Assembly: GCA_017417045.1 (NCBI GenBank)
Contig: JAFPZZ010000031.1
Location: 1 to 64,000, forward strand
Source of the DNA: Bacillota bacterium
Lineage (GTDB): Bacteria > Bacillota > Clostridia > Peptostreptococcales > Anaerovoracaceae
Length of the DNA: 64,000 bases
Reading direction: 5' to 3'
A program made the translations under genes and the position numbers. Below are positions 1 to 64,000 of this stretch, piece by piece (position 1 is the stretch's first letter; each line of letters starts with the position of its first letter). The notes beneath the pieces are model-generated. The model saw only the letters and a list, made by a program, of their open reading frames with translations. It made no database searches and was not told the DNA's origin.

Positions 1-185
1 CCGGCGGCCCACCTGCCGTAAGGCGAACACCTTCTGGTCCCCACTACCGCGACGCACTGCATCGATAGCAGAGAAAGATCCCCTATGCAGTAGAGCTGCG
101 AGGGTGGGTCGTGTATATCCTTTAGCAGCGCAGGATAGCGCTCGTCGTCTATGCCTATCCTGACTGCGGGCCGTGTTTTTATCAT
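1..185 (-). CDS. dprA: DprA (DNA processing protein A), N-terminal part, cut by window edge
   Basis: DprA loads RecA onto incoming single-stranded DNA during natural transformation. Only about the first 61 codons lie in the window; the rest continues past the left edge. The translation starts MIKTRPAVRIG, has YPALLKDIHDPPSQLYCIG and then AVVGTRRCSPYG. This is the usual DprA order of a YP..L..I.DPP..LY segment followed by the Rossmann-like AVVGTR..S.YG motif. The ATG at 185-183 has a GGCAGG-like ribosome site upstream. It is the third gene of a yraN-comM-dprA set, a common arrangement, and follows comM by about 60 bases. No disruption is seen in the visible part. Confidence 0.85.
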   Translation of the reverse strand, partial: MIKTRPAVRIGIDDERYPALLKDIHDPPSQLYCIGDLSLLSMQCVAVVGTRRCSPYGRWAA

Positions 186-245
186 AATATTGCACCTGCC
201 ATCGATCTCATACCGGCCGCTCTTCAGGCCGCACGGGCCCGGGAT

Positions 246-1784
246 TCATCCGAAATACTTTTCCGGCAGCCTGTAGCTCAGCGCCTCCGTGAGATGCCTC
301 TCCGCGATATCAGGGCATCCCTCTATGTCCGCTATCGTACGGGCGGTCCTGAGCACCCTGTGATAAGCCCTCGCGGAAAGACCCAGAGCGCTGAAGGCTG
401 TCCTCATCAGCTCCTCGCAGGCGCCGCCTAGCGCGCAGTACTGCGCGACCTGACCCGCCCCAAGCTGTGAATTGCAGCTTATCCCGAGCTCCTTATAGCG
501 CTCGCTCTGGATCTCCCTCGCCCTCAGCACTCCCTCTCTCAGCTCTTTGCTTCCGGTGCTGCGCTGGCGGGAGGCTATGTCCATATCCTGGTATACGGGC
601 CTCTCCATCACAACGTGAAGGTCTATCCTGTCGAGCAGAGGCCCGGAAATCCGGCTCATATAGCGCCGCCTGTCGGTCTCGCTGCAGCTGCACTGCTTGA
701 CCGGATCGCCGTAGTAGCCGCAGCGGCAGGGATTTGTCGCCGCCACGAGCATGAAATCGGCCGGGTATACGAATTTACCGTAGGTCCTGTCTATGCTGAC
801 GAAGCCGTCCTCCATGGGCTGCCTGAGCATATCGAGGGTGTGGGCCGAAAACTCGGCGAGCTCATCCAGAAAAAGCACGCCCGTATGCGCGAGGGAGATC
901 TCCCCGGGCTTCGGTCTGCTGCCTCCGCCGATCAGAGCCGTATGGGATATGCTGTGATGAGGCGCTCTGTAGGGCCTGCTCCTGATCATGGAGTCCCCGT
1001 TCCTGAGCTGTCCGGCAGCGCTGTAGACCTGGGTGACGTCGAGCTGCTCGTCGTAGCCGAGCGGCGGGAGTATGCCCGGTATGCGCTTTCCGACCATGGA
1101 CTTTCCCACTCCGGGATGCCCTATCATCAGAAGTCCGTGCATACCGGCCGCGGCTACCTGCGCCGCGCGTTTGACCATCTCCTGGCCCTTTATGTCCGAA
1201 AAGTCCGGCAGCTCGCAGCGCTCAGCGTCCATGGGAGCACCGCCGTCCGCCTTTACAGGCTTTGGTCCTCCAAATCCCTCGAACCAGTCCGCGGCCTGGG
1301 AGAGGCTGTCCACGGGAACGAGGAAGAGCCCTTTGACCAGCCTCGCCTCCTCCAGGTTTCTTCCCGGGAGCATGACGGTCTTTACGCCTCCCCTTTGAAG
1401 CCCCGTCAGCATGGGAAGCACACCTTCGACTCCACAGACCCTGCCGTCCAGGCTGAGCTCTCCTATGAAAGCCATCTCCTCGCCCGGAGGCTCCGCCTTT
1501 ATCTGCTCAGAGCTGAACAGATAGCCCAGCGCTATGGCGAGGTCGTAGTGGCTTCCGTCCTTTTTTCTGTTGGCCGGGCTCAGGTTCACCGTGACTCGCC
1601 CCGGTTTAAAGCTGAAGCCGCAGTTTATCAGAGCGGAGTGTATGCGGTCCTTGGCCTCCCTGACCGATCGGTTCGCGAGCCCGACCACGCTGAATACGGG
1701 CATGCCGCGGCCCGCGTCCACCTCCGCCCAAGTCTTTTCACCGCTGAGCCCGTACAGGCTCGCGCTCAGGATCCTGGAATACAT
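246..1784 (-). CDS. comM: ComM/YifB family Mg-chelatase-like AAA+ ATPase
   Basis: A 512-residue protein of the ComM family, known as a hexameric helicase that aids branch migration during natural transformation; some relatives have unclear roles. The N-terminal part (about 1-170) is the ChlI-like domain with NLSPANRKKDGSHYDLAIAL. The AAA+ core carries Walker A GHPGVGKS at about 222-229 and a Walker B-like LFLDELAEF. A cysteine cluster CRCGYYGDPVKQCSCSE follows and could bind zinc. I chose the ATG at 1784 rather than the in-frame one at 1820, because GGAGAGGAG sits just before it and the protein then begins MYSRILSASLYG as in the family. It lies between yraN and dprA in one transcription unit. 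Confidence 0.93.
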   Translation of the reverse strand: MYSRILSASLYGLSGEKTWAEVDAGRGMPVFSVVGLANRSVREAKDRIHSALINCGFSFKPGRVTVNLSPANRKKDGSHYDLAIALGYLFSSEQIKAEPPGEEMAFIGELSLDGRVCGVEGVLPMLTGLQRGGVKTVMLPGRNLEEARLVKGLFLVPVDSLSQAADWFEGFGGPKPVKADGGAPMDAERCELPDFSDIKGQEMVKRAAQVAAAGMHGLLMIGHPGVGKSMVGKRIPGILPPLGYDEQLDVTQVYSAAGQLRNGDSMIRSRPYRAPHHSISHTALIGGGSRPKPGEISLAHTGVLFLDELAEFSAHTLDMLRQPMEDGFVSIDRTYGKFVYPADFMLVAATNPCRCGYYGDPVKQCSCSETDRRRYMSRISGPLLDRIDLHVVMERPVYQDMDIASRQRSTGSKELREGVLRAREIQSERYKELGISCNSQLGAGQVAQYCALGGACEELMRTAFSALGLSARAYHRVLRTARTIADIEGCPDIAERHLTEALSYRLPEKYFG

Positions 1785-1829
1785 GCGCGGCTCCTCTCCG
1801 CGGCAGGGGCTCTGCCGCAACCCGAAAGA

Positions 1830-2198
1830 TCAAAAAGCGTTCTCATCGTGCCTGAGCCAGGCGCTGCCGTCCGCTATCATTATCTCGATGACGTCCATGC
1901 GCGGCTGAAGGCTGCCGTACATCCTGTTTTTCAGCAGGAAGAATTCGGCGGTCAGCCTGAAGCGCCTCTGCTTTTCCGGGGTCACCGCCTCCGCGGGATA
2001 GCCGAAGGCGCCGCTCTTCCTGGTCTTGACCTCCGCGAACACTATCCAAGGCGCCCTGCAGGCTATGATATCGATCTCACCGTAGCGGCTCCTGAAATTC
2101 CTGGCTATGAGAGTATAGCCCTCGTCTTCCAGATAGCGGCAGGCCCTGCACTCGCCCCAGCTCCCTATTAGTTTGTTCTGCGATCTTTTACCGTTCAT
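1830..2198 (-). CDS. yraN: YraN-like (UPF0102) predicted endonuclease
   Basis: A 122-residue UPF0102 protein with the nuclease-like fold of Holliday-junction resolvases. The signature is visible: GE..A..YLE..GY.LIARNFRSRYGEIDIIA, then FAEVKTRKSGAFG, which gives the E-x-D...E-x-K catalytic set. The molecular role of the family is not settled. It is the first gene of the yraN-comM-dprA set. The start is odd: a good promoter (-35 TTTACA, -10 TATAAT) ends 8 bases before the ATG and there is no Shine-Dalgarno sequence, so the message is probably leaderless. The N-terminus MNGKRSQNKLIG has the usual length for the family, which supports this start. Confidence 0.88.
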   Translation of the reverse strand: MNGKRSQNKLIGSWGECRACRYLEDEGYTLIARNFRSRYGEIDIIACRAPWIVFAEVKTRKSGAFGYPAEAVTPEKQRRFRLTAEFFLLKNRMYGSLQPRMDVIEIMIADGSAWLRHDENAF

Positions 2199-2206
2199 CT
2201 GTAGAT

Positions 2207-2234
2207 ATTATACAGTATTTTCCATATATGTAAA
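2207..2234 (-). promoter_or_regulatory. Promoter of yraN-comM-dprA, placed for a leaderless transcript
   Basis: On the minus strand TTTACA (2229-2234), a 16-base spacer and TATAAT (2207-2212). Predicted transcription start is near 2199-2200, at or within 1-2 bases of the yraN ATG (2198). Confidence 0.6.
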
Positions 2235-2327
2235 TACATAATTTTACATTTAAAGCATAGAACTACAGGGGTTCCAGCATGAAAAGATCGTGGGTCCGCA
2301 TCCAATCAAGCCCTGGAAATAGGAAAA

Positions 2328-2351
2328 GCCCGGCGTCCGAAGACGCCGGGC
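2328..2351 (-). terminator. Rho-independent terminator after the CapA-like gene
   Basis: Perfect 10-bp stem GCCCGGCGTC/GACGCCGGGC. Read on the minus strand the loop is TTCG closed by C-G, the very stable tetraloop, and is followed by TTTTCCTATTT. It ends the 4987-2376 operon. Confidence 0.85.
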
Positions 2352-2375
2352 CAATGATCTCTGACGAAACGAAGG

Positions 2376-3518
2376 CTATCTCTGCCTCAGCTTCTTTTTT
2401 ATCTCCTTTTTAAGTACCGGGACGAGCCGCTTGGCATTGTAGAGCTTTACGTCCGCCGCGTTCCTGAACATATTCTCTTTCTGTGCCTCGCCGGAGAGTA
2501 TCTTCCCGAAGAGATCCTTAAGATAAGCTGTATCCGTCCTTACGCCGTACTCAGCCTCTATGAGCTTGAACAGGGCGTTTTCAGAGGCGAGCTCATCGCT
2601 GTACTCCTCGAGCGGATAGACCGTGAAGCCCTTCATGTCGGGGCCTGTATGCGCCGCCAAAGGCCTGAGCCTCAGCTCAGTCGCGCGGACCTTTCCCTTG
2701 GTCCCCCTTTCGAGAGTGACGTCCGCAAGCCCGCCCAGCATGGTAGCCGGGCGCTTCTGGGCGGAGATAAAGTTCCCGAGAGAGTAGAAGCAGGGCACCC
2801 TCCTGCCGTCGCTGCACTTTATAGTCTCGACGGGCTCCACAACGTGCGGATGCGTGCCTATTATCATGTCGGCGCCGGCTTCCGCGAAGAAGCGCGCGAG
2901 CTTTCTCACCCTTTCGGTCGGCTCGTAGAGATACTCGATGCCCCAATGCGGCATGACTATCACGTAGTCGCATTCCCTGTGGGCGTTAGAGATCTGCTGC
3001 TTCATGTGATCCTCGGTGAAGCTGCTTATCGTCTCGAGCACCAGCCTGCTTCCCGGGAGCTGTACGTGATAATTCGTGACCGCGGTAGCGTTGTAGACGG
3101 CTACCTTGATCCCGTTCCTCTCCACGCGGGCGTAGCAGCGCTCGCTGCTCCTTGGATAGATCCCCGCCGCGGGGATGGCCTTTTCTTCCCAGAAGGCGTA
3201 GTTGTCTTCCATCCCCTGCTCTCCCTGATCGAGAGAATGGTTGGTCGCGGTGGTGATGAGGTCGAAGACCTCTGCCTCCGCGTCCCCGACGGCCGTGGGA
3301 GTCGCGAAGACCGGAAAGCCCGAGGGCGGAACGCGGTCCGAGAGTATGGTCTCCTGATTTCCTATGACCAGATCGGCCTCTTTGAATACGCCTCTGACGT
3401 TCTCAAAGAGTCCCGAAAAGTCATAGCCGTCCTCTCCTCTACATGCGCTCTCTATCTCGAGATGTATGAGTATGTCGCCCACGGCCATGAGCCTGAGCTT
3501 TTCTCCTGCTTTTCCCAT
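2376..3518 (-). CDS. CapA family (PGA_cap) metallophosphoesterase-like protein
   Basis: A 380-residue protein of the CapA family, named after the poly-gamma-glutamate capsule protein; the fold is that of calcineurin-like phosphoesterases. Visible motifs are LMAVGDILIH at the start, GNQETI, TATNHSLDQGEQGM, MPHWGIEYLYEPTERVR, IGTHPHVVEPVE and SLGNFI, which supply the usual Asp, Asn and His metal ligands. There is no signal peptide, so it is probably cytoplasmic or the true N-terminus differs. I placed the start at 3518 (MGKAGEKLRLMAVGD); a longer frame exists but would overlap the upstream glutaredoxin gene. No other capsule genes are nearby, so the substrate is unknown. Confidence 0.8.
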   Translation of the reverse strand: MGKAGEKLRLMAVGDILIHLEIESACRGEDGYDFSGLFENVRGVFKEADLVIGNQETILSDRVPPSGFPVFATPTAVGDAEAEVFDLITTATNHSLDQGEQGMEDNYAFWEEKAIPAAGIYPRSSERCYARVERNGIKVAVYNATAVTNYHVQLPGSRLVLETISSFTEDHMKQQISNAHRECDYVIVMPHWGIEYLYEPTERVRKLARFFAEAGADMIIGTHPHVVEPVETIKCSDGRRVPCFYSLGNFISAQKRPATMLGGLADVTLERGTKGKVRATELRLRPLAAHTGPDMKGFTVYPLEEYSDELASENALFKLIEAEYGVRTDTAYLKDLFGKILSGEAQKENMFRNAADVKLYNAKRLVPVLKKEIKKKLRQR

Positions 3519-3559
3519 AAGGCGGTCCTTTCTCAGCCAGGTGTCACAGGGGGAAGGCC

Positions 3560-3838
3560 TCAGGCGAGGGCCTTCTCGAGGCAGCCCCTGACCTTCTCGA
3601 GGCACTCCTCATAGCTCTCGCCGGGATGGGCCTCGTAGAGCTTCTCCTTGCCGAGGAAGAAGCTGGGGACGTAATAGTAGTCGTATCCGTTCGTGCGCTC
3701 CGGCTCCTCGCTCTCCTCTATCCATTCGATGGGTATATCCGCATACTGCGGCTTATCCCCGCAGAGCTGCGCGAGAGCCTTCTTCGCGTTGATGCAGTAG
3801 GGACAATTCGTGAGATGGAATACCGTAAGTCCTTTCAT
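3560..3838 (-). CDS. Glutaredoxin/thioredoxin-fold protein with CPYC motif
   Basis: A 92-residue protein beginning MKGLTVFHLTNCPYCINAKK. CPYC is the classic dithiol active site of glutaredoxins, near residues 12-15. YVPSFFLGKEKLYEAHPG further on contains the cis-proline step (VPS) that forms the substrate groove. It is the size of a small glutaredoxin. Glutathione is often absent in Clostridia, so the reductant may be a thioredoxin reductase. It sits 3 bases after the amidohydrolase gene and before the CapA-like gene, all in one direction and so co-transcribed. No link in function between the three is obvious. Confidence 0.8.
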   Translation of the reverse strand: MKGLTVFHLTNCPYCINAKKALAQLCGDKPQYADIPIEWIEESEEPERTNGYDYYYVPSFFLGKEKLYEAHPGESYEECLEKVRGCLEKALA

Positions 3839-3841
3839 GAT

Positions 3842-4987
3842 CTACCTCCTGTCGCTTAGCGTCTCGCCGTCTATGACGGTCATCACGCACCCTGTGTAAT
3901 TGCTGAGCGGATCGCCGTCGAACATCGCGAAGTCGGCGTCCTTTCCGGGTTCTATGGAGCCAACGCGGGATTCGAGTCCCATCACGGTCGCGGGATTTAT
4001 GGTGAGCGCCTTGAGAGCCTTCTCCCAGGGCAGGCCGTGCTTTACGGCAAAGCCGGCGTAGGCGGGCAGGTACTGGGTATCCCAGCCTCCGTCCGCGGTG
4101 AGGCAGACGTTCGCACCCTCAGCGTCAAGTATGCCGGCGGTCTCGAGCCTCGCGCCCCAGAGCTCCTTCTTTACGGGTCCGACCAGAAGCGGCCCGACCA
4201 CGCACCAGCTCTTTTCCTTTCCGAGGACGTCGGCTATCTTCCAGCCCTCGGTGCAGTGCTCTATGGCGTAAGGCAGCTTGTATTCACGCACCAGCCTCAG
4301 GGCCGTGGCTATGTCGTCCGCCTGATGGCTGTGTATCCTGACCTTCATCTTTCCGCGTACTACGGGGACCAGGGCTTCGAGCTTGGCGTCGAAAGCAGGC
4401 TCCTTTCCGGCGTCCTTCTTATTCGCGTATTCTATTGCCCTGTTGAAGTATTCCCTGGCTATCGCGGCGCTTCCCATCCTTGTGACGGGAGACTTTCCGT
4501 TAAGGCCGTAGAACCTCTTCGGATTCTCTCCGAGGGCCATCTTCATCTGCTCGCTTCCCTCGATGTACATCTCGTCGGCCGTCTTACCGCGAAGTTTGAA
4601 AGAGCAGCCCATTCCGCCTATGACGTTCGCAGAGCCTGGACCGGTGTAGCAGGTCGTGAAGCCTGCTGCCCTCACGGGCTCGAGCGCTGCGTCAAAGGGG
4701 TTCAGCGCGTCGAGCGCCCTTATCTGCGGGGTCGAAGCGTCTATGCCCTCGTTGTAATCCTGGTGGCCCGGCATCGTCTCCTGACCGTGCATCAGGAAGA
4801 GATGGGTATGGCAGTCTATGAGTCCGGGCGTCAGCACCCTGCCTTCGGCGTCGATGATCTCGGTCCCGGCGGGCAGTTTAATGTCCTTTCCGACCTCGAG
4901 TATCCTGCCCTTGTCGTAGAGCACGCTGCCGCCCTCGATGACAGGACCGGTCACGGTATATATCTTTGCGTTTATTATTGCTTTCAT
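3842..4987 (-). CDS. Metal-dependent amidohydrolase (imidazolonepropionase-like, COG1228)
   Basis: A 381-residue TIM-barrel amidohydrolase. Residues GLIDCHTHLF carry the HxH metal motif on strand 1. IHSHQADDI and IEHCTEGW supply later histidines, and CLTADGGWD holds the conserved aspartate. The N-terminal beta-sandwich (MKAIINAKIYTVTG) and the C-terminal GSIEPGKDADFAMFDGDPL are typical of the family. Substrate cannot be read from sequence; relatives hydrolyse cyclic amides or dipeptides. AAAGGAGGAG precedes the ATG. It leads an operon with a glutaredoxin and a CapA-like protein. A perfect 9-bp inverted repeat flanks the -10 box, so the operon may be controlled at 5000-5028. Confidence 0.85.
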   Translation of the reverse strand: MKAIINAKIYTVTGPVIEGGSVLYDKGRILEVGKDIKLPAGTEIIDAEGRVLTPGLIDCHTHLFLMHGQETMPGHQDYNEGIDASTPQIRALDALNPFDAALEPVRAAGFTTCYTGPGSANVIGGMGCSFKLRGKTADEMYIEGSEQMKMALGENPKRFYGLNGKSPVTRMGSAAIAREYFNRAIEYANKKDAGKEPAFDAKLEALVPVVRGKMKVRIHSHQADDIATALRLVREYKLPYAIEHCTEGWKIADVLGKEKSWCVVGPLLVGPVKKELWGARLETAGILDAEGANVCLTADGGWDTQYLPAYAGFAVKHGLPWEKALKALTINPATVMGLESRVGSIEPGKDADFAMFDGDPLSNYTGCVMTVIDGETLSDRR

Positions 4988-4999
4988 CGTTTTCTCCTC

Positions 5000-5028
5000 C
5001 TTTGCTTTGATTATACACTAAAGCAAAG
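5000..5028 (-). promoter_or_regulatory. -10 box inside a perfect inverted repeat (candidate operator)
   Basis: CTTTGCTTT (5000-5008) and AAAGCAAAG (5020-5028) are exact inverted copies around 11 bases. These contain the minus-strand -10 box TATAAT (5010-5015) of the amidohydrolase operon. The -35 region is poor, which fits a regulated promoter. Confidence 0.5.
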
Positions 5029-5033
5029 AAAAA

Positions 5034-5057
5034 AGGCAGGGCGCGCTCGCTCTGCCT
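5034..5057 (-). terminator. Terminator after thiI
   Basis: On the minus strand AGGCAG...CTGCCT with a 12-base loop, followed by TTTTTTC. It ends the cysteine desulfurase-thiI operon and abuts the next promoter. Confidence 0.7.
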
Positions 5058-5179
5058 TTAATATGCGGAAATATGAAACTTTGGCGGGATGCAAGCTCAT
5101 GCGGAGCCGCCGCGCGCGGCAGATGAGAGCCAAAGCGGCGTCTCCTCTGTTTTCCGCGATCTCCTCAGCCGCTTCCCAT

Positions 5180-6400
5180 CTACTGCAGATCCTTCTGATA
5201 TATGATCTCTATCTCCTGCTCCGCGAGAGCCGCCTCTATGAGCGCCTCGCAGTCGAGCTTGGACTCCGAGGCGAGAATGCGTTCGAGTCTCGGTTTCGTC
5301 ACGGGATGCCTCGGAAGGAAGACGGTGCAGCAGTCCTCGTAGGGCTGTATGGATACGTCGTATGTTCCTATCTCCCTGGCCATATCCATGATATCGACCT
5401 TGTCCATGGCTATGAGCGGACGCATCACGGGCATGCTCACCGCCTGATCGGTGACGACCAGCGCTTCCGCGGTCTGACTCGCGACCTGACCCAGGCTCTC
5501 GCCGGTTATCAGCATCATGCTCTCCTCTTCCCTCGCGACCCTCTCGGCTATCTTCATCATGAAGCGCCTCACGAGTATGGTGGTCTCCTCCTCAGGGCAG
5601 TTCTGGACGATCTGTTCCTGAATCGGAAGGAGGTTTATGGAATGCATGCGTATCCTTCCGCAGTAGCCCGCGAGTATTGAGGCAAGCTCCTTGACCTTTT
5701 CGTGAGCCCTCTCCGAGGTGTAGGGGAAGGAGTGGAAGTGCACCGCGTCTATATACATGCCCCTGTGCGACATCATGAAGGCCGCAACGGGAGAATCTAT
5801 GCCTCCGGAAAGCAGGACGAGGCCCTTGCCGTTGGTCCCCAGAGGAAGCCCGCCGAAGCCGCGGACCTTGCCCTCGTATACGTAAGCCCTGCCCCTTCTG
5901 ATATTTACGAATATGGTCGCGTCGGGCTCGTGCACGTCAACCTTCAGGACCTTGCAGCCCTTGAGCACGTAAGCTCCCATGCGCCTGGCTATCATCGGAG
6001 ATTCTATGGGGAAGCTCTTGTCCGCGCGCCTCGCGTCGATCTTGAAGGTCTTTATGCCCCTCTTTTCTATGAGCCCCATGGCGTACTCCGCCGCGGCCCT
6101 GCCTGTCTCGTCAATGGCCTGCTCGGCGTCCATGTCCTCTATGACGACCTCGAGCGCGGGGCTGATGGAATCAACTCCGAACACCCTGCCGACGCGCTTT
6201 AATACGTCCTCGTCGGGGACGTCTGTACCTGTCCTTACGAAGATCAGGCCGTCGTTTCTCTCAACGGCGGTGCCCTCGTAGGGCTTTAGGAACTTTTTTA
6301 TGCGCTGGACGAGCATCCTCTCGAAATACGACTTGTTGTCTCCCTTGAGGGCGCTCTCGCCGCAGCGCACTATGAATATCTTTTCATCTCTGTTTATCAC
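5180..6400 (-). CDS. thiI: ThiI, tRNA 4-thiouridine sulfurtransferase
   Basis: A 406-residue ThiI without the extra rhodanese domain of enterobacteria. It adenylates U8 of tRNA and adds sulfur taken from a cysteine desulfurase; in many bacteria it also serves thiazole synthesis. The order is a ferredoxin-like region with RCGESALKGDNKSYFE, a THUMP domain (about 60-165), then the PP-loop SGGIDS at 198-203 and GESLGQVASQT. CEDCC-like residues appear in PYEDCCTVFLP. The start is GTG at 6400-6398: AGAAGG precedes it, and it lies 5 bases after the stop of the cysteine desulfurase gene, its natural sulfur donor. A longer upstream frame merely overlaps that gene. Confidence 0.93.
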   Translation of the reverse strand: MINRDEKIFIVRCGESALKGDNKSYFERMLVQRIKKFLKPYEGTAVERNDGLIFVRTGTDVPDEDVLKRVGRVFGVDSISPALEVVIEDMDAEQAIDETGRAAAEYAMGLIEKRGIKTFKIDARRADKSFPIESPMIARRMGAYVLKGCKVLKVDVHEPDATIFVNIRRGRAYVYEGKVRGFGGLPLGTNGKGLVLLSGGIDSPVAAFMMSHRGMYIDAVHFHSFPYTSERAHEKVKELASILAGYCGRIRMHSINLLPIQEQIVQNCPEEETTILVRRFMMKIAERVAREEESMMLITGESLGQVASQTAEALVVTDQAVSMPVMRPLIAMDKVDIMDMAREIGTYDVSIQPYEDCCTVFLPRHPVTKPRLERILASESKLDCEALIEAALAEQEIEIIYQKDLQ

Positions 6401-6405
6401 TTCTT

Positions 6406-7563
6406 CTACCTTCTGAACGATCTGGTGAGCTTTCTCTGGGACTTTACGGCCTCTACGAGCTTCTCCAGCACGTAATCTATCTCTTCTTCGGTGTTCTCCT
6501 CCGAGAGGCTGAACCTGACCGCTCCCTGTATCTCTTCCTTGCTCAGGCCCATCGCGCTGAGCACGTGGCTGCCCTTGCTGTGAGACGAGCAGGCAGAGCC
6601 CGTCGAGACGCATATCCCGTCGGTGTCAAGGGCGTGCAGCAGCACTTCTCCCCTGCAGCCGAGAAAGCTCACGTTCAGCAGGGAGCAGACCGAATCCTCG
6701 GGAGTGTTGATCCTGACGTCCTCTATGGACGAGAGTATCCCGGCTTTGAGCCTGTCCTTTAGGGCCTGCATGCGAGAGATCCTCTCCGGCAGCTCGGCCT
6801 TTATGAGCTCCGCCGCCTTCCCCATGCCTGCAATGCCCGGTACGTTCTCGGTACCGGATCTGAAGCCGGACTCCTGCCCGCCGCCGTGCATGAACACGGG
6901 GACGTGCAGCCCGCTCTTTACATATAGGGCTCCAACCCCCTTTGGCCCGTGGACCTTGTGCGCGGATACGCTGAGCATATCCACTCCCAGAGTGCGCACG
7001 TCAAGGGGCAGCTTGCCCCAGCTCTGCACGGCGTCGCTGTGAAGGACGGCCCCGCTCCCGTGGCTGGTCATTACGTCCCTGATCTTCCTGACAGGCATTA
7101 TGGCGCCCGACTCGTTGTTCACGTGCATGACGGAGACGAGCAATGTATCGTCCGTGAGGGCTGCCTCGAAGTCCGAGACAGATACGGCTCCGTCCCTTCC
7201 CACGGGAAGATAGACGATCTCGGCGCCCTGCCTCTCAAGCCACTTGCAGCACTCCAGAACGGCGGGATGCTCCACAGCCGTGGTTATGACGCGCCTTCCC
7301 TGCTTTTTCCTCGACTCCCAGATGCCCTTGAGCGCGGTGTTGTCGCTCTCGGTGCCTCCGGAGGTGAAGAAGAGCTCTCTGCTCCCGCAGCCAAGACTTG
7401 AGGTTGCCGCCTCGCGGGCGGCCTTGACTGTCTTCTCCGCAGAGAGACCCAGCCTGTACATGGAGGAGGGATTGCCGAAGCCCGTCTCCAGGGCTTCGTT
7501 CATGGCCTCTATGACCTCGCGGCGGGGCTTAGTCGTGGCGCTGTTGTCCAGATATACAAACAT
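6406..7563 (-). CDS. Cysteine desulfurase (NifS/IscS-like)
   Basis: A 385-residue PLP enzyme that turns cysteine into alanine and an enzyme-bound persulfide. Conserved points are YLDNSATTKP at the N-terminus, TSGGTESDN at about 68, the PLP lysine in SVSAHKVHGPKG (K203), the FRSGTEN segment, and the persulfide cysteine C325 in STGSACSSHSKG. The short SACSSH active loop resembles the NifS-like group that partners ThiI. The ATG at 7563 was chosen because AGAGG precedes it and the protein then begins MFVYLDNSATTKP. It is co-transcribed with thiI. A 211-base candidate structured RNA lies directly upstream and could be its leader. Confidence 0.92.
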   Translation of the reverse strand: MFVYLDNSATTKPRREVIEAMNEALETGFGNPSSMYRLGLSAEKTVKAAREAATSSLGCGSRELFFTSGGTESDNTALKGIWESRKKQGRRVITTAVEHPAVLECCKWLERQGAEIVYLPVGRDGAVSVSDFEAALTDDTLLVSVMHVNNESGAIMPVRKIRDVMTSHGSGAVLHSDAVQSWGKLPLDVRTLGVDMLSVSAHKVHGPKGVGALYVKSGLHVPVFMHGGGQESGFRSGTENVPGIAGMGKAAELIKAELPERISRMQALKDRLKAGILSSIEDVRINTPEDSVCSLLNVSFLGCRGEVLLHALDTDGICVSTGSACSSHSKGSHVLSAMGLSKEEIQGAVRFSLSEENTEEEIDYVLEKLVEAVKSQRKLTRSFRR

Positions 7564-7594
7564 GTTGTGCCTCTTGTGTATAGTATAAAATATA

Positions 7595-7805
7595 CGCTCC
7601 AACAGTCCGTATGACGGACACGTCTACGCGCTTCAGCTAAAGCATCTGACCTACATCTTTTCGCGCTAAGCGCTCACAGTGTTAGGTCATCAACGCTGAG
7701 CCTCTTCGTTCATCGTTTTCAGCCCTCATTTTTCGGGCTTCAAACGCTGCACTCGAGTCTCGACTACGCTCCGACAAAGTGTTCGTCACACGGACTGCAG
7801 GAGCG
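7595..7805 (-). ncRNA. Candidate structured RNA upstream of the cysteine desulfurase-thiI operon
   Basis: The ends 7595-7616 and 7784-7805 are inverted copies over 22 bases. In the minus-strand RNA all but one position (U-U) pair, two of them as G-U; read on the plus strand these become mismatches. The stem continues inward as ACAC/GUGU and GUC/GAC. Inside are a hairpin GUUU-GA-AGCCC...GGGCU-GA-AAAC with facing GA steps, a 7-bp stem UGACCUA/UAGGUCA, and a small hairpin GCUU/AAGC. The first arm CGCUCC could also pair with an internal GGAGCG, so two folds are possible. No known riboswitch consensus (TPP, SAM, T-box) was recognised. It may be a leader or a separate small RNA. Confidence 0.42.
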
Positions 7806-7849
7806 CTTTATTACTACAGGCTCTACTCCAATATTTATTCTATAAACGA

Positions 7850-7868
7850 GCCCGCAGTTGCTGCGGGC
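7850..7868 (-). terminator. Terminator after rny
   Basis: GCCCGCAG (7850-7857) pairs with CTGCGGGC (7861-7868) around a 3-base loop. On the minus strand TCGTTTAT follows, a modest T-run. Confidence 0.6.
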
Positions 7869-7917
7869 CCGTGTTTCCGTCGTTTTGCTGTCTGTCCGGC
7901 GCTGCCGGCAAAAGCTC

Positions 7918-9462
7918 CTACCTCGCGTAGTCGACAGCCCTGATCTCCCTGATGACGTTGACCTTGATCTGTCCGGGATACTCGAGCTCGCTCTCGATCT
8001 TCTGCGAGATCTCCCTCGCGAGCAGCTCGATGGAATCGTCAGAGACCTGATCCGGCTTGGCGATGATCCTGATCTCTCTTCCCGCCTGGATGGCGTAAGA
8101 GGTCTCGACTCCTGGAGTGGTGTTCGCGATCTCTTCGAGTTTCTGGAGACGCTTGATGTAGGTGTCGAGGGTCTCTCTCCTGGCTCCGGGTCTTGCGGCG
8201 GAAAGCGCGTCGGCTGCCGCTATGAGCACGGCTTCGGGGCTCTTCGCCTCGTAATCTCCGTGGTGAGCGGCCATGGCGTCGATGACAGCCTGGCTCTCCT
8301 TGTACTTCTTGAGCACGCCTATGCCGATATCGACGTGAGTGCCCTGGATCTCGTGGTCGAGAGCCTTGCCGATGTCGTGGAGCAGGCCCGCGCGCTGAGC
8401 GAGCTGGATATCGAAGCCGAGCTCACCGGCCATAAGGCCAGCCAGATGCGCGACCTCCATGGAGTGCTTGAGGACGTTCTGCCCGTAGCTGGTGCGGTAT
8501 TTGAGTCGGCCGAGCAGCTTGACGAGCTCGGGATGCAGGTTGTGGATGCCGAGCTCGAAGGTGGCGGACTCGCCTTCGTTCTTGATGATCGCGTTGACTT
8601 CCTTCTCGGCTTTTTCGACCATCTCCTCGATCCTGGCGGGATGTATCCTGCCGTCGACGATGAGCTTCTCAAGGGCGAGTCTTGCGATCTCTCTCCTGAC
8701 GGGGTCGAAGCCCGAGAGTATGACCGCCTCGGGGGTATCGTCTATGATGAGATCCACTCCCGTGGCCTGCTCTATAGCCCTGATGTTCCTTCCCTCGCGG
8801 CCTATTATCCTGCCCTTCATCTCATCGTTGGGCAGGGGGACGACGGATACCGTGGTCTCAGCCACGTGGTCCGCCGCGCAGCGCTGTATCGCGCCTGTGA
8901 TGATCTCCTTGGCCTGCCTGTCGGCGTCTTCCTTGGCCTTGGATTCGATCTCCTTGATCATGACCGAGGCTTCGTGCCTGATGTCCTGCTCAAGGCTGTC
9001 GAGAAGCATCTGCTTCGCTTCTTCAGCGGTGTAGCCGGAGATCTTCTCCAGCTCCTCTATCTGCTGCTGTCTGAAGTTTTCGAGCTCTGCCTCCTTCTTT
9101 TCGATGTTGTGGAGCTTGTTTGTGATCTGCTCCTCTTTCTTTTCGATGTTCTCGGTCTTTCTGTCCAGAGAGTTCTCCTTCTGTATCAGACGGTTCTCCG
9201 TCTTCTTGATCTCCTCTCTGCGTTCGCGGATATCCTTCTCCGCTTCGTTCTTGATCTGGTGTGCTTCGTGTCTGGCATCGGCCAGGGTCTCTTTTCTGAT
9301 CTGTTCAGAGCGGTTCTCCGCGTCCAGAATAAGATTGCGCGCCTGAGTCTCGGCGCTTCCGATCATTTTTTCAGCATTGTTCTTTCTGATGATGTAACCG
9401 GCTAATATTCCGACGAGCAGAGCCACGAGCACTAAGACAGCGCACAGCCATCCTGGTAACAT
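7918..9462 (-). CDS. rny: Ribonuclease Y
   Basis: A 514-residue RNase Y, the membrane-anchored endoribonuclease that starts mRNA decay in Firmicutes. The order is an N-terminal membrane helix ([21 protein letters not shown], about 5-25), a long charged coiled coil (about 30-200), a KH RNA-binding domain with [22 protein letters not shown], and an HD domain with [13 protein letters not shown] and [12 protein letters not shown]. The C-terminal motif ends [17 protein letters not shown] precedes the ATG. It has its own promoter about 130 bases upstream and its own terminator, so it is a single-gene unit. The length is normal. Confidence 0.97.
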
Positions 9463-9597
9463 ATTCGCACCTCCTGCGTCTAAACGGTCCCCGTAGGGGT
9501 CCGGAAAGCTAAATTTTCATATTCAAAGTCGTTTATATAAAGCTCTTTTTATATATATAAATTTCTTTGCTTTTGAAAATTATTATTTAACCGATGT

Positions 9598-9627
9598 ATT
9601 TTACTATAATATATTGGCAATTGTCAA
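9598..9627 (-). promoter_or_regulatory. Promoter of rny
   Basis: On the minus strand, consensus TTGACA (9622-9627), an 18-base spacer and TAAAAT (9598-9603). Predicted leader is about 125 bases. Confidence 0.65.
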
Positions 9628-9698
9628 CGACTTAGTGGACACGCGAGGCAGAATTTGGACAAGCGAGGTATATTTTTTATGCCGCGGCAATAAAAAAC

Positions 9699-9721
9699 GA
9701 CCCCGCTGCCCGTGCGGGGCC
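9699..9721 (-). terminator. Terminator after radC
   Basis: On the minus strand CCCCGC...GCGGGG, then GTCGTTTTTTATT. It ends the maf-radC unit about 110 bases past the radC stop. Confidence 0.75.
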
Positions 9722-9829
9722 TTCCCATGAAGACAAACGAGGCTTTACTTCCGCGCGCAGGCTCTAGCCGGGCCCTGTCCGGCTGCGCCTAGCGCTTGAA
9801 GATGCCACCGAAGCGCGATTATCCGCGCT

Positions 9830-10507
9830 TTAGCTCAGCAGACCCTCCTCCCTGAAGCTCATATATCGTCCGTCGCCTATTATTATGTGGTCCGCGACCT
9901 TTATCCCGAGCAGCTCCCCGGCAGTCCTGAGCTGTGCGGTGACCGCCATATCGGCCTCGCTGGGCGAGGGATCGCCGCTGGGGTGATTGTGCATGAGTAT
10001 GACGGAATAGGCGCCCTTTCGGACCGCCCTTGAGAACACCTCCCTGGGATGCGACTGGCTGGAGCTCAGCCCTCCCACGGAGACGGTCTCCGAAGCTATC
10101 ATCTCACTCTTGACGTTTAGGAGCAGCACCTTGAAGACCTCGTTTGGCAGGTAGCGCAGTTCCTCCATGAAAAGCCTCGCGGCTTTCGACGGGCTGTCGA
10201 CAAGAGGAAGATAGCCTCTGCCGGCTGCGGACATGCGCCTTCCGAACTCGAGCGAGGCCGCGAGCCTCGCCGCCTTTGCCTCCTTGATCCCGGGGATCTT
10301 CATGAATTCCTCAGGCTGGTATCCCGCCAGATCGGCCCCGGGTCCCCCGCTCATGGCGAGCACCCTTCCGGCGAGCTGGAGGGCGGATCCGTCCCTGCTG
10401 CCCGAACCGAGGATTATTGAGAGCAGTTCCGCGTTGGAAAGGGTCTGAGCTCCGTAGGAGAGGAGCTTCTCCCTGGGCCTCTCCCCGTGGGGAAGGTCTT
10501 TTATCAT
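9830..10507 (-). CDS. radC: RadC/YsxA family JAB-domain protein (UPF0758)
   Basis: A 225-residue protein of the RadC family. The N-terminal part has helix-hairpin-helix residues (IPGIKEAKAARLAASLE). The C-terminal JAB/MPN domain carries the metalloprotease-like motif MHNHPSGDPSPSEADM. The name comes from an old mistaken link to radiation repair; the real role is not known and no protease activity is proven. I start at 10507 because GGGAGG sits 6 bases before that ATG and the protein then begins MIKDLPHGERPREKLL, as the family does. An earlier ATG overlaps the maf stop. It follows maf closely and is probably co-transcribed. Confidence 0.88.
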   Translation of the reverse strand: MIKDLPHGERPREKLLSYGAQTLSNAELLSIILGSGSRDGSALQLAGRVLAMSGGPGADLAGYQPEEFMKIPGIKEAKAARLAASLEFGRRMSAAGRGYLPLVDSPSKAARLFMEELRYLPNEVFKVLLLNVKSEMIASETVSVGGLSSSQSHPREVFSRAVRKGAYSVILMHNHPSGDPSPSEADMAVTAQLRTAGELLGIKVADHIIIGDGRYMSFREEGLLS

Positions 10508-10527
10508 GAAGCCTCCCGAGCCCTCCC

Positions 10528-11151
10528 TCATAGCTTATCCGCCTTCGCCAAAACGGCTTCGAGCATTTCCAGAGGGAAGCCTATCACGTTGTCGAGATGA
10601 CCGTCGAGATGGTCGAGGTATCTGCCGAAGCCCTCCTGTATTGCGTAGGCCCCTGCCTTGTCCATGGGCTCTCCGCTGTCCACGTAAGCCCTGATGTCTT
10701 CGTCGCCGTAATCCTTGAAGTATACGTCCGTGCTGTCGAAGAAGAGCAGCTTCTTCGGGCTGCCGCTGAAGCTTACGCAGACGCCGCTGCAGACAGTGTT
10801 CTTCTCCCCGCGGAGGAATCTCAGCATCTCCTCGGCCTCTTCCCTGTCCGCGGGCTTTCCGAGTATCCTTCCTCCCTTATGCACGAGGGTGTCCCCGGAT
10901 ATGATCATATACGGCCTGCCTCCTGCAGGATCCTCTTCGCCCTTCTCCTTCGCGTCGGCCAGCAGCCGCTCCGCGGCCCTGTTCTTTCTGAAAGCGAGCG
11001 CCATGACCTCCTCTTCGGGACTGAGCGCGCAGGATATATCCTCGTCGCAAGCCGCTTTGAGAACGCAGAACTCCGCGCCTCTCTCCTTCAGCATCTCTAT
11101 CCTCCGGGGCGAGCCCGAAGCGAGTATGATAAACCTATCCTCAAGTTTCAT
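10528..11151 (-). CDS. maf: Maf family nucleotide pyrophosphatase
   Basis: A 207-residue Maf protein. These enzymes hydrolyse dTTP, UTP and modified nucleotides to monophosphates, and excess Maf blocks septum formation in Bacillus. Visible motifs are the substrate loop ILASGSPRR near the N-terminus, YMIISGDTLVHKGGRILGKP with the catalytic aspartate, and the C-terminal GAYAIQEGFG and VIGFPLEM. The ATG at 11151 gives the standard start MKLEDRFIILASGSPRR and has AAAGGA upstream; an earlier in-frame start at 11211 would lie in the -35 region. It leads a maf-radC unit and is divergent from the MinD-like gene. Confidence 0.93.
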   Translation of the reverse strand: MKLEDRFIILASGSPRRIEMLKERGAEFCVLKAACDEDISCALSPEEEVMALAFRKNRAAERLLADAKEKGEEDPAGGRPYMIISGDTLVHKGGRILGKPADREEAEEMLRFLRGEKNTVCSGVCVSFSGSPKKLLFFDSTDVYFKDYGDEDIRAYVDSGEPMDKAGAYAIQEGFGRYLDHLDGHLDNVIGFPLEMLEAVLAKADKL

Positions 11152-11182
11152 ATCAGTTTTCCTTTCGCGATCTGCCGCGATA

Positions 11183-11211
11183 ATTATACTTCCATATTTT
11201 GCCATTTTCAA
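11183..11211 (-). promoter_or_regulatory. Promoter of maf-radC
   Basis: On the minus strand TTGAAA (11206-11211), 17 bases, TATAAT (11183-11188). Leader is about 25 bases. Confidence 0.7.
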
Positions 11212-11244
11212 GATGATTTTTCCTGTGCGCGGGCATTTTTGTCC

Positions 11245-11273
11245 TTCCCACGGGCGGGGGCTGATGCTAAAAT
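11245..11273 (+). promoter_or_regulatory. Promoter of the MinD-like gene (extended -10)
   Basis: TTCCCA (11245-11250), 17 bases, then TGC-TAAAAT (-10 at 11268-11273). Predicted start near 11280, 26 bases before the ATG. Confidence 0.5.
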
Positions 11274-11305
11274 ATATCTTGATATTTTATTCTTCGGAGA
11301 CCTCA

Positions 11306-12019
11306 ATGGGAAAGATATTAGCCATAACTTCAGGCAAGGGCGGAAGCGGGAAGACCACCTTTGCGGTTAATCTGGGATATACTCTGGCAGTACAGGGGAA
11401 GAAGGTCCTGCTGCTGGATTTCAATATCGGGCTCAGAAACATAGACATATACCTCGGAGTGCAGGACAGGGTGCTCTTCGATTTCGGAGATTATCTCTCC
11501 GGCACATGCAGGCTGCGCAAGGCGATAATAAAGGACGAGAACCTGCCCGGACTCAGCCTGCTCTCTTGTCCCCAGATCAGGGACATCAAGGGGCTCAGCC
11601 AGAAGCACGTCAGCACGCTGCTCGGACAGCTGCGCGATATGTACGACGTCATAATAATAGACACCCCGACAGGCATAGGAGAGACCTTCAGGAACGTCGT
11701 CTCCTGCTGCGATATGGCGCTGCTCGTGGTGACCCCCAACTATTCCTCCATCAGGAACAGCGACACCGTGAGCAAGCGCATCGAAGCTCTTGGCATAGAG
11801 CGCTTCCACGTGATAAACAGGGTCAGCGTACAGCCAGCGGGAAGCCCGCTTCCGGGGGTCGAGGAGATAGAAAAGGTCCTCTCCCTTCCGCTCGCCGGCA
11901 TCATATCCGAGGACCCCAACATCGACCTCGGAAACAACGCCGGAAGGCCTGTCGTGAGCGCACGCGGCTCATATATAGCGAGGAACTTCGAGGGCATAGC
12001 CTCGAGGCTGTCGCTGTAG
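11306..12019 (+). CDS. MinD-like P-loop ATPase, short C-terminus
   Basis: A 237-residue MinD/ParA-type ATPase. The deviant Walker A GKGGSGKT lies at residues 10-17, LLDFNIGLRNIDIYLG matches the MinD switch region, and DVIIIDTPTGIGE is the Walker B region. MinD places division inhibitors with MinC; related FlhG sets flagellar number. The protein ends SYIARNFEGIASRLSL. MinD normally runs about 20 residues further into an amphipathic membrane-targeting helix, which is missing here. No minC, minE or flagellar gene is nearby. The start at 11306 follows CGGAGA; a longer upstream frame is antisense to maf and not credible. A terminator follows at 12047. Confidence 0.82.
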   Translation: MGKILAITSGKGGSGKTTFAVNLGYTLAVQGKKVLLLDFNIGLRNIDIYLGVQDRVLFDFGDYLSGTCRLRKAIIKDENLPGLSLLSCPQIRDIKGLSQKHVSTLLGQLRDMYDVIIIDTPTGIGETFRNVVSCCDMALLVVTPNYSSIRNSDTVSKRIEALGIERFHVINRVSVQPAGSPLPGVEEIEKVLSLPLAGIISEDPNIDLGNNAGRPVVSARGSYIARNFEGIASRLSL

Positions 12020-12046
12020 GGCGAGCCGGCAGGATGCAAACGCACA

Positions 12047-12071
12047 AAAAGCTCCGCTGTGCGGAGCTTTT
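12047..12071. terminator. Bidirectional terminator between the MinD-like gene and the OhrR-type gene
   Basis: AAAAGCTCCGC (12047-12057) pairs exactly with GCGGAGCTTTT (12061-12071), with T-runs on both strands. It serves convergent genes. Confidence 0.88.
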
Positions 12072-12112
12072 TTAATTCCTGGTTTTGCTCTATTTCGTTT
12101 TTTCTAAGAGTA

Positions 12113-12538
12113 TCATTCCTCAAGGAGCTTATACAGCAGCGTATACAGAGTTCCGACCTCCTGTTCGCTGAGGTGCACGCAGCTGCCAACGCTGAAGGGA
12201 ACGTCCTTCACCTTTTCCCTGAGGGCCTTCCCCTCTTCCGTTAGGAAGACGGAGACTACGCGCTCGTCATCGCAGCAGCGGCGTCTTTCTACTATGCCCT
12301 CGGTCTCGAGCTTTTTGAGAAGAGGGGTTATGGTGCCGCTGTCGAGGCGCAGTTCCTCGCAGATCTCCCCTACGCTTATCCCGTCGTTTTCCCATAACAC
12401 GAGCATGACTATATACTGCGTGTAGGTCAGCCCCAGCGGTTTGAGGTAGGGAGTATAGGCGGATGTTATCTTCCTGGCCGCCGCGTATAGCGGGAAGCAG
12501 AGCTGATTCTTAAGTTCCAGCTGACTGTAGGTGCTCAT
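12113..12538 (-). CDS. OhrR-type MarR family repressor (organic peroxide sensor)
   Basis: A 141-residue winged-helix regulator. The N-terminus LKNQLCFPLYAAARKI places a cysteine at residue 14, the position of the reactive Cys15 in Bacillus OhrR. LTYTQYIVMLVLWE and LDSGTITPLLKKLE are close to the OhrR dimer and recognition-helix regions, and DDERVVSVFLT forms the wing. Oxidation of that cysteine by organic peroxide releases OhrR from DNA. Here it is the last gene after glutathione peroxidase, thioredoxin reductase and thioredoxin, so it would control its own operon; a matching operator lies at 14551-14565. A second cysteine pair (CC near 85) is also present. Confidence 0.85.
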   Translation of the reverse strand: MSTYSQLELKNQLCFPLYAAARKITSAYTPYLKPLGLTYTQYIVMLVLWENDGISVGEICEELRLDSGTITPLLKKLETEGIVERRRCCDDERVVSVFLTEEGKALREKVKDVPFSVGSCVHLSEQEVGTLYTLLYKLLEE

Positions 12539-12550
12539 GATCTTCTCTCT

Positions 12551-12862
12551 TTACAGGTTCTCTCCAAGCCACTTCTCGAGCGCGGGCTGAGGCACGAAGC
12601 CTATCGATTTGGCAACGAGCTCCCCATCCTTGAAGATGGCGAGGGTCGGGATGCTCTGGATGCCGAACTGCGCCGCGAGCATCATATTCTCATCCACGTC
12701 TATGGCGAAGAACTCAGCCTTGCCTTCCATGAGATCCGATACCTTCTCGAGCACGGGCGCCATCATCTTGCAGGGTCCGCACCAGGTGGCGTTGAAATCG
12801 ACTACGGACGCCTTGCTGGCCGCGACTTCACTGAAATCGTTGTTGATTATCTCCTTTATCAT
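12551..12862 (-). CDS. trxA: Thioredoxin
   Basis: A 103-residue thioredoxin with the active site WCGPCK (W27-C28-G29-P30-C31) and the cis-proline segment IQSIPTLAIFKDG. It reduces protein disulfides and peroxidases, and is itself reduced by thioredoxin reductase, encoded just upstream in the same operon. The length and all key residues are normal. It lies 12 bases before the OhrR-type gene and about 105 bases after the reductase gene; that gap shows no clear promoter. The neighbourhood suggests it supplies electrons to the glutathione-peroxidase-like enzyme at the front of the operon. Confidence 0.95.
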   Translation of the reverse strand: MIKEIINNDFSEVAASKASVVDFNATWCGPCKMMAPVLEKVSDLMEGKAEFFAIDVDENMMLAAQFGIQSIPTLAIFKDGELVAKSIGFVPQPALEKWLGENL

Positions 12863-12967
12863 CTCTATGTCCTTTCTTTTGTCCTAAAGATCTGCTGCGT
12901 GCGCTTCGGATCCGTTCTCCGCAGGAAAACGTCCTTACTGCCTCAGGCCCTTCCATGCCGCGGCAGT

Positions 12968-13849
12968 CTACGCCTGCCTTCTCATGCGGTCCACGTATGA
13001 TACCGCGGAAAACGCGGCGACGTTGCCCTCTCCGGCGGACTTCACGTACTGGTACGGAAGACCCGTGATATCTCCGCAGGCGAAGCAGCCCGGAAGATTC
13101 GTCGACATGTCCCTCGCTACTGCTATGTGAGCGCCGTCGGTCTCAAGCCCCGGAACGAGCTGGCCTGGAGCGACGCTCTCCCTGAGTATGAAGACTCCGT
13201 CGGTGACGAGCTCCATCTCCTCGCACACGAGCTTCGTCTTTCCCTCCGCGCGCTCTATGCTGCGCGGCTTGGCGCTGACGATCTCGATGTTGCCTGCGAG
13301 CTCTTCCGGCTTGGGTTCGGAGGCCTTGTATACGGGGATATAGTACACTTTTTCTGCCATCTCCGCAAGGAAAACGGCTTCCTGCTCCTCCTTTGGGCTG
13401 AAGCCCAGGACCACCGCCTGCTTGCCCCTGTAGAGAGCGGCGTCGCAGGTCGCGCAGTAACTGACCCCGCGCCCCAGCAGCTCCTCCTCGCCCGGGAAGG
13501 GTTTTCCGGGTACCACGCCGCTCGCGATGATCACGGCAGTAGCCTCGTACATGGCGTTCTCCGCGCCCTGGAGAGCGTAGTAGTCGCCCATGGCGTAGAC
13601 GGCGTTGATCTTGTCCTCTGTCACGGCTATGCCCATGGAATCGAGGTGTTTTTTGAATGCGGCTGCGAAGTCCTCGCCGCTTATATCCGGAAGGCCCGGA
13701 TAATTCTGCACGCTGTGAGCCTTGGACACCTTGCCGCTGAGCTCCGCGCTGCCGAAGAGTATTATGCTCTTGTTCCTCAGCTTCGCGGTTATCGCGGCGG
13801 AGATGCCCGCGGGCCCGGTGCCTATTATAGCGATGTCATAGCGTTCCAT
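12968..13849 (-). CDS. trxB: Thioredoxin reductase-like flavoprotein
   Basis: A 293-residue FAD/NAD(P) oxidoreductase. The FAD site IGTGPAGISAAI is at the N-terminus, the redox pair CATCD at C132 and C135, and the second FAD motif FACGDITGLPYQ near the C-terminus. The usual NADPH motif GGGxxA is replaced by VLGFSPKEEQEA, and the helix-dipole residues differ. The pyridine nucleotide used is therefore uncertain, and a ferredoxin- or otherwise-reduced variant, as found in some Clostridia, is possible. It lies between the peroxidase gene and trxA, so reduction of that thioredoxin is the likely job. Confidence 0.85.
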   Translation of the reverse strand: MERYDIAIIGTGPAGISAAITAKLRNKSIILFGSAELSGKVSKAHSVQNYPGLPDISGEDFAAAFKKHLDSMGIAVTEDKINAVYAMGDYYALQGAENAMYEATAVIIASGVVPGKPFPGEEELLGRGVSYCATCDAALYRGKQAVVLGFSPKEEQEAVFLAEMAEKVYYIPVYKASEPKPEELAGNIEIVSAKPRSIERAEGKTKLVCEEMELVTDGVFILRESVAPGQLVPGLETDGAHIAVARDMSTNLPGCFACGDITGLPYQYVKSAGEGNVAAFSAVSYVDRMRRQA

Positions 13850-13882
13850 CTTATGGCCTCTTTCTTTATCCTTTTTTGAAAA

Positions 13883-13923
13883 GCCGCCCCAGCGCCGGGA
13901 TCATTCCCAGCGAACGAGGCGGC
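13883..13923 (-). terminator. Possible terminator or attenuator after the glutathione peroxidase gene
   Basis: On the minus strand GCCGCC...GGCGGC with an inner GGGA/TCCC, followed by TTTTC. It lies between gpx and trxB of the same operon, so it may lower expression of the downstream genes. Confidence 0.45.
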
Positions 13924-13937
13924 CTTACACTCTTTTA

Positions 13938-14480
13938 TCAGATGAGCGCATCCACGCACTCGGCGAGCTTCTTCATGTCGGCGGTCGGTTCGAAGCGGGC
14001 GACTACGTTGCCTTCCCTGTCGACCACGAACTTGGTGAAGTTCCACTTGATATCGGGGTTGTTCTTGAAATCCTTGTCGAACTTGGCGACCACTCCGTTC
14101 ATCATGAGAGCCTTGGGACCCTTGCCGAAGCCCTCGAAACCCTTCTGGCTCTTGAGGTAGGTGAAGAGAGGAATGGCGTTCTCTCCGTTGACGTCGGACT
14201 TCTTCATCTGCGGGAACTTGGTGTTGTAGTGGAGAGTGCAGAACTGGTGGATCTCCTCGTCGGTTCCGGGGGTCTGTCCCGCAAACTGGTTGCAGGGGAC
14301 GTCCACGATCTCGAGCCCGCTCTCGTGATACTTCTCGTAGAGAGCCTCAAGATCCTCGTACTGCGGGGTGAAACCGCAGCCGGTGGCGGTGTTTACTACA
14401 ACTACTACCTTGCCTCTGAAGACTTCCATGGAGATCTCATTTCCCATGGGATCGGTCACGCTCAGATCATAAAAACTCAT
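13938..14480 (-). CDS. Glutathione peroxidase family (thiol peroxidase), cysteine form
   Basis: A 180-residue protein with NTATGCGFTPQY holding the peroxidatic cysteine C35, where animal enzymes have selenocysteine, and VDVPCNQFAGQ with the conserved Gln and a possible resolving cysteine. WNFTKFVVDREGNVVARF is the C-terminal family motif. Bacterial members mostly take electrons from thioredoxin, which fits the trxB and trxA genes behind it. Two ATG codons in tandem (14483, 14480) follow GGAGG; the second has the better spacing. It heads the operon and carries an OhrR-like operator in its promoter, so induction by organic peroxides is expected. Confidence 0.92.
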   Translation of the reverse strand: MSFYDLSVTDPMGNEISMEVFRGKVVVVVNTATGCGFTPQYEDLEALYEKYHESGLEIVDVPCNQFAGQTPGTDEEIHQFCTLHYNTKFPQMKKSDVNGENAIPLFTYLKSQKGFEGFGKGPKALMMNGVVAKFDKDFKNNPDIKWNFTKFVVDREGNVVARFEPTADMKKLAECVDALI

Positions 14481-14539
14481 CATATGCCTCCGTTCTGGGG
14501 TCTCCTGCGAGGGACCCGCGCCAAAGTGTAAACGCATTA

Positions 14540-14570
14540 TTTATATTTGATACAATTTAATTTTACACAA
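14540..14570 (-). promoter_or_regulatory. Promoter of the peroxide-defence operon with OhrR-like operator
   Basis: On the minus strand -35 TTGTGT (14565-14570) and -10 TATAAA (14540-14545), 19 bases apart. Between them lies TAAAATTAAATTGTA (14551-14565), which differs at one base from TACAATTAAATTGTA, the inverted repeat I know for Bacillus OhrR. A repressor here would block RNA polymerase. Confidence 0.6.
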
Positions 14571-14596
14571 TACAGAAGCTCTGTCAAGTGTTTTTT

Positions 14597-15955
14597 CTAA
14601 TTTTTCAAACTCTGCAGCGGAGCGGGTATGCGGCCTCCCCTCGCTATGAAAGCCTCGCTGGACTCCGGATGCACTGGCATCACCGGCGCGCTGCCGAGAA
14701 GCCCTCCCATCTCTATGGTGTCCCCAACGCCCTTTCCAGGTGCCGGAAGTATCCTGACGGCGGTGGTCTTGCTGTTGACCATGCCTATCGCCGCCTCGTC
14801 CGCTATGATCGCGGAGATCGTGGACGCCGGGGTATCTCCCGGGATGGCTATCATATCCAGGCCGACCGAGCAAACGCAGGTCATGGCCTCGAGCTTGTCT
14901 ATGCAGAGCGTGCCCTTCCTGGCCGCGGCTATCATGCCCTCGTCCTCCGATACGGGGATAAAGGCTCCCGAAAGCCCGCCGACGGATGACGAAGCCATCA
15001 CGCCACCCTTCTTGACGGCGTCGTTGAGCAGGGCAAGAGCCGCGGTGGTCCCGTGGGTCCCGCAGGTCTCGAGCCCCATCTCCTCGAGTATCCTCGCGAC
15101 AGAGTCTCCTACCGCGGGAGTCGGGGCGAGCGAAAGGTCGACTATTCCGAAAGGTGTATCGAGCCTTCTGGAAGCCTCTATGGCCACGAGCTGGCCCATG
15201 CGCGTCACGCGGAACGCGGTCTTCTTGACGGTCTCCGCGACCACGTCGAAGGGCTGGCCGCTGACCTCCTTGAGGGCGCTGTGGACGACTCCGGGGCCGG
15301 AGACGCCGACGTTTATCACGCTCTCGGCCTCGCCTGTCCCGTGGAAGGCCCCTGCCATGAAGGGGTTATCCTCTACGGCATTGCAGAAGACCACGAGCTT
15401 GGCGCAGCCTATTCCGTCCCTGTCAGCCGTCTTCTCCGAGGTCTCCTTTATGATCCTGCCCATGAGCGCGACGGCGTCCATGTTTATTCCCGCGCGGGTA
15501 GAACCCACGTTTATGGAAGAGCAGACGTACTCGGTGCTTGCGAGAGCCTCCGGGATGGAGAGGATGAGCTTTTTGTCGGCCTCGGTCATGCCTTTTTGCA
15601 CCAGAGCCGAGTAGCCTCCTATGAAATTGACGCCGCAGCTCTTGGCGGCCCTGTCCATGGCGACCGCAAAGGTAACGTAGTCGTCCGTTTTGGAAGCTCC
15701 CGCTACCAGCGCCATCGGGGTCACCGATATGCGCTTGTTCACTATGGGGATCCCGAACTCGGTCTCTATATCCTCGCACTCGGGCACCAGGCGCTCCGCG
15801 TAGCGGCATATCTTGTCGTAGATATTTTCGCAGGCGGTCTTGGCGTCCTCATTGCAGCAGGAGAGCAGCGATATGCCCATCGTGACCGTCCTGATGTCGA
15901 GGTGCTGCTGCTCTATCATATTTATGGTCGAAAGGATGTCTTTCTGATTTATCAT
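14597..15955 (-). CDS. UPF0210 (DUF711, PFL-like) family protein
   Basis: A 452-residue member of UPF0210, recognised from [44 protein letters not shown], and [14 protein letters not shown] followed by [10 protein letters not shown]. Structures of relatives show a fold like pyruvate formate-lyase and ribonucleotide reductase barrels, but no activity is established. It follows an ACT-domain protein of UPF0237 by 11 bases; this pairing is conserved widely in Firmicutes, so the ACT protein is probably its regulatory partner. The length is normal. The start has AGAGGT upstream. No obvious terminator is seen between its stop and the next gene's promoter. Confidence 0.88.
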
Positions 15956-15966
15956 GCCAGATACCT

Positions 15967-16236
15967 CTATACGCTGTGCATAGCGTCGAAGATCTCCTCG
16001 CGCTGTATCCTGATGGAGAGCTCCATGCCTCGGCCGAGCTCCTCGAGATCTGCGGCGAGCTCCTTGAAACTGACGCTGCAGCCGGCTACGTCCACCATCA
16101 TTACCATGGTGAAGTTGCTCTGAAGTATGGTCTGCGTAACGTCGAGGATATTGACGTTCCTCTCTGCGAGGCTGGTGCTCACCGCGGCGAGTATGCCCAC
16201 TCTGTCGCGTCCTATTACGGTTATTATGGCGTTCAT
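15967..16236 (-). CDS. ACT-domain protein, UPF0237 family
   Basis: An 89-residue stand-alone ACT domain: [20 protein letters not shown], then [16 protein letters not shown] domains bind small ligands, often amino acids, and control partner enzymes; the pairing suggests that UPF0210 is the partner. Relatives are sometimes called glycine-cleavage regulators, without proof. The start at 16236 (MNAIITVIG) gives the family length, with AAGGAG 12 bases upstream; a longer frame from 16275 would add 13 atypical residues. Its promoter lies inside the terminator of cmk (16289-16317), so it is transcribed apart from nrdR-cmk. Confidence 0.88.
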
Positions 16237-16288
16237 CGGGATAGTTTCTCCTTTGCTCTTATGCGTTATCTTCATCCGGTTTTAAGGT

Positions 16289-16317
16289 ATTTTAAAAGCC
16301 CCGGCAGCGTGTGTCAA
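16289..16317 (-). promoter_or_regulatory. Promoter of UPF0237-UPF0210, built into the cmk terminator
   Basis: On the minus strand a perfect TTGACA (16312-16317) lies in the loop of the cmk terminator hairpin. After 17 bases TAAAAT (16289-16294) overlaps the terminator's T-run. Predicted leader is about 45 bases. Confidence 0.65.
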
Positions 16318-16326
16318 GGCTGCCGG
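16301..16326 (-). terminator. Terminator after cmk
   Basis: CCGGCAGC (16301-16308) pairs with GCTGCCGG (16319-16326). On the minus strand GGCTTTTAAAAT follows. It shares its bases with a promoter. Confidence 0.7.
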
Positions 16327-16363
16327 AGCCCGCTTGCGCGATTATTCTCGGAAGGCTGTCCCG

Positions 16364-17047
16364 CTAATGCGCTTCCGCGCCCGAAGCATCTTCGCCGCCT
16401 TCTATATAGCTCTTCATCACGCCCAGTACCTCCTCTATGCTAAGGTCCGTGGAATCGACCACGACGGAGTCTTCGGTGATCGTAAGAGGGCTGTTCTTTC
16501 TGTGGGTATCCCTGTAGTCCCTAGCCTCTATATCGGCCTTGACCTGCTCTATGTCGCAGGGCAGACCCTTCTCGGCGAACTCCAGGGCGCGCCTCCTGGC
16601 CCTTTCTTCGACAGAGGCCGTGAGGTAGAACTTGTGCTCGGCGAAGGGCAGGACCTTGGTCGTGATGTCGCGGCCGTCCATTATGACTGAGCGCCTCATC
16701 CCCATAGCCTGCTGCAGCTCTACGAGCTTCTCCCTTATCGCGAGCACGGTCGAGCTCGCGGAAGCCAGCTCCGAGATCTCGGGCGTCCTGATGAGGGAGG
16801 AAACGTCCTCTCCGTCGAGGAACACCTTTCCTCCGCGAAAATCCACGTCCGTGGATGCGAGAAGCTCCGCGAGGGCCTCTTCGTCGCTGTAGTCGGTGCC
16901 GCTGCGCAGCAGTTTAAGCGCAATGGCCCTGTACATGGCCCCGGTATCGATGTAATCTATCCCGAGCTCCGACGCGAGCATCTTGGCTATGGTGGACTTG
17001 CCCGCTCCGGCAGGGCCGTCTATGGCTATCCTGACGATCTTATTCAT
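16364..17047 (-). CDS. cmk: Cytidylate kinase
   Basis: A 227-residue (d)CMP kinase that makes (d)CDP for nucleic acid synthesis. The P-loop GPAGAGKS is at residues 11-18, followed by [25 protein letters not shown] replaces the common GRDIGTVV segment. [13 protein letters not shown] and [14 protein letters not shown] are the LID-region motifs with the conserved Asp and Arg. The C-terminus runs some 15 acidic residues past the usual end. It overlaps the nrdR stop by 8 bases and is thus translationally coupled to that regulator of dNTP supply, a sensible pairing. A terminator follows. Confidence 0.95.
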
Positions 17048-17561
17048 CCTTTTCCTTCTTTTCCTTGGCGCTGGCCTTGGCGCTCGCCTTTGCGGCCTTC
17101 TTGTATCCGTCGGGGCCGAGCAGCTTCTCGATCTCAGCTATGAAGGTCCCGACATCCTTGAACTGCCTGTATACGGAGGCAAAGCGCACGTAGGCGACCT
17201 CGTCGAGCTCCTTGAGCTCTTCCATGACCATCTCGCCTATCTGCTGCGTGCTGATCTCCTTCTCCATGGTGTTGTTGAGCCTGCGCTCTATGTCGCTGGC
17301 GACCTCTTCCATCTGATCCATGGTTACGGGCCTCTGCGCGCAGGCCCTCATAAGGCCTGTGAGTATCTTGTTGCGGTCGAAGCTCTCGCGGCTTCCGTCG
17401 CGCTTGACCACCATGAAGAGCATCTCCTCGACCTTCTCATAGGTCGTGAAGCGCTTTCCGCAGGCGATGCATTCACGCCTTCTCCTTATGGCCTTTCCGT
17501 CTTCAGCGGGTCTGGAATCGACGACCTTGGTGTCGAGAGCCTCGCAATAAGGGCATTTCAT
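17040..17561 (-). CDS. nrdR: NrdR, repressor of ribonucleotide reductase genes
   Basis: A 173-residue NrdR. The N-terminal zinc ribbon has cysteines at 3, 6, 31 and 34 (MKCPYC...[12 protein letters not shown]), and the following ATP-cone domain contains [16 protein letters not shown]. NrdR senses (d)ATP and blocks ribonucleotide reductase promoters. The family usually ends near residue 150; this one adds an Ala/Lys-rich tail ([20 protein letters not shown]), which may be disordered. It overlaps cmk by 8 bases. The promoter at 17663-17692 gives a leader of about 95 bases. Confidence 0.95.
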
Positions 17562-17662
17562 ATCTAGTCTCCTTCAGCATCGGTGATGCGGACCTGATAA
17601 GGATTTCCGCGGTCGCCACAAGCGGACGAGGCGGAAACACATTTCATTCCTGTTTAAACTTT

Positions 17663-17692
17663 ATTGTACGCTATATATTGTGCCTTTATCAA
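17663..17692 (-). promoter_or_regulatory. Promoter of nrdR-cmk
   Basis: On the minus strand TTGATA (17687-17692), 18 bases, TACAAT (17663-17668). Confidence 0.6.
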
Positions 17693-17723
17693 GTGGTCAT
17701 TTCGATATATGCCGTTAAAAATA

Positions 17724-17753
17724 CCCGCCGGGAGCACTTTATCTCTCTGCGGG
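17724..17753 (-). terminator. Weak terminator after the nucleosidase gene
   Basis: On the minus strand CCCGC...GCGGG with a 20-base loop that has some further pairing, then TATTTTTAACG. Confidence 0.4.
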
Positions 17754-17782
17754 CACAATATATGCCTACATCTTCTTACGTA

Positions 17783-18532
17783 TCATAACGCGAGGATGCG
17801 TCTTGCGGCTTCAAGTACGAATCGCTGGCAGCCGGCCGCGTAGGCTTCGTCGAAGACCTCTCCTTCGTGCAGAGCGCTGTTGCTGATGATGCGTATGCCC
17901 AGGAAAGGGACGCCGAATGCGGCGCATATCTGGGCCGCGGCAAAGCCTTCCATCTCCTCGCAGTCGCTGCCGTAGATATTTCTCAACTGGATTATTCGGT
18001 CGGCTTCGTTATTCCAGACGTCGCCGCTTCCATGGACCCCTCTGACGAGTCTTCCCCCGTCATAGGGAGCGGACGCGGCGGTTTCGAGCATAAAGCGGTC
18101 GGACCTGAGCTCCAGAGTCTTAACGACCCTCCCATCCATGAATAGCTCGCTGTTCAGCGGATCCCACCTGTCGGTATGCACGCCCCCGCCTTCGGCCGCG
18201 TGAGCCGACCTGTAGCGGCCAATGTTGACGAAACGCTCGGCGAGCACTATATCGCCCCGGTGCAGTCCCTCTGCGTGAGCTCCCGCGGTGCCCTGCACTA
18301 TGAAGGCGTCGGGCGAAAAACCCAGTATGCCTGCCATGGCGCAGGCGGCAGAATTGCTCATGCCCATCAGGCTCTTGGCCGCGATGAGCGTGCCGCCGCA
18401 GTAAGCTCCCTCGGCGTACTCAAAACCGCCGACGCGCTTTCTTTCCGCGGCGCCGGTGGCTTCGAACAGAAGATCCGTCTCGCAGTCCATCGCGCCCATT
18501 ATGAGTATTCTTTTGTTATTTCCTTTTTCCAT
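17783..18532 (-). CDS. Nucleoside phosphorylase/MTA-SAH nucleosidase-like protein
   Basis: A 249-residue protein of the PNP/UDP superfamily, closest in outline to 5'-methylthioadenosine/S-adenosylhomocysteine nucleosidase. Seen are ILIMGAMDCETDLL at the start, VQGTAGAHAEGLHRGDIVLAE, and CEEMEGFAAAQICAAFGVPF, the Met-Glu ribose-binding segment. The catalytic-loop position, usually S-D, reads RIISNSALHEG, so the aspartate that protonates the purine is Asn here. That may change substrate or weaken hydrolysis. A perfect 12-bp palindrome ACCGTATACGGT (18539-18550) sits just upstream of the start. It is downstream of prfC in the same direction. Confidence 0.78.
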   Translation of the reverse strand: MEKGNNKRILIMGAMDCETDLLFEATGAAERKRVGGFEYAEGAYCGGTLIAAKSLMGMSNSAACAMAGILGFSPDAFIVQGTAGAHAEGLHRGDIVLAERFVNIGRYRSAHAAEGGGVHTDRWDPLNSELFMDGRVVKTLELRSDRFMLETAASAPYDGGRLVRGVHGSGDVWNNEADRIIQLRNIYGSDCEEMEGFAAAQICAAFGVPFLGIRIISNSALHEGEVFDEAYAAGCQRFVLEAARRILAL

Positions 18533-18623
18533 CCTTTTACCGTATACGGTGCATGAAGGGCAGGCTTGATATGCCTTGAATGTATATCCTGTCCCTGCAT
18601 TCGCGCCGCGGCCCGGCCCTCGC

Positions 18624-20213
18624 CTACACCTCTGTGGCCTCGAGCAGCTCGACGTCGCCGTGCCTCTCCTTAAAGTAAGTCAGCGTGAACTGATTGGCGA
18701 AGAGTATGAGCGGCCTTTCGAATCTGTCGAAGACCAGGGCGCAGCGGCCGTCTATGACGCTCTTTATCCTGTCTATATCATCCTTGCTACCCTCGCACTT
18801 CACCCAGCGCGCGACGGACATGTCCATGGGGCTGAGCCTGACGGGAGCGTTGTATTCGTTTTCTAGCCTGTACTGGAAGACCTCGATCTGCAGCTGGCCG
18901 ACCGCGCCTATCACTGTCTCGTTATACTCGTTGTGGTAGACCTGTATAGCTCCCTCCTGGGCGAGCTGCTGCACGCCCTTTTGGAACTGCTTGGCCTTCA
19001 TGGTGTCCTTAGGGAGCACCAGGGCGAACAGCTCCGGAGGGAAAGTCGGGAGCAGCTCGAACTCGAAGCGTTCCTTTCCGGTGTAAAGGGTGTCCCCTAT
19101 CTGGAAATTGCCCGTATCGTATATGCCTATGACGTCCCCCGCCATGGCGCTGTCTACGTTGGTGCGCTCGCTCGCCATCAGCTGGGTGGACTGCGCGAGC
19201 TTTATAGGCTTCCCTGTCCTCGCGAGCTCTACTGTCATACCCTTCTCGAATTCACCCGAGCATATCCTGATGAAGGCGAGCCTGTCCCTGTGAGCGGGAT
19301 TCATATTCGCCTGGATCTTGAAGACGAAGCCCGAGAACTCATCCGAGAGCGGATCGATCTCGGAGCCGTCCGCGGTCTTTCTGGGGCCGGGACAGGGCGA
19401 AAGCTCAAGGAAGCGGTCGAGGAACTGCGTTACTCCGAAGTCCGCGAGAGCTGAGCCGAAGAATACCGGGGTCAATTCCCCGGAGCTCACGGCCTCTTCG
19501 TCCATGGGGTAGCCGGCGCCCTCGAGCAGTTCTATGCCCTCCCTGAGGGCTCTGAGGTTGTTCTGGGTTATGAGATCCTCCAGCTCGGGCCCGAATACGC
19601 CTTCGTCTCCCAGATCGACGGTCTTCTTCTCCCTGAAGAGATAGACCCTGTTCTCCGCGAGGCTGTATATGCCCTGGAAATTGAGGCCTGAGCCTATTGG
19701 CCAGGTCACGACCGTGGCAGGCATGCCGAGCACGTCTTCGAGCTCAGAGAGCAGCTCGAGCGGATCCTTGGCCTCCCTGTCGAGTTTGTTCATGAAGGTG
19801 AAGATTGGTATGCCCCTCATGCGGCATACCGCGAAGAGCTTCTTGGTCTGGGTCTCTATACCCTTGGCCGCGTCTATGACCATCACGGCGCTGTCCACCG
19901 AGGTGAGTATCCTGTAGGTATCTTCTCCGAAGTCGTTGTGGCCCGGGGTATCCATTATAGATATCACCTTTCCGGCGTAATCGAACTGCATGACAGAGCT
20001 AGTGACGGAGATGCCTCTCTGCTTCTCGATCTCCATCCAGTCGGAGGTAGCGAACTTGGCATTCTTCCTCGCCTTGACCGTTCCGGCCTGATGTATGGCC
20101 CCGCCGTGCAGCAGGAGCTTCTCCGTGAGGGTCGTCTTTCCTGCGTCCGGATGGGAGATGATGCCGAATATCCTTCTTTTTTCGAGCTCTGCGGCTCTCT
20201 CGTTTCTGTTCAT
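18624..20213 (-). CDS. prfC: Peptide chain release factor 3
   Basis: A 529-residue RF3, the translational GTPase that removes RF1 and RF2 from the ribosome after termination. The G1 loop SHPDAGKTT is at about 20-28, EIEKQRGISVTSSVMQFDY is the switch I region, DTPGHNDFGEDTYR is G3 and TFMNKLDREAKDP is G4. The length matches the family, and EF-G and TetM-type proteins are longer. AAGGA precedes the ATG. It stands alone upstream of the nucleosidase gene and is divergent from an amidohydrolase gene, with about 150 bases between. Confidence 0.96.
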   Translation of the reverse strand: MNRNERAAELEKRRIFGIISHPDAGKTTLTEKLLLHGGAIHQAGTVKARKNAKFATSDWMEIEKQRGISVTSSVMQFDYAGKVISIMDTPGHNDFGEDTYRILTSVDSAVMVIDAAKGIETQTKKLFAVCRMRGIPIFTFMNKLDREAKDPLELLSELEDVLGMPATVVTWPIGSGLNFQGIYSLAENRVYLFREKKTVDLGDEGVFGPELEDLITQNNLRALREGIELLEGAGYPMDEEAVSSGELTPVFFGSALADFGVTQFLDRFLELSPCPGPRKTADGSEIDPLSDEFSGFVFKIQANMNPAHRDRLAFIRICSGEFEKGMTVELARTGKPIKLAQSTQLMASERTNVDSAMAGDVIGIYDTGNFQIGDTLYTGKERFEFELLPTFPPELFALVLPKDTMKAKQFQKGVQQLAQEGAIQVYHNEYNETVIGAVGQLQIEVFQYRLENEYNAPVRLSPMDMSVARWVKCEGSKDDIDRIKSVIDGRCALVFDRFERPLILFANQFTLTYFKERHGDVELLEATEV

Positions 20214-20329
20214 GCGGTCCTTAGCCTCCTGAAATACCTAAATAAATTAACAGAAATCCGCGGATACTTCAATAGCGCGCTGGGCTTTTTGCGGGCATGG
20301 CGAATTTTACAGCGGCGCGCGGCGCTTTA

Positions 20330-20338
20330 TGTTATATT
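20330..20338 (+). promoter_or_regulatory. Extended -10 promoter of the amidohydrolase gene at 20366
   Basis: TGT-TATATT (-10 at 20333-20338) without a good -35. Predicted start near 20345. Confidence 0.4.
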
Positions 20339-20365
20339 ATTGTTTAAAAAGCAAGGAGGACGGCC

Positions 20366-21646
20366 ATGAAGAAAGCATACGTTAACGGAGTCATACTCGA
20401 CGGAAGCAAAGACATGGAACCCCTGCGCGGGATGGTGATCCTGACCGAAGGGGACAAGATCAGCGCTGTAGCGGACAAGACCGCGGACATCAGCGGATAT
20501 GAGCTGGTGGACCTCGGAGGAAGATATATCATGCCGGGACTGGTCGATCTGCACGTGCATATACCCTCGAGCGGCAAGCCCAAGAAGGGGCAGACGGATT
20601 ACGCGAAGCTCTACAAACTGCTCAGCTCAAGCGAGCTCGCCAGGAGCGTCATACGCCGCATGGACGAGAGCTACGTCAAGCAGGAGCTGCTCTCTGGGAC
20701 GACCACGATCAGGGCCCTCGGAGGGGTGATGGATTTCGATACCAAGCTCCGCGACAAGATAGAACGGGGCGAGGCCGACGGACCGCGCATACTTGCGGCC
20801 GACTACGCCGTCTCCGTTCCCGGAGGACATATGACGGGCTCCGTGGCGATGCCTGTATACAGCTCGAGAGGCGCCGCCGAGATGGTCGACGAGCTCGTAA
20901 AAAACAAGCCCGACCAGATAAAGCTCATGATCACCGGAGGCGTGCTGGACAGCACCGCCGCCGGGGAACCGGGTCAGCTCAAGATGCCGGAGGAATACGT
21001 GAAGGCCGCGGTCGAGAGGGCTCATTCCTACGGGCTGCCCGTCGCCGCGCACGCCGAGGGCACAGAGGGCATGGTCATAGCGCTCAGAAGCGGCGTCGAT
21101 ACTATAGAGCACGGCGGCAAGCCCACTCCAGAGGCCATAGAGCTGTTCAAACAGACCGGCGCGGCACTGATAGCCACGCTGTCCCCGGCGATAAGATATC
21201 ACGCGCTCAAGGAAAAGCCGGATTGGATGAGCGATACCGAGTATCTCAACGGAAAGGCCCTTTTCGGAAATATGCTCGAATGCATCAAGGCCTGCAGGGA
21301 GGCCGGGATAAGGGTCGGGCTCGGGACGGACACCGGCTGCCCCTACGTCACACACTACGATACCTGGAGAGAGCTCTACTGGTACACGAAATACGCCGGA
21401 TCGAGCCCAAAGGAGGCTCTCTACACGGCTACGAAGCTGAACGCAGAGATATGCGGCCGCGGCGATGAATTCGGGAGCATAGAGCCCGGAAAGAGCGCCG
21501 ATATGATAGTCACCAAGGGTGATCCGCTGAGCGATATCAAGGCTCTTCGCGAGGTATCTATGGTCGTGTTCCGCGGAAAGATCTACGACAGCCCGAAGCT
21601 GAAGCGCATAAGGGCAGTCGACAGATTCCTCGATTCGGCCATGTAG
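20366..21646 (+). CDS. Metal-dependent amidohydrolase (prolidase/imidazolonepropionase-like)
   Basis: A 426-residue amidohydrolase. GLVDLHVHI gives the HxH metal pair near residue 60. DQIKLMITGGV carries a lysine placed like the carboxylated lysine of binuclear members. PVAAHAEG and TIEHGGK add histidines, and VGLGTDTGCPYV the aspartate. GSIEPGKSADMIV closes the beta-sandwich. Relatives hydrolyse Xaa-Pro dipeptides or related amides; the true substrate is unknown. AAGGAGG lies 6 bases before the ATG. It is a single-gene unit, divergent from prfC, with a hairpin downstream at 21692. It differs clearly from the amidohydrolases at 3842 and 33491. Confidence 0.85.
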   Translation: MKKAYVNGVILDGSKDMEPLRGMVILTEGDKISAVADKTADISGYELVDLGGRYIMPGLVDLHVHIPSSGKPKKGQTDYAKLYKLLSSSELARSVIRRMDESYVKQELLSGTTTIRALGGVMDFDTKLRDKIERGEADGPRILAADYAVSVPGGHMTGSVAMPVYSSRGAAEMVDELVKNKPDQIKLMITGGVLDSTAAGEPGQLKMPEEYVKAAVERAHSYGLPVAAHAEGTEGMVIALRSGVDTIEHGGKPTPEAIELFKQTGAALIATLSPAIRYHALKEKPDWMSDTEYLNGKALFGNMLECIKACREAGIRVGLGTDTGCPYVTHYDTWRELYWYTKYAGSSPKEALYTATKLNAEICGRGDEFGSIEPGKSADMIVTKGDPLSDIKALREVSMVVFRGKIYDSPKLKRIRAVDRFLDSAM

Positions 21647-21691
21647 CGCAGGATGATAATATACCGGCTCAGATAAGGGCAGGAAGACGTG

Positions 21692-21720
21692 ACAGGGAGG
21701 GCTTTTTAGCTCCTCCCTGT
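21692..21720. terminator. Terminator-like hairpin between convergent amidohydrolase and addA genes
   Basis: ACAGGGAGG (21692-21700) and CCTCCCTGT (21712-21720) pair around GCTTTTTAGCT. Neither strand has a strong T-run after it. Confidence 0.45.
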
Positions 21721-21740
21721 TCTGATATGCTCTCCGGTAT

Positions 21741-24700
21741 CTAGGCCTCTATGACCAGCTCCCTTCCCAGGGAGAAAAGGTACAGCACGGCCTCCTTGAC
21801 CGGATGGCCGGTGATATCTTCGAGAGCCTTCTTGTAGAGCGCGAGCTGAGGCAGATACGAAGCCCTGAGCTTCTCCAGAGCCGCGTCAACGTCGTCATAG
21901 TCTATATAATTGCTCTTGTAATCGACGAGCACCCATCCGTCCTCTTCGCGGAAGAAGCAGTCTATGGTGCCCTGTATGAGCACTTCCCTTCCGTCCCGTT
22001 CGCTCCTGTACGTGAACGGGGCTTCTTTGCGCAGCTCGGGCGAATCCAATGCCCTCCTGCCTATATCCGAGCGGAAGAACGCAGAGATCCTCGAGGGCTC
22101 CACCGCCGCTGCCTCTGCGTCGCTGAGGACGTTCTTTTTTCTCAGCTGCTCGATGAACGAAGCTATGTACTCATCTCCCCTGAGCCCGTCTTCGAAGGGG
22201 AGATGCTCCATCACGCTGTGATAGGCGGTCCCCTTCTCCGCTCCGCTCAGCCTTCTTTCACGATCCATAAAGCGAGGCATAGCGAAGCTGTATTCGGGAA
22301 CGGATATCGCGCCGGCTCCCCTCTTTTCGAGCTCGGCGAGCTGGGATACGGAATACTTCCTGTTTTCCTCAGCGGGCAGCTCTCTTTCATATCTTATGCG
22401 CTCAGCTATCTCGGCAGCCCTATCTGAAGGAACTTCCGCCTTGGCCCCTAAGCCCTCCGACAGCACGCGGGCCAGTTCGGCCGCCTCAGCTACGCTTCCT
22501 GCGCGCTGCAGGGCGGCGTCCGAGGCGTTTCTCAGCGTCTTTTTTACTCCCCCGAGGGCGGGATAGAGCAGATCGAGGTAGGTCGCGGCGGAGAACTGCT
22601 CCGACGGGCTGCGTCCCGCCATCGAAGCCTTGAACTTCTCGTAATCTTTTACCACGGCAGACATTACGAGTACGTCCCTCGCCCTGGTCATGGCCACGTA
22701 GAGCAGCCTGATCTTCTCGGCCAGCTCTTCCTCTCTCTTCTTTGCCTCGATCATCCTCATGACCGCGGGCTTAAACTCTATGTGCCTGTCGCGGTCGATC
22801 AGCTTGATCCCTACGCCAAGATCCTTGTGGAACGCGGCGTCTACCCTTAGCGGGCCCCCGCTGTAGAGCCTTCTCTCAAGGCCCGAAAGAAGCACGAAGG
22901 GGAATTCGAGTCCCTTGCTCCCGTGTATGGTCATGATGCGAACGGCGTCGTCCTTCTCGCTGAAGACCCGCACCTCTCCGACCCTGACCTTGTCCTTTAT
23001 GGCCTCGATATAGCTTATGAAGCCGTATATGCCGCCGAGCTCCTCGCTCTCGTAGGCAGCCGCCTTGTCGAGCAGAGCCCTTACGTTCGCTATCCTCTGC
23101 CTTCCACCTGGAAGGGCCGCGGCGTAGTCGTCTATGCCAGTCTCGTTTATCATAAGTTCGAGCAGCGCGCTGACGGAGCTGAAGGATGCCCTGTAGCGCC
23201 AGTCCTCTATCTTCTCAAGGAAAGCCCTGCAGCGCTCCGCGAGCGCGGGATCGGAGCCTTCATCCGCGTAGAGGTCGAAGGCCTCGCTGTAGCTCAGTCT
23301 TTCCTGCGGCTTCGCCCTGTCGGCGTATATCCTTATCCCCGCAAGCTCGGCTTCGCTGAAGCCGAAGACGGGGAAGTGAAGGACGCTTATCAGCGGAAGA
23401 TCCTGCCTCCCGTTGTTGACGAGCCTGAGCATGTCTAGGCATATCCTGACCTCGGGAACGTCGAAATAGCCCTCGCTTCGGTTGAGGAATACCGGTATCC
23501 CGGCTCTCTCGAGAGCGGAATAGTATTCCTCGCCAAGTCCGCTCATGACCGGAAGCAGTATGGCCATGTCGGAGTACTCGAGAGGCCTCAGCCTGCCCAG
23601 CCTGCTGTCGAAGAAGGGCTTGCCCCTGTATTCCTTTATGACGCTGACAGCCTGCTGCGCGCCGAGCGCGGCTGCTCCCATATCCTCGATCGCCTCGTCG
23701 GGCTCAGCTCCCTCGGGAAGTTTTCTGTCGATGATGCGAAGCTCGGGGGGATATACCGGATCCTCCTCTGGGAGCCCTGCGTGCAGAGCAGCCGCGTCGT
23801 CGTATTCTATATCCGAGACGGAGGAGGTCATTATCTGCGAGAACACGCCGTTGACCAGGTCTATGACCCTGGGCTTGCTCCTGAAATTGCTGTTGAGGTC
23901 TATGACCCTGCCTTTAGACGGGTCTTCCTTGAAACTGAGGTATTTGGCGCTGAAGATCTCGGGTTCGGCCAGCCTGAACCTGTATATGCTCTGCTTGACG
24001 TCGCCGACCATGAATACGTTGTCCGGCCTTCCCACGCGCTCTATGATCGTCTCCTGGACCCTGTTGCTGTCCTGATATTCGTCTATGAAGACGCAGCTGT
24101 ACTGGCGGCGGTACTCTTCCCTCACCTGCTCGTTTTCCAGTATCCTTATCGCGAAATGCTCGGCGTCGGAGAAATCCATGACCCCGGCCCTGGCCTTTTT
24201 CGCCGCGTAGCGCTCATCCAGCTCAAGCGTGAGCCTGCAGAGCCTGGCGAGATGCGGTGCGAGCAGGTCTCCTTCTTTTTTAAGCGCTTCCCCGCTTATA
24301 TCCGCCGCGAACTTTTTCATGGGCTCTATACAGCTGTCCTTGACGTGGTCCTTTATCAGATCGACCTCGGCCTTCACGGGCTCTGCGGAAGCCTTTTCCT
24401 TCGCTCCCCTGACGGCCTTTCTCTGGAGCTTTATCCCCCGCGCTCCTTCGAGCAGGGCCTCGTATTCCCCGCGGGCATAAAGCTGCGCTAGATCCTCCAT
24501 CACGGCTGCGTCCTGAGCGTACTGAGAAGCAAAATCCTCGGCAGCCTCCATTCCCGGGAAGAGCTCAGGTACCGAGAGTATGAGCTCCTCGGCCCTTCTG
24601 TAGCCCGCTGCCGCCGATCTGAGATAGCTCGCGCAGACGGAGGCCGCGAATCCAAGCAGCGCCTCGGCGTCATATCCCCCGAGGCAACTCTTCTCGGCCC

Positions 24701-25268
24701 ACTCGCGGGGGTATGGCATGCTCTGCAGGAAATCCCTGAAGGCCCTGATCATGTTTCTCGCGGCAGCGTCGTCTCTGGATCCCGCGTAGGAATCGAGGAA
24801 GGCCGTGAGGTCCCCGTCCCCCGAGGCGAAACCCTCGGAGAAGAGCTCATCCATCGCTTCTTCCAGCAAGATACCCGTTCTGGCCTCGTCGGCAATGCTG
24901 AGGCCGGGAGAGACGCCTATCACGTGGTAGTACCTCCTGACCACGCTGAGTGCGAAGGAGTTGAAGGTGCATATATCCGCGGAGCTGACGAGGGAGAACT
25001 GCCTTCTGAGCGTCGAGGCCCTTTCCCTGTCCCTGCACTCCGCGAGCTCCCTGCTCAGCGCCTCGTAGAGCCTGCTCCTCATCTCGGATGCCGCAGCCCT
25101 GGTAAAGGTCACAATCAGCATATGGTCGAGACCCACGCCGTCCTCTATCACGAGCTTTTTTACGCGCTCTATGAGGACCGCGGTCTTTCCCGATCCCGCG
25201 GCGGCGGATACGAGCAGCGAGCTCCCCCTGCTCTCTATAGCTTCAGCCTGTTTTTCGGTCCACTTCAT
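21741..25268 (-). CDS. addA: AddA-type ATP-dependent helicase-nuclease
   Basis: A 1175-residue AddA, the UvrD-like helicase and nuclease subunit of the AddAB complex that resects double-strand breaks. Walker A AAAGSGKT is at about 22-29, followed by helicase motifs TFTRAAASEM, FIDEYQDSN, DVKQSIYRFR and MTIHGSKGLEFPFV. The C-terminal RecB-type nuclease shows GTIDCFF and WVLVDYKSNY (D and K of the active site). The ATG at 25268 is preferred over 25280, since GGAG lies 7 bases before it. In Firmicutes addB normally sits directly upstream; here a divergent gpmI occupies that place, so the partner must be elsewhere or absent. Confidence 0.93.
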   Translation of the reverse strand: MKWTEKQAEAIESRGSSLLVSAAAGSGKTAVLIERVKKLVIEDGVGLDHMLIVTFTRAAASEMRSRLYEALSRELAECRDRERASTLRRQFSLVSSADICTFNSFALSVVRRYYHVIGVSPGLSIADEARTGILLEEAMDELFSEGFASGDGDLTAFLDSYAGSRDDAAARNMIRAFRDFLQSMPYPREWAEKSCLGGYDAEALLGFAASVCASYLRSAAAGYRRAEELILSVPELFPGMEAAEDFASQYAQDAAVMEDLAQLYARGEYEALLEGARGIKLQRKAVRGAKEKASAEPVKAEVDLIKDHVKDSCIEPMKKFAADISGEALKKEGDLLAPHLARLCRLTLELDERYAAKKARAGVMDFSDAEHFAIRILENEQVREEYRRQYSCVFIDEYQDSNRVQETIIERVGRPDNVFMVGDVKQSIYRFRLAEPEIFSAKYLSFKEDPSKGRVIDLNSNFRSKPRVIDLVNGVFSQIMTSSVSDIEYDDAAALHAGLPEEDPVYPPELRIIDRKLPEGAEPDEAIEDMGAAALGAQQAVSVIKEYRGKPFFDSRLGRLRPLEYSDMAILLPVMSGLGEEYYSALERAGIPVFLNRSEGYFDVPEVRICLDMLRLVNNGRQDLPLISVLHFPVFGFSEAELAGIRIYADRAKPQERLSYSEAFDLYADEGSDPALAERCRAFLEKIEDWRYRASFSSVSALLELMINETGIDDYAAALPGGRQRIANVRALLDKAAAYESEELGGIYGFISYIEAIKDKVRVGEVRVFSEKDDAVRIMTIHGSKGLEFPFVLLSGLERRLYSGGPLRVDAAFHKDLGVGIKLIDRDRHIEFKPAVMRMIEAKKREEELAEKIRLLYVAMTRARDVLVMSAVVKDYEKFKASMAGRSPSEQFSAATYLDLLYPALGGVKKTLRNASDAALQRAGSVAEAAELARVLSEGLGAKAEVPSDRAAEIAERIRYERELPAEENRKYSVSQLAELEKRGAGAISVPEYSFAMPRFMDRERRLSGAEKGTAYHSVMEHLPFEDGLRGDEYIASFIEQLRKKNVLSDAEAAAVEPSRISAFFRSDIGRRALDSPELRKEAPFTYRSERDGREVLIQGTIDCFFREEDGWVLVDYKSNYIDYDDVDAALEKLRASYLPQLALYKKALEDITGHPVKEAVLYLFSLGRELVIEA

Positions 25269-25289
25269 AGTCTTCTCCATTTCTCATAC

Positions 25290-25295
25290 ATTATA
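25290..25295 (-). promoter_or_regulatory. -10 box of addA, short leader
   Basis: TATAAT on the minus strand, 21 bases before the chosen ATG. Predicted start near 25283, so the leader is only about 15 bases. The -35 is weak. Confidence 0.45.
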
Positions 25296-25414
25296 CACTG
25301 AAGGGACTTTTTGTGATAGGATATGGAAGTACAGATATGTGTATAGAAGCCCCGTCCGCCGCCTTTGGAAGCGCGCGGGAGCTCTTTAAGACTTCTTTGA
25401 ACAAGGTGAAAGAT

Positions 25415-26941
25415 ATGAAAAAAACCACCATGCTCCTTATAATGGACGGCTTCGGCATAGCCCCCGCCGGCCCCGCCAACGCCATAAGCCATTCAAAGAC
25501 CCCTGAACTGGACCGCCTCTTTGAGACGCGTCCAAACGTGCTCATCCAGGCGAGCGGCCGCTACGTCGGCCTTCCCGACGGACAGATGGGCAATTCGGAG
25601 GTCGGCCACACCAATATGGGCGCCGGAAGGGTCGTTTGGCAGGAGCTCAGCCGCATAGGAAACGAGATCGAGAGCGGCTCCTTCTTCCGCAACGAAGCCC
25701 TGCTCAAGGCAATGGCGCACGTAAATGAGAATGGCTCCGCGCTCCATGTCTTCGGACTCATGTCCGACGGCGGCGTGCACTCGCATATAGAGCACATCAA
25801 GGCGCTCGCCCGCATGGCGCAGATGAACGAGATAGAAAAGCTCTTCATCCACTGCTTCATGGACGGAAGGGACACGGCTCCCACCTCCGGCGCAGGCTAC
25901 GTGGAGGAGATGGAGAGCTGCCTGGCCGAGCTCGGCCTTGGACAGGTCGGTACCGTCATGGGAAGATACTACGCCATGGACCGCGACAAGCGCTGGGAGA
26001 GGGTGAAGCTGGCATACGACGCGCTGACAGCGCCCTGCCCCTCGGGCATAAAGGGCGGCGCAGAGGCTGTCAAGAGCGCCTACGAAGCGGGCGAGACAGA
26101 CGAGTTCATAAAGCCCATAGCGATCGAGGGCTTCAGCGGGATAAAAAGCGGAGACTCCGTGATATTCGCGAATTTCCGTCCCGACAGAGCGAGGGAGATC
26201 ACCAGGGCCTTCGTGGATCCGGACTTCGACGGCTTTGAAAGGCCCGCTCCGCCGGAAGACCTAGTATACGTCTGCATGACCCAGTACGACGCGACCATAC
26301 CCAACGCAGAGATAGCCTTCAGACCGCAGTCGCTCAGGAACACACTCGGAGAATACGCCTCGGCCCTCGGAAAGACCCAGCTCAGGATAGCCGAGACCGA
26401 GAAATACGCGCACGTGACTTTCTTCTTCAACGGAGGCGTTGAGGCGCCGTACGAGGGCGAATCCAGGATACTGGTGGCCTCCCCCAAGGTCGCGACCTAC
26501 GACCTTCAGCCCGAGATGAGCGCCTACGAGGTGACCGAAAAGGCAGCCGCCGCTATAGATAGCGGCGAGTTCGACATGATCATCATGAACCTCGCGAACT
26601 GCGATATGGTCGGCCACACAGGCGTGTTTGAAGCCGCGGTGAAGGCCGTCGAGACCGTCGACAGCTGCGTTGGGACCATAGTCCGCGCCATGGAAAAGAA
26701 CGGCGGAGACCTGCTGATAACAGCCGACCACGGAAACGTGGACGAGATGATGGACGAGACCGGCGCCCCCATGACGGCTCACACGACCAATCCCGTCCCG
26801 CTGATACTGGTCAGCGAAAAGGATCTGGCCCTGGACGAAGGCGGCGCCCTGTGCGACCTCGCGCCCACCCTGCTCGGACTCATGGGCGAGCCCGTGCCGG
26901 CCGAGATGGAGGGAAGGTCGCTGCTTAAGGCCCTGTGCTGA
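25415..26941 (+). CDS. gpmI: 2,3-bisphosphoglycerate-independent phosphoglycerate mutase
   Basis: A 508-residue iPGM that interconverts 3- and 2-phosphoglycerate in glycolysis with two manganese ions. D11 in LLIMDGFG and the catalytic serine S61 in MGNSEVGHTNMGAGR are in place, followed by HCFMDGRDTAP, NFRPDRAREITR, CDMVGHTG and TADHGNVDEMMDE for the remaining metal ligands. I placed the start at 25415 after AAGGTG; the frame is open upstream but that stretch is not conserved. The gene stands alone and is not in a gap-pgk-tpi cluster. A strong bidirectional terminator follows. Confidence 0.96.
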   Translation: MKKTTMLLIMDGFGIAPAGPANAISHSKTPELDRLFETRPNVLIQASGRYVGLPDGQMGNSEVGHTNMGAGRVVWQELSRIGNEIESGSFFRNEALLKAMAHVNENGSALHVFGLMSDGGVHSHIEHIKALARMAQMNEIEKLFIHCFMDGRDTAPTSGAGYVEEMESCLAELGLGQVGTVMGRYYAMDRDKRWERVKLAYDALTAPCPSGIKGGAEAVKSAYEAGETDEFIKPIAIEGFSGIKSGDSVIFANFRPDRAREITRAFVDPDFDGFERPAPPEDLVYVCMTQYDATIPNAEIAFRPQSLRNTLGEYASALGKTQLRIAETEKYAHVTFFFNGGVEAPYEGESRILVASPKVATYDLQPEMSAYEVTEKAAAAIDSGEFDMIIMNLANCDMVGHTGVFEAAVKAVETVDSCVGTIVRAMEKNGGDLLITADHGNVDEMMDETGAPMTAHTTNPVPLILVSEKDLALDEGGALCDLAPTLLGLMGEPVPAEMEGRSLLKALC

Positions 26942-26990
26942 GCAATTACAGCGACTGCCGCAGAATTGCATCCGCATTGCATAAAGATCG

Positions 26991-27013
26991 GGCCCCGCGC
27001 TATGCGCGGGGCC
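26991..27013. terminator. Bidirectional terminator between gpmI and the flavoprotein gene
   Basis: GGCCCCGCGC pairs exactly with GCGCGGGGCC around TAT. On the plus strand TTTCTATTCT follows. Confidence 0.8.
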
Positions 27014-27076
27014 TTTCTATTCTCGTATTTCTTCCGCGGGGCTCATACCACGCAGATCATTCCTGATCTAAGTTTT

Positions 27077-28831
27077 CTAAAGGCCATTCGTACGTCGAGC
27101 CAGAAAGTCCATAGCGGCCTCGGCCAGATGCACCCCGTCGCAGGCCGCGGACATTATCCCGCCCGCATAGCCGGCGCCCTCCCCTCCGGGGAACAGTCCC
27201 TCTATGACGCTTCCGTCCGACGCCAGGCATCTGCGCTGCGCGTCTCTCTTTATCCTGAAGGGCGCGGAGCTCCTCGATTCGACCGCCGTGAGCAGAGCCG
27301 AGGGATCGTCGAAGCCCTGTAGCCGTCTGCCGAGCTTTGGGAGGGCCTCGCGAAGATCCGCGCTCACGAAGTCAGGCAAGCACTTTTCAATATCTGCGAA
27401 AACTATCCCGGGACGGTAGCTGGGCTCTGGAGCGTCCGCAAGCACGGCGTCCATTCCGTCTTCTTTTAGAGAGTCTCCGACTTTCTGATCTGGAGCGAAT
27501 AATTCTCCCGTTCTCCGCAGCTGAGCCAGGGGATCTCCGACCCTCTGCTCAGGGTCCAGAAAGTCTCCCACCCTCTGCGCAGGCGCCCTGTAGCTCGAAG
27601 CTCCGAGCTCGAAGGCGAGCCTCTCATAGCGCTCCTGCAGCTCTATTCCGGCGAGCGGATGCTCAGACGGGAAATCCTCCGTGCGCACGTCGCAGAGCAG
27701 TGCGCTGTTGGCGTTCTCTCCCGCGCGGTCCGAGTCGCTCATCCCGTTGGTGACGACTCCTCCCTCCTGAGAGGCCGACGCGACGACGCGGCCGCCGGGA
27801 CACATGCAGAAGGTATAGACTCCCCTGCCGTCCGAGCACTTGGTATTCAGTTTATATTCCGCCGGCGGAAGGCCGAGCACCTCATGCGGCGCTCCGTACT
27901 GGGCAATATCGATGAGCCTCTGCTTATGCTCTATGCGCACGCCCATCGAGAACTGCTTCTGCTCCATCATCAGACCCTGGGCGTAAAGAGCCCTGACGGT
28001 ATCCCTCGCGCTGTGTCCAAGGGCGATTATCAGGGCGTCGGCGTCTAAACGCTCCTCGCCCTCTGCAGTCCTGACGAAGACTCCTTTGAGCGCCCCGCCG
28101 GATATATCGACTCCAACGAGCTCGGTCTCGAAGCGAAGCTCTCCTCCGAGCTCCTGTATCCTTTTCCTGATATTCACGACGAGCCCCCTCAGCACGTCCG
28201 TCCCTATGTGGGGATGCTGGAGATAGAGTATCTCGGGTGACGCTCCGGCGCTGACGAAGCTCTCCAAAACGAAACGCTTCGCGGGGTCCTTGGTCCCGGT
28301 CGTCAGCTTCCCGTCCGAGAAGGTCCCGGCTCCGCCCTCGCCGAACTGCACGTTCGTGAGCGTGCTGAGACCGCCGCCGCCCCAAAAGCTCTCGACTGCC
28401 TCTACCCTCTTTTTCATCTCGGAGCCGCGCTCGAGTATCAGGGGCCTGAGTCCGCAGGCCGCCAGCGCGAGTCCGGCGAACATGCCGCAGGGTCCGAAGC
28501 CCGCAACGACGGGCCTTGAAACGAGTCCCTTGGAAGCGGCCTCGGCAAGTCCCTCAGGGGCAGAAACGCTATAGCTCTCGTCTCTGGCCTCTGAAAGCTT
28601 CGCTCCGCTGCGCCTGGCGGCAGCAAAAAGGGCCTCATCGCTGAGACCCGTATTCAGGTCGAGGCTGTAGACCTTGTATATCTCGGGCTTTTTTCTGGAG
28701 TCGAGCGACTTCCTGGCGATGCTGACCGAATCCAGGCTTCCCTTTGGCAGCCTGAGCTTCTTTTCGGCTCTCTCCAAGAGCAGCTCCTCGCTCTCCTCAG
28801 GCCTGAGTTTTATCTCGTGTATCCTTACCAT
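27077..28831 (-). CDS. FAD-dependent oxidoreductase, COG2509 type, with inserted 10-residue repeats
   Basis: A 584-residue flavoprotein of the uncharacterised COG2509 family. After about 100 N-terminal residues comes the FAD motif GFGPCGMFAG (111-116), then SFWGGGGLSTLTNVQFGEGG with the family's conserved glycine run, TFCMCPGGRVVAS, and a C-terminal GGEGAGYAGGIMSAACDG. Substrate is unknown. Residues 417-456 are unusual: four back-to-back 10-residue units (PAQRVGDFLD, PEQRVGDPLA, QLRRTGELFA, PDQKVGDSLK) where I expect a single one. It is the last gene of a minus operon behind a BaiN-like flavoprotein, 14 bases away. Confidence 0.85.
   Translation of the reverse strand: MVRIHEIKLRPEESEELLLERAEKKLRLPKGSLDSVSIARKSLDSRKKPEIYKVYSLDLNTGLSDEALFAAARRSGAKLSEARDESYSVSAPEGLAEAASKGLVSRPVVAGFGPCGMFAGLALAACGLRPLILERGSEMKKRVEAVESFWGGGGLSTLTNVQFGEGGAGTFSDGKLTTGTKDPAKRFVLESFVSAGASPEILYLQHPHIGTDVLRGLVVNIRKRIQELGGELRFETELVGVDISGGALKGVFVRTAEGEERLDADALIIALGHSARDTVRALYAQGLMMEQKQFSMGVRIEHKQRLIDIAQYGAPHEVLGLPPAEYKLNTKCSDGRGVYTFCMCPGGRVVASASQEGGVVTNGMSDSDRAGENANSALLCDVRTEDFPSEHPLAGIELQERYERLAFELGASSYRAPAQRVGDFLDPEQRVGDPLAQLRRTGELFAPDQKVGDSLKEDGMDAVLADAPEPSYRPGIVFADIEKCLPDFVSADLREALPKLGRRLQGFDDPSALLTAVESRSSAPFRIKRDAQRRCLASDGSVIEGLFPGGEGAGYAGGIMSAACDGVHLAEAAMDFLARRTNGL
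27464..27583 (-). repeat. Four tandem 30-bp units inside the COG2509-type gene
   Basis: Units 27554-27583, 27524-27553, 27494-27523 and 27464-27493 each encode 10 residues with a V/T-G-D/E core at the same place. The first two are most alike (CAGAGGGT then GGAGA). The period is exactly 30, so the frame is kept. Confidence 0.8.
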
Positions 28832-28845
28832 TTGTCTCCGTTCTG

Positions 28846-30111
28846 CTAAAGGCTCCGGGCCGCGGCCATACCAGCGGCCATTCCGGAGGCGAAGGCAAAG
28901 CTGAGGTTGAATCCTCCGCAGCGCGCGTCGACGTCGAGCAGCTCGCCTGCGAGATATAGATATTTTGACCTCGCGGACGCAAAGCTCTGGGGATCGACCT
29001 CGCTCAGGCTTACTCCTCCGCAGGTGACCTGCGCGTCCTTCCAGGACTTGGTCCCGGTTATATCGAAGCTCAGAGTCTTCAGAAGCCTGGCGATGCGCTT
29101 GATATCGGAGCTTTCCAGCGAAGCGCAGAGCCTTCCAGGCTTAGCTCCGGCGCGGCTCGAGATGTACGAAGCCACGCGGTCAGGGACGAGCCCCGTGAGC
29201 AGCATGGGAACGGGCTCGTTTCTGAAGCCTGCTCTTCTGTGCGTCAGCAGCTCCTCGACGCTCTGATCGCTGTATTCCTCCATGAGGTCGAGCTCCGCCC
29301 TGTAGGAGACTCCCTCCTCATATCTCAAGAATCGGCTGACGTTGAAGGTGCATATGCCCGAGAGGCTGTCCCTGGTGAACTGCACCTCTCCGCTGTCCTC
29401 CGCCGCGAGCCTGCTGCCGTAACCCATGACCCCGAGCAGCTTTATGCGCGCGCGGACCCTCGCGCCCACCATCATGGATATATCGTCCCTCGTGACGAGC
29501 TGAGTCAGCGCGGGTATGGGCTTGATCACGCTGTGTCCGAAGGACGCCGCGAGTTTATAGCCGTCTCCCGTGCAGCCGTACTGTATTCCTGCCTTGCCGC
29601 CGGTGGCGATGACGACCCTCCTCGCGTAGAGGTAGTCCCTCTCCGCCGACAGTATCTTGCAGCTGTCCTCTATCTGGCTGATCTCCCTGACGTCGAAGCC
29701 GCAGACTATCTCTATCCCGGCGTTCCCGACTGCCGTGAGTAGAGCTCTCACCACGTCGGCAGCCTGGTTCGAGCGCGGATAGAGCCTGCCGTCTTCTTCC
29801 TCTCTCGGCTCTATTCCGAGCTCCCTGAGGAAGCGTATCATCTTTTCCGCCGAGCTCCCCGAAAAGAGGCTCTTCGCGTGGGGAGGCACCCCTTCCGTCC
29901 CGGCGGAGCGAAAATCCTCGGGCTTGACGAAGCGGTTCATATAGTTGCAGCGCCCGTTTCCAGTCGCGTACAGCTTCTTCGCGGGTTCGGAGTTCTTCTC
30001 CACTATGACTATCCTCAGCCCAGGTCCGATCTGGGCAGCCGAGATCGCCGCGAGAAGGCCTGATGCCCCCGCTCCTATCACCGCTATGTCGTAATGGGCG
30101 CCTCTCTTCAT
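28846..30111 (-). CDS. NAD(P)/FAD-dependent oxidoreductase, HI0933/BaiN family
   Basis: A 421-residue flavoprotein. DIAVIGAGASGLLAAI (GxGxxG at 13-18) binds FAD, ATGNGRCNYMN is the signature of the HI0933-like family, and GGKAGIQYGCTGDGYKLA and ARCGGFNLSFAFASGMAAG close the flavin site. One family member, BaiN, reduces bile acids in gut Clostridia, but most relatives have no known substrate, so the name does not imply that activity. It sits between the beta-CASP protein gene and the COG2509-type flavoprotein gene, closely spaced in one operon. Length and motifs are normal. Confidence 0.88.
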   Translation of the reverse strand: MKRGAHYDIAVIGAGASGLLAAISAAQIGPGLRIVIVEKNSEPAKKLYATGNGRCNYMNRFVKPEDFRSAGTEGVPPHAKSLFSGSSAEKMIRFLRELGIEPREEEDGRLYPRSNQAADVVRALLTAVGNAGIEIVCGFDVREISQIEDSCKILSAERDYLYARRVVIATGGKAGIQYGCTGDGYKLAASFGHSVIKPIPALTQLVTRDDISMMVGARVRARIKLLGVMGYGSRLAAEDSGEVQFTRDSLSGICTFNVSRFLRYEEGVSYRAELDLMEEYSDQSVEELLTHRRAGFRNEPVPMLLTGLVPDRVASYISSRAGAKPGRLCASLESSDIKRIARLLKTLSFDITGTKSWKDAQVTCGGVSLSEVDPQSFASARSKYLYLAGELLDVDARCGGFNLSFAFASGMAAGMAAARSL

Positions 30112-30137
30112 TTCCTTTGCCTTTCAGCAGCCGTACG

Positions 30138-31862
30138 CTATCTGTTTTCCTCTGGCTCGGTCTCAGACGCGGACCCTGCGCTCTCCGGCGGTATGGCTCC
30201 CGCGTCTCCAGTGACGAGCTCGTCGGAAGCTGCCACGGCTCCGAGAGCCAGGACCTCCTTTTCCAGGTCAGCTACCGTGTTCTTGAGCTCCGTGAGCTTT
30301 TCGGGAGACAGCTCCTTGCTCACGGCCATCGTGGTGCTGTAGAGTATATCCTCGAGCTCGTCGTGCATCCTGGATATGCGTTCCCTGACGCCGTCGACCT
30401 CTTCTTCGCTCACGAAATCCTGCTCGGGCGTATCGCCCTCGAGCACCGTGCCGTCCTTGATATCGAACTCCTCGAATCCCTCGACGGGATGACAGTTCCA
30501 GCCCTTGTTGACGTAGACGTATTCGGCGAAAGCCTGCTTGCTCTCCTCTTCGCCGTGGACGAGGAAGATGTGCCCGGGCTGCCTTTCGAAGCCGTCCAGC
30601 CATTTGTAGAGCTCATCCCTGTCCGCGTGGCCGGAGAAGCCCTCGAGGCTGTATATCTGGGCCTTCACTGCGATCTCCTCGCCGAAGAGGGTGACGGTCT
30701 TCTCCCCCTCTATGAGCCTTCTGCCCAGGGTGCCTTCCGCCTGATATCCGACGAAGACTACGCTGTTTTTCGGATCCCAGAGATTGTGCTTGAGGTGGTG
30801 CCTTATGCGGCCCGCGTCGCACATGCCGCTCGCGGAGAGTATGATCTTCGGCTTTCCGTCCCCGTTCAGCCTCTGGCTCTCCTCGCTGGTCGCGACGAAG
30901 CGCAGGTTCTGAAATTCAAGCGGATGATCTCCGAGCACTATATATTCCCTGGCCTCGTCGTCGTAGCTCTGGGCGTTGTCCAAAAATACCTGGGTCGCCT
31001 GGGCGGCCATGGGGCTGTCCACGTACACCGGCACGTCCTTGAGAGCCTCGTGAGCCGGCCCGACTCCGTCGTATACCTTGTTGAGCTCGAAGAGCAGCTC
31101 CTGAGTGCGTCCTACCGCGAAGCTCGGTATTATTACGTTCCCTCCGCGGGCGCTGGTCTTCACGGCTATGTCTATGAGCCTTGAACTGCTCACCTGGTTG
31201 GACTCGTGGAGCCTTCCCCCGTAGGTGGTCTCCATGATGAGCACGTCGGCCTTCTTTATCTTCTTCGGGTCTTTGAGTATGGGCCTGTCGGGCATGCCAA
31301 GGTCTCCGGAGAAGACGAGCTTGGTAGTATTGCCGTCCTCCTGCACGAAGAGCTCTATGATCGCGGAACCGAGTATATGTCCGGCCTCGTTGAAAACGAC
31401 CTTCATGCAGTCGTTGAGCTCGAAGAGCTGGTCGTAGCGCCTGGGAACCACGAGCTTAATGGCCTCCTCGGCGTCGGCCATGGTGTAGAGCGGCTCGAGA
31501 GCTTCCCTGCCTGAGCGCTCCGCCCTCTTTGCGTCCCATTTCGCGTCGGTCTCATGTATGTGCGCGCTGTCCCTGAGCATCACTCCGAGCAGATCGGCGG
31601 TGGCGTCGGTGGCGTACACGGGGCCCTTGAAGCCGCGCTTGACGAGCAGCGGAAGTCTGCCGCAGTGATCGATATGAGCGTGGCTTATCACTACACATTC
31701 GATCTCCTTGGGGTCAAACGGAAACGGGGTCCTGTTCATGCGCTCCATCTCCTTGCCGCCCTGGAACATTCCACAGTCCAGTAGTATCTTGTGCCCCCCG
31801 GCCGATACCAGATGACAGGAGCCGGTGACGCCGGTGGCTGCGCCGCAGAACTTTATCTTCAT
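30138..31862 (-). CDS. Metallo-beta-lactamase/beta-CASP protein (RNA-processing exonuclease-like)
   Basis: A 574-residue protein starting MKIKFCGAATGVTGSCHLV. SHAHIDHCGRLP (61-66) is the zinc motif HxHxDH, FSGDLG and GFSGHADRDEL give later ligands, and VYVDSPMAAQATQVF with ILSASGMCDAGRI marks the beta-CASP domain with RMMBL end (LVHGEEE). The layout matches bacterial CPSF-like proteins (YSH1 type), which cut RNA; DNA targets cannot be excluded. An acidic tail of about 100 residues follows. Start chosen at 31862 after AGGAGGAAAGG; 10 bases separate it from the HdeD-like gene upstream. Confidence 0.87.
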   Translation of the reverse strand: MKIKFCGAATGVTGSCHLVSAGGHKILLDCGMFQGGKEMERMNRTPFPFDPKEIECVVISHAHIDHCGRLPLLVKRGFKGPVYATDATADLLGVMLRDSAHIHETDAKWDAKRAERSGREALEPLYTMADAEEAIKLVVPRRYDQLFELNDCMKVVFNEAGHILGSAIIELFVQEDGNTTKLVFSGDLGMPDRPILKDPKKIKKADVLIMETTYGGRLHESNQVSSSRLIDIAVKTSARGGNVIIPSFAVGRTQELLFELNKVYDGVGPAHEALKDVPVYVDSPMAAQATQVFLDNAQSYDDEAREYIVLGDHPLEFQNLRFVATSEESQRLNGDGKPKIILSASGMCDAGRIRHHLKHNLWDPKNSVVFVGYQAEGTLGRRLIEGEKTVTLFGEEIAVKAQIYSLEGFSGHADRDELYKWLDGFERQPGHIFLVHGEEESKQAFAEYVYVNKGWNCHPVEGFEEFDIKDGTVLEGDTPEQDFVSEEEVDGVRERISRMHDELEDILYSTTMAVSKELSPEKLTELKNTVADLEKEVLALGAVAASDELVTGDAGAIPPESAGSASETEPEENR

Positions 31863-31872
31863 TCCTTTCCTC

Positions 31873-33324
31873 CTATCTGCCCTCGGGATCCGCCTTGTTC
31901 GGATCAAGGGCGTCGAACGAGAGCTTTTGATCGAATATACCTTCGTCGGACAGGCGCTGACGCTGCTTGGCGCTGCTCAGCTCGCCCTCCTTGAGCCCTG
32001 TGAAGGCTCTGTATTCCTCTTTCTTTCCCTTCTTTGAGTCGATCTCCCTGAGGATATCGAGCCTCTTCCACGCCTCGCCGCCCTCTGCCTTAGTATCGGC
32101 CGGGGGAAGCACTATATCGTCGAATGCGAGGTCTACGTCCTCCGCCTCTATCTCCTCCAGGCTTACGGCCTTTCTTATGGTCAGAGGCTCCTCCGCTGCG
32201 GTCTCGGGCTCCCGGATCTCCTCGTCCTGGGCGCTCTGAGTCCTGAGCCTGGGGATATCTTCGGGCTTCCTGAATTCAGGCCAGAAGGAAGGCTCACTGA
32301 AAGAGCCTGCAGCGGCCGCTGTTTCGGATCCGACGCCCTTGACAGCATCCTTCGGATCAGTTCCGGCGATCTCTAAAGCCTCCGCCGCGTCCGCGGCGTC
32401 CGAGGGCTCCTGCTCGGGATCTTCGGTATTTGAAGCCGCAGCCTGCTCCGAGGCGGCGAGCTTCGCCTGAGCGGCTGCCGTGACCGCCGTCGCTGCCGCT
32501 GCGCCTTCTCCGGCTGCGGAGTCGGTAAAGCCGAGCTCATCGGCTGCCTTTTTTATCTTCTCGACGTCCTCATCGCTGAGGGATATAGTCTCCTCCGCGG
32601 CTGTCCTTGAAGCTGCTTGCCTGGCCTCCTGGCGGAGCCTTCGCTCTTCGCGCCTCTGCTCCTCGGCCTCTCTGCGCAGGCGCTTCTTCTCCGCCTGAGC
32701 CTCTGCCCTTTCCTTGCGGGAAAGGCTGTTCATGTATTCGCGTTCCTTTTTCTTCTGCTCCGCAGCGGCGGCCTTCGCCGCGCGCCGCGCCCTGGCTTCC
32801 TCGGCCTTTTCGGAGGACGCGCCCTCCATATACATCGCGTATACGAGCAGCGAGAGCCCGTTGAGTATGAAAGAAGCTCCCACCAGTATCATTGGAGAGG
32901 CCGCCGAAACGAGCACAGGCATCATCATGACCACGCCGAAGAGGCAGACCATGACCGCGAAGGCCATGACCTTGGCCCAGTCGCGCGGCCTGTAGCGGCT
33001 TACCGCGAAGCTCTGGGAGACCCTCGTGGCTCCCGATATCGCCGTGAGGCTCCCGAAGAACATGGCGACTAGAGCGTCAGGCACCTGGTCGTTGAGCACT
33101 GAGAAGCCGAAAAGCGCAGTTACTATTCCCTCGACAAGAAGGGTGTCGGGTAGCCTGCTCACGCGTCCGGATACTATCCAGGACGCGGTCTCGAGCGCTC
33201 CCGCGAGCAGCATGGCCATGCCGACCACGAAGGCTATGCTCGAAAAGGAATAGCCCGAGAATATAAAGCAAAAGGCGCCGATTATGGAAAGCAGCATTCC
33301 TGCCGCGACTGTGATCATCCTCAT
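31873..33324 (-). CDS. HdeD-like (DUF308) membrane protein with long charged cytoplasmic tail
   Basis: A 483-residue protein. Residues 1 to about 170 form six hydrophobic segments (MLLSIIGAFCFIFSGYSF, SIAFVVGMAMLLAGALE and so on) of the DUF308/HdeD type. A very basic helix follows (about 175-245, KKKEREYMNSLSRKERAEAQ and similar), likely a coiled coil, and then an Ala/Glu-rich, probably disordered region to the end. Plain HdeD proteins stop near 190 residues, so the tail is extra. Function is unknown. It leads a minus operon with the beta-CASP protein and two flavoproteins; the tail could tether a partner to the membrane. Confidence 0.7.
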   Translation of the reverse strand: MRMITVAAGMLLSIIGAFCFIFSGYSFSSIAFVVGMAMLLAGALETASWIVSGRVSRLPDTLLVEGIVTALFGFSVLNDQVPDALVAMFFGSLTAISGATRVSQSFAVSRYRPRDWAKVMAFAVMVCLFGVVMMMPVLVSAASPMILVGASFILNGLSLLVYAMYMEGASSEKAEEARARRAAKAAAAEQKKKEREYMNSLSRKERAEAQAEKKRLRREAEEQRREERRLRQEARQAASRTAAEETISLSDEDVEKIKKAADELGFTDSAAGEGAAAATAVTAAAQAKLAASEQAAASNTEDPEQEPSDAADAAEALEIAGTDPKDAVKGVGSETAAAAGSFSEPSFWPEFRKPEDIPRLRTQSAQDEEIREPETAAEEPLTIRKAVSLEEIEAEDVDLAFDDIVLPPADTKAEGGEAWKRLDILREIDSKKGKKEEYRAFTGLKEGELSSAKQRQRLSDEGIFDQKLSFDALDPNKADPEGR

Positions 33325-33348
33325 ATAATTTACCTCATAGATATTTGA

Positions 33349-33357
33349 ATTATATCA
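33349..33357 (-). promoter_or_regulatory. Extended -10 promoter of the HdeD-like operon
   Basis: On the minus strand TGA-TATAAT (-10 at 33349-33354). A weak TTCCGC lies 17 bases upstream. Confidence 0.5.
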
Positions 33358-33397
33358 TAATTAGGCCCGCTGCGGAAGTGCGCTCGTTCTTCATGTA

Positions 33398-33426
33398 TTG
33401 AACAAGGGCTTAAAGGATGCTAAAGT
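33398..33426 (+). promoter_or_regulatory. Promoter of the YtcJ-like amidohydrolase gene
   Basis: TTGAAC (33398-33403), 17 bases ending TGC, TAAAGT (33421-33426). Leader is about 58 bases. Confidence 0.6.
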
Positions 33427-33490
33427 TTATTAAAACGACAAGGATATCAGCGACGCAGGCTCATACGCCGCAAGGCGGGGAGGATTTTGC

Positions 33491-35095
33491 ATGAAGAAGC
33501 TCTATAAAAACGCGAAGGTATATACCGGCGAGCTGCCTCTAAAGGAGGCCTTCGCCGTGGAAGACGGCAGGTTCATATTCGCCGGCAGCAGCGAGGAGGG
33601 ATACGCCCTAGGCGCGGACGAAACCGAAGATCTCGGCGGCCGCTTCGTATGCGCGGGCTTCAACGACAGCCACATGCACCTGCTCGGCTTCGGGAGCGCG
33701 CTGTCCATGGCTCCCCTCGCGGAGCACACAGCAAGCTTAGGAGAGCTGCTGGACTGCCTGAGGGAGCACGCGAAAGCGCATCCCTTAAGAGAGGGACAGT
33801 GGCTCAGAGGGCGCGGCTGGAACCAGGACTACTTCTCTGACGTCAGCCGCATGCCAAACAGATGGGACCTCGACAGGGTCTCCAAAGACCATCCCATCGC
33901 CATAACCCGCTGCTGCGGCCACGCCATGGCGGTCAACAGCAAGGCGCTCGAGCTCTGCGGCATCGACGCGTCCACGCCTTCCCCCGAAGGCGGCCGCATA
34001 GGGATGAAGGACGGAGAGCCGGACGGGCTCTTCTACGACGGAGCCATGCCCCTGATAGTAAACAATATCCCCCTCCCGGGCAAGGAGGAGGTAAAGGACA
34101 TGATAAGGAGCGCCTGCCGCGCGCTGAACGGCTACGGCATCACCAGCGTTCAAAGCGACGACTTCAGCGCCTTCAGGGGCCTCCCCTGGGAAACGGTGAT
34201 CGGAGCGTACAAGGAGCTCGAAGCCTCCGGAGAGCTGACGGTCAGGGTATACGAGCAGTGCAACCTCACGGAGGTCGATGATTTCAAGAGATTCACGGCG
34301 GCGGGAAACAGCGCACGAAGCGGCAGCGATATGTTCAGAATAGGACCCCTAAAGCTACTGGGAGACGGCTCCCTGGGAGCGCGTACGGCGTATCTCAGCA
34401 GGCCTTACGCCGACGATCCCTCTGGCAGAGGCTTTCCCATATTCACTCAGGAGCAGCTCGACGCCCTGACGGAATGCGCAAACGAGAGCGGATTTCAGTT
34501 CGCCGTTCACGCCATAGGAGACGCCTGCCTAGACATGGTGCTGGACGCCGCGGAAAAGGCCCTCGAAAAGCATCCCCGCGCCGACCACAGGCACGGCATA
34601 GTGCACTGCCAGATCAGCAGGCCCGACCAGCTCGAGCGCATAGCGAAGCTTAAAATGCACGTCTACGCGCAGAGCATATTCCTGGATTACGACACGAAGA
34701 TCGTGAAAGAAAGGGCGGGAGAAGAGCTCGCTTCCTCGAGCTACAGCTGGAAGACTCTCATGGATAAGGGAGTCTGCGTCTCTAACGGCTCCGACTGCCC
34801 CGTAGAGCTGCCGGACGTCATGAAGGGCATACAGTGCGCCGTGACGAGAAGGAGCTGCTCCGGCGGAGAGGTCTACCTAAAAGAAGAAGCCTTCACCGTA
34901 GAGGAGGCCCTTGACAGCTTCACGAGGAACGCAGCGAGAGCCAGCTTCGACGAGGATATAAAAGGCAGGATAGTGCCCGGCATGCTGGCGGACTTTACCC
35001 TGCTCTCTGAGGATCCCTTCGAGGCGGATCCTGACCATATAAAGGAAATAGAGATACTCGGCGCCTGGCTGGGCGGAGAGAAGGTCTTCGGATAA
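33491..35095 (+). CDS. YtcJ-like amidohydrolase (amidohydrolase 3 family)
   Basis: A 534-residue protein of the amidohydrolase 3 family. Seen are GFNDSHMHLLGFG (HxH), the long insert domain after it, FAVHAIGDACLDMVLD, HGIVHCQISRPDQ, and SNGSDCPVELPDVMKGI with the metal-binding aspartate. GRIVPGMLADFTLLSEDPF ends the beta-sandwich. Members hydrolyse N-substituted amides or formamides, but the substrate is not predictable. GGGGAGG lies 8 bases before the ATG. It is a single gene, divergent from the HdeD-like operon; its stop is only about 20 bases from the stop of the convergent GT-CsaB gene, with no visible terminator between. Confidence 0.87.
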   Translation: MKKLYKNAKVYTGELPLKEAFAVEDGRFIFAGSSEEGYALGADETEDLGGRFVCAGFNDSHMHLLGFGSALSMAPLAEHTASLGELLDCLREHAKAHPLREGQWLRGRGWNQDYFSDVSRMPNRWDLDRVSKDHPIAITRCCGHAMAVNSKALELCGIDASTPSPEGGRIGMKDGEPDGLFYDGAMPLIVNNIPLPGKEEVKDMIRSACRALNGYGITSVQSDDFSAFRGLPWETVIGAYKELEASGELTVRVYEQCNLTEVDDFKRFTAAGNSARSGSDMFRIGPLKLLGDGSLGARTAYLSRPYADDPSGRGFPIFTQEQLDALTECANESGFQFAVHAIGDACLDMVLDAAEKALEKHPRADHRHGIVHCQISRPDQLERIAKLKMHVYAQSIFLDYDTKIVKERAGEELASSSYSWKTLMDKGVCVSNGSDCPVELPDVMKGIQCAVTRRSCSGGEVYLKEEAFTVEEALDSFTRNAARASFDEDIKGRIVPGMLADFTLLSEDPFEADPDHIKEIEILGAWLGGEKVFG

Positions 35096-35114
35096 AGCGG
35101 CTAAGGCCCTAAAT

Positions 35115-37319
35115 TCACGAGATGAGCTCTCTGAAGAGCCTGTTGTTCTCGGCAGCCTTCGCGGAGAGCTCCTCCGACGCAGCCCTTATCCTGTGCGCGT
35201 AGCTCTCCCTTTCGGATAGCACCGTTCTCAGATCCCCAGCGGCCGATGCGGGGTCGAAATCCGAGAGCGTGCCTATGAGCGGCATGCCAAGAGACTCCGC
35301 GCAGGCCCTAACCTTGGGATCGTAATCTATGCCGAGCGCGGGCACTCCCGAGCAGGCAGCAAATATCATGCTGTGAAGCCTCGTGCTGACGACGGCGTCC
35401 ATGCAGGCGATCATATCCATGAGGTCCTGCGGCGAGTAGGGAGAATCTATCTCGCGGGCAGGACTCTTCATAAGAGCCTTCACCGCCGCGCTCGCCTCTC
35501 CGTCCGCCGGCTGCTGCATGTCTATGAAAACTATCTCCGCGTCATTTGAGACCTCGTCGCAGAAGCGCGCGAAGGCCTCCCTGTTCATCTCCATGCCCTT
35601 CGCGAAGCGCACGGAGACTCCGACCAGGCGCTTTCCGGGGTCTATGCCTCTTTCTTCGAGGAGCGTCCTCCCGCGTCCGGGGTCTCCCTTTCCCACCGCA
35701 TATACCGGGTCCGCGGTCACGAAGACGTTCTCGTTCCTCACTCCCATGGATCTCAGCTCCTCGCAGGAAGCGCTGTCCCTGAGCGTTATGATATTTGCCA
35801 TCTCGGACACTTCCCTGACCCTCTCGCGATTTTTGGGATCGCTTACGGGACCTATGCCGTTGGCATAGAACATTATCGGCTTGCCAAAGCGCCACGCCAT
35901 GCGTATGAGCCAGGTGTAATAGAGCAGCGACCTGGTGCTGGTGTGATCCTGAAGAAGGCTCCCGCCGCCGCTAACGAAGCAGCTGCAGCTCTTTATGGCC
36001 TTTCTGACCGCGAAGGGAGAGAATCTGTCCACAGCCTGTATCCCGCAGCGCTCCTTAGTCTCTGCCGGCCTCTTGGAGAGCGCGGTGAGCGTCGCGCCGG
36101 GGCAGGCTCTCTGAAGGTCTTCCTTCAGCGCGAGCAGTATCGAATCGTCTCCCAGGTTTCTGAAGCCGTAGTAGCCCGAGACCACCACCTTCGTATGGGA
36201 GGCGAGCACCCTGCGGTAGGCCTCCTCGCAATCCGCGGCCATCCTTCCGACGGAATAATATTCGTTTATGACTGAGCGTCCGTAACTGCCGAGAGCCTTT
36301 CTATCGTCCGCGCTGAGCCCTAGCATCGCGCGCAGGATATCTCTTTCGAGAAGCTTCTCTGAGGACTCTTCGCAGCCCCTGCAGCAGAAGTTCGTATCCC
36401 TGGATATCTGCAGCCTGCTCTCGTCGAACAGACCTATATAGCCTTCGTTTCCCGCAACTATGACGGGCTTTTCCGCCGCCATGGCCTCGAGAGCGGAGCG
36501 GCTGACTCCGACGAAGAGGTCTCCGGCCGCGGCTATCTCGTTTATATCCGTCCTGGCGCCGGGCATGGCTATATAGACTTCCCCGGCGGCCTCGTTCGCG
36601 GCGTCGGCCTTTGCCTTGATATCGTCGTAAGCGTCGCCGCCCCCGGCTATGATGAGCTGAAGTCCCTCTATCCTCTCTCTCAGGCGGGGCGCGATCGCTA
36701 CAAGCTGCCTCGCGACAAGGGCCCTGCTCTCATCCATGCGGCTCACGTAGGAGATGACGGGCCTGGCGGCGCTGAAGCCGAACTCGGCCAGCACTTTCTC
36801 CCCGGAGATCTCGGGCGAGAACCTCTCTGTATCTATGCCGTTTATCGTGACGATGATGTTCTCATCGGGTATTCCATAGTTGTCCTTCAGGTAATCCCTG
36901 ATATCGTCGCTGACCGCGACGGTCTGCTCTCCCCAGTTGGTGAGCTTCCCGAGCAGGCCCTCAGTCGTGAAGACCCAGTGGGCCGAGGTCACGAAGGGAA
37001 AACCCATGCGCCTGTGCAGTATGCCGCAGAGAAAGGCCGGTATCCTCGCGTGGGCGTGGACTACGTCCGGCTTCTCGTCCCTGATGAGCCTTCGCAGCGC
37101 AAGCAGGGAGCGCAGCATGGGTAATGGCTTCCTGACGTTGAGCGGCGCATGGAAGCAGCGGGCTCCCGCCTGCTCAAGCTCCTCTTCGTAGACGCCGCCG
37201 TTCGATATGACGAGGACGTCGAAGCCCCGGCGCAGCAGCTCCTTCGAAAGCTCCACTACGTGGGTCTCCGCCCCTCCTATATCAAGGCCCATAAGGGCCA
37301 TAAGGATCTTTTTGCTCAT
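35115..37319 (-). CDS. csaB: Fusion of GT4 glycosyltransferase and CsaB polysaccharide pyruvyl transferase
   Basis: A 734-residue two-domain protein. Residues 1 to about 370 are a GT-B glycosyltransferase of family 4 (LDIGGAETHVVELSKELL, TINGIDTERFSPE, and a degenerate E-x7-E region SRSALEAMAAEKPVIVAG). From about 375, VVVSGYYGFRNLGDDSILLAL and later VSTRLHSMIFAACSGVPALGI match CsaB, which puts a ketal pyruvate on secondary cell wall polymer so that SLH domains can bind. One chain could thus add a sugar and pyruvylate it. It is the last gene of the murJ-led operon, 6 bases after the DUF4330 gene. An SLH protein is encoded at 47882. Confidence 0.85.
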   Translation of the reverse strand: MSKKILMALMGLDIGGAETHVVELSKELLRRGFDVLVISNGGVYEEELEQAGARCFHAPLNVRKPLPMLRSLLALRRLIRDEKPDVVHAHARIPAFLCGILHRRMGFPFVTSAHWVFTTEGLLGKLTNWGEQTVAVSDDIRDYLKDNYGIPDENIIVTINGIDTERFSPEISGEKVLAEFGFSAARPVISYVSRMDESRALVARQLVAIAPRLRERIEGLQLIIAGGGDAYDDIKAKADAANEAAGEVYIAMPGARTDINEIAAAGDLFVGVSRSALEAMAAEKPVIVAGNEGYIGLFDESRLQISRDTNFCCRGCEESSEKLLERDILRAMLGLSADDRKALGSYGRSVINEYYSVGRMAADCEEAYRRVLASHTKVVVSGYYGFRNLGDDSILLALKEDLQRACPGATLTALSKRPAETKERCGIQAVDRFSPFAVRKAIKSCSCFVSGGGSLLQDHTSTRSLLYYTWLIRMAWRFGKPIMFYANGIGPVSDPKNRERVREVSEMANIITLRDSASCEELRSMGVRNENVFVTADPVYAVGKGDPGRGRTLLEERGIDPGKRLVGVSVRFAKGMEMNREAFARFCDEVSNDAEIVFIDMQQPADGEASAAVKALMKSPAREIDSPYSPQDLMDMIACMDAVVSTRLHSMIFAACSGVPALGIDYDPKVRACAESLGMPLIGTLSDFDPASAAGDLRTVLSERESYAHRIRAASEELSAKAAENNRLFRELIS

Positions 37320-37325
37320 CGGCCC

Positions 37326-38207
37326 TTACTGCTCCATGCTCAGGATCTCGAAGAAGAGTCCGTTTCTGTTGATGTACTGGGAGACGAGCTGCGAGGTCGC
37401 TCCGACCTTAAGCTCTATGCCTCCGTCGAGATAGTAGCCGTCGGCCTTATCCACGGCCCTGCCCTTAACCGTTACGTAGACGTCGCTTCGTCCGGTCTTC
37501 TCGGCGAACACGGCTCCGCCTTCCCCTACCTGGGTCTCGAAGTGGGGCTCTGTCCTCACGCTCTGCACGATGCCCAGAAGCGAGCCGCTGAGCTTGTCGT
37601 AGAGCCTGTCGCCCTCGTGGAAGTTCGCGGCCACGAAATCCCTGCAGTCGGTGAAATTCATGACGTAGGTGAAGTTCAGCGATCCGTTGCCCTCGTAGCT
37701 GTCCTGAGTAATCTCCGCGCCCATGGTATCTACCGAATAGACGTAGCCCATCTTGGCGAAGCCCTTGCCCTTGACGGCGATCTCGTCGCCGACCTTGAGC
37801 GCAACGCTGCCTATGACTATGTCTCTGGACGTGCTGTAGCCCTGGTTCTCGATGGTCACGTAGATATCGTAATTCTCCTGATACTCGATCTCCTCGAAGG
37901 CTCCGGCGGTCTCGGACCATTTTATCTCGGTATGAGGCTTATAGCTCACCTCCGCCAGGGTGCCGAGGTAGGTGCCGTCGGTGCTCCTGTACACGCTGCA
38001 TCCCGGGGTCATCTGGTCCAGCATTCCTATGGGCGCCGCGGTGAGCTCCACGGTGAAGCGCATGGTCGCAGTCTCGCGTGTCCTTCCCGAGGGCTCTCCG
38101 GAGCTGCGGTTCCTGAGATATACGGCGCCAAGACCCACGGCCAAGGCCAGCACTATTATCAGCGCGTCGAAAAGATTGAAGTGGAAGCGCTTTTTATTTT
38201 CCGCCAT
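37326..38207 (-). CDS. DUF4330-containing membrane-anchored protein
   Basis: A 293-residue protein with one N-terminal membrane helix (FDALIIVLALAVGLGAVYL, about 12-30) and a large outer part. The outer part holds beta-rich segments of DUF4330 type, with a repeated pattern (MTPGCSVYRSTDGTYLGTLAEV near 65; GDRLYDKLSGSLLGIVQSV near 200), so it seems to be an internal duplication. No enzyme motif is seen. DUF4330 proteins commonly lie in exopolysaccharide clusters, and a role in export or assembly is inferred. GGAGG precedes the ATG. It overlaps the upstream GT4 gene by 14 bases. Confidence 0.75.
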   Translation of the reverse strand: MAENKKRFHFNLFDALIIVLALAVGLGAVYLRNRSSGEPSGRTRETATMRFTVELTAAPIGMLDQMTPGCSVYRSTDGTYLGTLAEVSYKPHTEIKWSETAGAFEEIEYQENYDIYVTIENQGYSTSRDIVIGSVALKVGDEIAVKGKGFAKMGYVYSVDTMGAEITQDSYEGNGSLNFTYVMNFTDCRDFVAANFHEGDRLYDKLSGSLLGIVQSVRTEPHFETQVGEGGAVFAEKTGRSDVYVTVKGRAVDKADGYYLDGGIELKVGATSQLVSQYINRNGLFFEILSMEQ

Positions 38208-39324
38208 TTTTCTTATCCTCCAGGACCTTGTAGTACACGTCTTCTATGTTCTTCGCGAATATCTCCCCGGTGAAGCGCTGTGAGAAGATCTCCTTCGCGC
38301 GCCTCCTCATCCGCTCCATAGTCTCCGGCTCGTCCATGAGCCTCGCTATGGCGGCCGCCAGGGCCTCGCTGTTTCTGTTTTCGAAAATCAGGCCGTCTTC
38401 CCCGTCGTCTATGAGCCAGGGATTGCCTCCGTAGCTGGAGACGACCGCGGGAAGGCCCATGCTCAGGCCTTCGAGCACCGAGAGGCTCGACGTTTCCGTC
38501 CCGTAGGAGGCGTTCAGCTGAAGGTCCAGAGCGCTCAGCACCGGAGCCACGTCGCTTACGAAGCCGAGAAAGACCACGTCTTCCTCCAGCCCCCGCCTTT
38601 GGACCTCGGCCTTAAGATCGCTCTCAAAGGATCCCGTCCCGGCGATCAGGAGCTTGACCCTCCTGCCCTGAGATCTCAACATATCCAGAGCCTCTATTAT
38701 GTGCATATGGCCCTTGTAGGGCTCTATCCTCGCGAGTATGCCCAGGGCGAAGTCTTCCGGAGCTATTCCCCAGCCGGCTCTCAGTCTCTCCCTCTCCTCA
38801 TCGCTAACCCTCTCGACGGGGCTGACTCCGTTCATCATGACGGTTATGAGCTTTCCGGATATCCCGGCGTCGGTCAGATTCTCGGCGGCAGCCGGGCTCA
38901 CCGCTATTATGTGGTCCGCGTAATGCTCGTTGACGAGCTTATTGACCCAGCGTCCGGGAGGATACTTGAGCTTCGCTGGCACGGGGAACGCGCTGTGCCT
39001 CGTGTAGACGACCCTGCAGCCGCAGCGCCTTCCGGCAATGCGGCCCGAAAGGGCACCGTGCGTATGCACGATATCGGGTCTCAGCTCGTTTATGAGCTTT
39101 TCGAGCAGCTTGACGTCTTCCCTGCTGTAGGAGCGCTCCGCGAGACCGTCGAGCTCATAGACCTCACCTCCCAGCTCTCTGAGAGGCTCGGCGAGCAGAC
39201 TGCCCTTAGGGAGAGCCGTCATCACGCGGAAATTCTCCCGGTCGCAGTATCTGAGATAGTTGATCAGGACTCTGCCGGCCCCGCCTATATTGCTGTCGCT
39301 GATGACGTTAAGGACTTTTATCAA
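38194..39324 (-). CDS. GT4 family glycosyltransferase
   Basis: A 376-residue GT-B enzyme. LNVISDSNIGGAGRVLINYL is the acceptor-side start, VVYTRHS and IIAVSPAAAENL lie mid-protein, LGILARIEPYKGHMHIIEAL is the donor-domain start, and SLSVLEGLSMGLPAVVSSYGGNP has the E-x7-E nucleotide-sugar motif. The sugar is unknown. I read the start as TTG at 39324-39322, where GGGAGG lies 6 bases upstream and the TTG overlaps the TGA stop of the ligase gene, so translation is coupled. A long open frame further upstream is a shadow of the ligase gene. Confidence 0.85.
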   Translation of the reverse strand: MIKVLNVISDSNIGGAGRVLINYLRYCDRENFRVMTALPKGSLLAEPLRELGGEVYELDGLAERSYSREDVKLLEKLINELRPDIVHTHGALSGRIAGRRCGCRVVYTRHSAFPVPAKLKYPPGRWVNKLVNEHYADHIIAVSPAAAENLTDAGISGKLITVMMNGVSPVERVSDEERERLRAGWGIAPEDFALGILARIEPYKGHMHIIEALDMLRSQGRRVKLLIAGTGSFESDLKAEVQRRGLEEDVVFLGFVSDVAPVLSALDLQLNASYGTETSSLSVLEGLSMGLPAVVSSYGGNPWLIDDGEDGLIFENRNSEALAAAIARLMDEPETMERMRRRAKEIFSQRFTGEIFAKNIEDVYYKVLEDKKNGGK

Positions 39325-40796
39325 AGCAGGCTCCCTCCCCTCTTCATCGAGCTCCTTCTGGCGCAGAGCGCGCCGAGCCCGGCGTATGCCCAGAATATGA
39401 ACATGACCCTGTAATTGTAGAAGGAATAGTCCGTCATAGCCTGGACCAGGAAGCCGCTCATGCCGGAAAGGCAGGCGATCTGAAGCAGCTTGGACATGAA
39501 GTCCTTCTCGATCCTCTGCGCCGCGCAGAGCGTCCTGTATAGCCTCAGGAGTATCCAGAGGAAGACGATAAGCGCAGCTATGCCCGCGTCGCACACGATC
39601 TGCAGGAAGAGATTGTGCGCGTGCGGCGCCACGACGGTCTCGTAGCTGTAGTAGGGATATATCTTATTGAAGGCGTCCACGCCGGGGCCTATGCCCAGCT
39701 TCCAGTAGCCGTCCCTCAGCATCCTTATGGTGCCGAGCCATATATTCAGACGGTATGATGTGGAGCTGTCGGTGAGGTCTCCTATGCTGGTGAAGCGCTG
39801 AGCGATCGTTTCAGGCAGCATCATGTACAGCGCTATGAGCGCGAAGGGCGCCATGAAGAGCAGCCGGGGCCTCAGCAGCACGAAGAAGATCACTCCCGCG
39901 AACATGAGACCGAGCCACGCCCCCCTCGAAAAGGTCAGCAGCATGCAGAGGCACATCGCTGCGCAGCAGCAGAAATAATAAAGCTTTTTAAGCGTCCCCT
40001 TGGAGCCGAGCAGCTTCGCTCCTCCGAGAGGAATCATGAGCAGCAGGTACTGTCCAAGCATATTTGGGTTCTGTAGGGTCGCGCTGACCCTGAACCTTAT
40101 GCTGGAGAACATATCGTCGTCTATCCACGCCGCGGACTGATAGCCCCAGCGGAACTTGTACTGCAGTATGCCGTAGCAAGAGACGGCCGCGGCCGCCGTT
40201 ACCATCAGGGCCGTGAGCAGATCGAGCTGACGCTGCCTGTCGACGCTGTAATAGAGGACCGTGGAAAAGAGTATGAAGACTATGGAGAGCACTCCTATAT
40301 AAAGGCTCCCGCTCCTGTCCACGGAATGCAGCGTTCCTATGAGATAGAACGCCGCGTAGACGTTCACCGGGAGGCTCAGCGGGGAGCGCTCGTAGCCGTA
40401 GCTCCTGTCGTGCAGCAGCCTGAGCAGCACTGAGCCGTAGGCGACCATGCAGAGGGCGAGGACTCCCATCGTAGGGATCAGAGGCGCGAGCACGGCAGCG
40501 AGGCCGGCCCAGATGAAGCAGTTCAAAAACATGCTGCCGCTGACGGCCCTGCTCATGCCGAGGCGCTCGTACGCGGAGCAAAGAGATCTCCTCGCGCGGC
40601 CCGCGCTCTTCCCGGCTTTTTTCCCGAGGAAGCCGGGCGTGCAGAACCAATTCACTACAGCGCTTCTGTCCCACTCGGACGCGAGCGCGGCGCAGAGCCT
40701 GCTGAACGCCCTTCCGGGAGCGCTCTCGTAGGCTGATCTATATATCTTTTTCAGCAGATAGATGATACTTCCAAGTATCAGGCTCTCAGCGATCAA
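39321..40796 (-). CDS. O-antigen ligase/polymerase-like membrane protein (WaaL/Wzy family)
   Basis: A 491-residue protein with about ten or more hydrophobic segments and a large loop near residues 290-390. That loop contains RFTSIGDLTDSSTSYRLNIW and GIGPGVDAFNKIYPYYSYETVVAPHAHNLFLQI; the H-x-H-N-x-x-L pattern is the usual Wzy_C/O-antigen ligase signature. It would polymerise polysaccharide or transfer it to its acceptor at the outer membrane face. A Gram-positive host has no LPS, so a wall polymer is the likely product. Start is TTG at 40796 with GGAAGGAG 7 bases upstream, 2 bases after the murJ stop. Confidence 0.82.
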   Translation of the reverse strand: MIAESLILGSIIYLLKKIYRSAYESAPGRAFSRLCAALASEWDRSAVVNWFCTPGFLGKKAGKSAGRARRSLCSAYERLGMSRAVSGSMFLNCFIWAGLAAVLAPLIPTMGVLALCMVAYGSVLLRLLHDRSYGYERSPLSLPVNVYAAFYLIGTLHSVDRSGSLYIGVLSIVFILFSTVLYYSVDRQRQLDLLTALMVTAAAAVSCYGILQYKFRWGYQSAAWIDDDMFSSIRFRVSATLQNPNMLGQYLLLMIPLGGAKLLGSKGTLKKLYYFCCCAAMCLCMLLTFSRGAWLGLMFAGVIFFVLLRPRLLFMAPFALIALYMMLPETIAQRFTSIGDLTDSSTSYRLNIWLGTIRMLRDGYWKLGIGPGVDAFNKIYPYYSYETVVAPHAHNLFLQIVCDAGIAALIVFLWILLRLYRTLCAAQRIEKDFMSKLLQIACLSGMSGFLVQAMTDYSFYNYRVMFIFWAYAGLGALCARRSSMKRGGSLL

Positions 40797-40798
40797 TA

Positions 40799-42343
40799 CT
40801 ATCTCCTTCCTTTAAGGAGCCCGAGAAGGCTCTTCATAGTCTCAATGCGCATTAGCGCGGCCGCGGCGAAATAGACCGCTATGCCGAGGACCGTGGGCAG
40901 CCCGAAGGCCGCTATCCTTGAAACGATCCCCGCCCCTGCCGCGGAGGACAGTGCCTGCCTGCAGGCGTAGACGCAGGCTCCCATTACGGCGGAGCATACG
41001 AGCATCTTCCCTATCTCCAGAGCGAAGCCGGGGCTCAGCATGCCGCGGTCCCTTCTCGCGAGGGCTACGAAGAGCACCGCTGCCGCCGCGAGCTGGCTGA
41101 CGGCCGAAGCCGCGGCGAGGCCCCTTATACCTGCGCCTCTCCAGAGCGTCATGCACAGCAGCAGGTTTACGGCGACCGATACGATCCCTGAGATCAGGGG
41201 AAGCCTCCCCTCCTGCCTCGCGTAGAAGACCCTGCTGAGTATCACGTGCACGCCGTAGCCGAGCATACCGAGCGCGAGCATGGCGAGAGCGCCCGAGGTC
41301 AGAGCCGTCGACTCCTCTCCCCATTCGCCCCACTCGTAGAGCAGGCGGACAAGAGGCCTTGCAAGTATCATGAGCCCGGCCGCGAGCGGCGCGAGTATGA
41401 ATATCATCTGCCTGAGCGTGTCGTCGACGAGCTCGCCTATGCCGCCTCCGTCCTGCCTGGCGCTGAGCCTCGAGAGCTCAGGAAATATGACGTTTGCAAT
41501 GGAGAGCACGAAGACTCCGGTTATTATCGTGTAAAGAGTGTTCGCGTATTCTAGGGATGACGCTCCTCCCGCTATCCTGGAGGCGAATTTTGTCGCGACC
41601 GTGAGGTTCACGGGCTGCATCCAGGTGCTGACGAGCACGGGCAGCATGAGCTTCATTATGGGTCTGAGGCCCTCGTGGCGCAGGGACGGCCTATAGCGGT
41701 AACCGAAGCGCCTGAGCGAAGGCAGCTGTATGAGAACCTGCACTGCCCAGCCTGCGAGGAAGGCCCAGGCAAGCCCGCTTATACCGAATCTGCCGCAGAG
41801 CAGCAGGTAATACGCTATTATTACGAGATTGGAGGCGGTGCTCAGCAGCGCGGGTATACTGAACTCCCCAAGCGACTGCAGCACTCCCACTATTGAGAAG
41901 GCTATGCCCGTGAAGAACACCGTCGGGAAGAGCACCCTTAAAAGACCCGCGCAGAGCTCCGCGGTCCGGGCATCGAAGCCGTCCGCGAGGAAAGCCGTGA
42001 TCTGCGGAGCGAATATCATCCCAAGAGCGCTGAATCCCGCCGTGAGCAGGGCTATTATGCTTATGAAGGCGTCCGAGAGCCTGAAGGCCTCGTCCTTTCC
42101 CTTCTTTTCAAGATATTCGTTGAAGACCGGGATGAAGCTGGCCGATATGGCCGATGCGAAGACCGCGTCGAAGAAATTCCTCGGTATGCGGCTCGCCGCG
42201 AGGAAGGCGTCGGCCTCGAAGCCCGTGGCGAAGCGGTGCCCGAGCTGTAGATCGCGCACCAAGCCCAGGACCTTTCCCAGAAGGGTAAGGACCATCATCA
42301 TGCCTATGGTCTGAAGCTGCTTCTTTTTCTGTTCTTCCTTCAT
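40799..42343 (-). CDS. murJ: MurJ/MviN family lipid II (lipid-linked) flippase
   Basis: A 514-residue MOP-superfamily protein with about 14 membrane segments. The N-terminus has TLLGKVLGLVRDLQLGHRFATGFEADAF, including the conserved arginine, and the first half carries RIPRNFFDAVFASAISASFIPVFNEYL. MurJ flips lipid II across the membrane for peptidoglycan synthesis. It leads the polysaccharide operon, so it may instead or also flip an undecaprenyl-linked wall-polymer precursor; a second murJ elsewhere would favour this. Promoter at 42425-42453. The ribosome site is weak (GGCAGG, far from the ATG). Confidence 0.87.
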   Translation of the reverse strand: MKEEQKKKQLQTIGMMMVLTLLGKVLGLVRDLQLGHRFATGFEADAFLAASRIPRNFFDAVFASAISASFIPVFNEYLEKKGKDEAFRLSDAFISIIALLTAGFSALGMIFAPQITAFLADGFDARTAELCAGLLRVLFPTVFFTGIAFSIVGVLQSLGEFSIPALLSTASNLVIIAYYLLLCGRFGISGLAWAFLAGWAVQVLIQLPSLRRFGYRYRPSLRHEGLRPIMKLMLPVLVSTWMQPVNLTVATKFASRIAGGASSLEYANTLYTIITGVFVLSIANVIFPELSRLSARQDGGGIGELVDDTLRQMIFILAPLAAGLMILARPLVRLLYEWGEWGEESTALTSGALAMLALGMLGYGVHVILSRVFYARQEGRLPLISGIVSVAVNLLLCMTLWRGAGIRGLAAASAVSQLAAAAVLFVALARRDRGMLSPGFALEIGKMLVCSAVMGACVYACRQALSSAAGAGIVSRIAAFGLPTVLGIAVYFAAAALMRIETMKSLLGLLKGRR

Positions 42344-42424
42344 CGCTAAGCTGCCTGCCCAAACGTCCCTCGGCCCTGATTCCGTACCAGAGGTCTCTTA
42401 TCCGGGCACATAACATATCAGTAT

Positions 42425-42453
42425 ATTTTAGCAGATATCCGCAGCCTTTTGAA
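42425..42453 (-). promoter_or_regulatory. Promoter of the murJ polysaccharide operon
   Basis: On the minus strand TTCAAA (42448-42453), 17 bases ending TGC, TAAAAT (42425-42430). Leader is about 75 bases. Confidence 0.55.
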
Positions 42454-42508
42454 GAGGGACGGAGCGCAGGCTTCAAAATTTGAGTTAGCCCGCCGGCCCA
42501 TCGTATTG

Positions 42509-42514
42509 TATAAT
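42509..42514 (+). promoter_or_regulatory. -10 box of the nitroreductase gene
   Basis: TATAAT (42509-42514) with a weak TTAGCC 18 bases upstream. Leader is about 85 bases. Confidence 0.4.
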
Positions 42515-42605
42515 GCAGATATATCCAGAGATCACGGGACGGAGCTTCGCCGCTTCCAAAGCCGCGGGTCCCGTCCCTTTCGCAGTTATGAAAAGGAGGT
42601 ACACA

Positions 42606-43133
42606 ATGGAATTCAGTATGCTGACGACGATGAGACGCAGCGTGAGAAAGTACTTGTCCCCCGCGCCCAAGAGCGGCATAGAGGCCGTCCTCAGGAAGGC
42701 TCAGATGGCCCCGTCCTGGAAAAATATGCAGACTTCCAGGTATTACGTAGTCGAGAGCCCCGAGCTGCTGGATGAGTTCCGCGTGAACGCCCTTCCCGAG
42801 GGTAACGCCAAGAAATCCGAGAACGCGGCGCTCATAGTGAGCACCTTCGTCAAGGACGAGGTCGGATTCATAGACGGAAAGCCCGCCAACGACGCCGGCA
42901 ACTGCTGGGGCGCCTACGACCTCGGCCTGCAGGGTGCTTATCTCGTTCTCGCGGCCTCAAACGAAGGCTACGACACCCTCATCATGGGCATAAGGAACGA
43001 GGAGTTCATACGCGAGGCGCTCGCCATCCCCGAGAATGAGCAGATCATGGCGGTCATCGCCATAGGAAAGCGCGGCGAGGAGCCCGCTATGCGTCCCCGC
43101 AAGGAGCTCAGCGAGATCGCTAAGTTCTTCTAA
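42606..43133 (+). CDS. Nitroreductase family flavoprotein
   Basis: A 175-residue small nitroreductase. TMRRSVRKYLS at the start is the FMN-phosphate-binding Arg-rich segment, MAPSWKNMQTSRYYVV is the P-S-x-x-N-x-Q flavin motif, and LGLQGAYLVLAASNEGYDTLIMG forms the dimer helix. Such enzymes use NAD(P)H and FMN to reduce nitro groups, quinones or flavins; the natural substrate is unknown. AAAAGGAGG lies 6 bases before the ATG, a near-perfect site. It is a single gene. Downstream is a 686-base gap with tandem and palindromic repeats. Confidence 0.88.
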   Translation: MEFSMLTTMRRSVRKYLSPAPKSGIEAVLRKAQMAPSWKNMQTSRYYVVESPELLDEFRVNALPEGNAKKSENAALIVSTFVKDEVGFIDGKPANDAGNCWGAYDLGLQGAYLVLAASNEGYDTLIMGIRNEEFIREALAIPENEQIMAVIAIGKRGEEPAMRPRKELSEIAKFF

Positions 43134-43150
43134 TTGGAGCAGTGCGGCGC

Positions 43151-43220
43151 TAGTCCGACTGTTTGACCAAAGTGCTGCCGTATTTAACAAGTCGCTGCCA
43201 TATTAACCAACGCGCTGCCG
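43151..43220. repeat. Imperfect tandem 20-bp repeats after the nitroreductase gene
   Basis: On the minus strand the units read TTGGTTAATATGGCAGCGAC, TTGTTAAATACGGCAGCACT and a weaker TTGGTCAAACAGTCGGACTA, preceded by half a unit (CGGCAGCGCG). There are no spacers, so this is not a CRISPR. Confidence 0.65.
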
Positions 43221-43266
43221 TGGGGCCTTCTCGGACCAGAGAGCTTCAGAGCAGAGCGTTAGACAG

Positions 43267-43390
43267 AAAAACAGCCCCTGTCTTCAGTACGGTGCATAAA
43301 CTCGCCCCTGTCCCCCATAAGGGCAGGGGCTTCGGACATATACACCTTGCGCCTACACCCGGCGCATCTGAAGACTACGGGGCCGTTTTT
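43267..43390 (-). ncRNA. Candidate 124-base structured RNA with three-way junction
   Basis: Arms 43267-43287 and 43368-43390 pair over about 20 bp (AAAAACGGCCCC and GUCUUCAG on the minus strand). Inside are a hairpin GCGCC/GGCGC and a stem GGUGUAUA/UAUGCACC topped by GCCCCUG/CAGGGGC. Two arm differences become G-U pairs only in the minus-strand RNA. That RNA ends GGGGCUGUUUUU, like a terminator. Most likely a small RNA or a palindromic mobile-element remnant. Confidence 0.38.
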
Positions 43391-43546
43391 CTTAAACGCT
43401 TAGCTGCTCCTCGCTATGCTCCTCGCCGGCCTCGCGGCAGCGTGCGGTGGATAGTGCGCGATGGCTTTTTGTGGATCTAAGAGATGCTGTCTGGGTTGAT
43501 TCACAGCATTCCTCGGTCCTGCGGGGCGGACGAGGGATCATTGCAA

Positions 43547-43596
43547 GGCGCAGATTTGAAATACGCCGAATGAACGTATTAAGTTTCAGCCGCGCC
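43547..43596. repeat. Palindromic 50-base repeat-like unit
   Basis: GGCGC...GCGCC outside and AATACG...CGTATT inside (43560-43565, 43575-43580). The leading GATCATTGCAAGGCGC recurs as GACCATTGCGAGGCGC at 43624-43639. It resembles a REP-type intergenic palindrome. Confidence 0.45.
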
Positions 43597-43668
43597 GGAT
43601 AAACGCCGGATACGCGCCTGCGGGACCATTGCGAGGCGCCGTCTATGTTGACGCTGCGCGAGCGTCCC

Positions 43669-43749
43669 GGTCCCTGGAACGAGCAAAAGCGGATAGGAGT
43701 ATCCTATCCGCTTTTAAATACTTTTTCTTGTTCTCTCGTTCCAGAGACC
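43669..43749 (-). other. Nested inverted repeat after the GNAT gene
   Basis: GGTCCCTGGAACGAG (43669-43683) and CTCGTTCCAGAGACC (43735-43749) are inverted copies but for one base, which is a G-U pair in the minus-strand RNA. They enclose a perfect 14-bp hairpin and a T-rich stretch. Confidence 0.5.
43685..43715. terminator. Strong bidirectional terminator hairpin
   Basis: AAAAGCGGATAGGA (43685-43698) pairs exactly with TCCTATCCGCTTTT (43702-43715) around a 3-base loop. It probably ends the GNAT transcript on the minus strand. Confidence 0.8.
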
Positions 43750-43819
43750 ACGCGAAGCGAAGCGATCAGCATCAGGCGACGAAGCACTCTGGTCCCAAAG
43801 GCACGCATCCGGCGACGCC

Positions 43820-44827
43820 TCACCTATGGATATACATTCTCGACGGCTCAGGATCGTTGCCCTGAACCATGCACAGGAACTCCCATCCGTAGCGCTCGTA
43901 AAAGCCCGTATGATCGGTCAGCAGGTATACGGGAGAGACGGCCTTTGCGCGCAGGTCCTCCACCGCCATATCGAGCAGGCGGCCGGCTATGCCCTTGCGG
44001 CGGTGCGCCTCCTCGGTATAGACGGCGCAGACGTTGGGAGTCAGGTCCTTCCTGTCGTGAAAATCGTTTTCTATCACGCCGAGACCGCCCGCTATCTCAT
44101 CCCCGCATAGGCAGAGATACCAGCCGTATTCCGTCCTGCCGGAGAGATAGTCGTCCATGCATTCCAGGTAGGCCTCCTTTGGGACCTTCCACTTGCTGTG
44201 GAACCAGTCAGCAGCGGAGTCTTTGAGTTCGGGAACCTCCCTCAGCGCGACGTATCTGTAAGCGCCTTTAGCGCTCTCCCTCTCGCTCTTAAGCAGCGCG
44301 TACCAGCATGCGTCGCAGATTCCCTGATTGTTCCTGTCGGAGCGGCGCAGCACTCCCTCGAGCCTCATTCCGCATTTCTTCATGACCATGCCGGAATGAG
44401 GGTTCCTCGTGTCGTGGCGGCTCTCAATGCGCTCCGCGCCGACCTCGTCGAAGAAGAAGTCCATAACGGCTCCCAGGGCCTCGGTCATTATGCCTCTGTG
44501 CCACCATGCCCTTCCGAGGCAGTAGCCTATGTGCACCTTTGAAACGCTGTCGTCAAGATCGACGGCGGAAATGCTGCCGATGGGCTCGCTCCCGTTTTCC
44601 TTGAAGACAATGGCCCACTGATAATAATCATCGCTTTGATAAGACGGGATCCAGCCGCCCAGGACCTCTTCCGTTATCCCGACGCTGCTGTGCGTGGGCC
44701 AGGTCAGATATCTTGTTACTTCGGGATCGGAAGCCCAGTTCCTGTACATGGCTTCAGCGTCGGTCAGCGCGAATCTCCTCAGTATCAGTCTTTCAGTCTC
44801 TATAGTCTTGGTTCCGCTATGTCTCAC
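43820..44827 (-). CDS. Double GNAT acetyltransferase (RimJ/RimL-like plus second GNAT domain)
   Basis: A 335-residue fusion. Residues 1 to about 185 are a RimJ/RimL-type domain (TERLILRRFALTDAEAMYRNWASDPEVTRYL, HIGYCLGRAWWHRGIMTEAL, RHDTRNPHSGMVMKKCGM). Residues about 190-335 are a classic GNAT with VCAVYTEEAHRRKGIAGRLLD, the acetyl-CoA pyrophosphate loop, and LTDHTGFYERYGWEFL. Two acetyl-CoA sites in one chain are suggested, both with intact loops. Acceptors are unknown. The start is GTG at 44827 with AAGGAG upstream. It follows the VOC gene by about 100 bases on the same strand. Confidence 0.82.
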   Translation of the reverse strand: MRHSGTKTIETERLILRRFALTDAEAMYRNWASDPEVTRYLTWPTHSSVGITEEVLGGWIPSYQSDDYYQWAIVFKENGSEPIGSISAVDLDDSVSKVHIGYCLGRAWWHRGIMTEALGAVMDFFFDEVGAERIESRHDTRNPHSGMVMKKCGMRLEGVLRRSDRNNQGICDACWYALLKSERESAKGAYRYVALREVPELKDSAADWFHSKWKVPKEAYLECMDDYLSGRTEYGWYLCLCGDEIAGGLGVIENDFHDRKDLTPNVCAVYTEEAHRRKGIAGRLLDMAVEDLRAKAVSPVYLLTDHTGFYERYGWEFLCMVQGNDPEPSRMYIHR

Positions 44828-44931
44828 AGCTGTCTCTCCTTAGTTATCGAGCAGACCCCTTATAACAGGCCTGCCTAAGGCCTCTGTCCGCCCCTTTGTC
44901 TGCCGAGGTTTTTACGCCCGCTCGCAGACAG

Positions 44932-45312
44932 TTATTCTCTCAATATCTTCTGGAATTCTATCTTATACCCGTCGGGATCCCTGAAAAAGCAGGAATATAC
45001 GGGGAACTGCGCGTGCCTCATCGGAGGCTGCAGGATCTCGGCGCCCGCAGACTTCAGGCGCTCGAACTGCCTGTCCACGTCCTCCTCATCCTCGCAGTTG
45101 AAGCTCACGCAGGGACTAAGCTCCCCTGAGGGGATGGGCCTTCCGTCGTCGTACTGGCAGAAGCCCAGAAGACCGCATCCCGTATCCAGGATGATAGCCT
45201 TTCCCCCGCCCTGAGACTGGGCGAGCTTCAGCCCGACTGTATCGGTATAAAAGTTTAGCGTTTTCTCTATGTCGCTGCAAGGGAAAAACACTACGAGACT
45301 TTCGATCGCCAT
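44932..45312 (-). CDS. VOC superfamily (glyoxalase/dioxygenase-like) protein
   Basis: A 126-residue single VOC unit pair: LVVFFPCSDIEKTLNFYTDTVGL at the start and FFRDPDGYKIEFQ at the end, the usual beta-alpha-beta-beta-beta halves. The metal set (typically H/E residues) is only partly visible (the final E in KIEF), so enzyme activity is uncertain. Members include fosfomycin and bleomycin resistance proteins and glyoxalase I, and none can be chosen from this sequence. AAAGGAG precedes the ATG. It is divergent from the asparaginase gene and upstream of the GNAT gene. Confidence 0.8.
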   Translation of the reverse strand: MAIESLVVFFPCSDIEKTLNFYTDTVGLKLAQSQGGGKAIILDTGCGLLGFCQYDDGRPIPSGELSPCVSFNCEDEEDVDRQFERLKSAGAEILQPPMRHAQFPVYSCFFRDPDGYKIEFQKILRE

Positions 45313-45338
45313 GACTGCTCCTTTCTCTATTCGTGCAT

Positions 45339-45347
45339 ATTATACCA
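45339..45347 (-). promoter_or_regulatory. Extended -10 promoter of the VOC gene
   Basis: On the minus strand TGG-TATAAT (-10 at 45339-45344). The -35 area is covered by a 12-bp palindrome GCATAATTATGC (45355-45366), a candidate operator between divergent genes. Confidence 0.5.
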
Positions 45348-45470
45348 TTATTGCGCATAATTATGCCCATAAGCGCCAAAATAATTCATTTTTTATGCTC
45401 ACGTATCGCTTTTTAGTGATATATTCTATTACAAGAGATTCTTAGAAGCAAGGTGACGAAAGGAGCTCCA

Positions 45471-46469
45471 ATGGGAAAGAAAAAGGTACTTCTGATCACA
45501 ACGGGCGGTACCATAGCCTCCAGGAATTCCGGAGACGGACTGGCGCCGGACATGGACTCGGGCCAGCTGCTCGATTACATTGAAGAGCTGCCAAAGCACT
45601 ACGACATAGACGTCGAAGACCTGCTGAGCCTCGACAGCTCCAACATCCAGGCCGAAGAATGGCAGAAGATCGGGCGGGCCGTCGCTGAGAAGATAGGCGC
45701 ATACGACGGCATAGTCATCACCCACGGCACCGACACCATGGCTTACACCGCTTCGATGCTCTGCTACATGCTTCGCGGGCTGGATAAACCTGTCGTTATC
45801 ACCGGGAGCCAGGTCCCGATCGACAACATGCTCACGGACGCCAGGACCAACCTCTACACAGCCTTTGCGGCCGTGGACAGCGGGATAAATGGCGTAAGCA
45901 TAGCCTTCAACCGCAAGATCATCAGGGGCTGCAGGGCGGTCAAGGTCAGGACCATGGGCTTCGAAGCCTTCGAGAGCGTCAACGCCGGGCTGCTCGGAGA
46001 GGTCTATGGAGACGGACTTAGAAAGTACGTGAGCGACAAGGCTCCCGAAGAGATGTTCAGGCTGAAGGACGAGCTGTGCACGGACGTCTTCCTGCTCAAG
46101 CTCATCCCGAGCACCAAGCCGGAGATCTTCGATACTCTGCGAAGCATGGACTACAAGGGAGTCGTGATCGAGGCCTTCGGCCTTGGCGGAATGCACTTCA
46201 TCAGGAGGAACCTGCTGGACGCGCTCGAGAGGCTGACCTCGGCGGGAGTATCGGTCGTGGTCGTGAGCCAGTGTCTCTACGACGCGAGCGACCTCAGATT
46301 CTACGAAGTGGGCACCAAACTTCTTTCCTGCGGCGTGATCTCGGGCCGAGACATGACGACCGAGGCAGCCGTGACCAAACTTATGTGGGCTTTAGGGCAG
46401 ACCAAGGATCCCGATGAGGTCAGAAGACTGTTTGAGACCGATCTCGCGGGAGAGGTCGCGATATCTTAG
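45471..46469 (+). CDS. ansA: Type I L-asparaginase
   Basis: A 332-residue asparaginase that makes aspartate and ammonia. TTGGTIAS at residues 10-17 holds the first catalytic threonine and ITHGTDTMAYTASML the second threonine with its Asp; both are in place. GSQVPIDNMLTDARTNLYTA and VVVSQCLYDASDL are type I features. There is no signal peptide, so it is cytoplasmic. Start at 45471 after AAAGGAG. It lies about 20 bases before an M20 peptidase gene, a pair suited to using amides and peptides as nitrogen source. Confidence 0.92.
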   Translation: MGKKKVLLITTGGTIASRNSGDGLAPDMDSGQLLDYIEELPKHYDIDVEDLLSLDSSNIQAEEWQKIGRAVAEKIGAYDGIVITHGTDTMAYTASMLCYMLRGLDKPVVITGSQVPIDNMLTDARTNLYTAFAAVDSGINGVSIAFNRKIIRGCRAVKVRTMGFEAFESVNAGLLGEVYGDGLRKYVSDKAPEEMFRLKDELCTDVFLLKLIPSTKPEIFDTLRSMDYKGVVIEAFGLGGMHFIRRNLLDALERLTSAGVSVVVVSQCLYDASDLRFYEVGTKLLSCGVISGRDMTTEAAVTKLMWALGQTKDPDEVRRLFETDLAGEVAIS

Positions 46470-46487
46470 GCTATGAAAGGAGCAGCG

Positions 46488-47762
46488 ATGAAAGAAAAAC
46501 TGGCGGCGCTAAAAAACAGCGAAAAAGTCAAAAAAGCATTTGAATTCATAAAGGCGGACGAAGAGAACACAGTCGCCCAGCAGATAGAGCTCGCGGGCAT
46601 ACCCGCTTACTCCAACCACGAGGCCGAGAAGGCCGCCCGCTTTCGCGAGATGATAGAGGAGATGGGCTATGAGACCGTCCAGGACGAGGTCTGCAACACC
46701 TTCGCGGTTATACCGGGCCCCGAGGGCTCCCCCATCGTAATGGTCAGCGCCCACCTCGATACGGTATTCCCGCTTGAAACAGACCTCACGATGCACATGG
46801 AAGGCAGCAGGATATGCAGGCCCGGCATCTGCGACGACACCAGGGGCTGCGCCGAGGTCCTCGGCATGCTCCGCGCGATGAAAGCGGCCGACATCAAGCC
46901 CGCGTGCACGCTCTACATAGGCGGCGACTCCGGAGAAGAGGGCGTGGGCAATTTCCGCGGGATGCGCCATATATTCAACACCAAGGGAACGAAGGTGGAC
47001 GCCTTCGTCTCCGTAGACGGCTGCGGAGACCAGCTGACCTACGGCGGAGTATCCGACGTTCAGTACAGGATCACCTTCAAGGGCCCCGGCGGGCATTCCA
47101 TGGGAGCCTACGGGCTGGTCAATCCCCTCATGTGCATGGGCCGCACTATAGCAAAGATAGAGGAGCTGCGTCCCCCTCTCGACCCCTTCACCATCTTCAA
47201 CGTATCGACCGTCAAAGGCGGCACCGGCGTGACATCCATTGCGAGCGAATGCTCCTTCACCATGGACGTGCGCAGCGCGAGCGCGGACGTCATGAGGGCC
47301 TTCCACGAGAAGTGCGTCGAGATCGCGAAGCAGTGCGCCGACGAAGAATACGAGAGATGGGCCGAGGTAAGAGCCTTCCAGACCGCCGAGGGCAAGGTCG
47401 TGAGATTCGACCCCGAGGCCAAGATCACCGTAGAACACGAGGAGATAAGCGGATCCCTCGGTGCGGTGCAGGACGAGAACTGCGAGATAGTTCAGATCCT
47501 GAAGGCAGCCTATGAGGCGGCCGGGACGGAGCCTATCATGCGCAGCCTTTCCAGCACCGATGCGAACATCCCCCTCTCGCTCGGCATCCCGGCGGCGACC
47601 ATCTCCGGCGGCGGCAAGAGCGGCGGCACCCACGATATCAGCGAGTGGTACGACCCGACCGATTCGTACAAGGGCGTTCAGAGGAACCTACTCTGCGTGC
47701 TCGCCCTCACCGGCATAGAGGGCGTATGCGAGCCCCTGATCTCCAAGACGCAGACGAAGTAG
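46488..47762 (+). CDS. M20 family metallopeptidase (PepT/carboxypeptidase-like)
   Basis: A 424-residue M20 peptidase. VSAHLDTVFP gives the first His and the Asp, CDDTRGCAEVLGML the bridging Asp, GDSGEEGVGNFRGM the catalytic Glu pair, and GPGGHSMGAYGLVNPL is the dimerisation domain entry. SGGGKSGGTHDISEWY holds the last His. Members cut tripeptides, acyl amino acids or dipeptides; the best guess is a tripeptidase-like enzyme. The ATG at 46488 has AAGGAG at good spacing, whereas the earlier ATG at 46473 is too close to the asparaginase stop. Co-transcribed with ansA; a terminator follows. Confidence 0.88.
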   Translation: MKEKLAALKNSEKVKKAFEFIKADEENTVAQQIELAGIPAYSNHEAEKAARFREMIEEMGYETVQDEVCNTFAVIPGPEGSPIVMVSAHLDTVFPLETDLTMHMEGSRICRPGICDDTRGCAEVLGMLRAMKAADIKPACTLYIGGDSGEEGVGNFRGMRHIFNTKGTKVDAFVSVDGCGDQLTYGGVSDVQYRITFKGPGGHSMGAYGLVNPLMCMGRTIAKIEELRPPLDPFTIFNVSTVKGGTGVTSIASECSFTMDVRSASADVMRAFHEKCVEIAKQCADEEYERWAEVRAFQTAEGKVVRFDPEAKITVEHEEISGSLGAVQDENCEIVQILKAAYEAAGTEPIMRSLSSTDANIPLSLGIPAATISGGGKSGGTHDISEWYDPTDSYKGVQRNLLCVLALTGIEGVCEPLISKTQTK

Positions 47763-47833
47763 GATATCGCGCGAGGAAGCAAAAAAGCGATATCAAAACA
47801 AAAAAGCTATACTGAAAAATAGATACTAAAAGA

Positions 47834-47851
47834 GCCCCGCCAGCGCGGGGC
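47834..47851. terminator. Bidirectional terminator between M20 and SLH genes
   Basis: GCCCCGC (47834-47840) pairs with GCGGGGC (47845-47851). Minus strand: TCTTTTAG; plus strand: CCTTTGTTT. Confidence 0.75.
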
Positions 47852-47881
47852 CCTTTGTTTCGCTGAAATCGGCTGATATCC

Positions 47882-48529
47882 TTACTTGAACACCCTGTAG
47901 AGCACGGTGCAGGCCTGCTTGAGTGTCGTCGTTCCCTGGGGATCGAGCTTGCCTCCGCCGACGCCGTTGATGACGCCGTTCATGACACACCAGTGCATGG
48001 CTTCGTCTGCCCAGTTGCTGACGGCGGAAGCGTCCTCAAAATCGAGGAGGAACATCCACAGTCCGCTGAAGCCCTCGCCCTTGCTCTGAGCGTATCTGTA
48101 GATCAGGGCTGCGAGCTGCTCGCGGGTCACGGAGAGAGCGGGCGCGAAGGTATCCTCGCTGACGCCGAGGAGTATCTTCTCGGAAGCTGCCCAGCGGGCC
48201 GCCTCTGTGTAGAAGGCGTCCTCTTCGACGTCCTTGAAGGGCATGGCGTAGTTGACGACGGGGCTGCCCGCGGCCTTCCAGAGGAAGGTGACGGCCTCTG
48301 CCCTGCTTATCGCCGCGCTGCTGTTCCAGGAATAGGTCCTGTCGCTGAGAACGGTCTTCGCTGCCCATTCAGCGGCTTCCTTGTCCCAGGTCTCGTCCGC
48401 GATCTCTATGTCGGTATCCGCGGCGCTGCCGGTAGCGGTCTTCTGCTCGTCGGCATATACCGGAGCGAACACCGCGCAGCTCAGGATGAGAGCAAGGGCC
48501 AGCATGATGGAGATGGTTCTGCTTTTCAT
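47882..48529 (-). CDS. Secreted SLH-domain protein
   Basis: A 215-residue protein with a signal peptide (MKSRTISIMLALALILSCAV, cut likely after VYADE or near APVYA). It then has three S-layer-homology modules: WDKEAAEWAAKTVLSDRTYS with ISRAEAVTFLWKAAG, FYTEAARWAASEKILLGVSE with VTREQLAALIYRYAQ, and WADEAMHWCVMNGVINGVGG with TTLKQACTVLYRVFK. SLH domains bind pyruvylated wall polymer. There is no other domain, so it is an SLH-only protein. The pyruvyl transferase that would make its ligand is encoded at 35115. AAAGGAG precedes the ATG. Confidence 0.88.
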   Translation of the reverse strand: MKSRTISIMLALALILSCAVFAPVYADEQKTATGSAADTDIEIADETWDKEAAEWAAKTVLSDRTYSWNSSAAISRAEAVTFLWKAAGSPVVNYAMPFKDVEEDAFYTEAARWAASEKILLGVSEDTFAPALSVTREQLAALIYRYAQSKGEGFSGLWMFLLDFEDASAVSNWADEAMHWCVMNGVINGVGGGKLDPQGTTTLKQACTVLYRVFK

Positions 48530-48615
48530 AATGACTCCTTTCGATTCGCTGCGATCCTTCCGGCGCCCCCCGCGCGGGGATCTTCGTATTATCCCTTCTG
48601 TTTTAAACTGACTCT

Positions 48616-49860
48616 TTATATTAACATGAGCTGCCCGTGTCTTGCATCAAGATATTCTATCTTTCCGCTCTCCTTCAAAAGGATGGTCTCCTCGAGATAG
48701 AACCAGACCTTCTGGTCGCCCCATTCGGGGACCTTGGCGGCGACGTTGTACTCCAGAGCGTAAGCCGTATTCGCGTGGACCTTGTTCTCTCCCCTGCCCG
48801 GGATGAACTCCTGCTTGTCGTAGAGCCCTATGGTAGGTCCCGCCGAATGCACGAAGGGCCCCACGGGATGGGTGTAGAGCGTCGCGTCTATGCCGGCCTC
48901 CTTTGCCGCCTGCTTGGCAGCGAAGAAGACTTCGTTGCCGGTGCGGCCGAAGAGCATCTCCCTGCCCGTCATGTCCGCGAACTCCCGTCCTATGCGGCAG
49001 CCTTCCTCGAGCCCCTTCGGAGCTTCGGTCTCGCCGGGCTTCAGCACGTAGCCAAGCCTCTGGTGGTCGGTCGCAAGTCCAAGGTAGACTATGCCGTCGT
49101 CGTAGTGCAGCAGGTCTCCATGCCTTATCGTCCCCGTGACCATGCCGCTCTGCCCCGGCCTCTGCAGGTTGACGTCAGGCCTGAAGCTGAGCGGTATACC
49201 GAGCCTGTGGCACTCCTCTATGATCCACCACTCCACCTCCTGGGTCGTGGTGATGCCGGGAGTTATGACCTCTCTGGAGAAGGCCCTGTCCATGATCTCT
49301 GTCGTGAGCTTATATACCGAGGGATACATAGCGAGCTCATCCTCGGTCCTCGTCTCTATCCAGCGCACGCAGAGATCGTTCGCGTCCACGAGGCGGTCCG
49401 CGAGCTCTCCGAGCTGCTCGAACAGGCGCAGATAGAAGGCCGCGGAAAGGCCTGAGCAGAGTGTGCTGTCCTTGGAGATGTTGATCCCTATGGTCTTTGG
49501 ATCTTTCTCCCTGATGAAGTCCGCTATGTACTCCCACTGCAGGGTATTATCGAACTTAAGCTGCCTGTAGAAGCGGGCGAGCCTTCCGTTAGGCTTGTTG
49601 ATGCTGTAGCGCCCGTAGCTTCCGTCCTTCTCCTTTACGAACGCGAGGCAGGTAGTCCTGCTGGCGTTCATTATGGAGCTCGGCACGAGGCTCCTGAATA
49701 CGGGATCTTCATTCTGTTCGCCGGCTATTATAAGCCAGAGCTCTATGCCGGTCTCCTCCATGAGCCCGGGAAGCAGGCTGTCCAACCTTTTGAGCTTTAT
49801 CTCGTCGCAGATCTCCTGCTGACGCCTTAAGCTGGGTATGTCTATAGAATATCCTCTCAT
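48616..49860 (-). CDS. M24 family peptidase (Xaa-Pro aminopeptidase-like)
   Basis: A 414-residue protein of the creatinase/M24 fold. The N-terminal domain (about 1-170) is followed by a pita-bread domain with HYDDGIVYLGLATDHQRLGYVL (one metal Asp region), THPVGPFVHSAGPTIGLYD (His) and AYALEYNVAAKVPEWG, in which glutamates take the last positions. Not every metal ligand of classic aminopeptidase P is obvious (DDG instead of the D-x10-D pattern with G), so activity may differ. GGAGGAGG lies before the ATG. It is a single gene in the minus direction downstream of an aminotransferase gene. Confidence 0.78.
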   Translation of the reverse strand: MRGYSIDIPSLRRQQEICDEIKLKRLDSLLPGLMEETGIELWLIIAGEQNEDPVFRSLVPSSIMNASRTTCLAFVKEKDGSYGRYSINKPNGRLARFYRQLKFDNTLQWEYIADFIREKDPKTIGINISKDSTLCSGLSAAFYLRLFEQLGELADRLVDANDLCVRWIETRTEDELAMYPSVYKLTTEIMDRAFSREVITPGITTTQEVEWWIIEECHRLGIPLSFRPDVNLQRPGQSGMVTGTIRHGDLLHYDDGIVYLGLATDHQRLGYVLKPGETEAPKGLEEGCRIGREFADMTGREMLFGRTGNEVFFAAKQAAKEAGIDATLYTHPVGPFVHSAGPTIGLYDKQEFIPGRGENKVHANTAYALEYNVAAKVPEWGDQKVWFYLEETILLKESGKIEYLDARHGQLMLI

Positions 49861-49912
49861 GTCCCTCCTCCTTTTTTGACGAAAACTATGCTTATATTTT
49901 GCTTATATTATT

Positions 49913-49931
49913 AAGGGCGCCGCGGGCCCTT
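49913..49931 (-). terminator. Weak hairpin between the aminotransferase and M24 genes
   Basis: AAGGGC/GCCCTT with a 7-base loop; AATAATAT follows on the minus strand. It is a poor terminator. Confidence 0.3.
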
Positions 49932-49997
49932 TGCATTGGCACGGGTCCGGCCTCAGGCGCCTATCCAAAGGCAGCTTGGCGTCTGCTGTTTTAAGGA

Positions 49998-51221
49998 TCA
50001 GCCGGCTATGCCCTTCTCGCGGGCTCTTTTTATCAGAGCCGCCCTTATCCTTTGCATGACCCTGCGGAGCTCTTCGCTGCTGCCGGGAGTCCCGTGGACT
50101 ATGCGAAGAAAGCCCTCGCCCTGCTCCCCGTAGAACGCGCCCGAATTGACGGCTGCCCCGGCCTCGTTCATGAGATATGCCGCGACCTCGTCCGAGCTTC
50201 CGAGCGCCGAGACGTCTATCCAGCTTAGGAAGCCCGACTCGGGCTTTAGAAGCGAAGTCCCTGGTATGTCCTTCAGGGCCTCGTAGGCTATATCCCTGCG
50301 CCTGAGATGCTCTGCGGCGTAAGCCTTCAAAAACTCCCTGTTTTTGAGGGCGGCTATCGCTCCCGCCTGAGCGGCGCTGTTGGTCGCGCCTATTACTGAG
50401 ACAGCCGTGCCGTGCAGCTTGTCCATTATCCTGTCGTCCGCGATGATGTAGCCCACCCTGAAACCGCTGAGCCCCATACCCTTGGACAGGGAACAGACCG
50501 TCAGAGTCCTCTCCCACATCCCGGGAAGGGACGCTATCGCCGTCATCTCGAGCCCGTCGAATACGGGAAACTCGAAGGCCTGGTCTGCTACGCATACCAG
50601 GTCGTTCCTCACGATGAAACGGGCGAGCCCCTCCAGCCACTCCCTGCGGTAGACAGTAGTCGTCGGGTTATTGGGATTCGTCAGGACCACCATCTTGGTC
50701 TTCTCGCTGAGGCGCTTTTCGAACTCCTCTATTGGGGGATGGTAGCAATCCTTCGCGAAGGAGGGTATCCTCACGGGAACGCCCCCGCATATCTCCGCGT
50801 TCTGTAAGTTGTTCGGATAGCTGGGATCTATCACCATCACCTCGTCGCCCTTTTCGATGAAGGGCAGCATGGCGAAAAAGAGCCCCGAATCCGAGCCTGG
50901 CGTCACGATGAGGTTCCTCATCGGATCTACCTCCAGCCCGTCGTACTCCTTTATGAACTTCGCGAGCTCGCGCTTGAGCTCGGGGCTTCCTATGGGCATA
51001 GTGTAGTGCACGCCCTCGCCGCTTCTGAGCGAGCGGACCGCGGCCTCGATGACGTGCTCCGGATAAGAGCTTCCAGAGTAAAATGGATCGGCCCAGCTCA
51101 TGAGCTGGATGCCGTTCTCCTTCAGCGCGCTGACGGCGTCGCCAACGTCGGCCTTGCCGACCTCGCCGAAGAGTCCGCCCTCAGCCTTTTTAAAGGCCGG
51201 AGTCATTTTATCGATGATCAC
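49998..51221 (-). CDS. PLP-dependent class I/II aminotransferase
   Basis: A 407-residue fold-type I aminotransferase. VTPGSDSGLFFAML is the cofactor phosphate loop, VVLTNPNNPTTTVYRREWL the N-P-x-N-P-T motif, VADQAFEFPVFDG the Asp that pairs with the pyridine N, and CSLSKGMGLSGFRVGYIIAD carries the PLP lysine. It resembles aspartate/aromatic or bifunctional beta-lyase types, and the substrate is open. The start is GTG at 51221 with GGGAGAG 7 bases before it. The GTGA overlaps the stop of the flavodoxin-like gene, so the two are translationally coupled. Confidence 0.88.
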   Translation of the reverse strand: MIIDKMTPAFKKAEGGLFGEVGKADVGDAVSALKENGIQLMSWADPFYSGSSYPEHVIEAAVRSLRSGEGVHYTMPIGSPELKRELAKFIKEYDGLEVDPMRNLIVTPGSDSGLFFAMLPFIEKGDEVMVIDPSYPNNLQNAEICGGVPVRIPSFAKDCYHPPIEEFEKRLSEKTKMVVLTNPNNPTTTVYRREWLEGLARFIVRNDLVCVADQAFEFPVFDGLEMTAIASLPGMWERTLTVCSLSKGMGLSGFRVGYIIADDRIMDKLHGTAVSVIGATNSAAQAGAIAALKNREFLKAYAAEHLRRRDIAYEALKDIPGTSLLKPESGFLSWIDVSALGSSDEVAAYLMNEAGAAVNSGAFYGEQGEGFLRIVHGTPGSSEELRRVMQRIRAALIKRAREKGIAG

Positions 51222-51730
51222 TTTATGCTCTCTCCCAGCTTTCTCGCCGCGTCGTTATCGTTGAGCACCTCTCCGAGGCTGCTCCAGCCGGTCCAGCGCA
51301 GCAGATTGACGTACCAGGTATCGACCTCGTCTATCTTCGAGCCTCCCGAGGTGAGAAGAAGCGCGGTCTTCTTGGGATATGCCTTGGCAGAGTCTCCGCG
51401 TAGGGCGGCGTAGATGCGGTCCACCGCAGTCTTCAGCGTTCCGGTGATGTCCCAGAAATAGACCGGGGAGGCGAACACTACGACGTCGGAATCCCAGTAC
51501 TCGTGATAGATCTCGGACATATCGTCCCTCTGAGCGCAGGGTTCGGCCTTGCCCGGCTCGTTCTTTGCGCAGGCCTGACAGTCAAGGCAGCCTTTGATGT
51601 TCATCCTCTGGAGATAGAACTCCCTGACCTCGTTCCCCGAGGACTCTGCGCCCTCTGTGAAGGCCTTTATTAGCGCCGCGGTATTGCCGTTCTTCTTCCC
51701 CGCGCCGTTGAGTATAAGTATCTTTTTCAT
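51218..51730 (-). CDS. Flavodoxin-fold NAD(P)H-dependent reductase with cysteine cluster
   Basis: A 170-residue flavodoxin-like protein. ILNGAGKKNGNTAALIKAF is the FMN-phosphate loop and VFASPVYFWDITGTLKTAVDRI the isoalloxazine loop. Between them is GCLDCQACAKNEPGKAEPC, a C-x2-C-x2-C-x10-C cluster. That resembles, with longer final spacing, the 4Fe-4S motif of iron-sulfur flavoproteins of anaerobes. Function could be electron transfer or quinone reduction. Strong ribosome site AAGGAGG. It shares an mRNA with the aminotransferase. The leader begins with a hairpin (51764-51781). Confidence 0.83.
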   Translation of the reverse strand: MKKILILNGAGKKNGNTAALIKAFTEGAESSGNEVREFYLQRMNIKGCLDCQACAKNEPGKAEPCAQRDDMSEIYHEYWDSDVVVFASPVYFWDITGTLKTAVDRIYAALRGDSAKAYPKKTALLLTSGGSKIDEVDTWYVNLLRWTGWSSLGEVLNDNDAARKLGESIK

Positions 51731-51763
51731 CTTCGGACCTCCTTGCTTTGGTTAATATGCTCT

Positions 51764-51781
51764 GCGGAAGCTGCGCTCCGC
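51764..51781 (-). promoter_or_regulatory. 5' hairpin of the flavodoxin-like mRNA
   Basis: GCGGA...TCCGC pairs on the minus strand right at the predicted transcription start (51781). It may protect the 5' end. On the plus strand the same bases followed by TTTTTT look like a terminator, but no plus-strand gene ends here. Confidence 0.4.
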
Positions 51782-51787
51782 TTTTTT

Positions 51788-51796
51788 ATTATATCA
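51788..51796 (-). promoter_or_regulatory. Extended -10 promoter of the flavodoxin-aminotransferase operon
   Basis: On the minus strand TGA-TATAAT (-10 at 51788-51793). Confidence 0.5.
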
Positions 51797-51853
51797 TATC
51801 CAGCCCTCCTCTTTCGCTGCGGTCTCGGGCCCGGTCTTTATCTTTTCGCATCA

Positions 51854-51883
51854 AAAAAGACGTCCCTTTCGGGACGTCTTTTT
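51854..51883 (-). terminator. Terminator after tRNA-Gly
   Basis: AAAAAGACGTCCC pairs exactly with GGGACGTCTTTTT (13 bp) around TTTC. It begins only 5 bases past the tRNA's CCA. Confidence 0.9.
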
Positions 51884-51887
51884 CTGA

Positions 51888-51961
51888 TGGAGCAGATGAA
51901 GGGAATCGAACCCTCGACCGCAGCTTGGGAAGCTGCTGTTTTGCCATTAAACTACATCTGC
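51888..51961 (-). tRNA. tRNA-Gly (anticodon CCC)
   Basis: Read on the minus strand, acceptor arms GCAGATG and CATCTGC pair perfectly, with T as discriminator and CCA encoded. The D arm is GTTT/AAAAC. The anticodon stem GCAGC/GCTGC holds the loop TTCCCAA, anticodon CCC (51927-51929). The T arm is GAGGG-TTCGATT-CCCTT. The tRNA reads GGG glycine codons. It is a stand-alone gene with a terminator directly behind it and a TGA-TATACT promoter box upstream. Confidence 0.95.
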
Positions 51962-51999
51962 GCGCATATACGGCCGAAGTCCGGCTCATGTACTAGAGC

Positions 52000-52008
52000 A
52001 GTATATCA
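52000..52008 (-). promoter_or_regulatory. Extended -10 box upstream of tRNA-Gly
   Basis: On the minus strand TGA-TATACT (-10 at 52000-52005), about 40 bases before the mature tRNA. Confidence 0.4.
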
Positions 52009-52045
52009 CAAAGAAAGAGCGACTTCATCTAAAACTTCGCCCTTA

Positions 52046-52074
52046 TTGAAAAAAACTTCCCGGAATGCTAAAAT
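52046..52074 (+). promoter_or_regulatory. Promoter of the DtxR/MntR-like gene
   Basis: TTGAAA (52046-52051), 17 bases ending TGC, TAAAAT (52069-52074). Predicted start near 52081 rules out the earlier in-frame ATG at 52065. Confidence 0.7.
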
Positions 52075-52094
52075 CGATCATCAGGAGAAAACGG

Positions 52095-52502
52095 ATGAGA
52101 AACTCGCGCGAAGATTATCTTGAGATGATGCTCAATCTCAAAAGAGAGAACGGATTCATAAGATCCGTAGATATTGCGTCGGGCCTTGGTATCACAAGGG
52201 CCAGCGTTTCTTATTCCGTCAAGAAGCTCAGGGAGAGCGGTCTCATCACCATGTCCGGAGACGGAATGATAGAGTTCACGCCTGAGGGCCAGGAGATCGC
52301 CGAGAGGACCATGTACCGCCATGAGATGCTGACCTCCATACTGATGTCCATGGGCGTCAGCGAGGATACCGCCTGCGACGACGCCTGCGCCATGGAGCAC
52401 ATCTTAAGCGAGGAGAGCTTCGATGCTCTCATGCGCTTCGCGAACACCCAGAGCCTCCCCGTACATCACCACGACTTCAAAAAACACATCCATCACGAGT
52501 AA
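52095..52502 (+). CDS. DtxR/MntR family metal-dependent regulator with His-rich tail
   Basis: A 135-residue two-domain DtxR-family protein of MntR size, without the SH3-like domain of DtxR. A winged helix with SVDIASGLGITRASVSYSVKKL comes first, then the dimer and metal domain with YRHEML and DACAMEHILS. Putative ligands D7, E10 (MntR-like), H76, C98, E101 and H102 can be aligned. The Cys at 98 is the DtxR/IdeR choice where MntR has Glu, so the site looks mixed. It ends VHHHDFKKHIHHE, six histidines that could hold extra metal. Start at 52095 after AGGAG. A TauE/SafE transporter gene follows 100 bases on. Confidence 0.86.
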   Translation: MRNSREDYLEMMLNLKRENGFIRSVDIASGLGITRASVSYSVKKLRESGLITMSGDGMIEFTPEGQEIAERTMYRHEMLTSILMSMGVSEDTACDDACAMEHILSEESFDALMRFANTQSLPVHHHDFKKHIHHE

Positions 52503-52604
52503 GCCGTATCCGGGCGTCCTTGCCCGCATCTAGGGCAAAAGCGCCATACCGCGCGGATCATGGCGTCACGGCCCTGCATCCCTCGCTCCGAAAGGAGAGT
52601 TTTT

Positions 52605-53330
52605 ATGAACGATCTTGCAGTCACCTCCCTCGCCGGCCTTCTGGCGGGGGTCATCAATTCTCTGACGGGTTTCGGCTCCGCCATAATACTCATGCTCTTC
52701 ATGCCGGGCATGCTGGGCATAACGGCGGGAGCCTCAGTCACCTCCTCGATCTGCATAGGCCTTAACGCGGTCACCGCGTGGCAATACAAGGGCAGCATCG
52801 TAAGGCGCATCAGCCTTATATGCTCCTTCTTCTACCTGCTGGTAAGCCTTACGATAATCAATTTCGTTGGAGACATGGATCTTCGGGCGCTCAGCGCGGG
52901 CTTCGGAGGATTCCTGCTCCTGCTCTCGCTGTATTTCCTCTTTTTCTCGAACAAGCTCGTACTCAGGGCTACCCTTCCTACGCTTATAATATGCGGCCTG
53001 CTGTCCGGCATAGGCGGAGGTCTCTTTTCAATAGGAGGTCCGCTGCTTGCCGTGGTATGCCTCAACGCTACAAGCTCCCGCGAGGAATACGTCGGGACGA
53101 TCCAGAGCGTATTCCTTATGACGGGCATCCCAAACTTCATTCTGAGGATAGCCAAGGGGCTCTATACCCCGAACATGATACCCCTCACCCTGTTCGGCTT
53201 CGCCTTCGCCCTCATAGGCAAGGCGCTGGGGAAAAAGCTCTCCGAGAAGATGGACGGGGCTACGCTCAAAAAGCTCATCTATCTATATATAGGCTTCGCG
53301 GGCGCGGTGAATATCATCAAGAATATCTAA
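52605..53330 (+). CDS. TauE/SafE (DUF81) family membrane transporter
   Basis: A 241-residue membrane protein with about eight hydrophobic segments. The two family repeats begin LAGLLAGVINSLTGFGSAIILM and ICGLLSGIGGGLFSIGGPLLAV, the G-x-G-G-G and GP motifs being typical. Family members move sulfite, sulfoacetate, taurine-derived anions or other organosulfur compounds. The substrate is unknown here, but the upstream metal-dependent regulator suggests control by metal status. Start at 52605 after AAAGGAG; the frame is open further upstream without conserved sequence. Confidence 0.86.
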   Translation: MNDLAVTSLAGLLAGVINSLTGFGSAIILMLFMPGMLGITAGASVTSSICIGLNAVTAWQYKGSIVRRISLICSFFYLLVSLTIINFVGDMDLRALSAGFGGFLLLLSLYFLFFSNKLVLRATLPTLIICGLLSGIGGGLFSIGGPLLAVVCLNATSSREEYVGTIQSVFLMTGIPNFILRIAKGLYTPNMIPLTLFGFAFALIGKALGKKLSEKMDGATLKKLIYLYIGFAGAVNIIKNI

Positions 53331-53356
53331 CCCGGAAGATGAGCTCAGATCAAAAC

Positions 53357-53379
53357 GGCCCCGCGTCTGACGCGGGGCC
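53357..53379. terminator. Bidirectional terminator between TauE/SafE and YczE-like genes
   Basis: GGCCCCGCGT (53357-53366) pairs with ACGCGGGGCC (53370-53379) around CTG. Minus strand: GTTTTG; plus strand: TTGCATTAT. Confidence 0.7.
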
Positions 53380-53443
53380 TTGCATTATAAAAAAACCGTT
53401 TATTATACAGCTTTCCGGCGGAACGCGGCGGGAAAGCACCCGT

Positions 53444-54118
53444 CTATGCCGCAGCCTTCTTAATTCTAAGAGCCTTTATCGTCTCTATTGCGTTCTCATG
53501 GACGACGTCCTTCGGGGAGAAGTGCACTATCCTGAAAACGAGGTTCATGATGGTGCCTCCAGCGATGAACACTATAAGGGTCCCGATGCCTATGGGCGCT
53601 CCGAGCAGCCATGCCGCGAAGGTCACTATCGCGGAAACGATTATGCTGACCGTTCCGTAGCCGAGCTTTTGGAGCTTCTTGTTGATCATGACCATCATGG
53701 TGTCCCTGGGGCCGCAGCCGAGCGCGGCTCCCATATATAGCACGCTTCCGATCGAGGAGATCAGCATGCTCACGAAGAGCATCAGCAGGCGCAGCACGTA
53801 GCTCTCCGGCTGCACGAATATCCCCGTCTCCAGCCAGAAATCCGTGAACCAGCCCACGAAGGTCGCGTTCATGAGCGATCCGAAGCCTATGGGCTGCCTG
53901 CAGAGCAGGTCTATCGCGATGATGATGTATGAGATCGCCGTGGCTACCTGGCCTACGGTCGCGGGGATGTGCAGGGCGATGCCCTGATTGAGCGCGGTCC
54001 ATGAGGCCGTTCCTATGGCGGCGGCGATCTGTATGGACGCGGACATCCCGAAGAGGCAGAGCCCGAGCATGAGTCTGGGCAGCCTGCTCAATCTGTTTTT
54101 AAGCACGTCGGTATTCAT
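53444..54118 (-). CDS. YczE/YitT-like integral membrane protein
   Basis: A 224-residue membrane protein with five or six hydrophobic segments (MLGLCLFGMSASIQIAAAIG, LLMLFVSMLISSIGSVLYMG, SIIVSAIVTFAAWLLGAPIG). The conserved GCGPRDTMMVMINKK lies mid-protein as in the YczE family. Some relatives affect surfactin production in Bacillus, but the molecular role is not known. The start I chose, ATG at 54118, has no Shine-Dalgarno site and lies only about 4 bases after the predicted transcription start, so it would be read from a nearly leaderless message. A TTG at 54157 is upstream of that point and unlikely. Confidence 0.78.
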   Translation of the reverse strand: MNTDVLKNRLSRLPRLMLGLCLFGMSASIQIAAAIGTASWTALNQGIALHIPATVGQVATAISYIIIAIDLLCRQPIGFGSLMNATFVGWFTDFWLETGIFVQPESYVLRLLMLFVSMLISSIGSVLYMGAALGCGPRDTMMVMINKKLQKLGYGTVSIIVSAIVTFAAWLLGAPIGIGTLIVFIAGGTIMNLVFRIVHFSPKDVVHENAIETIKALRIKKAAA

Positions 54119-54128
54119 AACATTTGGT

Positions 54129-54157
54129 ATTCTACGCCCGGCCATGCGTGAATGCAA
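54129..54157 (-). promoter_or_regulatory. Promoter of the YczE-like gene, almost no leader
   Basis: On the minus strand TTGCAT (54152-54157), 17 bases, TAGAAT (54129-54134). Predicted start near 54122. Confidence 0.55.
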
Positions 54158-54266
54158 GGTTTTTTGTTGAGATCACACCAAATATCGGGGCCTTCTTTCG
54201 GGAAAACTGCTCACCTTGTAAACCGAAGACGCTTTTGACGATGATCGGCCCATGCCGCAAAGAAAA

Positions 54267-54286
54267 GGCCCCTCTTACGAGGGGCC
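54267..54286 (-). terminator. Terminator after the DUF937 gene
   Basis: GGCCCCTC pairs with GAGGGGCC around TTAC. TTTTCTTT follows on the minus strand. Confidence 0.82.
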
Positions 54287-54324
54287 GGATCTGTCTTAAA
54301 GCTTATCAGGACTTTCAGACTGTT

Positions 54325-54987
54325 TTACTTCTTGCTCTTGAGGAGCAGGTTGGCTGCGGCGAGCACGTCGCTGGCGTCGATACCGTCGGAGAGGTCGATG
54401 CCGGTGCTGTTCTTAGTGCTCTTCTTGGAAGAGCCGGTGGCCTTCTTGGCAACGCTGGCTACGGCCGCGGCGGTGGCAGCGGTCTTGGCGAGTTTGGCGA
54501 TGTCCACATCTCCGAGGAGAGCGGTCATGAGATTGCCTACGTTGCTGGCGTTGGTGGTGGCAGCGGCCTTCTTGGTCTCGGTCTGGGCCTGCTGTCCGAG
54601 GAGGCTCATGAGCAGAGGAGCCGCGGCGGAGAGCACCTGGCCGGTGGCCTGAGTGCTGGTGCCGGTGGCCTTTGCTACCTGCTGAGTGGTGGCAGCGGTC
54701 TGCTGTCCGAGCAGGTGGCTGATGATCTTGGCGCCGTCCGCGAGATCTACGCCGTTCATGAAGGACGCCAGGTCGTTGGTGTTGTCCTTGGAGTGGTCGT
54801 TCAGAGCGGTCGCGAAGCTCTCAGCGGTCTGCTGGTTGGTGGCCTGCTGGGAGACACCGTTCATGAGGAGCGGAAGAGCCGCAGTCATGATCTTTGTGAT
54901 ATCGTCGGTATTGCTGCCGGTCTTGGAGCTCATTCCGGTAAGCGCGCCGGAGCTGAGCATGGTGTTCATAAGGGAAGTAAGATCCAT
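54325..54987 (-). CDS. DUF937 domain protein
   Basis: A 220-residue protein rich in Ala, Thr, Gln and Leu. It starts MDLTSLMNTMLSSGALTGMS and has two or three similar helices (MTAALPLLMNGVSQQATN, LSAAAPLLMSLLGQQAQT), the pattern of DUF937 repeats, then a Lys/Ser-rich stretch (ATGSSKKSTKNSTG). There is no signal peptide and no catalytic motif. Function is unknown. GGAGG lies before the ATG. It has its own terminator and is divergent from the PHP phosphatase gene. High codon uniformity and a clean ribosome site suggest good expression. Confidence 0.8.
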   Translation of the reverse strand: MDLTSLMNTMLSSGALTGMSSKTGSNTDDITKIMTAALPLLMNGVSQQATNQQTAESFATALNDHSKDNTNDLASFMNGVDLADGAKIISHLLGQQTAATTQQVAKATGTSTQATGQVLSAAAPLLMSLLGQQAQTETKKAAATTNASNVGNLMTALLGDVDIAKLAKTAATAAAVASVAKKATGSSKKSTKNSTGIDLSDGIDASDVLAAANLLLKSKK

Positions 54988-55015
54988 TTATTTATCCTCC
55001 AGTTGTCATATGCGA

Positions 55016-55044
55016 TTGAAAATACGCTTTCACGCAAATATAAT
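55016..55044 (+). promoter_or_regulatory. Promoter of the PHP phosphatase-racemase operon
   Basis: TTGAAA (55016-55021), 17 bases, TATAAT (55039-55044). The leader of about 47 bases is T-rich and lacks a Shine-Dalgarno site. Confidence 0.7.
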
Positions 55045-55097
55045 TGTATCATAAATTATGAAACTGCAAGATTTTTTTTGTTTTTTGGGTCATAGAC

Positions 55098-55850
55098 ATG
55101 CTCAATAATTATCATATGCACACATACCGCTGCGGCCATGCCGTCGGCACGGAAAGAGAAATGGCCCTGGCGGCGTCCGCAAACGGACTCAGGACAGCCG
55201 GCTTTTCCGATCACAGCCCCTTCCCCGGCGTCCCCGCCTCGAGCGTAAGGATGGCTCCGGAGGAGATAGGCGAATACGTGGAGAACGTCCTCGCTATGAA
55301 GGAGGAGCTAAAGGGAAAGACCGATATACTGCTCGGCTTCGAACTGGAGTACTTCGAGCCGTATTTCCCGAAAGTCATGAAGATGTACGAGAAGTATCCT
55401 GTGGAATACCTGCTGCTCGGACAGCACTACCTCGGAGACGATCCCTACGGGCACTACGTGGGGCGTCCCTGCGGAGAAGCCGAACTGACCCAGTACGTCG
55501 ACCAGTCCATAGAGGGCATGAATACCGGAGTATATCTCTACTTCGCGCACCCCGACCTCCCATTCTTCATAGGGCCGGACGACTATTACAGGCGCGAGAT
55601 GACCCGCCTCTGCGAAGCCGCGGCAAGGCTCGACATGCCGCTCGAGATAAACATACTGGGTATGAGGACGGGACGCAATTATCCAAACGAGGCCTTCTGG
55701 GAGATAGCCGGAAAGGTCGGAAACCGCGTCGTGCTTGGGCTCGACGCCCACTCCCCCGAAGGTACGAAGGACGAGGCCTCGGAAAAGAAGGCCTGCGAAT
55801 GGGCCGAGAGATTCGGCTTCACCATCGAGACCGAGCTGAAGCTGAAGTGA
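55098..55850 (+). CDS. PHP-domain phosphatase, histidinol-phosphatase-like
   Basis: A 250-residue PHP protein. NNYHMHTYRCGH gives the first His ligands, FSDHSPF the next, LGFELEYF the Glu, LLLGQHYLG and FAHPDLPF further His, and VVLGLDAHSP the last Asp-x-His. The layout matches HisJ-type histidinol phosphatases, but many related PHP proteins act on other phosphates and no other his genes are near. The ATG at 55098 has no recognisable ribosome site; a T-rich run (TTTTTTGGGTC) precedes it. An ornithine-racemase-like gene starts 8 bases after the stop. Confidence 0.83.
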   Translation: MLNNYHMHTYRCGHAVGTEREMALAASANGLRTAGFSDHSPFPGVPASSVRMAPEEIGEYVENVLAMKEELKGKTDILLGFELEYFEPYFPKVMKMYEKYPVEYLLLGQHYLGDDPYGHYVGRPCGEAELTQYVDQSIEGMNTGVYLYFAHPDLPFFIGPDDYYRREMTRLCEAAARLDMPLEINILGMRTGRNYPNEAFWEIAGKVGNRVVLGLDAHSPEGTKDEASEKKACEWAERFGFTIETELKLK

Positions 55851-55857
55851 GAGCCGC

Positions 55858-56961
55858 ATGGAAGGATATACTTCTTATAAAAACGATACGCTATGCAGCG
55901 GCACGCATCTGACGGCCGACCTGGATAAGATAAGATACAACGCCGCCAAGACCGCGGAGCTGTGCCGAGCCCACGGTATAGCTCCCGTCGCCGTGACGAA
56001 GGGCTTCGCGGCCGATCCGGCCATAGTTCGGGCGATCGTGGACGGAGGAATTGAAAAGCTCGCGGACGCGCGCGTAGAAAACGTCAGAAAGCTGCGCGAA
56101 GCCGGCTTCGATAACCACATGACCCTGATCCGTATACCCATGCTCAGCCAGGCGGACGAGGTCGTCTCGCTCTGCGAGTGCAGCCTCGTATCGGAGCTGC
56201 GCACGATGGAGGCGCTGTCTGAGGCAGCTCTTAAGCAGGGCAAGACCCATGAAGTCGTACTCATGATAGACGTGGGGGATCTCCGCGAAGGAGTCTTCCC
56301 TGAAGAAGCTCCCGCCCTGATGGAGGCCGCCATGGAGCTCCCCGGGATCTGCGTCGCCGGGGTCGGAAGCAACGTGGGATGCTACGGGGGCGTCGTCCCC
56401 TCCGAAGAGAATATAAAGGCGCTGTGCGATACGGCCGAAGAGCTCTCCTCCATCGCGGGACATCCGCTTGAGACCGTCTCCGGCGGCGCCACTTCGGCGC
56501 TTACGATGATGGCTGCGGGCAGCCTTCCTAAGGCCGTCAACCAGCTTCGCGTGGGAGAAGGCATAATACTCGGCACCGACAGCGTGAACGGCATCGATAT
56601 ACCTTGGCTGAAGGGGGACGCCTTCATTCTGCGCGCCGAGATCATAGAGCTCTCAAGCAAGCCGACCGTCCCCATAGGCAAACGCGGCTCCTTCCACTTC
56701 GGTGAGAAGAAGGAATTCACCGACCGCGGGATACGCCGCCGCGCCATAGTCGCCCTTGGAGAGCAGGATGTCCCGGCTTCGGGCGTCATGCCCGTGGACC
56801 CGGACATAACGATACTCGGAGCAAGCTCGGATCACATGATACTGGACGTCGAAGACAGCGCCGGCAGCTTCGAAGTCGGCGGCCTGATCGACCTCAGGCT
56901 AGACTACCACGGTCTGCTCGGGGCGTTTACGTCGGGGTATATCCCGAAGGTATACCTCTAA
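55858..56961 (+). CDS. orr: Ornithine racemase-like PLP enzyme (alanine racemase N-terminal fold)
   Basis: A 367-residue fold-type III PLP enzyme. From memory it tracks the ornithine racemase of Clostridium sticklandii closely: RIPMLSQADEVV, VVLMIDVGDLREGVFPEE, VSGGATSAL, NQLRVGEGIILGTDS, PIGKRGSFHFGEKKEF, RAIVALGEQDVPASGVMPVD and LGASSDHMILDVED. PLP would bind K48 in AVTKGF. That enzyme makes D-ornithine for amino-acid fermentation, but no D-ornithine aminomutase genes are in the window, so substrate is inferred. It has about 11 extra N-terminal residues. Co-transcribed with the PHP phosphatase gene. Confidence 0.82.
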   Translation: MEGYTSYKNDTLCSGTHLTADLDKIRYNAAKTAELCRAHGIAPVAVTKGFAADPAIVRAIVDGGIEKLADARVENVRKLREAGFDNHMTLIRIPMLSQADEVVSLCECSLVSELRTMEALSEAALKQGKTHEVVLMIDVGDLREGVFPEEAPALMEAAMELPGICVAGVGSNVGCYGGVVPSEENIKALCDTAEELSSIAGHPLETVSGGATSALTMMAAGSLPKAVNQLRVGEGIILGTDSVNGIDIPWLKGDAFILRAEIIELSSKPTVPIGKRGSFHFGEKKEFTDRGIRRRAIVALGEQDVPASGVMPVDPDITILGASSDHMILDVEDSAGSFEVGGLIDLRLDYHGLLGAFTSGYIPKVYL

Positions 56962-57082
56962 GTCCGGATGTTTAAGACACCATATAAAGCCGGTTCTTAA
57001 AGCTTACAGACCAGATCTCCGGTACTTCTAAAGCTTCCTCAAACCGACGGCATCTGGAAGACCCCTACCCTTATATGCCAAA

Positions 57083-57114
57083 ACGCAGGCACAGCCTAAT
57101 GCTCATGCCTGCGT
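57083..57114. terminator. Bidirectional terminator after the racemase gene
   Basis: ACGCAGGCA (57083-57091) pairs with TGCCTGCGT (57106-57114). CTTTTAG follows on plus and TTTTGGC on minus. It serves the convergent racemase and AAA genes. Confidence 0.8.
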
Positions 57115-57176
57115 CTTTTAGATCTTTTGATCGCCGCAGATAGACCCGCTTGGGTCTCCGCGGAGGCTCATGCCGC

Positions 57177-58652
57177 CTATTCGATTATATTCACGTCCGC
57201 GAGCTCGAGAGTGAGCAGCTCCTCGGTCGTGGGCTCGGGCTCGCCCTCTTCCCTTTCGGAGAGCCTGTTGGCCTGATTGATTATGGCCTTCTCGAGATAA
57301 TTTCTGACCTCGCGGCCGTTGGCGTAGTCCTCGCCGCGGTTCTCGTAGCTGTCGGTAAAGTAATCTTCCGTATACTTCAGGGCTTCCGCGGAGGGCTCGT
57401 AGCCCGCCTTCCTGCACTGGAGCTTAAAGATGCCGACTAGCTGCTCCGGAGTGTAGTCGTAGAACTCTATATACTTGTTGAACCTCGAGCGCAGTCCAGG
57501 GTTGGACGCCACGAACTTCTCCATGAGCTCGGTATAGCCGGCCACTATGACGATGAAGTCGTCCCTGTGGTCCTCCATAGCCTTGAGTATTGTTACTATG
57601 GCTTCCTGGCCGAAGTCCTGGCCCGCTGTCTCGTTTATGAGGGCGTAGGCCTCGTCGATGAAGAGTATCCCGCCGAGGGCGCTCTCTATGACCTTCTGCG
57701 TCTTGAGCGCGGTCTGCCCTACGTAGCCCGCGACCAGTCCGGAGCGGTCTACTTCCACGAGCTGCCCTTTGCTGAGCACGCCGACCGCCTTGTAGATCTT
57801 GGCGAGAAGCCTGGCTATAGTGGTCTTGCCCGTGCCGGGATTGCCGTAGAACACCATGTGCAGCGAGAGCGCGGGGACCTTTAGGTCGTGGCTTTGGCGC
57901 AGCTTTCGTATGTTGATCAGGTTGACCATCGAATGGACTTCCTGCTTGACGTTCTCAAGTCCTACGAGCTCGTCGAGCTCCGCGAGGAGCTCTTCCAGGG
58001 TCTGCTCGGGCTCTTCAGGCTCAGCCTCCCCTTCGGCGGACTTTTCGCCCTCCTTGGGCGGCCAGCTCTCCTCCGGGCCTCCGCTGCCCTTTTCGCCATC
58101 TCTGCCGACTTCCTGCGCGCCTGCTCTGAGCTGCCTCAGATGCTCCTTGGCGAAGGTGATGATGGTCGTATAGCTGTCGGCGGTGTTGAGATCCTCGCTA
58201 AGCGCCAGGAAATCGAGGCCCAGCGCCTCGTAGAGGTCGCAGACCTTCTTCGTGACGAGATATTCATTCGTCGTGCCCGAGGCTATGTACTGCTCGTCTA
58301 TCTTCTGCACGAACTTGAGCGCGAAGGGCAGGCTTCCCCTGCAGTACCTGTAGGCTCCGCTGGTCAGGGCGAACTGCCTGATCTCCTTCGGAAGCCCCTG
58401 GGTCTCCTTCGTGGCGCTGGGGAATTCGTGCTTCATGGCCTGAGGGAGGAACTCGTAGAGGAAGTCTATCTCGTTCTTCCCTATCTCCCCGTCGGTCACG
58501 GCGAGGCAGAGAAGGAAGCGAAGCAGATCCTGGTCGAAGAGGCTCCTGACGCTCTCGCTCTTCCTTCCGCCTATGCTGACGGTCTTAACGTTGTCTATAT
58601 CACCAAGGACGCTCGCGTAGAGGCGTTTGGTCTCGGCTGAAATATAGCTCAT
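57177..58652 (-). CDS. TerB-like/CbxX-CfqX AAA ATPase chimera
   Basis: A 491-residue protein. Residues about 30-170 look like an alpha-helical TerB-type domain (FLLCLAVTDGEIGKNEIDFL, with the D-G-E-I step). An acidic linker (about 175-230) follows. The rest is a CbxX/CfqX (SpoVK-like) AAA+ module: ELVGLENVKQEVHSM, Walker A GNPGTGKTT near 269, VGQTALKTQKVIESA, LFIDEAYAL and GLRSRFNKYIEF. CbxX proteins remodel partner proteins (rubisco activase is one), but no such partner is here. It starts 10 bases after ileS and is probably co-transcribed with it. The role is unknown. Confidence 0.82.
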   Translation of the reverse strand: MSYISAETKRLYASVLGDIDNVKTVSIGGRKSESVRSLFDQDLLRFLLCLAVTDGEIGKNEIDFLYEFLPQAMKHEFPSATKETQGLPKEIRQFALTSGAYRYCRGSLPFALKFVQKIDEQYIASGTTNEYLVTKKVCDLYEALGLDFLALSEDLNTADSYTTIITFAKEHLRQLRAGAQEVGRDGEKGSGGPEESWPPKEGEKSAEGEAEPEEPEQTLEELLAELDELVGLENVKQEVHSMVNLINIRKLRQSHDLKVPALSLHMVFYGNPGTGKTTIARLLAKIYKAVGVLSKGQLVEVDRSGLVAGYVGQTALKTQKVIESALGGILFIDEAYALINETAGQDFGQEAIVTILKAMEDHRDDFIVIVAGYTELMEKFVASNPGLRSRFNKYIEFYDYTPEQLVGIFKLQCRKAGYEPSAEALKYTEDYFTDSYENRGEDYANGREVRNYLEKAIINQANRLSEREEGEPEPTTEELLTLELADVNIIE

Positions 58653-58662
58653 GGTGTTCCCG

Positions 58663-61600
58663 CTACTTCCTCTTTACGTCGATGCCTGTCTTGTGACCGT
58701 TGAGGTCGAACTTATCGAGGCCTTCTCCGCAGCTTATGCTGTCCGCGAGGGTCTCCGCGCAGATCCACTCCTCGTATTCGCCTATGGCCTTGCCGACCGC
58801 TTCATCGGCCTCCACGAAGATGTCGATCCTGTCCATCATCTCAAAGCCCTTGTTCTTTCTCATCTGCTGGACCTTGGAGACGAGCTCTCTCGCGAGTCCT
58901 TCGGTGATGAGCTCCTCGCTGAGCGTGGTGTCGAGTATGACGCAGACGCCGTTCTCAAGCGCGACGCTGAAGCCTTCCTTGGAGCTCACGGTGACGTTCA
59001 CCATATCGCTTCCGATGTCTGTAGGCTCGCCGTTCAGCTCGAGGGTGATCTTTCCGTCCTTCTCGAGGGCCTGCATGACGGCCTTGGGATCCATCTTGGC
59101 GATGGCGCCGCCGAAGGCCTTGATCTTGCTACCAAGCACAGGGCCGGCAGCCCTGAAGTCGGGCTTGAGCTGGTAGTTCAGGTAGGTGTCCATATCGTCC
59201 TCGAAGACGACTTCCTTCACATTGAGCTCCTCCTTGATGAGATCGGCCATATAGGAGATGTCTTCCCTGTACTTGCCGTCGATGAGGAGGCTGGGAAGCG
59301 GCTGGCGCACCTTGATCTTGGTCTTCTCGCGCACTCCGCGTCCCATAGTGACTATGTCTCTTACGAGGTCCATCCTGTGCTCGAGATCCGCGTCTATGAG
59401 GGCCGCGTCGCTCTTCGGATAATCCTCGAGGTGGACTTCCCCGCCCGTCAGGTCGGCGTACATCTCGGAGGTTATGAACGGAGCGAACGGAGCCATCAGC
59501 CTGGCGAGCCCGGTGAGCACCTCGTAGGTGGTGGCATAGACCGCCATCTTGTCGCCATCCATGCCGTCGGCGTAGAACCTTCTCCTGGCCCTTCTGATGT
59601 ACCAGTTGGAGAGATCTTCGATGACGAAGTTCTGGATGGCTCTTACGGTCTTGTTGTGATCGTAGTGATCCATGGAATCGGTGACGTAGTTTACGAGGCC
59701 GTTCCACTTGGAGAGTATCCATCTGTCGAGCTCGGGCCTCTTCTCATAGTCCACGAAGCACTTCGAGGCGTCGATGCCGTCGTTGTTTGCGTAGAGTATG
59801 AAGAAGTTGTATACGTTCCTGAGAGTTCCGAAGAACTTGCCCTGGATCTCCATGAGGCCGTCCTCGTCGAACTTGGTCGGTATCCATACCGGCGAGATCG
59901 ACATCAGATACCAGCGGGTCGCGTCGGCTCCGTACTTGTCGAAGAGCTCGAAGGGGTCGACGGTGTTGCCCACGTGCTTGGACATCTTCTTGCCGTATTT
60001 GTCGAGTATGAGGTCGTTTACCAGGACGTTCCTGTAGGGCGACTGACCCTTTATGAAGGTGGAGATTGCCATCAGCGAATAGAACCAGCCTCTGGTCTGG
60101 TCTATGCCCTCGCAGATGAAGTCCGCGGGGAAGAATTCCTCGTCGAAGATCTCCTTGTTCTCGAACGGGTAGTGACGCTGGGCGAAGGGCATGGCGCCGG
60201 AGTCGAACCAGCAGTCCATGACCTCGGGGATGCGGCTCATCTCATGTCCGCAGTCCGGGCAGGAGATATGCACGTCGTCCACGTACGGGCGGTGCAGCTC
60301 GATATCCTCGCTGATATCCTCGATCGCGAGCTCCTTGAGCTCCTTCCTGCTTCCGACGCAGATTATCTTGCCGCAGTCCGGGCAGCGCCAGATGGGGATG
60401 GGAGTTCCCCAGTAGCGGTTCCTGGAGATCGCCCAGTCCTTGACATCGGCGATCCAGTTGCCGAAGCGGCCCTCTCCCACGTAGGGAGGCCACCAGCTCA
60501 CGCTGTTGTTGTTCTCGACGAGCTGGTCCCTGAGCGCGGTCATCCTGATGTACCAGGAAGGCTTCGCGTAGTATACCAGCGGGGTGCCGCAGCGCCAGCA
60601 GTGAGGATAGTTGTGCTCGAGCTTCTCGCGGGCGTAGAGCTTGCCCTCGGAGGCCAGCCACTTGATTATATCCACGTCCAGGCCGTCTTCCATGATGAAG
60701 CGTCCGGCCCAGGGGGTGTCGGTGTATTTTCCCTCCTCGTCCACGGGGTTCATCACGGGAAGCCCGTACTTGAGCCCGCAGTTGTAGTCGTCCTCACCGA
60801 AGGCCGGCGCGGTGTGGACTATACCGGTGCCGTCCTCCGTGGAGACGTAGTCCATGCAGGTCACGAAGAAGGCCTTCTTGTTCTTGTCGGGAACGCAGAA
60901 GGGCATGAGCTGTTCGTATTCCCTGTACTCGAGATCCCTGCCCTTGCATTCGGACACGACCCTGTATTCGCCGTTGGGCGAGAGGATCTTGTCGGCGAGG
61001 GCCTTCGCGAGTATATAAAACTTACCGTTCTGCTCGGCCTTTACGTAGTCGATGTCAGCGCCCACTGTGAGCGCAACGTTGGCCGCGAGGGTCCACGCGG
61101 TGGTAGTCCACGCGAGGAAATAGGTGTTCTCCTCGTCCTTTGCCTTGAAGGGAACGGTCAGGGTGTTGACCTTGACCATCTTGTAGCCCTGAGCGACCTC
61201 GTGGGATGCGAGCCCCGTTCCGCAGCGCGGGCAGTAGGGAACGATCTTGTGTCCCTCGTAGATGAGCCCGGCGTCAAAGAACTGCTTGATGATCCACCAT
61301 CCGGTCTCGATGTAGTTATTATCCAGGGTGATGTAGGGATCGTCCATGTTTATCATGTAGCCCATGCGGCGGGTCATATCCCTCCACATGGCCTCATAGG
61401 TGAACACGGAGGCCTTGCACTTCTCATTGAATTCTTTTATACCGTATTCTTCTATATCCTGCTTGCCGGAGAAGCCGAGCTGCTTCTCGACCTCGATCTC
61501 GACGGGGAGTCCGTGAGTATCCCAGCCGGCCTTCCTGGTGACCCTGTAGCCCTGCATGGTCTTGTAGCGGCAGACGGAGTCCTTGAGGGCCCTGGCTATT

Positions 61601-61773
61601 ACGTGGTGGATGCCGGGCTTTCCGTTCGCGGTCGGGGGTCCTTCATAGAAGTTGAACGCGGGAGCGTCCTTCCTGTTTTCGACGCATTTGCTTAGGAGAT
61701 CTTCTCTGTCCCAAGCGTCGGCCTGCGCGAGCTGGACCTCTGCTATGGGCTTATCGGATAGATTCTTATACAT
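58663..61773 (-). CDS. ileS: Isoleucyl-tRNA synthetase
   Basis: A 1036-residue class I synthetase. The HIGH-type motif reads KPGIHH (54-57), GWDTHGLPVEIEVEKQLG leads into the editing domain, KMSKHVGN is at about 592, and C-P-R-C and C-P-D-C pairs lie mid-chain. WDTHGLPVE with PPTANGKPGIHHV and the long C-terminus place it with the eukaryote-like group 2 enzymes, many of which resist mupirocin. Firmicute ileS genes often carry a T-box leader; the leader here is only about 52 bases and has none. AAAAGGA lies before the ATG. The AAA gene follows in the operon. Confidence 0.95.
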   Translation of the reverse strand: MYKNLSDKPIAEVQLAQADAWDREDLLSKCVENRKDAPAFNFYEGPPTANGKPGIHHVIARALKDSVCRYKTMQGYRVTRKAGWDTHGLPVEIEVEKQLGFSGKQDIEEYGIKEFNEKCKASVFTYEAMWRDMTRRMGYMINMDDPYITLDNNYIETGWWIIKQFFDAGLIYEGHKIVPYCPRCGTGLASHEVAQGYKMVKVNTLTVPFKAKDEENTYFLAWTTTAWTLAANVALTVGADIDYVKAEQNGKFYILAKALADKILSPNGEYRVVSECKGRDLEYREYEQLMPFCVPDKNKKAFFVTCMDYVSTEDGTGIVHTAPAFGEDDYNCGLKYGLPVMNPVDEEGKYTDTPWAGRFIMEDGLDVDIIKWLASEGKLYAREKLEHNYPHCWRCGTPLVYYAKPSWYIRMTALRDQLVENNNSVSWWPPYVGEGRFGNWIADVKDWAISRNRYWGTPIPIWRCPDCGKIICVGSRKELKELAIEDISEDIELHRPYVDDVHISCPDCGHEMSRIPEVMDCWFDSGAMPFAQRHYPFENKEIFDEEFFPADFICEGIDQTRGWFYSLMAISTFIKGQSPYRNVLVNDLILDKYGKKMSKHVGNTVDPFELFDKYGADATRWYLMSISPVWIPTKFDEDGLMEIQGKFFGTLRNVYNFFILYANNDGIDASKCFVDYEKRPELDRWILSKWNGLVNYVTDSMDHYDHNKTVRAIQNFVIEDLSNWYIRRARRRFYADGMDGDKMAVYATTYEVLTGLARLMAPFAPFITSEMYADLTGGEVHLEDYPKSDAALIDADLEHRMDLVRDIVTMGRGVREKTKIKVRQPLPSLLIDGKYREDISYMADLIKEELNVKEVVFEDDMDTYLNYQLKPDFRAAGPVLGSKIKAFGGAIAKMDPKAVMQALEKDGKITLELNGEPTDIGSDMVNVTVSSKEGFSVALENGVCVILDTTLSEELITEGLARELVSKVQQMRKNKGFEMMDRIDIFVEADEAVGKAIGEYEEWICAETLADSISCGEGLDKFDLNGHKTGIDVKRK

Positions 61774-61831
61774 ACGATCATTCCTTTTCTATTTATTGCA
61801 CGCAAAAAACGCGCTGAAATATCAATAATTC

Positions 61832-61860
61832 AGTATAGTTTTTCCACCTCTTCAAGTCAA
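61832..61860 (-). promoter_or_regulatory. Promoter of ileS
   Basis: On the minus strand TTGACT (61855-61860), 17 bases, TATACT (61832-61837). The leader of about 52 bases is too short for a T-box. Confidence 0.7.
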
Positions 61861-61967
61861 TACGAAAGGAAGTGAAAAAAGCTCCGCCGAAAAGACCTGA
61901 GCCTGCCGCGGGGCCCGCTTTTGTGTTAAACTGATATCTGCTAAGAATACATAAAACGGAGGACGCC

Positions 61968-62438
61968 ATGTCACTTGAGAGAGCAAGAGAATACCTGAGA
62001 TCCAAAGGCTTTGAGGAGAGGATCATCATACCAGAGCGCAGCAGCGCGACGGTCGCCGAGGCCGCCGAGGCCATAGGCTGCGAGCCCGGGATGATAGCGA
62101 AGACCCTGTCGTTCCTGCAGGACGACGGGCCCGTGCTCATACTGGCCGAGGGCATGACCAGGGTGGATAATAAAAAATACAAGGCCGTCTTCGGCTGCAA
62201 GGCGAAGATGATATCTGCCGAGCTGGTCGGAGAGCTTGTTGGCCACGAGATAGGCGGAGTCTGCCCCTTCGGAGTGAAGGAAGGCGTGAGGATATACCTC
62301 GACGAGAAGCTTAAGAGGCATGAGACAGTATACCCCGCCGCGGGCTCAGACCACAGCGCCGTGAGGCTCAGCATCGCGGAGCTCGAAGAGCTATGCGGAA
62401 ACGACTGGATAGACGTCTGCAAGGATATCGAGGGCTGA
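61968..62438 (+). CDS. YbaK/EbsC family aminoacyl-tRNA deacylase
   Basis: A 156-residue protein of the YbaK/ProX editing fold. Seen are CEPGMIAKTLSFLQDDGPVLIL, GMTRVDNKKYKAVFG with the conserved lysines, and GHEIGGVCPFGVKEGVRIYLDE with the G-x-P-F/P motif. Members remove wrongly attached amino acids, mostly Cys or Ala from tRNA-Pro, in trans. Exact specificity is open. GGAGG lies before the ATG. It is divergent from ileS, so two tRNA-quality genes share an intergenic region, and lies upstream of galK. Confidence 0.88.
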   Translation: MSLERAREYLRSKGFEERIIIPERSSATVAEAAEAIGCEPGMIAKTLSFLQDDGPVLILAEGMTRVDNKKYKAVFGCKAKMISAELVGELVGHEIGGVCPFGVKEGVRIYLDEKLKRHETVYPAAGSDHSAVRLSIAELEELCGNDWIDVCKDIEG

Positions 62439-62509
62439 GGACATGAAGAAGGAGACGGCGCACCCATAATGATTATCGATAAAACCCAAGGACCAAAAGG
62501 ATCGATCAA

Positions 62510-63718
62510 ATGAAAGAACGACTTAAAAAGCTATACTCCGAGGTCTTCGGCGGAGGCAAGGACCCGCGCTGCTTCTTCGCACCCGGCAGGGTCAACCTCA
62601 TAGGAGAGCACACCGACTACAACGGCGGACACGTCTTCCCCTGCGCTCTGAGCATGGGGATATACTGCGCCGCAGCGCCCAGGGAGGACGGTCTGATCAG
62701 GCTGTGGTCCGCCGCATTTCCAGATGAAGGCGTGAGCGAATGCAGACTGGAGGAGCTCCTCTGCTGCAAAGGCGCCGAAGATATGAAAGCTCTTGCCATA
62801 GGATCGCGCGCAAAACGCTCCGGCTGGACCGTCTATCCTCTCGGATCTCTCAAGAGCCTCGCGGACGCAGGCTACAGTTTGCCGGGCGGGCTAGATATGG
62901 TCTTCGACGCGGACCTGCCGACGGGTTCCGGGCTCTCGTCCTCGGCGGCTATGGAAGTTCTGGCTCTTACAGCCGCCTCGGCGCTCTGGGGCATAGAGCT
63001 CGAAGGGCCGGAAAAGGCGCTCATAGCGCAGGCCGCGGAGAACCGCTACGCGGGAGTTCCCTGCGGCATAATGGATCAGTTCGCGAGCGCTATGGGTAAA
63101 AAGGACCACGCCATATTCCTGGATACCCAGACTCTTGAATACGAGCTGGTCCCGCTAGATCTCGCAAATTCCAAGATAGTTATCGTCAACAGCATGGTAA
63201 AGCACAGCCTCGCGTCCTCGGCCTACGCCGAAAGGCGCAGGGAATGCGCGGAGGCCCTGGAAGACATACAAAAGGAAGTCAACGCCGCGTCTCTCGGAGC
63301 CCTGGACGAGGAGAGCTTCGAAAGGGCTGCGCAGCTGATAAACGACCCCGTATGCAGGAAGCGCGCCCGTCACGCGGTATACGAAAACCGCCGCGCTGTA
63401 AAGGCGGCGGAGCTTCTTAGAAACGGGAATATAAAGGGCTTCGGGGCGCTCATGAACGCCTCTCACGCCTCTCTTAGAGATGATTTCGAGGTCTCCTGCC
63501 CGGAGCTCGACCTGCTGGCGGAGACCGCCCAGACGCTTCCCGGCGTCCTGGGGGCCCGCATGACCGGCGGCGGCTTCGGAGGCTGCACGGTCAATATCGT
63601 GGAGCTATCGGCTCTGGACGCCTTCAGGGAGGCAATCAGCTCCAAGTACATAGAAGCCTTCGGAAAGGAATGCCTGATCTACACCGCGGATCCCTCGGAC
63701 GGGGCCGGAGAGCTATAG
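62510..63718 (+). CDS. galK: Galactokinase
   Basis: A 402-residue GHMP kinase that phosphorylates galactose at C1 in the Leloir pathway. APGRVNLIGEHTDYNGGHVF (residues 24-43) is the galactokinase signature, LPTGSGLSSSAAMEVLAL the ATP loop, GIMDQFASAMGKKDHAIFLD contains the catalytic Asp, and RMTGGGFGGCTVNIV (with A before R) the third GHMP motif. All motifs are intact. AAAGGAT lies 8 bases before the ATG. galE and galT are not in the window; the next gene to the right is convergent. A short gap separates it from ybaK. Confidence 0.95.
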   Translation: MKERLKKLYSEVFGGGKDPRCFFAPGRVNLIGEHTDYNGGHVFPCALSMGIYCAAAPREDGLIRLWSAAFPDEGVSECRLEELLCCKGAEDMKALAIGSRAKRSGWTVYPLGSLKSLADAGYSLPGGLDMVFDADLPTGSGLSSSAAMEVLALTAASALWGIELEGPEKALIAQAAENRYAGVPCGIMDQFASAMGKKDHAIFLDTQTLEYELVPLDLANSKIVIVNSMVKHSLASSAYAERRRECAEALEDIQKEVNAASLGALDEESFERAAQLINDPVCRKRARHAVYENRRAVKAAELLRNGNIKGFGALMNASHASLRDDFEVSCPELDLLAETAQTLPGVLGARMTGGGFGGCTVNIVELSALDAFREAISSKYIEAFGKECLIYTADPSDGAGEL

Positions 63719-63784
63719 AGATCGTTCCATGCGGCGACGTAGCCGTACGCTATCCAGAACCCATCCCTTCTAATCGCTTTTTCA

Positions 63785-63803
63785 AGGAGAGCCCTGCTCT
63801 CCT
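63785..63803 (+). terminator. Terminator after galK
   Basis: AGGAGAG pairs with CTCTCCT around CCCTG, then ATTTTCTT. It overlaps the stop codon of the convergent partial gene. Confidence 0.7.
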
Positions 63804-64000
63804 ATTTTCTTCCCCTCGATCCGAGCCAGACGGAGCAGCCGTAGGCTAGTATAGGATACTCGAGATCGGACTCCTCGCTTTCAAGCAGCCCCATGAACTC
63901 CTCTTCGCTCAGGGCTCCGGACGCGAATCCCATCACCCTTTCGTAGGAGCTGTGATGACCTATATCCATTCCCGGATGGTAATATTTCTCCAGCAGTGAA
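63802..64000 (-). CDS. Unknown protein, C-terminal fragment cut by window edge
   Basis: Only the last 65 codons or so are in the window. The translation reads ...YYHPGMDIGHHSSYERVMGF, then ASGALSEEEFMGLLESEESD and ends YGCSVWLGSRGRK. The codon use (ATA, AGC, GAG) is like its neighbours and the frame is open to the edge, so a real gene is likely. I do not recognise the family. The acidic ALSEEEFMGLLESEESD segment is probably helical. The stop at 63802-63804 lies within the galK terminator hairpin. Confidence 0.55.
   Translation of the reverse strand, partial: SLLEKYYHPGMDIGHHSSYERVMGFASGALSEEEFMGLLESEESDLEYPILAYGCSVWLGSRGRK

Follow-up and report, generated by a model that had tools for sequence, protein, structure and literature searches.

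An intergenic hairpin ahead of a cysteine desulfurase-thiI operon is probably one copy of a dispersed palindromic repeat family in Clostridia

REPINs and MITEs keep their ends, and a transposase is thought to read those ends. Several described systems share features with the element reported here. The YPAL/RU-2 repeat of Yersinia is likewise short (~168 bp), contains internal inverted repeats and is not A+T-rich, its targets span or flank dyad symmetry, sister species have empty and filled sites, and it possibly influences upstream transcripts; YPAL furthermore generates target duplications of 3-26 bp and has a contiguous open reading frame (PMC2229807). Rickettsia palindromic elements (RPEs) are dispersed long stem-loops of 105-146 bp (PMC2229807), while REPINs and BIMEs, which go together with RAYT, are non-autonomous, extragenic and hairpin-forming, with compensatory changes in their hairpins (PMC3116915). 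Small stem-loop inversions of chloroplasts are segments between short inverted repeats that flip between close relatives (PMC8893999). Among structured RNAs, the raiA motif RNA (RF03072) is also clostridial and ~200 nt long. Here we describe an element from a 64,000-nucleotide stretch of a Bacillota genome (the window), which lies between the gene for RNase Y (rny) and a cysteine desulfurase gene.

Fold and classification of the window element

The position of the element and its location on the minus strand, as proposed in an earlier sequence-only reading, were confirmed (Table 1). The minus-strand RNA, read from 7805 to 7595, has a minimum free energy of -100.5 kcal/mol compared to -64.6 ± 4.1 for 200 shuffled sequences (z = -8.8), none of which equalled it, whereas the plus strand gives a weaker fold (-82.9, z = -7.0). 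Folding is thus far more stable than that of shuffled sequence, and the strand asymmetry claimed in the same reading is borne out. The inverted ends, described there as failing at a single U-U pair and otherwise deviating by G-U pairs, form 18 Watson-Crick pairs, two G-U pairs and one U-U opposition over the terminal 21 bases per end; also confirmed were the 7-bp stem, the GGAGCG inside the element and the hairpin whose GA steps face each other.

Table 1. Features of the window element and its surroundings.
Feature	Positions	Strand	Basis
Whole element, copy C6w, including extra domain	7595..7805	-	Fold z -8.8; 15 own-genome blastn matches; model R1 122.6 bits
Outer stem P1, 5' arm CGCTCCTGCAGTCCGTGTGAC, mostly unrelated to P1 of other copies	7785..7805	-	Copy comparison, arm pairing
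Conserved core, 5' part: P2, UUU bulge, GGA loop, UAG...GAGACUC, apical hairpin, GAGGCUCAGCGU	7693..7784	-	Alignment A1, pair counts, cmsearch alignment
Extra 58-nt domain TGATGACCTAACAC...GTAGGTCAGATGCTTTAGCT, after GCGU, in only 4 of 12 copies	7635..7692	-	Alignment A1, cmsearch alignment
Conserved core, 3' part GAAGCGCGTAGACGTGTCC	7616..7634	-	Alignment A1, cmsearch alignment
Outer stem P1, 3' arm GTCATACGGACTGTTGGAGCG	7595..7615	-	Copy comparison, arm pairing
RNase Y (rny), upstream gene, context	7918..9462	-	Pfam RNase_Y_N, KH, HD
Terminator-like hairpin of rny, ahead of element	~7845-7870		Sequence
Cysteine desulfurase (aminotransferase class V), downstream gene, outside element	6406..7563	-	Pfam PF00266
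ThiI-containing ORF, next downstream, outside element	5180..6613	-	Pfam PF02568, THUMP

Membership in a known clostridial RNA class, for instance raiA, had been suggested as well, and the length of the element is indeed comparable to the 209 positions of the raiA model. However, an Infernal search against Rfam 15 returned nothing at gathering threshold and, up to E = 10, nothing but chance matches outside the core; no Rfam family matched the homologous copies from the second carrier genus, g94, and the raiA model gives the element no score. The genuine raiA RNA of this genome sits elsewhere (G000:C15:16304-16465, L009; 132.5 bits with the raiA model). That the element is raiA or a member of another Rfam family can practically be dismissed. 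A further copy of the repeat described below is situated ~4.5 kb from this raiA locus.

A repeat family with a covarying core

When compared by blastn to its own 1.8-Mb genome (G000), the window element gave 15 matches, read out as 12 near-complete copies and two fragments that adjoin unrelated genes. It thus belongs to a set of similar hairpin-forming sequences at unrelated intergenic sites, as is typical of a dispersed palindromic repeat. A single copy is a hairpin of ~140-210 nt, in which a long outer stem, P1, encloses short stacked helices with purine-rich (GA/GGA) internal loops and an apical hairpin. Common to the copies is a core of ~100 nt, CACTTTGYCGGAGCGTAGTCGAGACTC ... GAGGCTCAGCGTGAAGCGCGGAGGCGTG, which is closed by P1; GGA/GNA and GA/GA steps represent the conserved loops of the family (alignment A1). 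Four copies, including that of the window, carry an extra hairpin domain after GCGU, and one of these, C1a, has no apical hairpin, apparently owing to a deletion between two CAGCGTT repeats. P1 is self-complementary in every copy, with a sequence mostly unrelated from copy to copy. Arms therefore pair within a copy only, and there are no terminal inverted repeats common to all copies as in a classical MITE. A reading as attC sites was provisionally set aside, as attC sites conserve their ends and not their centre, whereas this family conserves its centre. Filled and empty sites, looked over unsystematically, display no obvious target-site duplication.

Two copies were noted for their neighbours. 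One (G000:C28:3075-3198, L232) lies between the terminator of a T-box-like leader and a gene that by eye looks like valyl-tRNA synthetase, and is missing at the corresponding place in G002, G003 and G005; the other (G000:C53:93003-93125, L233) adjoins sequence that by eye resembles the RNase P RNA gene.

Covariation was assessed on the 12 paralogues. Compensatory double changes occur at 18 of the 35 core pairs, and 94.5% of cells are paired. None of 500 shuffles reaches this level, a count that is not a probability since the paralogues are related, and sliding the pairing partners destroys the signal. Compensatory change in the core hence exceeds both shuffled and slid controls, as expected for a structured RNA. 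Two U-G pairs in the core are nearly fixed. Core cells comprise 26 G-U against 6 A-C, a ratio that falls to 7 against 6 once the two near-fixed U-G columns are removed; over 56 copies, P1 comprises 1035 Watson-Crick, 23 G-T, 9 A-C and 32 other pairs (G-T versus A-C, two-sided p = 0.02). As the G-U excess of the core disappears without the two U-G columns, the strand signal comes from those columns together with the conserved purine-rich loops and P1. Together, core covariation and the preference for G-T over A-C in the outer stem support the selection on a minus-strand structure that had been suspected from the letters.

Taxonomic range, neighbouring genes and site turnover

Searching five congeners with model R1 revealed one diverged copy in G002 and none in the four others. 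A motif search across 350 genomes of the family showed enrichment in one other genus, g94, whose homologues keep the core motifs GGAGCG.TAG..GAGACT ... AGGCTC.GCGTGAAGC..CGCGGAG; their basal core is as in G000, while the apical hairpins are different. The pan-model R2 found 8-12 matches each in G295, G298, G300, G302 and G303, fewer in G296, G297 and G299, and none in G294, G301 and G304. Further carrier genera did not emerge when 394 genomes, sampled evenly across the order, were examined under stricter filters. Phage and plasmid records contained no DNA similar to the element, and carriage by phages or plasmids was rejected, as motif matches on viral contigs score at about chance level with the model. 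REP-like sequence, GGGGACGGTTCTGTGTCAC or GGGGACGGTTCTCT, surrounds some copies, among them L192 and others in G303 and the G297 copy L218 (G297:C73:40609), whose arms are complementary at 58 of 59 positions.

Gene neighbours of the copies were called by codon-usage scoring. Within tandem gene pairs, 24 copies are sense and 19 antisense; another 16 lie between converging and 3 between diverging genes. The upstream gene aims at the element in 40 of 62 cases (p = 0.03, orthologous copies uncorrected). Copies are located at gene 3' ends, and their sense preference is weak at most. A- and T-tracts occur at some of the stems (C15, C1a, C1b).

Taken alone, the window copy is co-directional with the cysteine desulfurase-thiI operon and ends ~32 nt ahead of the start codon, which led the sequence-only reading to consider a cis-acting leader that senses sulfur or tRNA status. 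This idea did not hold up: eleven other copies adjoin other genes in the same genome, both orientations occur with some copies antisense to genes, and the orthologous rny-desulfurase spacer of the five congeners measures 65-106 nt (G001 spacing taken from two alignment blocks) and is devoid of the element in every case, which is a strong argument against a sulfur-sensing leader. The conserved association and orientation with a downstream gene that would mark an operon leader or riboswitch were not found. Six of seven g94 genomes likewise have no copy in this spacer, which spans 45-87 nt in them; the sole exception is G297 with a diverged copy in a 469-nt spacer (L016:2852-2934, G297:C63:7330). 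We consider a leader function for this operon extremely improbable; strong folding upstream of an operon does not by itself mark the regulator of that operon. In the corresponding spacer of G002 (L332), a second small hairpin, GGAGAGCCGGACTGAGGCTCTCC, is located past the rny terminator, near the position of the window element.

Seven G000 sites could be found in G002, with aligned flanks mostly 83-91% identical (at C1b, the upstream flank alone aligned), and the element is present at none of them. Where G000 carries P1 and the core at C15, C1b and C39, the G002 spacer shows a plain terminator or hairpin. Presence of the element thus depends on lineage, by gain or by loss, with sites empty in close relatives both among G000 sites compared with congeners and among many g94 sites. 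As part of the mobile-element reading, which we consider likely as a whole, the window copy would have arrived downstream of the rny terminator and ahead of the desulfurase gene, a gene that goes without the element in relatives.

Eleven groups of shared sites were defined in g94. At S1, S4 and S5, the core of G302 lies the other way round from that of G298 with respect to the neighbouring genes, with flanks 93-99% identical, and at S3, S7, S8 and S9 it is not inverted; S2 may be a further case but was left out of the count, as repeats are common to its flanks. Where the core is inverted, P1 differs too, each arm being 62-83% identical, and the inverted copies are 92.5% (S1), 87.9% (S5) and 96.4% (S4) identical. 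At S1 and S5, divergence of the inverted copies exceeds that of the flanks, so replacement by another copy is possible there, while S4 looks like a true inversion. Cores in the same orientation are 100% identical at S6, S7 and S9 with flanks at 85-98%, and 74-92% identical between more distant genomes. Copies are often 98-100% identical where flanks are 85-98% identical, and such strong conservation of orthologous copies would suit a host function no less than a parasite. Empty g94 sites mostly contain neither core nor palindrome. The spacers L252 and L260 are deletion derivatives that kept the P1 arms around GAAGCGCTYCGGAGC with most of the core gone, consistent with loss of the DNA between direct repeats (CGGAGCGG) in the core.

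The conservation of cores beyond that of flanking DNA at several orthologous sites, the covarying core pairs, the conserved purine-rich loops with their nearly fixed U-G pairs, and the near-random orientation to genes would also suit a multi-copy family of small-RNA genes, each with its own promoter, whose stable hairpin RNA binds a host protein or ligand via the GA-loop core irrespective of orientation. We nevertheless regard this as unlikely: no sigma-70 promoter-like site was found in 7540-7940, the copies share nothing outside the core that might hold a promoter, and presence varies within a genus from species to species, with turnover of sites.

Mobilisation and comparison with known systems

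We favour the view, which we hold to be probable, that the window element is one copy of a non-autonomous dispersed palindromic family with a strand-specific structured core that occurs in two genera of one Clostridia family. A conserved centre, variable and yet paired ends, inversion and differing presence in sister species point to a mobile palindrome that would spread via a folded single strand, either DNA or RNA, through a trans-acting activity and partly at terminator hairpins. P1 would be kept paired, and the core flipped, by template switching from one arm to the other or by another copy taking over the site. Once transcribed, P1 would serve as a terminator or 3'-end stabiliser, a role suggested by the A- and T-tracts at C15, C1a and C1b and the plain terminators at matching G002 places, and under which either orientation would be tolerated. 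Read-through of sense and antisense copies would yield different RNAs, which counts against the explanation as a whole. Insertion into existing terminators was rejected as a general rule, since it fits three of the seven G002 sites and not the others; nor do existing palindromes serve as the general target, given that a hairpin is missing from most empty sites.

As to the machinery, no mobilising enzyme came to light. A REPIN-type element that a RAYT (Y1) transposase mobilises would likewise be palindromic, extragenic and dispersed, and Y1 genes are present in G297 and G303, where some copies of the repeat lie within REP-like sequence. Yet the Y1 transposase (PF01797) is absent from G000, G002, G295, G298, G300 and G302 (drafts, 68-98% complete), the holders of most copies, and the conserved part of a REPIN is its ends (PMC3116915), here the centre; we regard this origin as very unlikely. 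Reverse transcriptase (PF00078), which a retron or group II intron derivative should have in its carrier, is present in G298, G303 and G002 and absent from G000, G295, G297, G300 and G302 (drafts, 68-98% complete). Since most carriers lack Y1 and several lack reverse transcriptase, neither of the agents that normally move REPINs and retroelements can account for the family in general, and both were rejected as the driving force. More tentatively, the family may be a new class of mobile hairpin that keeps a structured core, makes its palindrome anew at each site, flips its core and is moved by machinery that reads single strands and is neither Y1 nor reverse transcriptase, a possibility to which we give limited credence.

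The repeat family matches none of the catalogues searched. YPAL/RU-2 is set apart by its description, in which no outer stem varies in every copy (PMC2229807). RPEs possess terminal inverted repeats and insert into reading frames (PMC2229807), whereas the copies described here are intergenic with copy-specific stems. REPINs combine conserved ends with a variable spacer (PMC3116915), the opposite of a conserved centre with variable ends, and most carriers of the family do without the Y1 transposase of RAYT systems. What flips in chloroplasts is ordinary DNA (PMC8893999), and in the present repeat family it is the structured, conserved core. A conserved centre combined with a copy-specific stem is not described for YPAL/RU-2, RPE or REPIN in PMC2229807 and PMC3116915, a comparison within the open-access literature that leaves room for an earlier description. 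Close genomes in which sites are filled, empty, inverted or partly deleted exist for working out how the copies are made. With a middle kept by compensatory change and ends that vary and yet stay paired, the family is the reverse of REPINs and MITEs, and would need either another mode of copying or a mutational process that keeps the stems paired.
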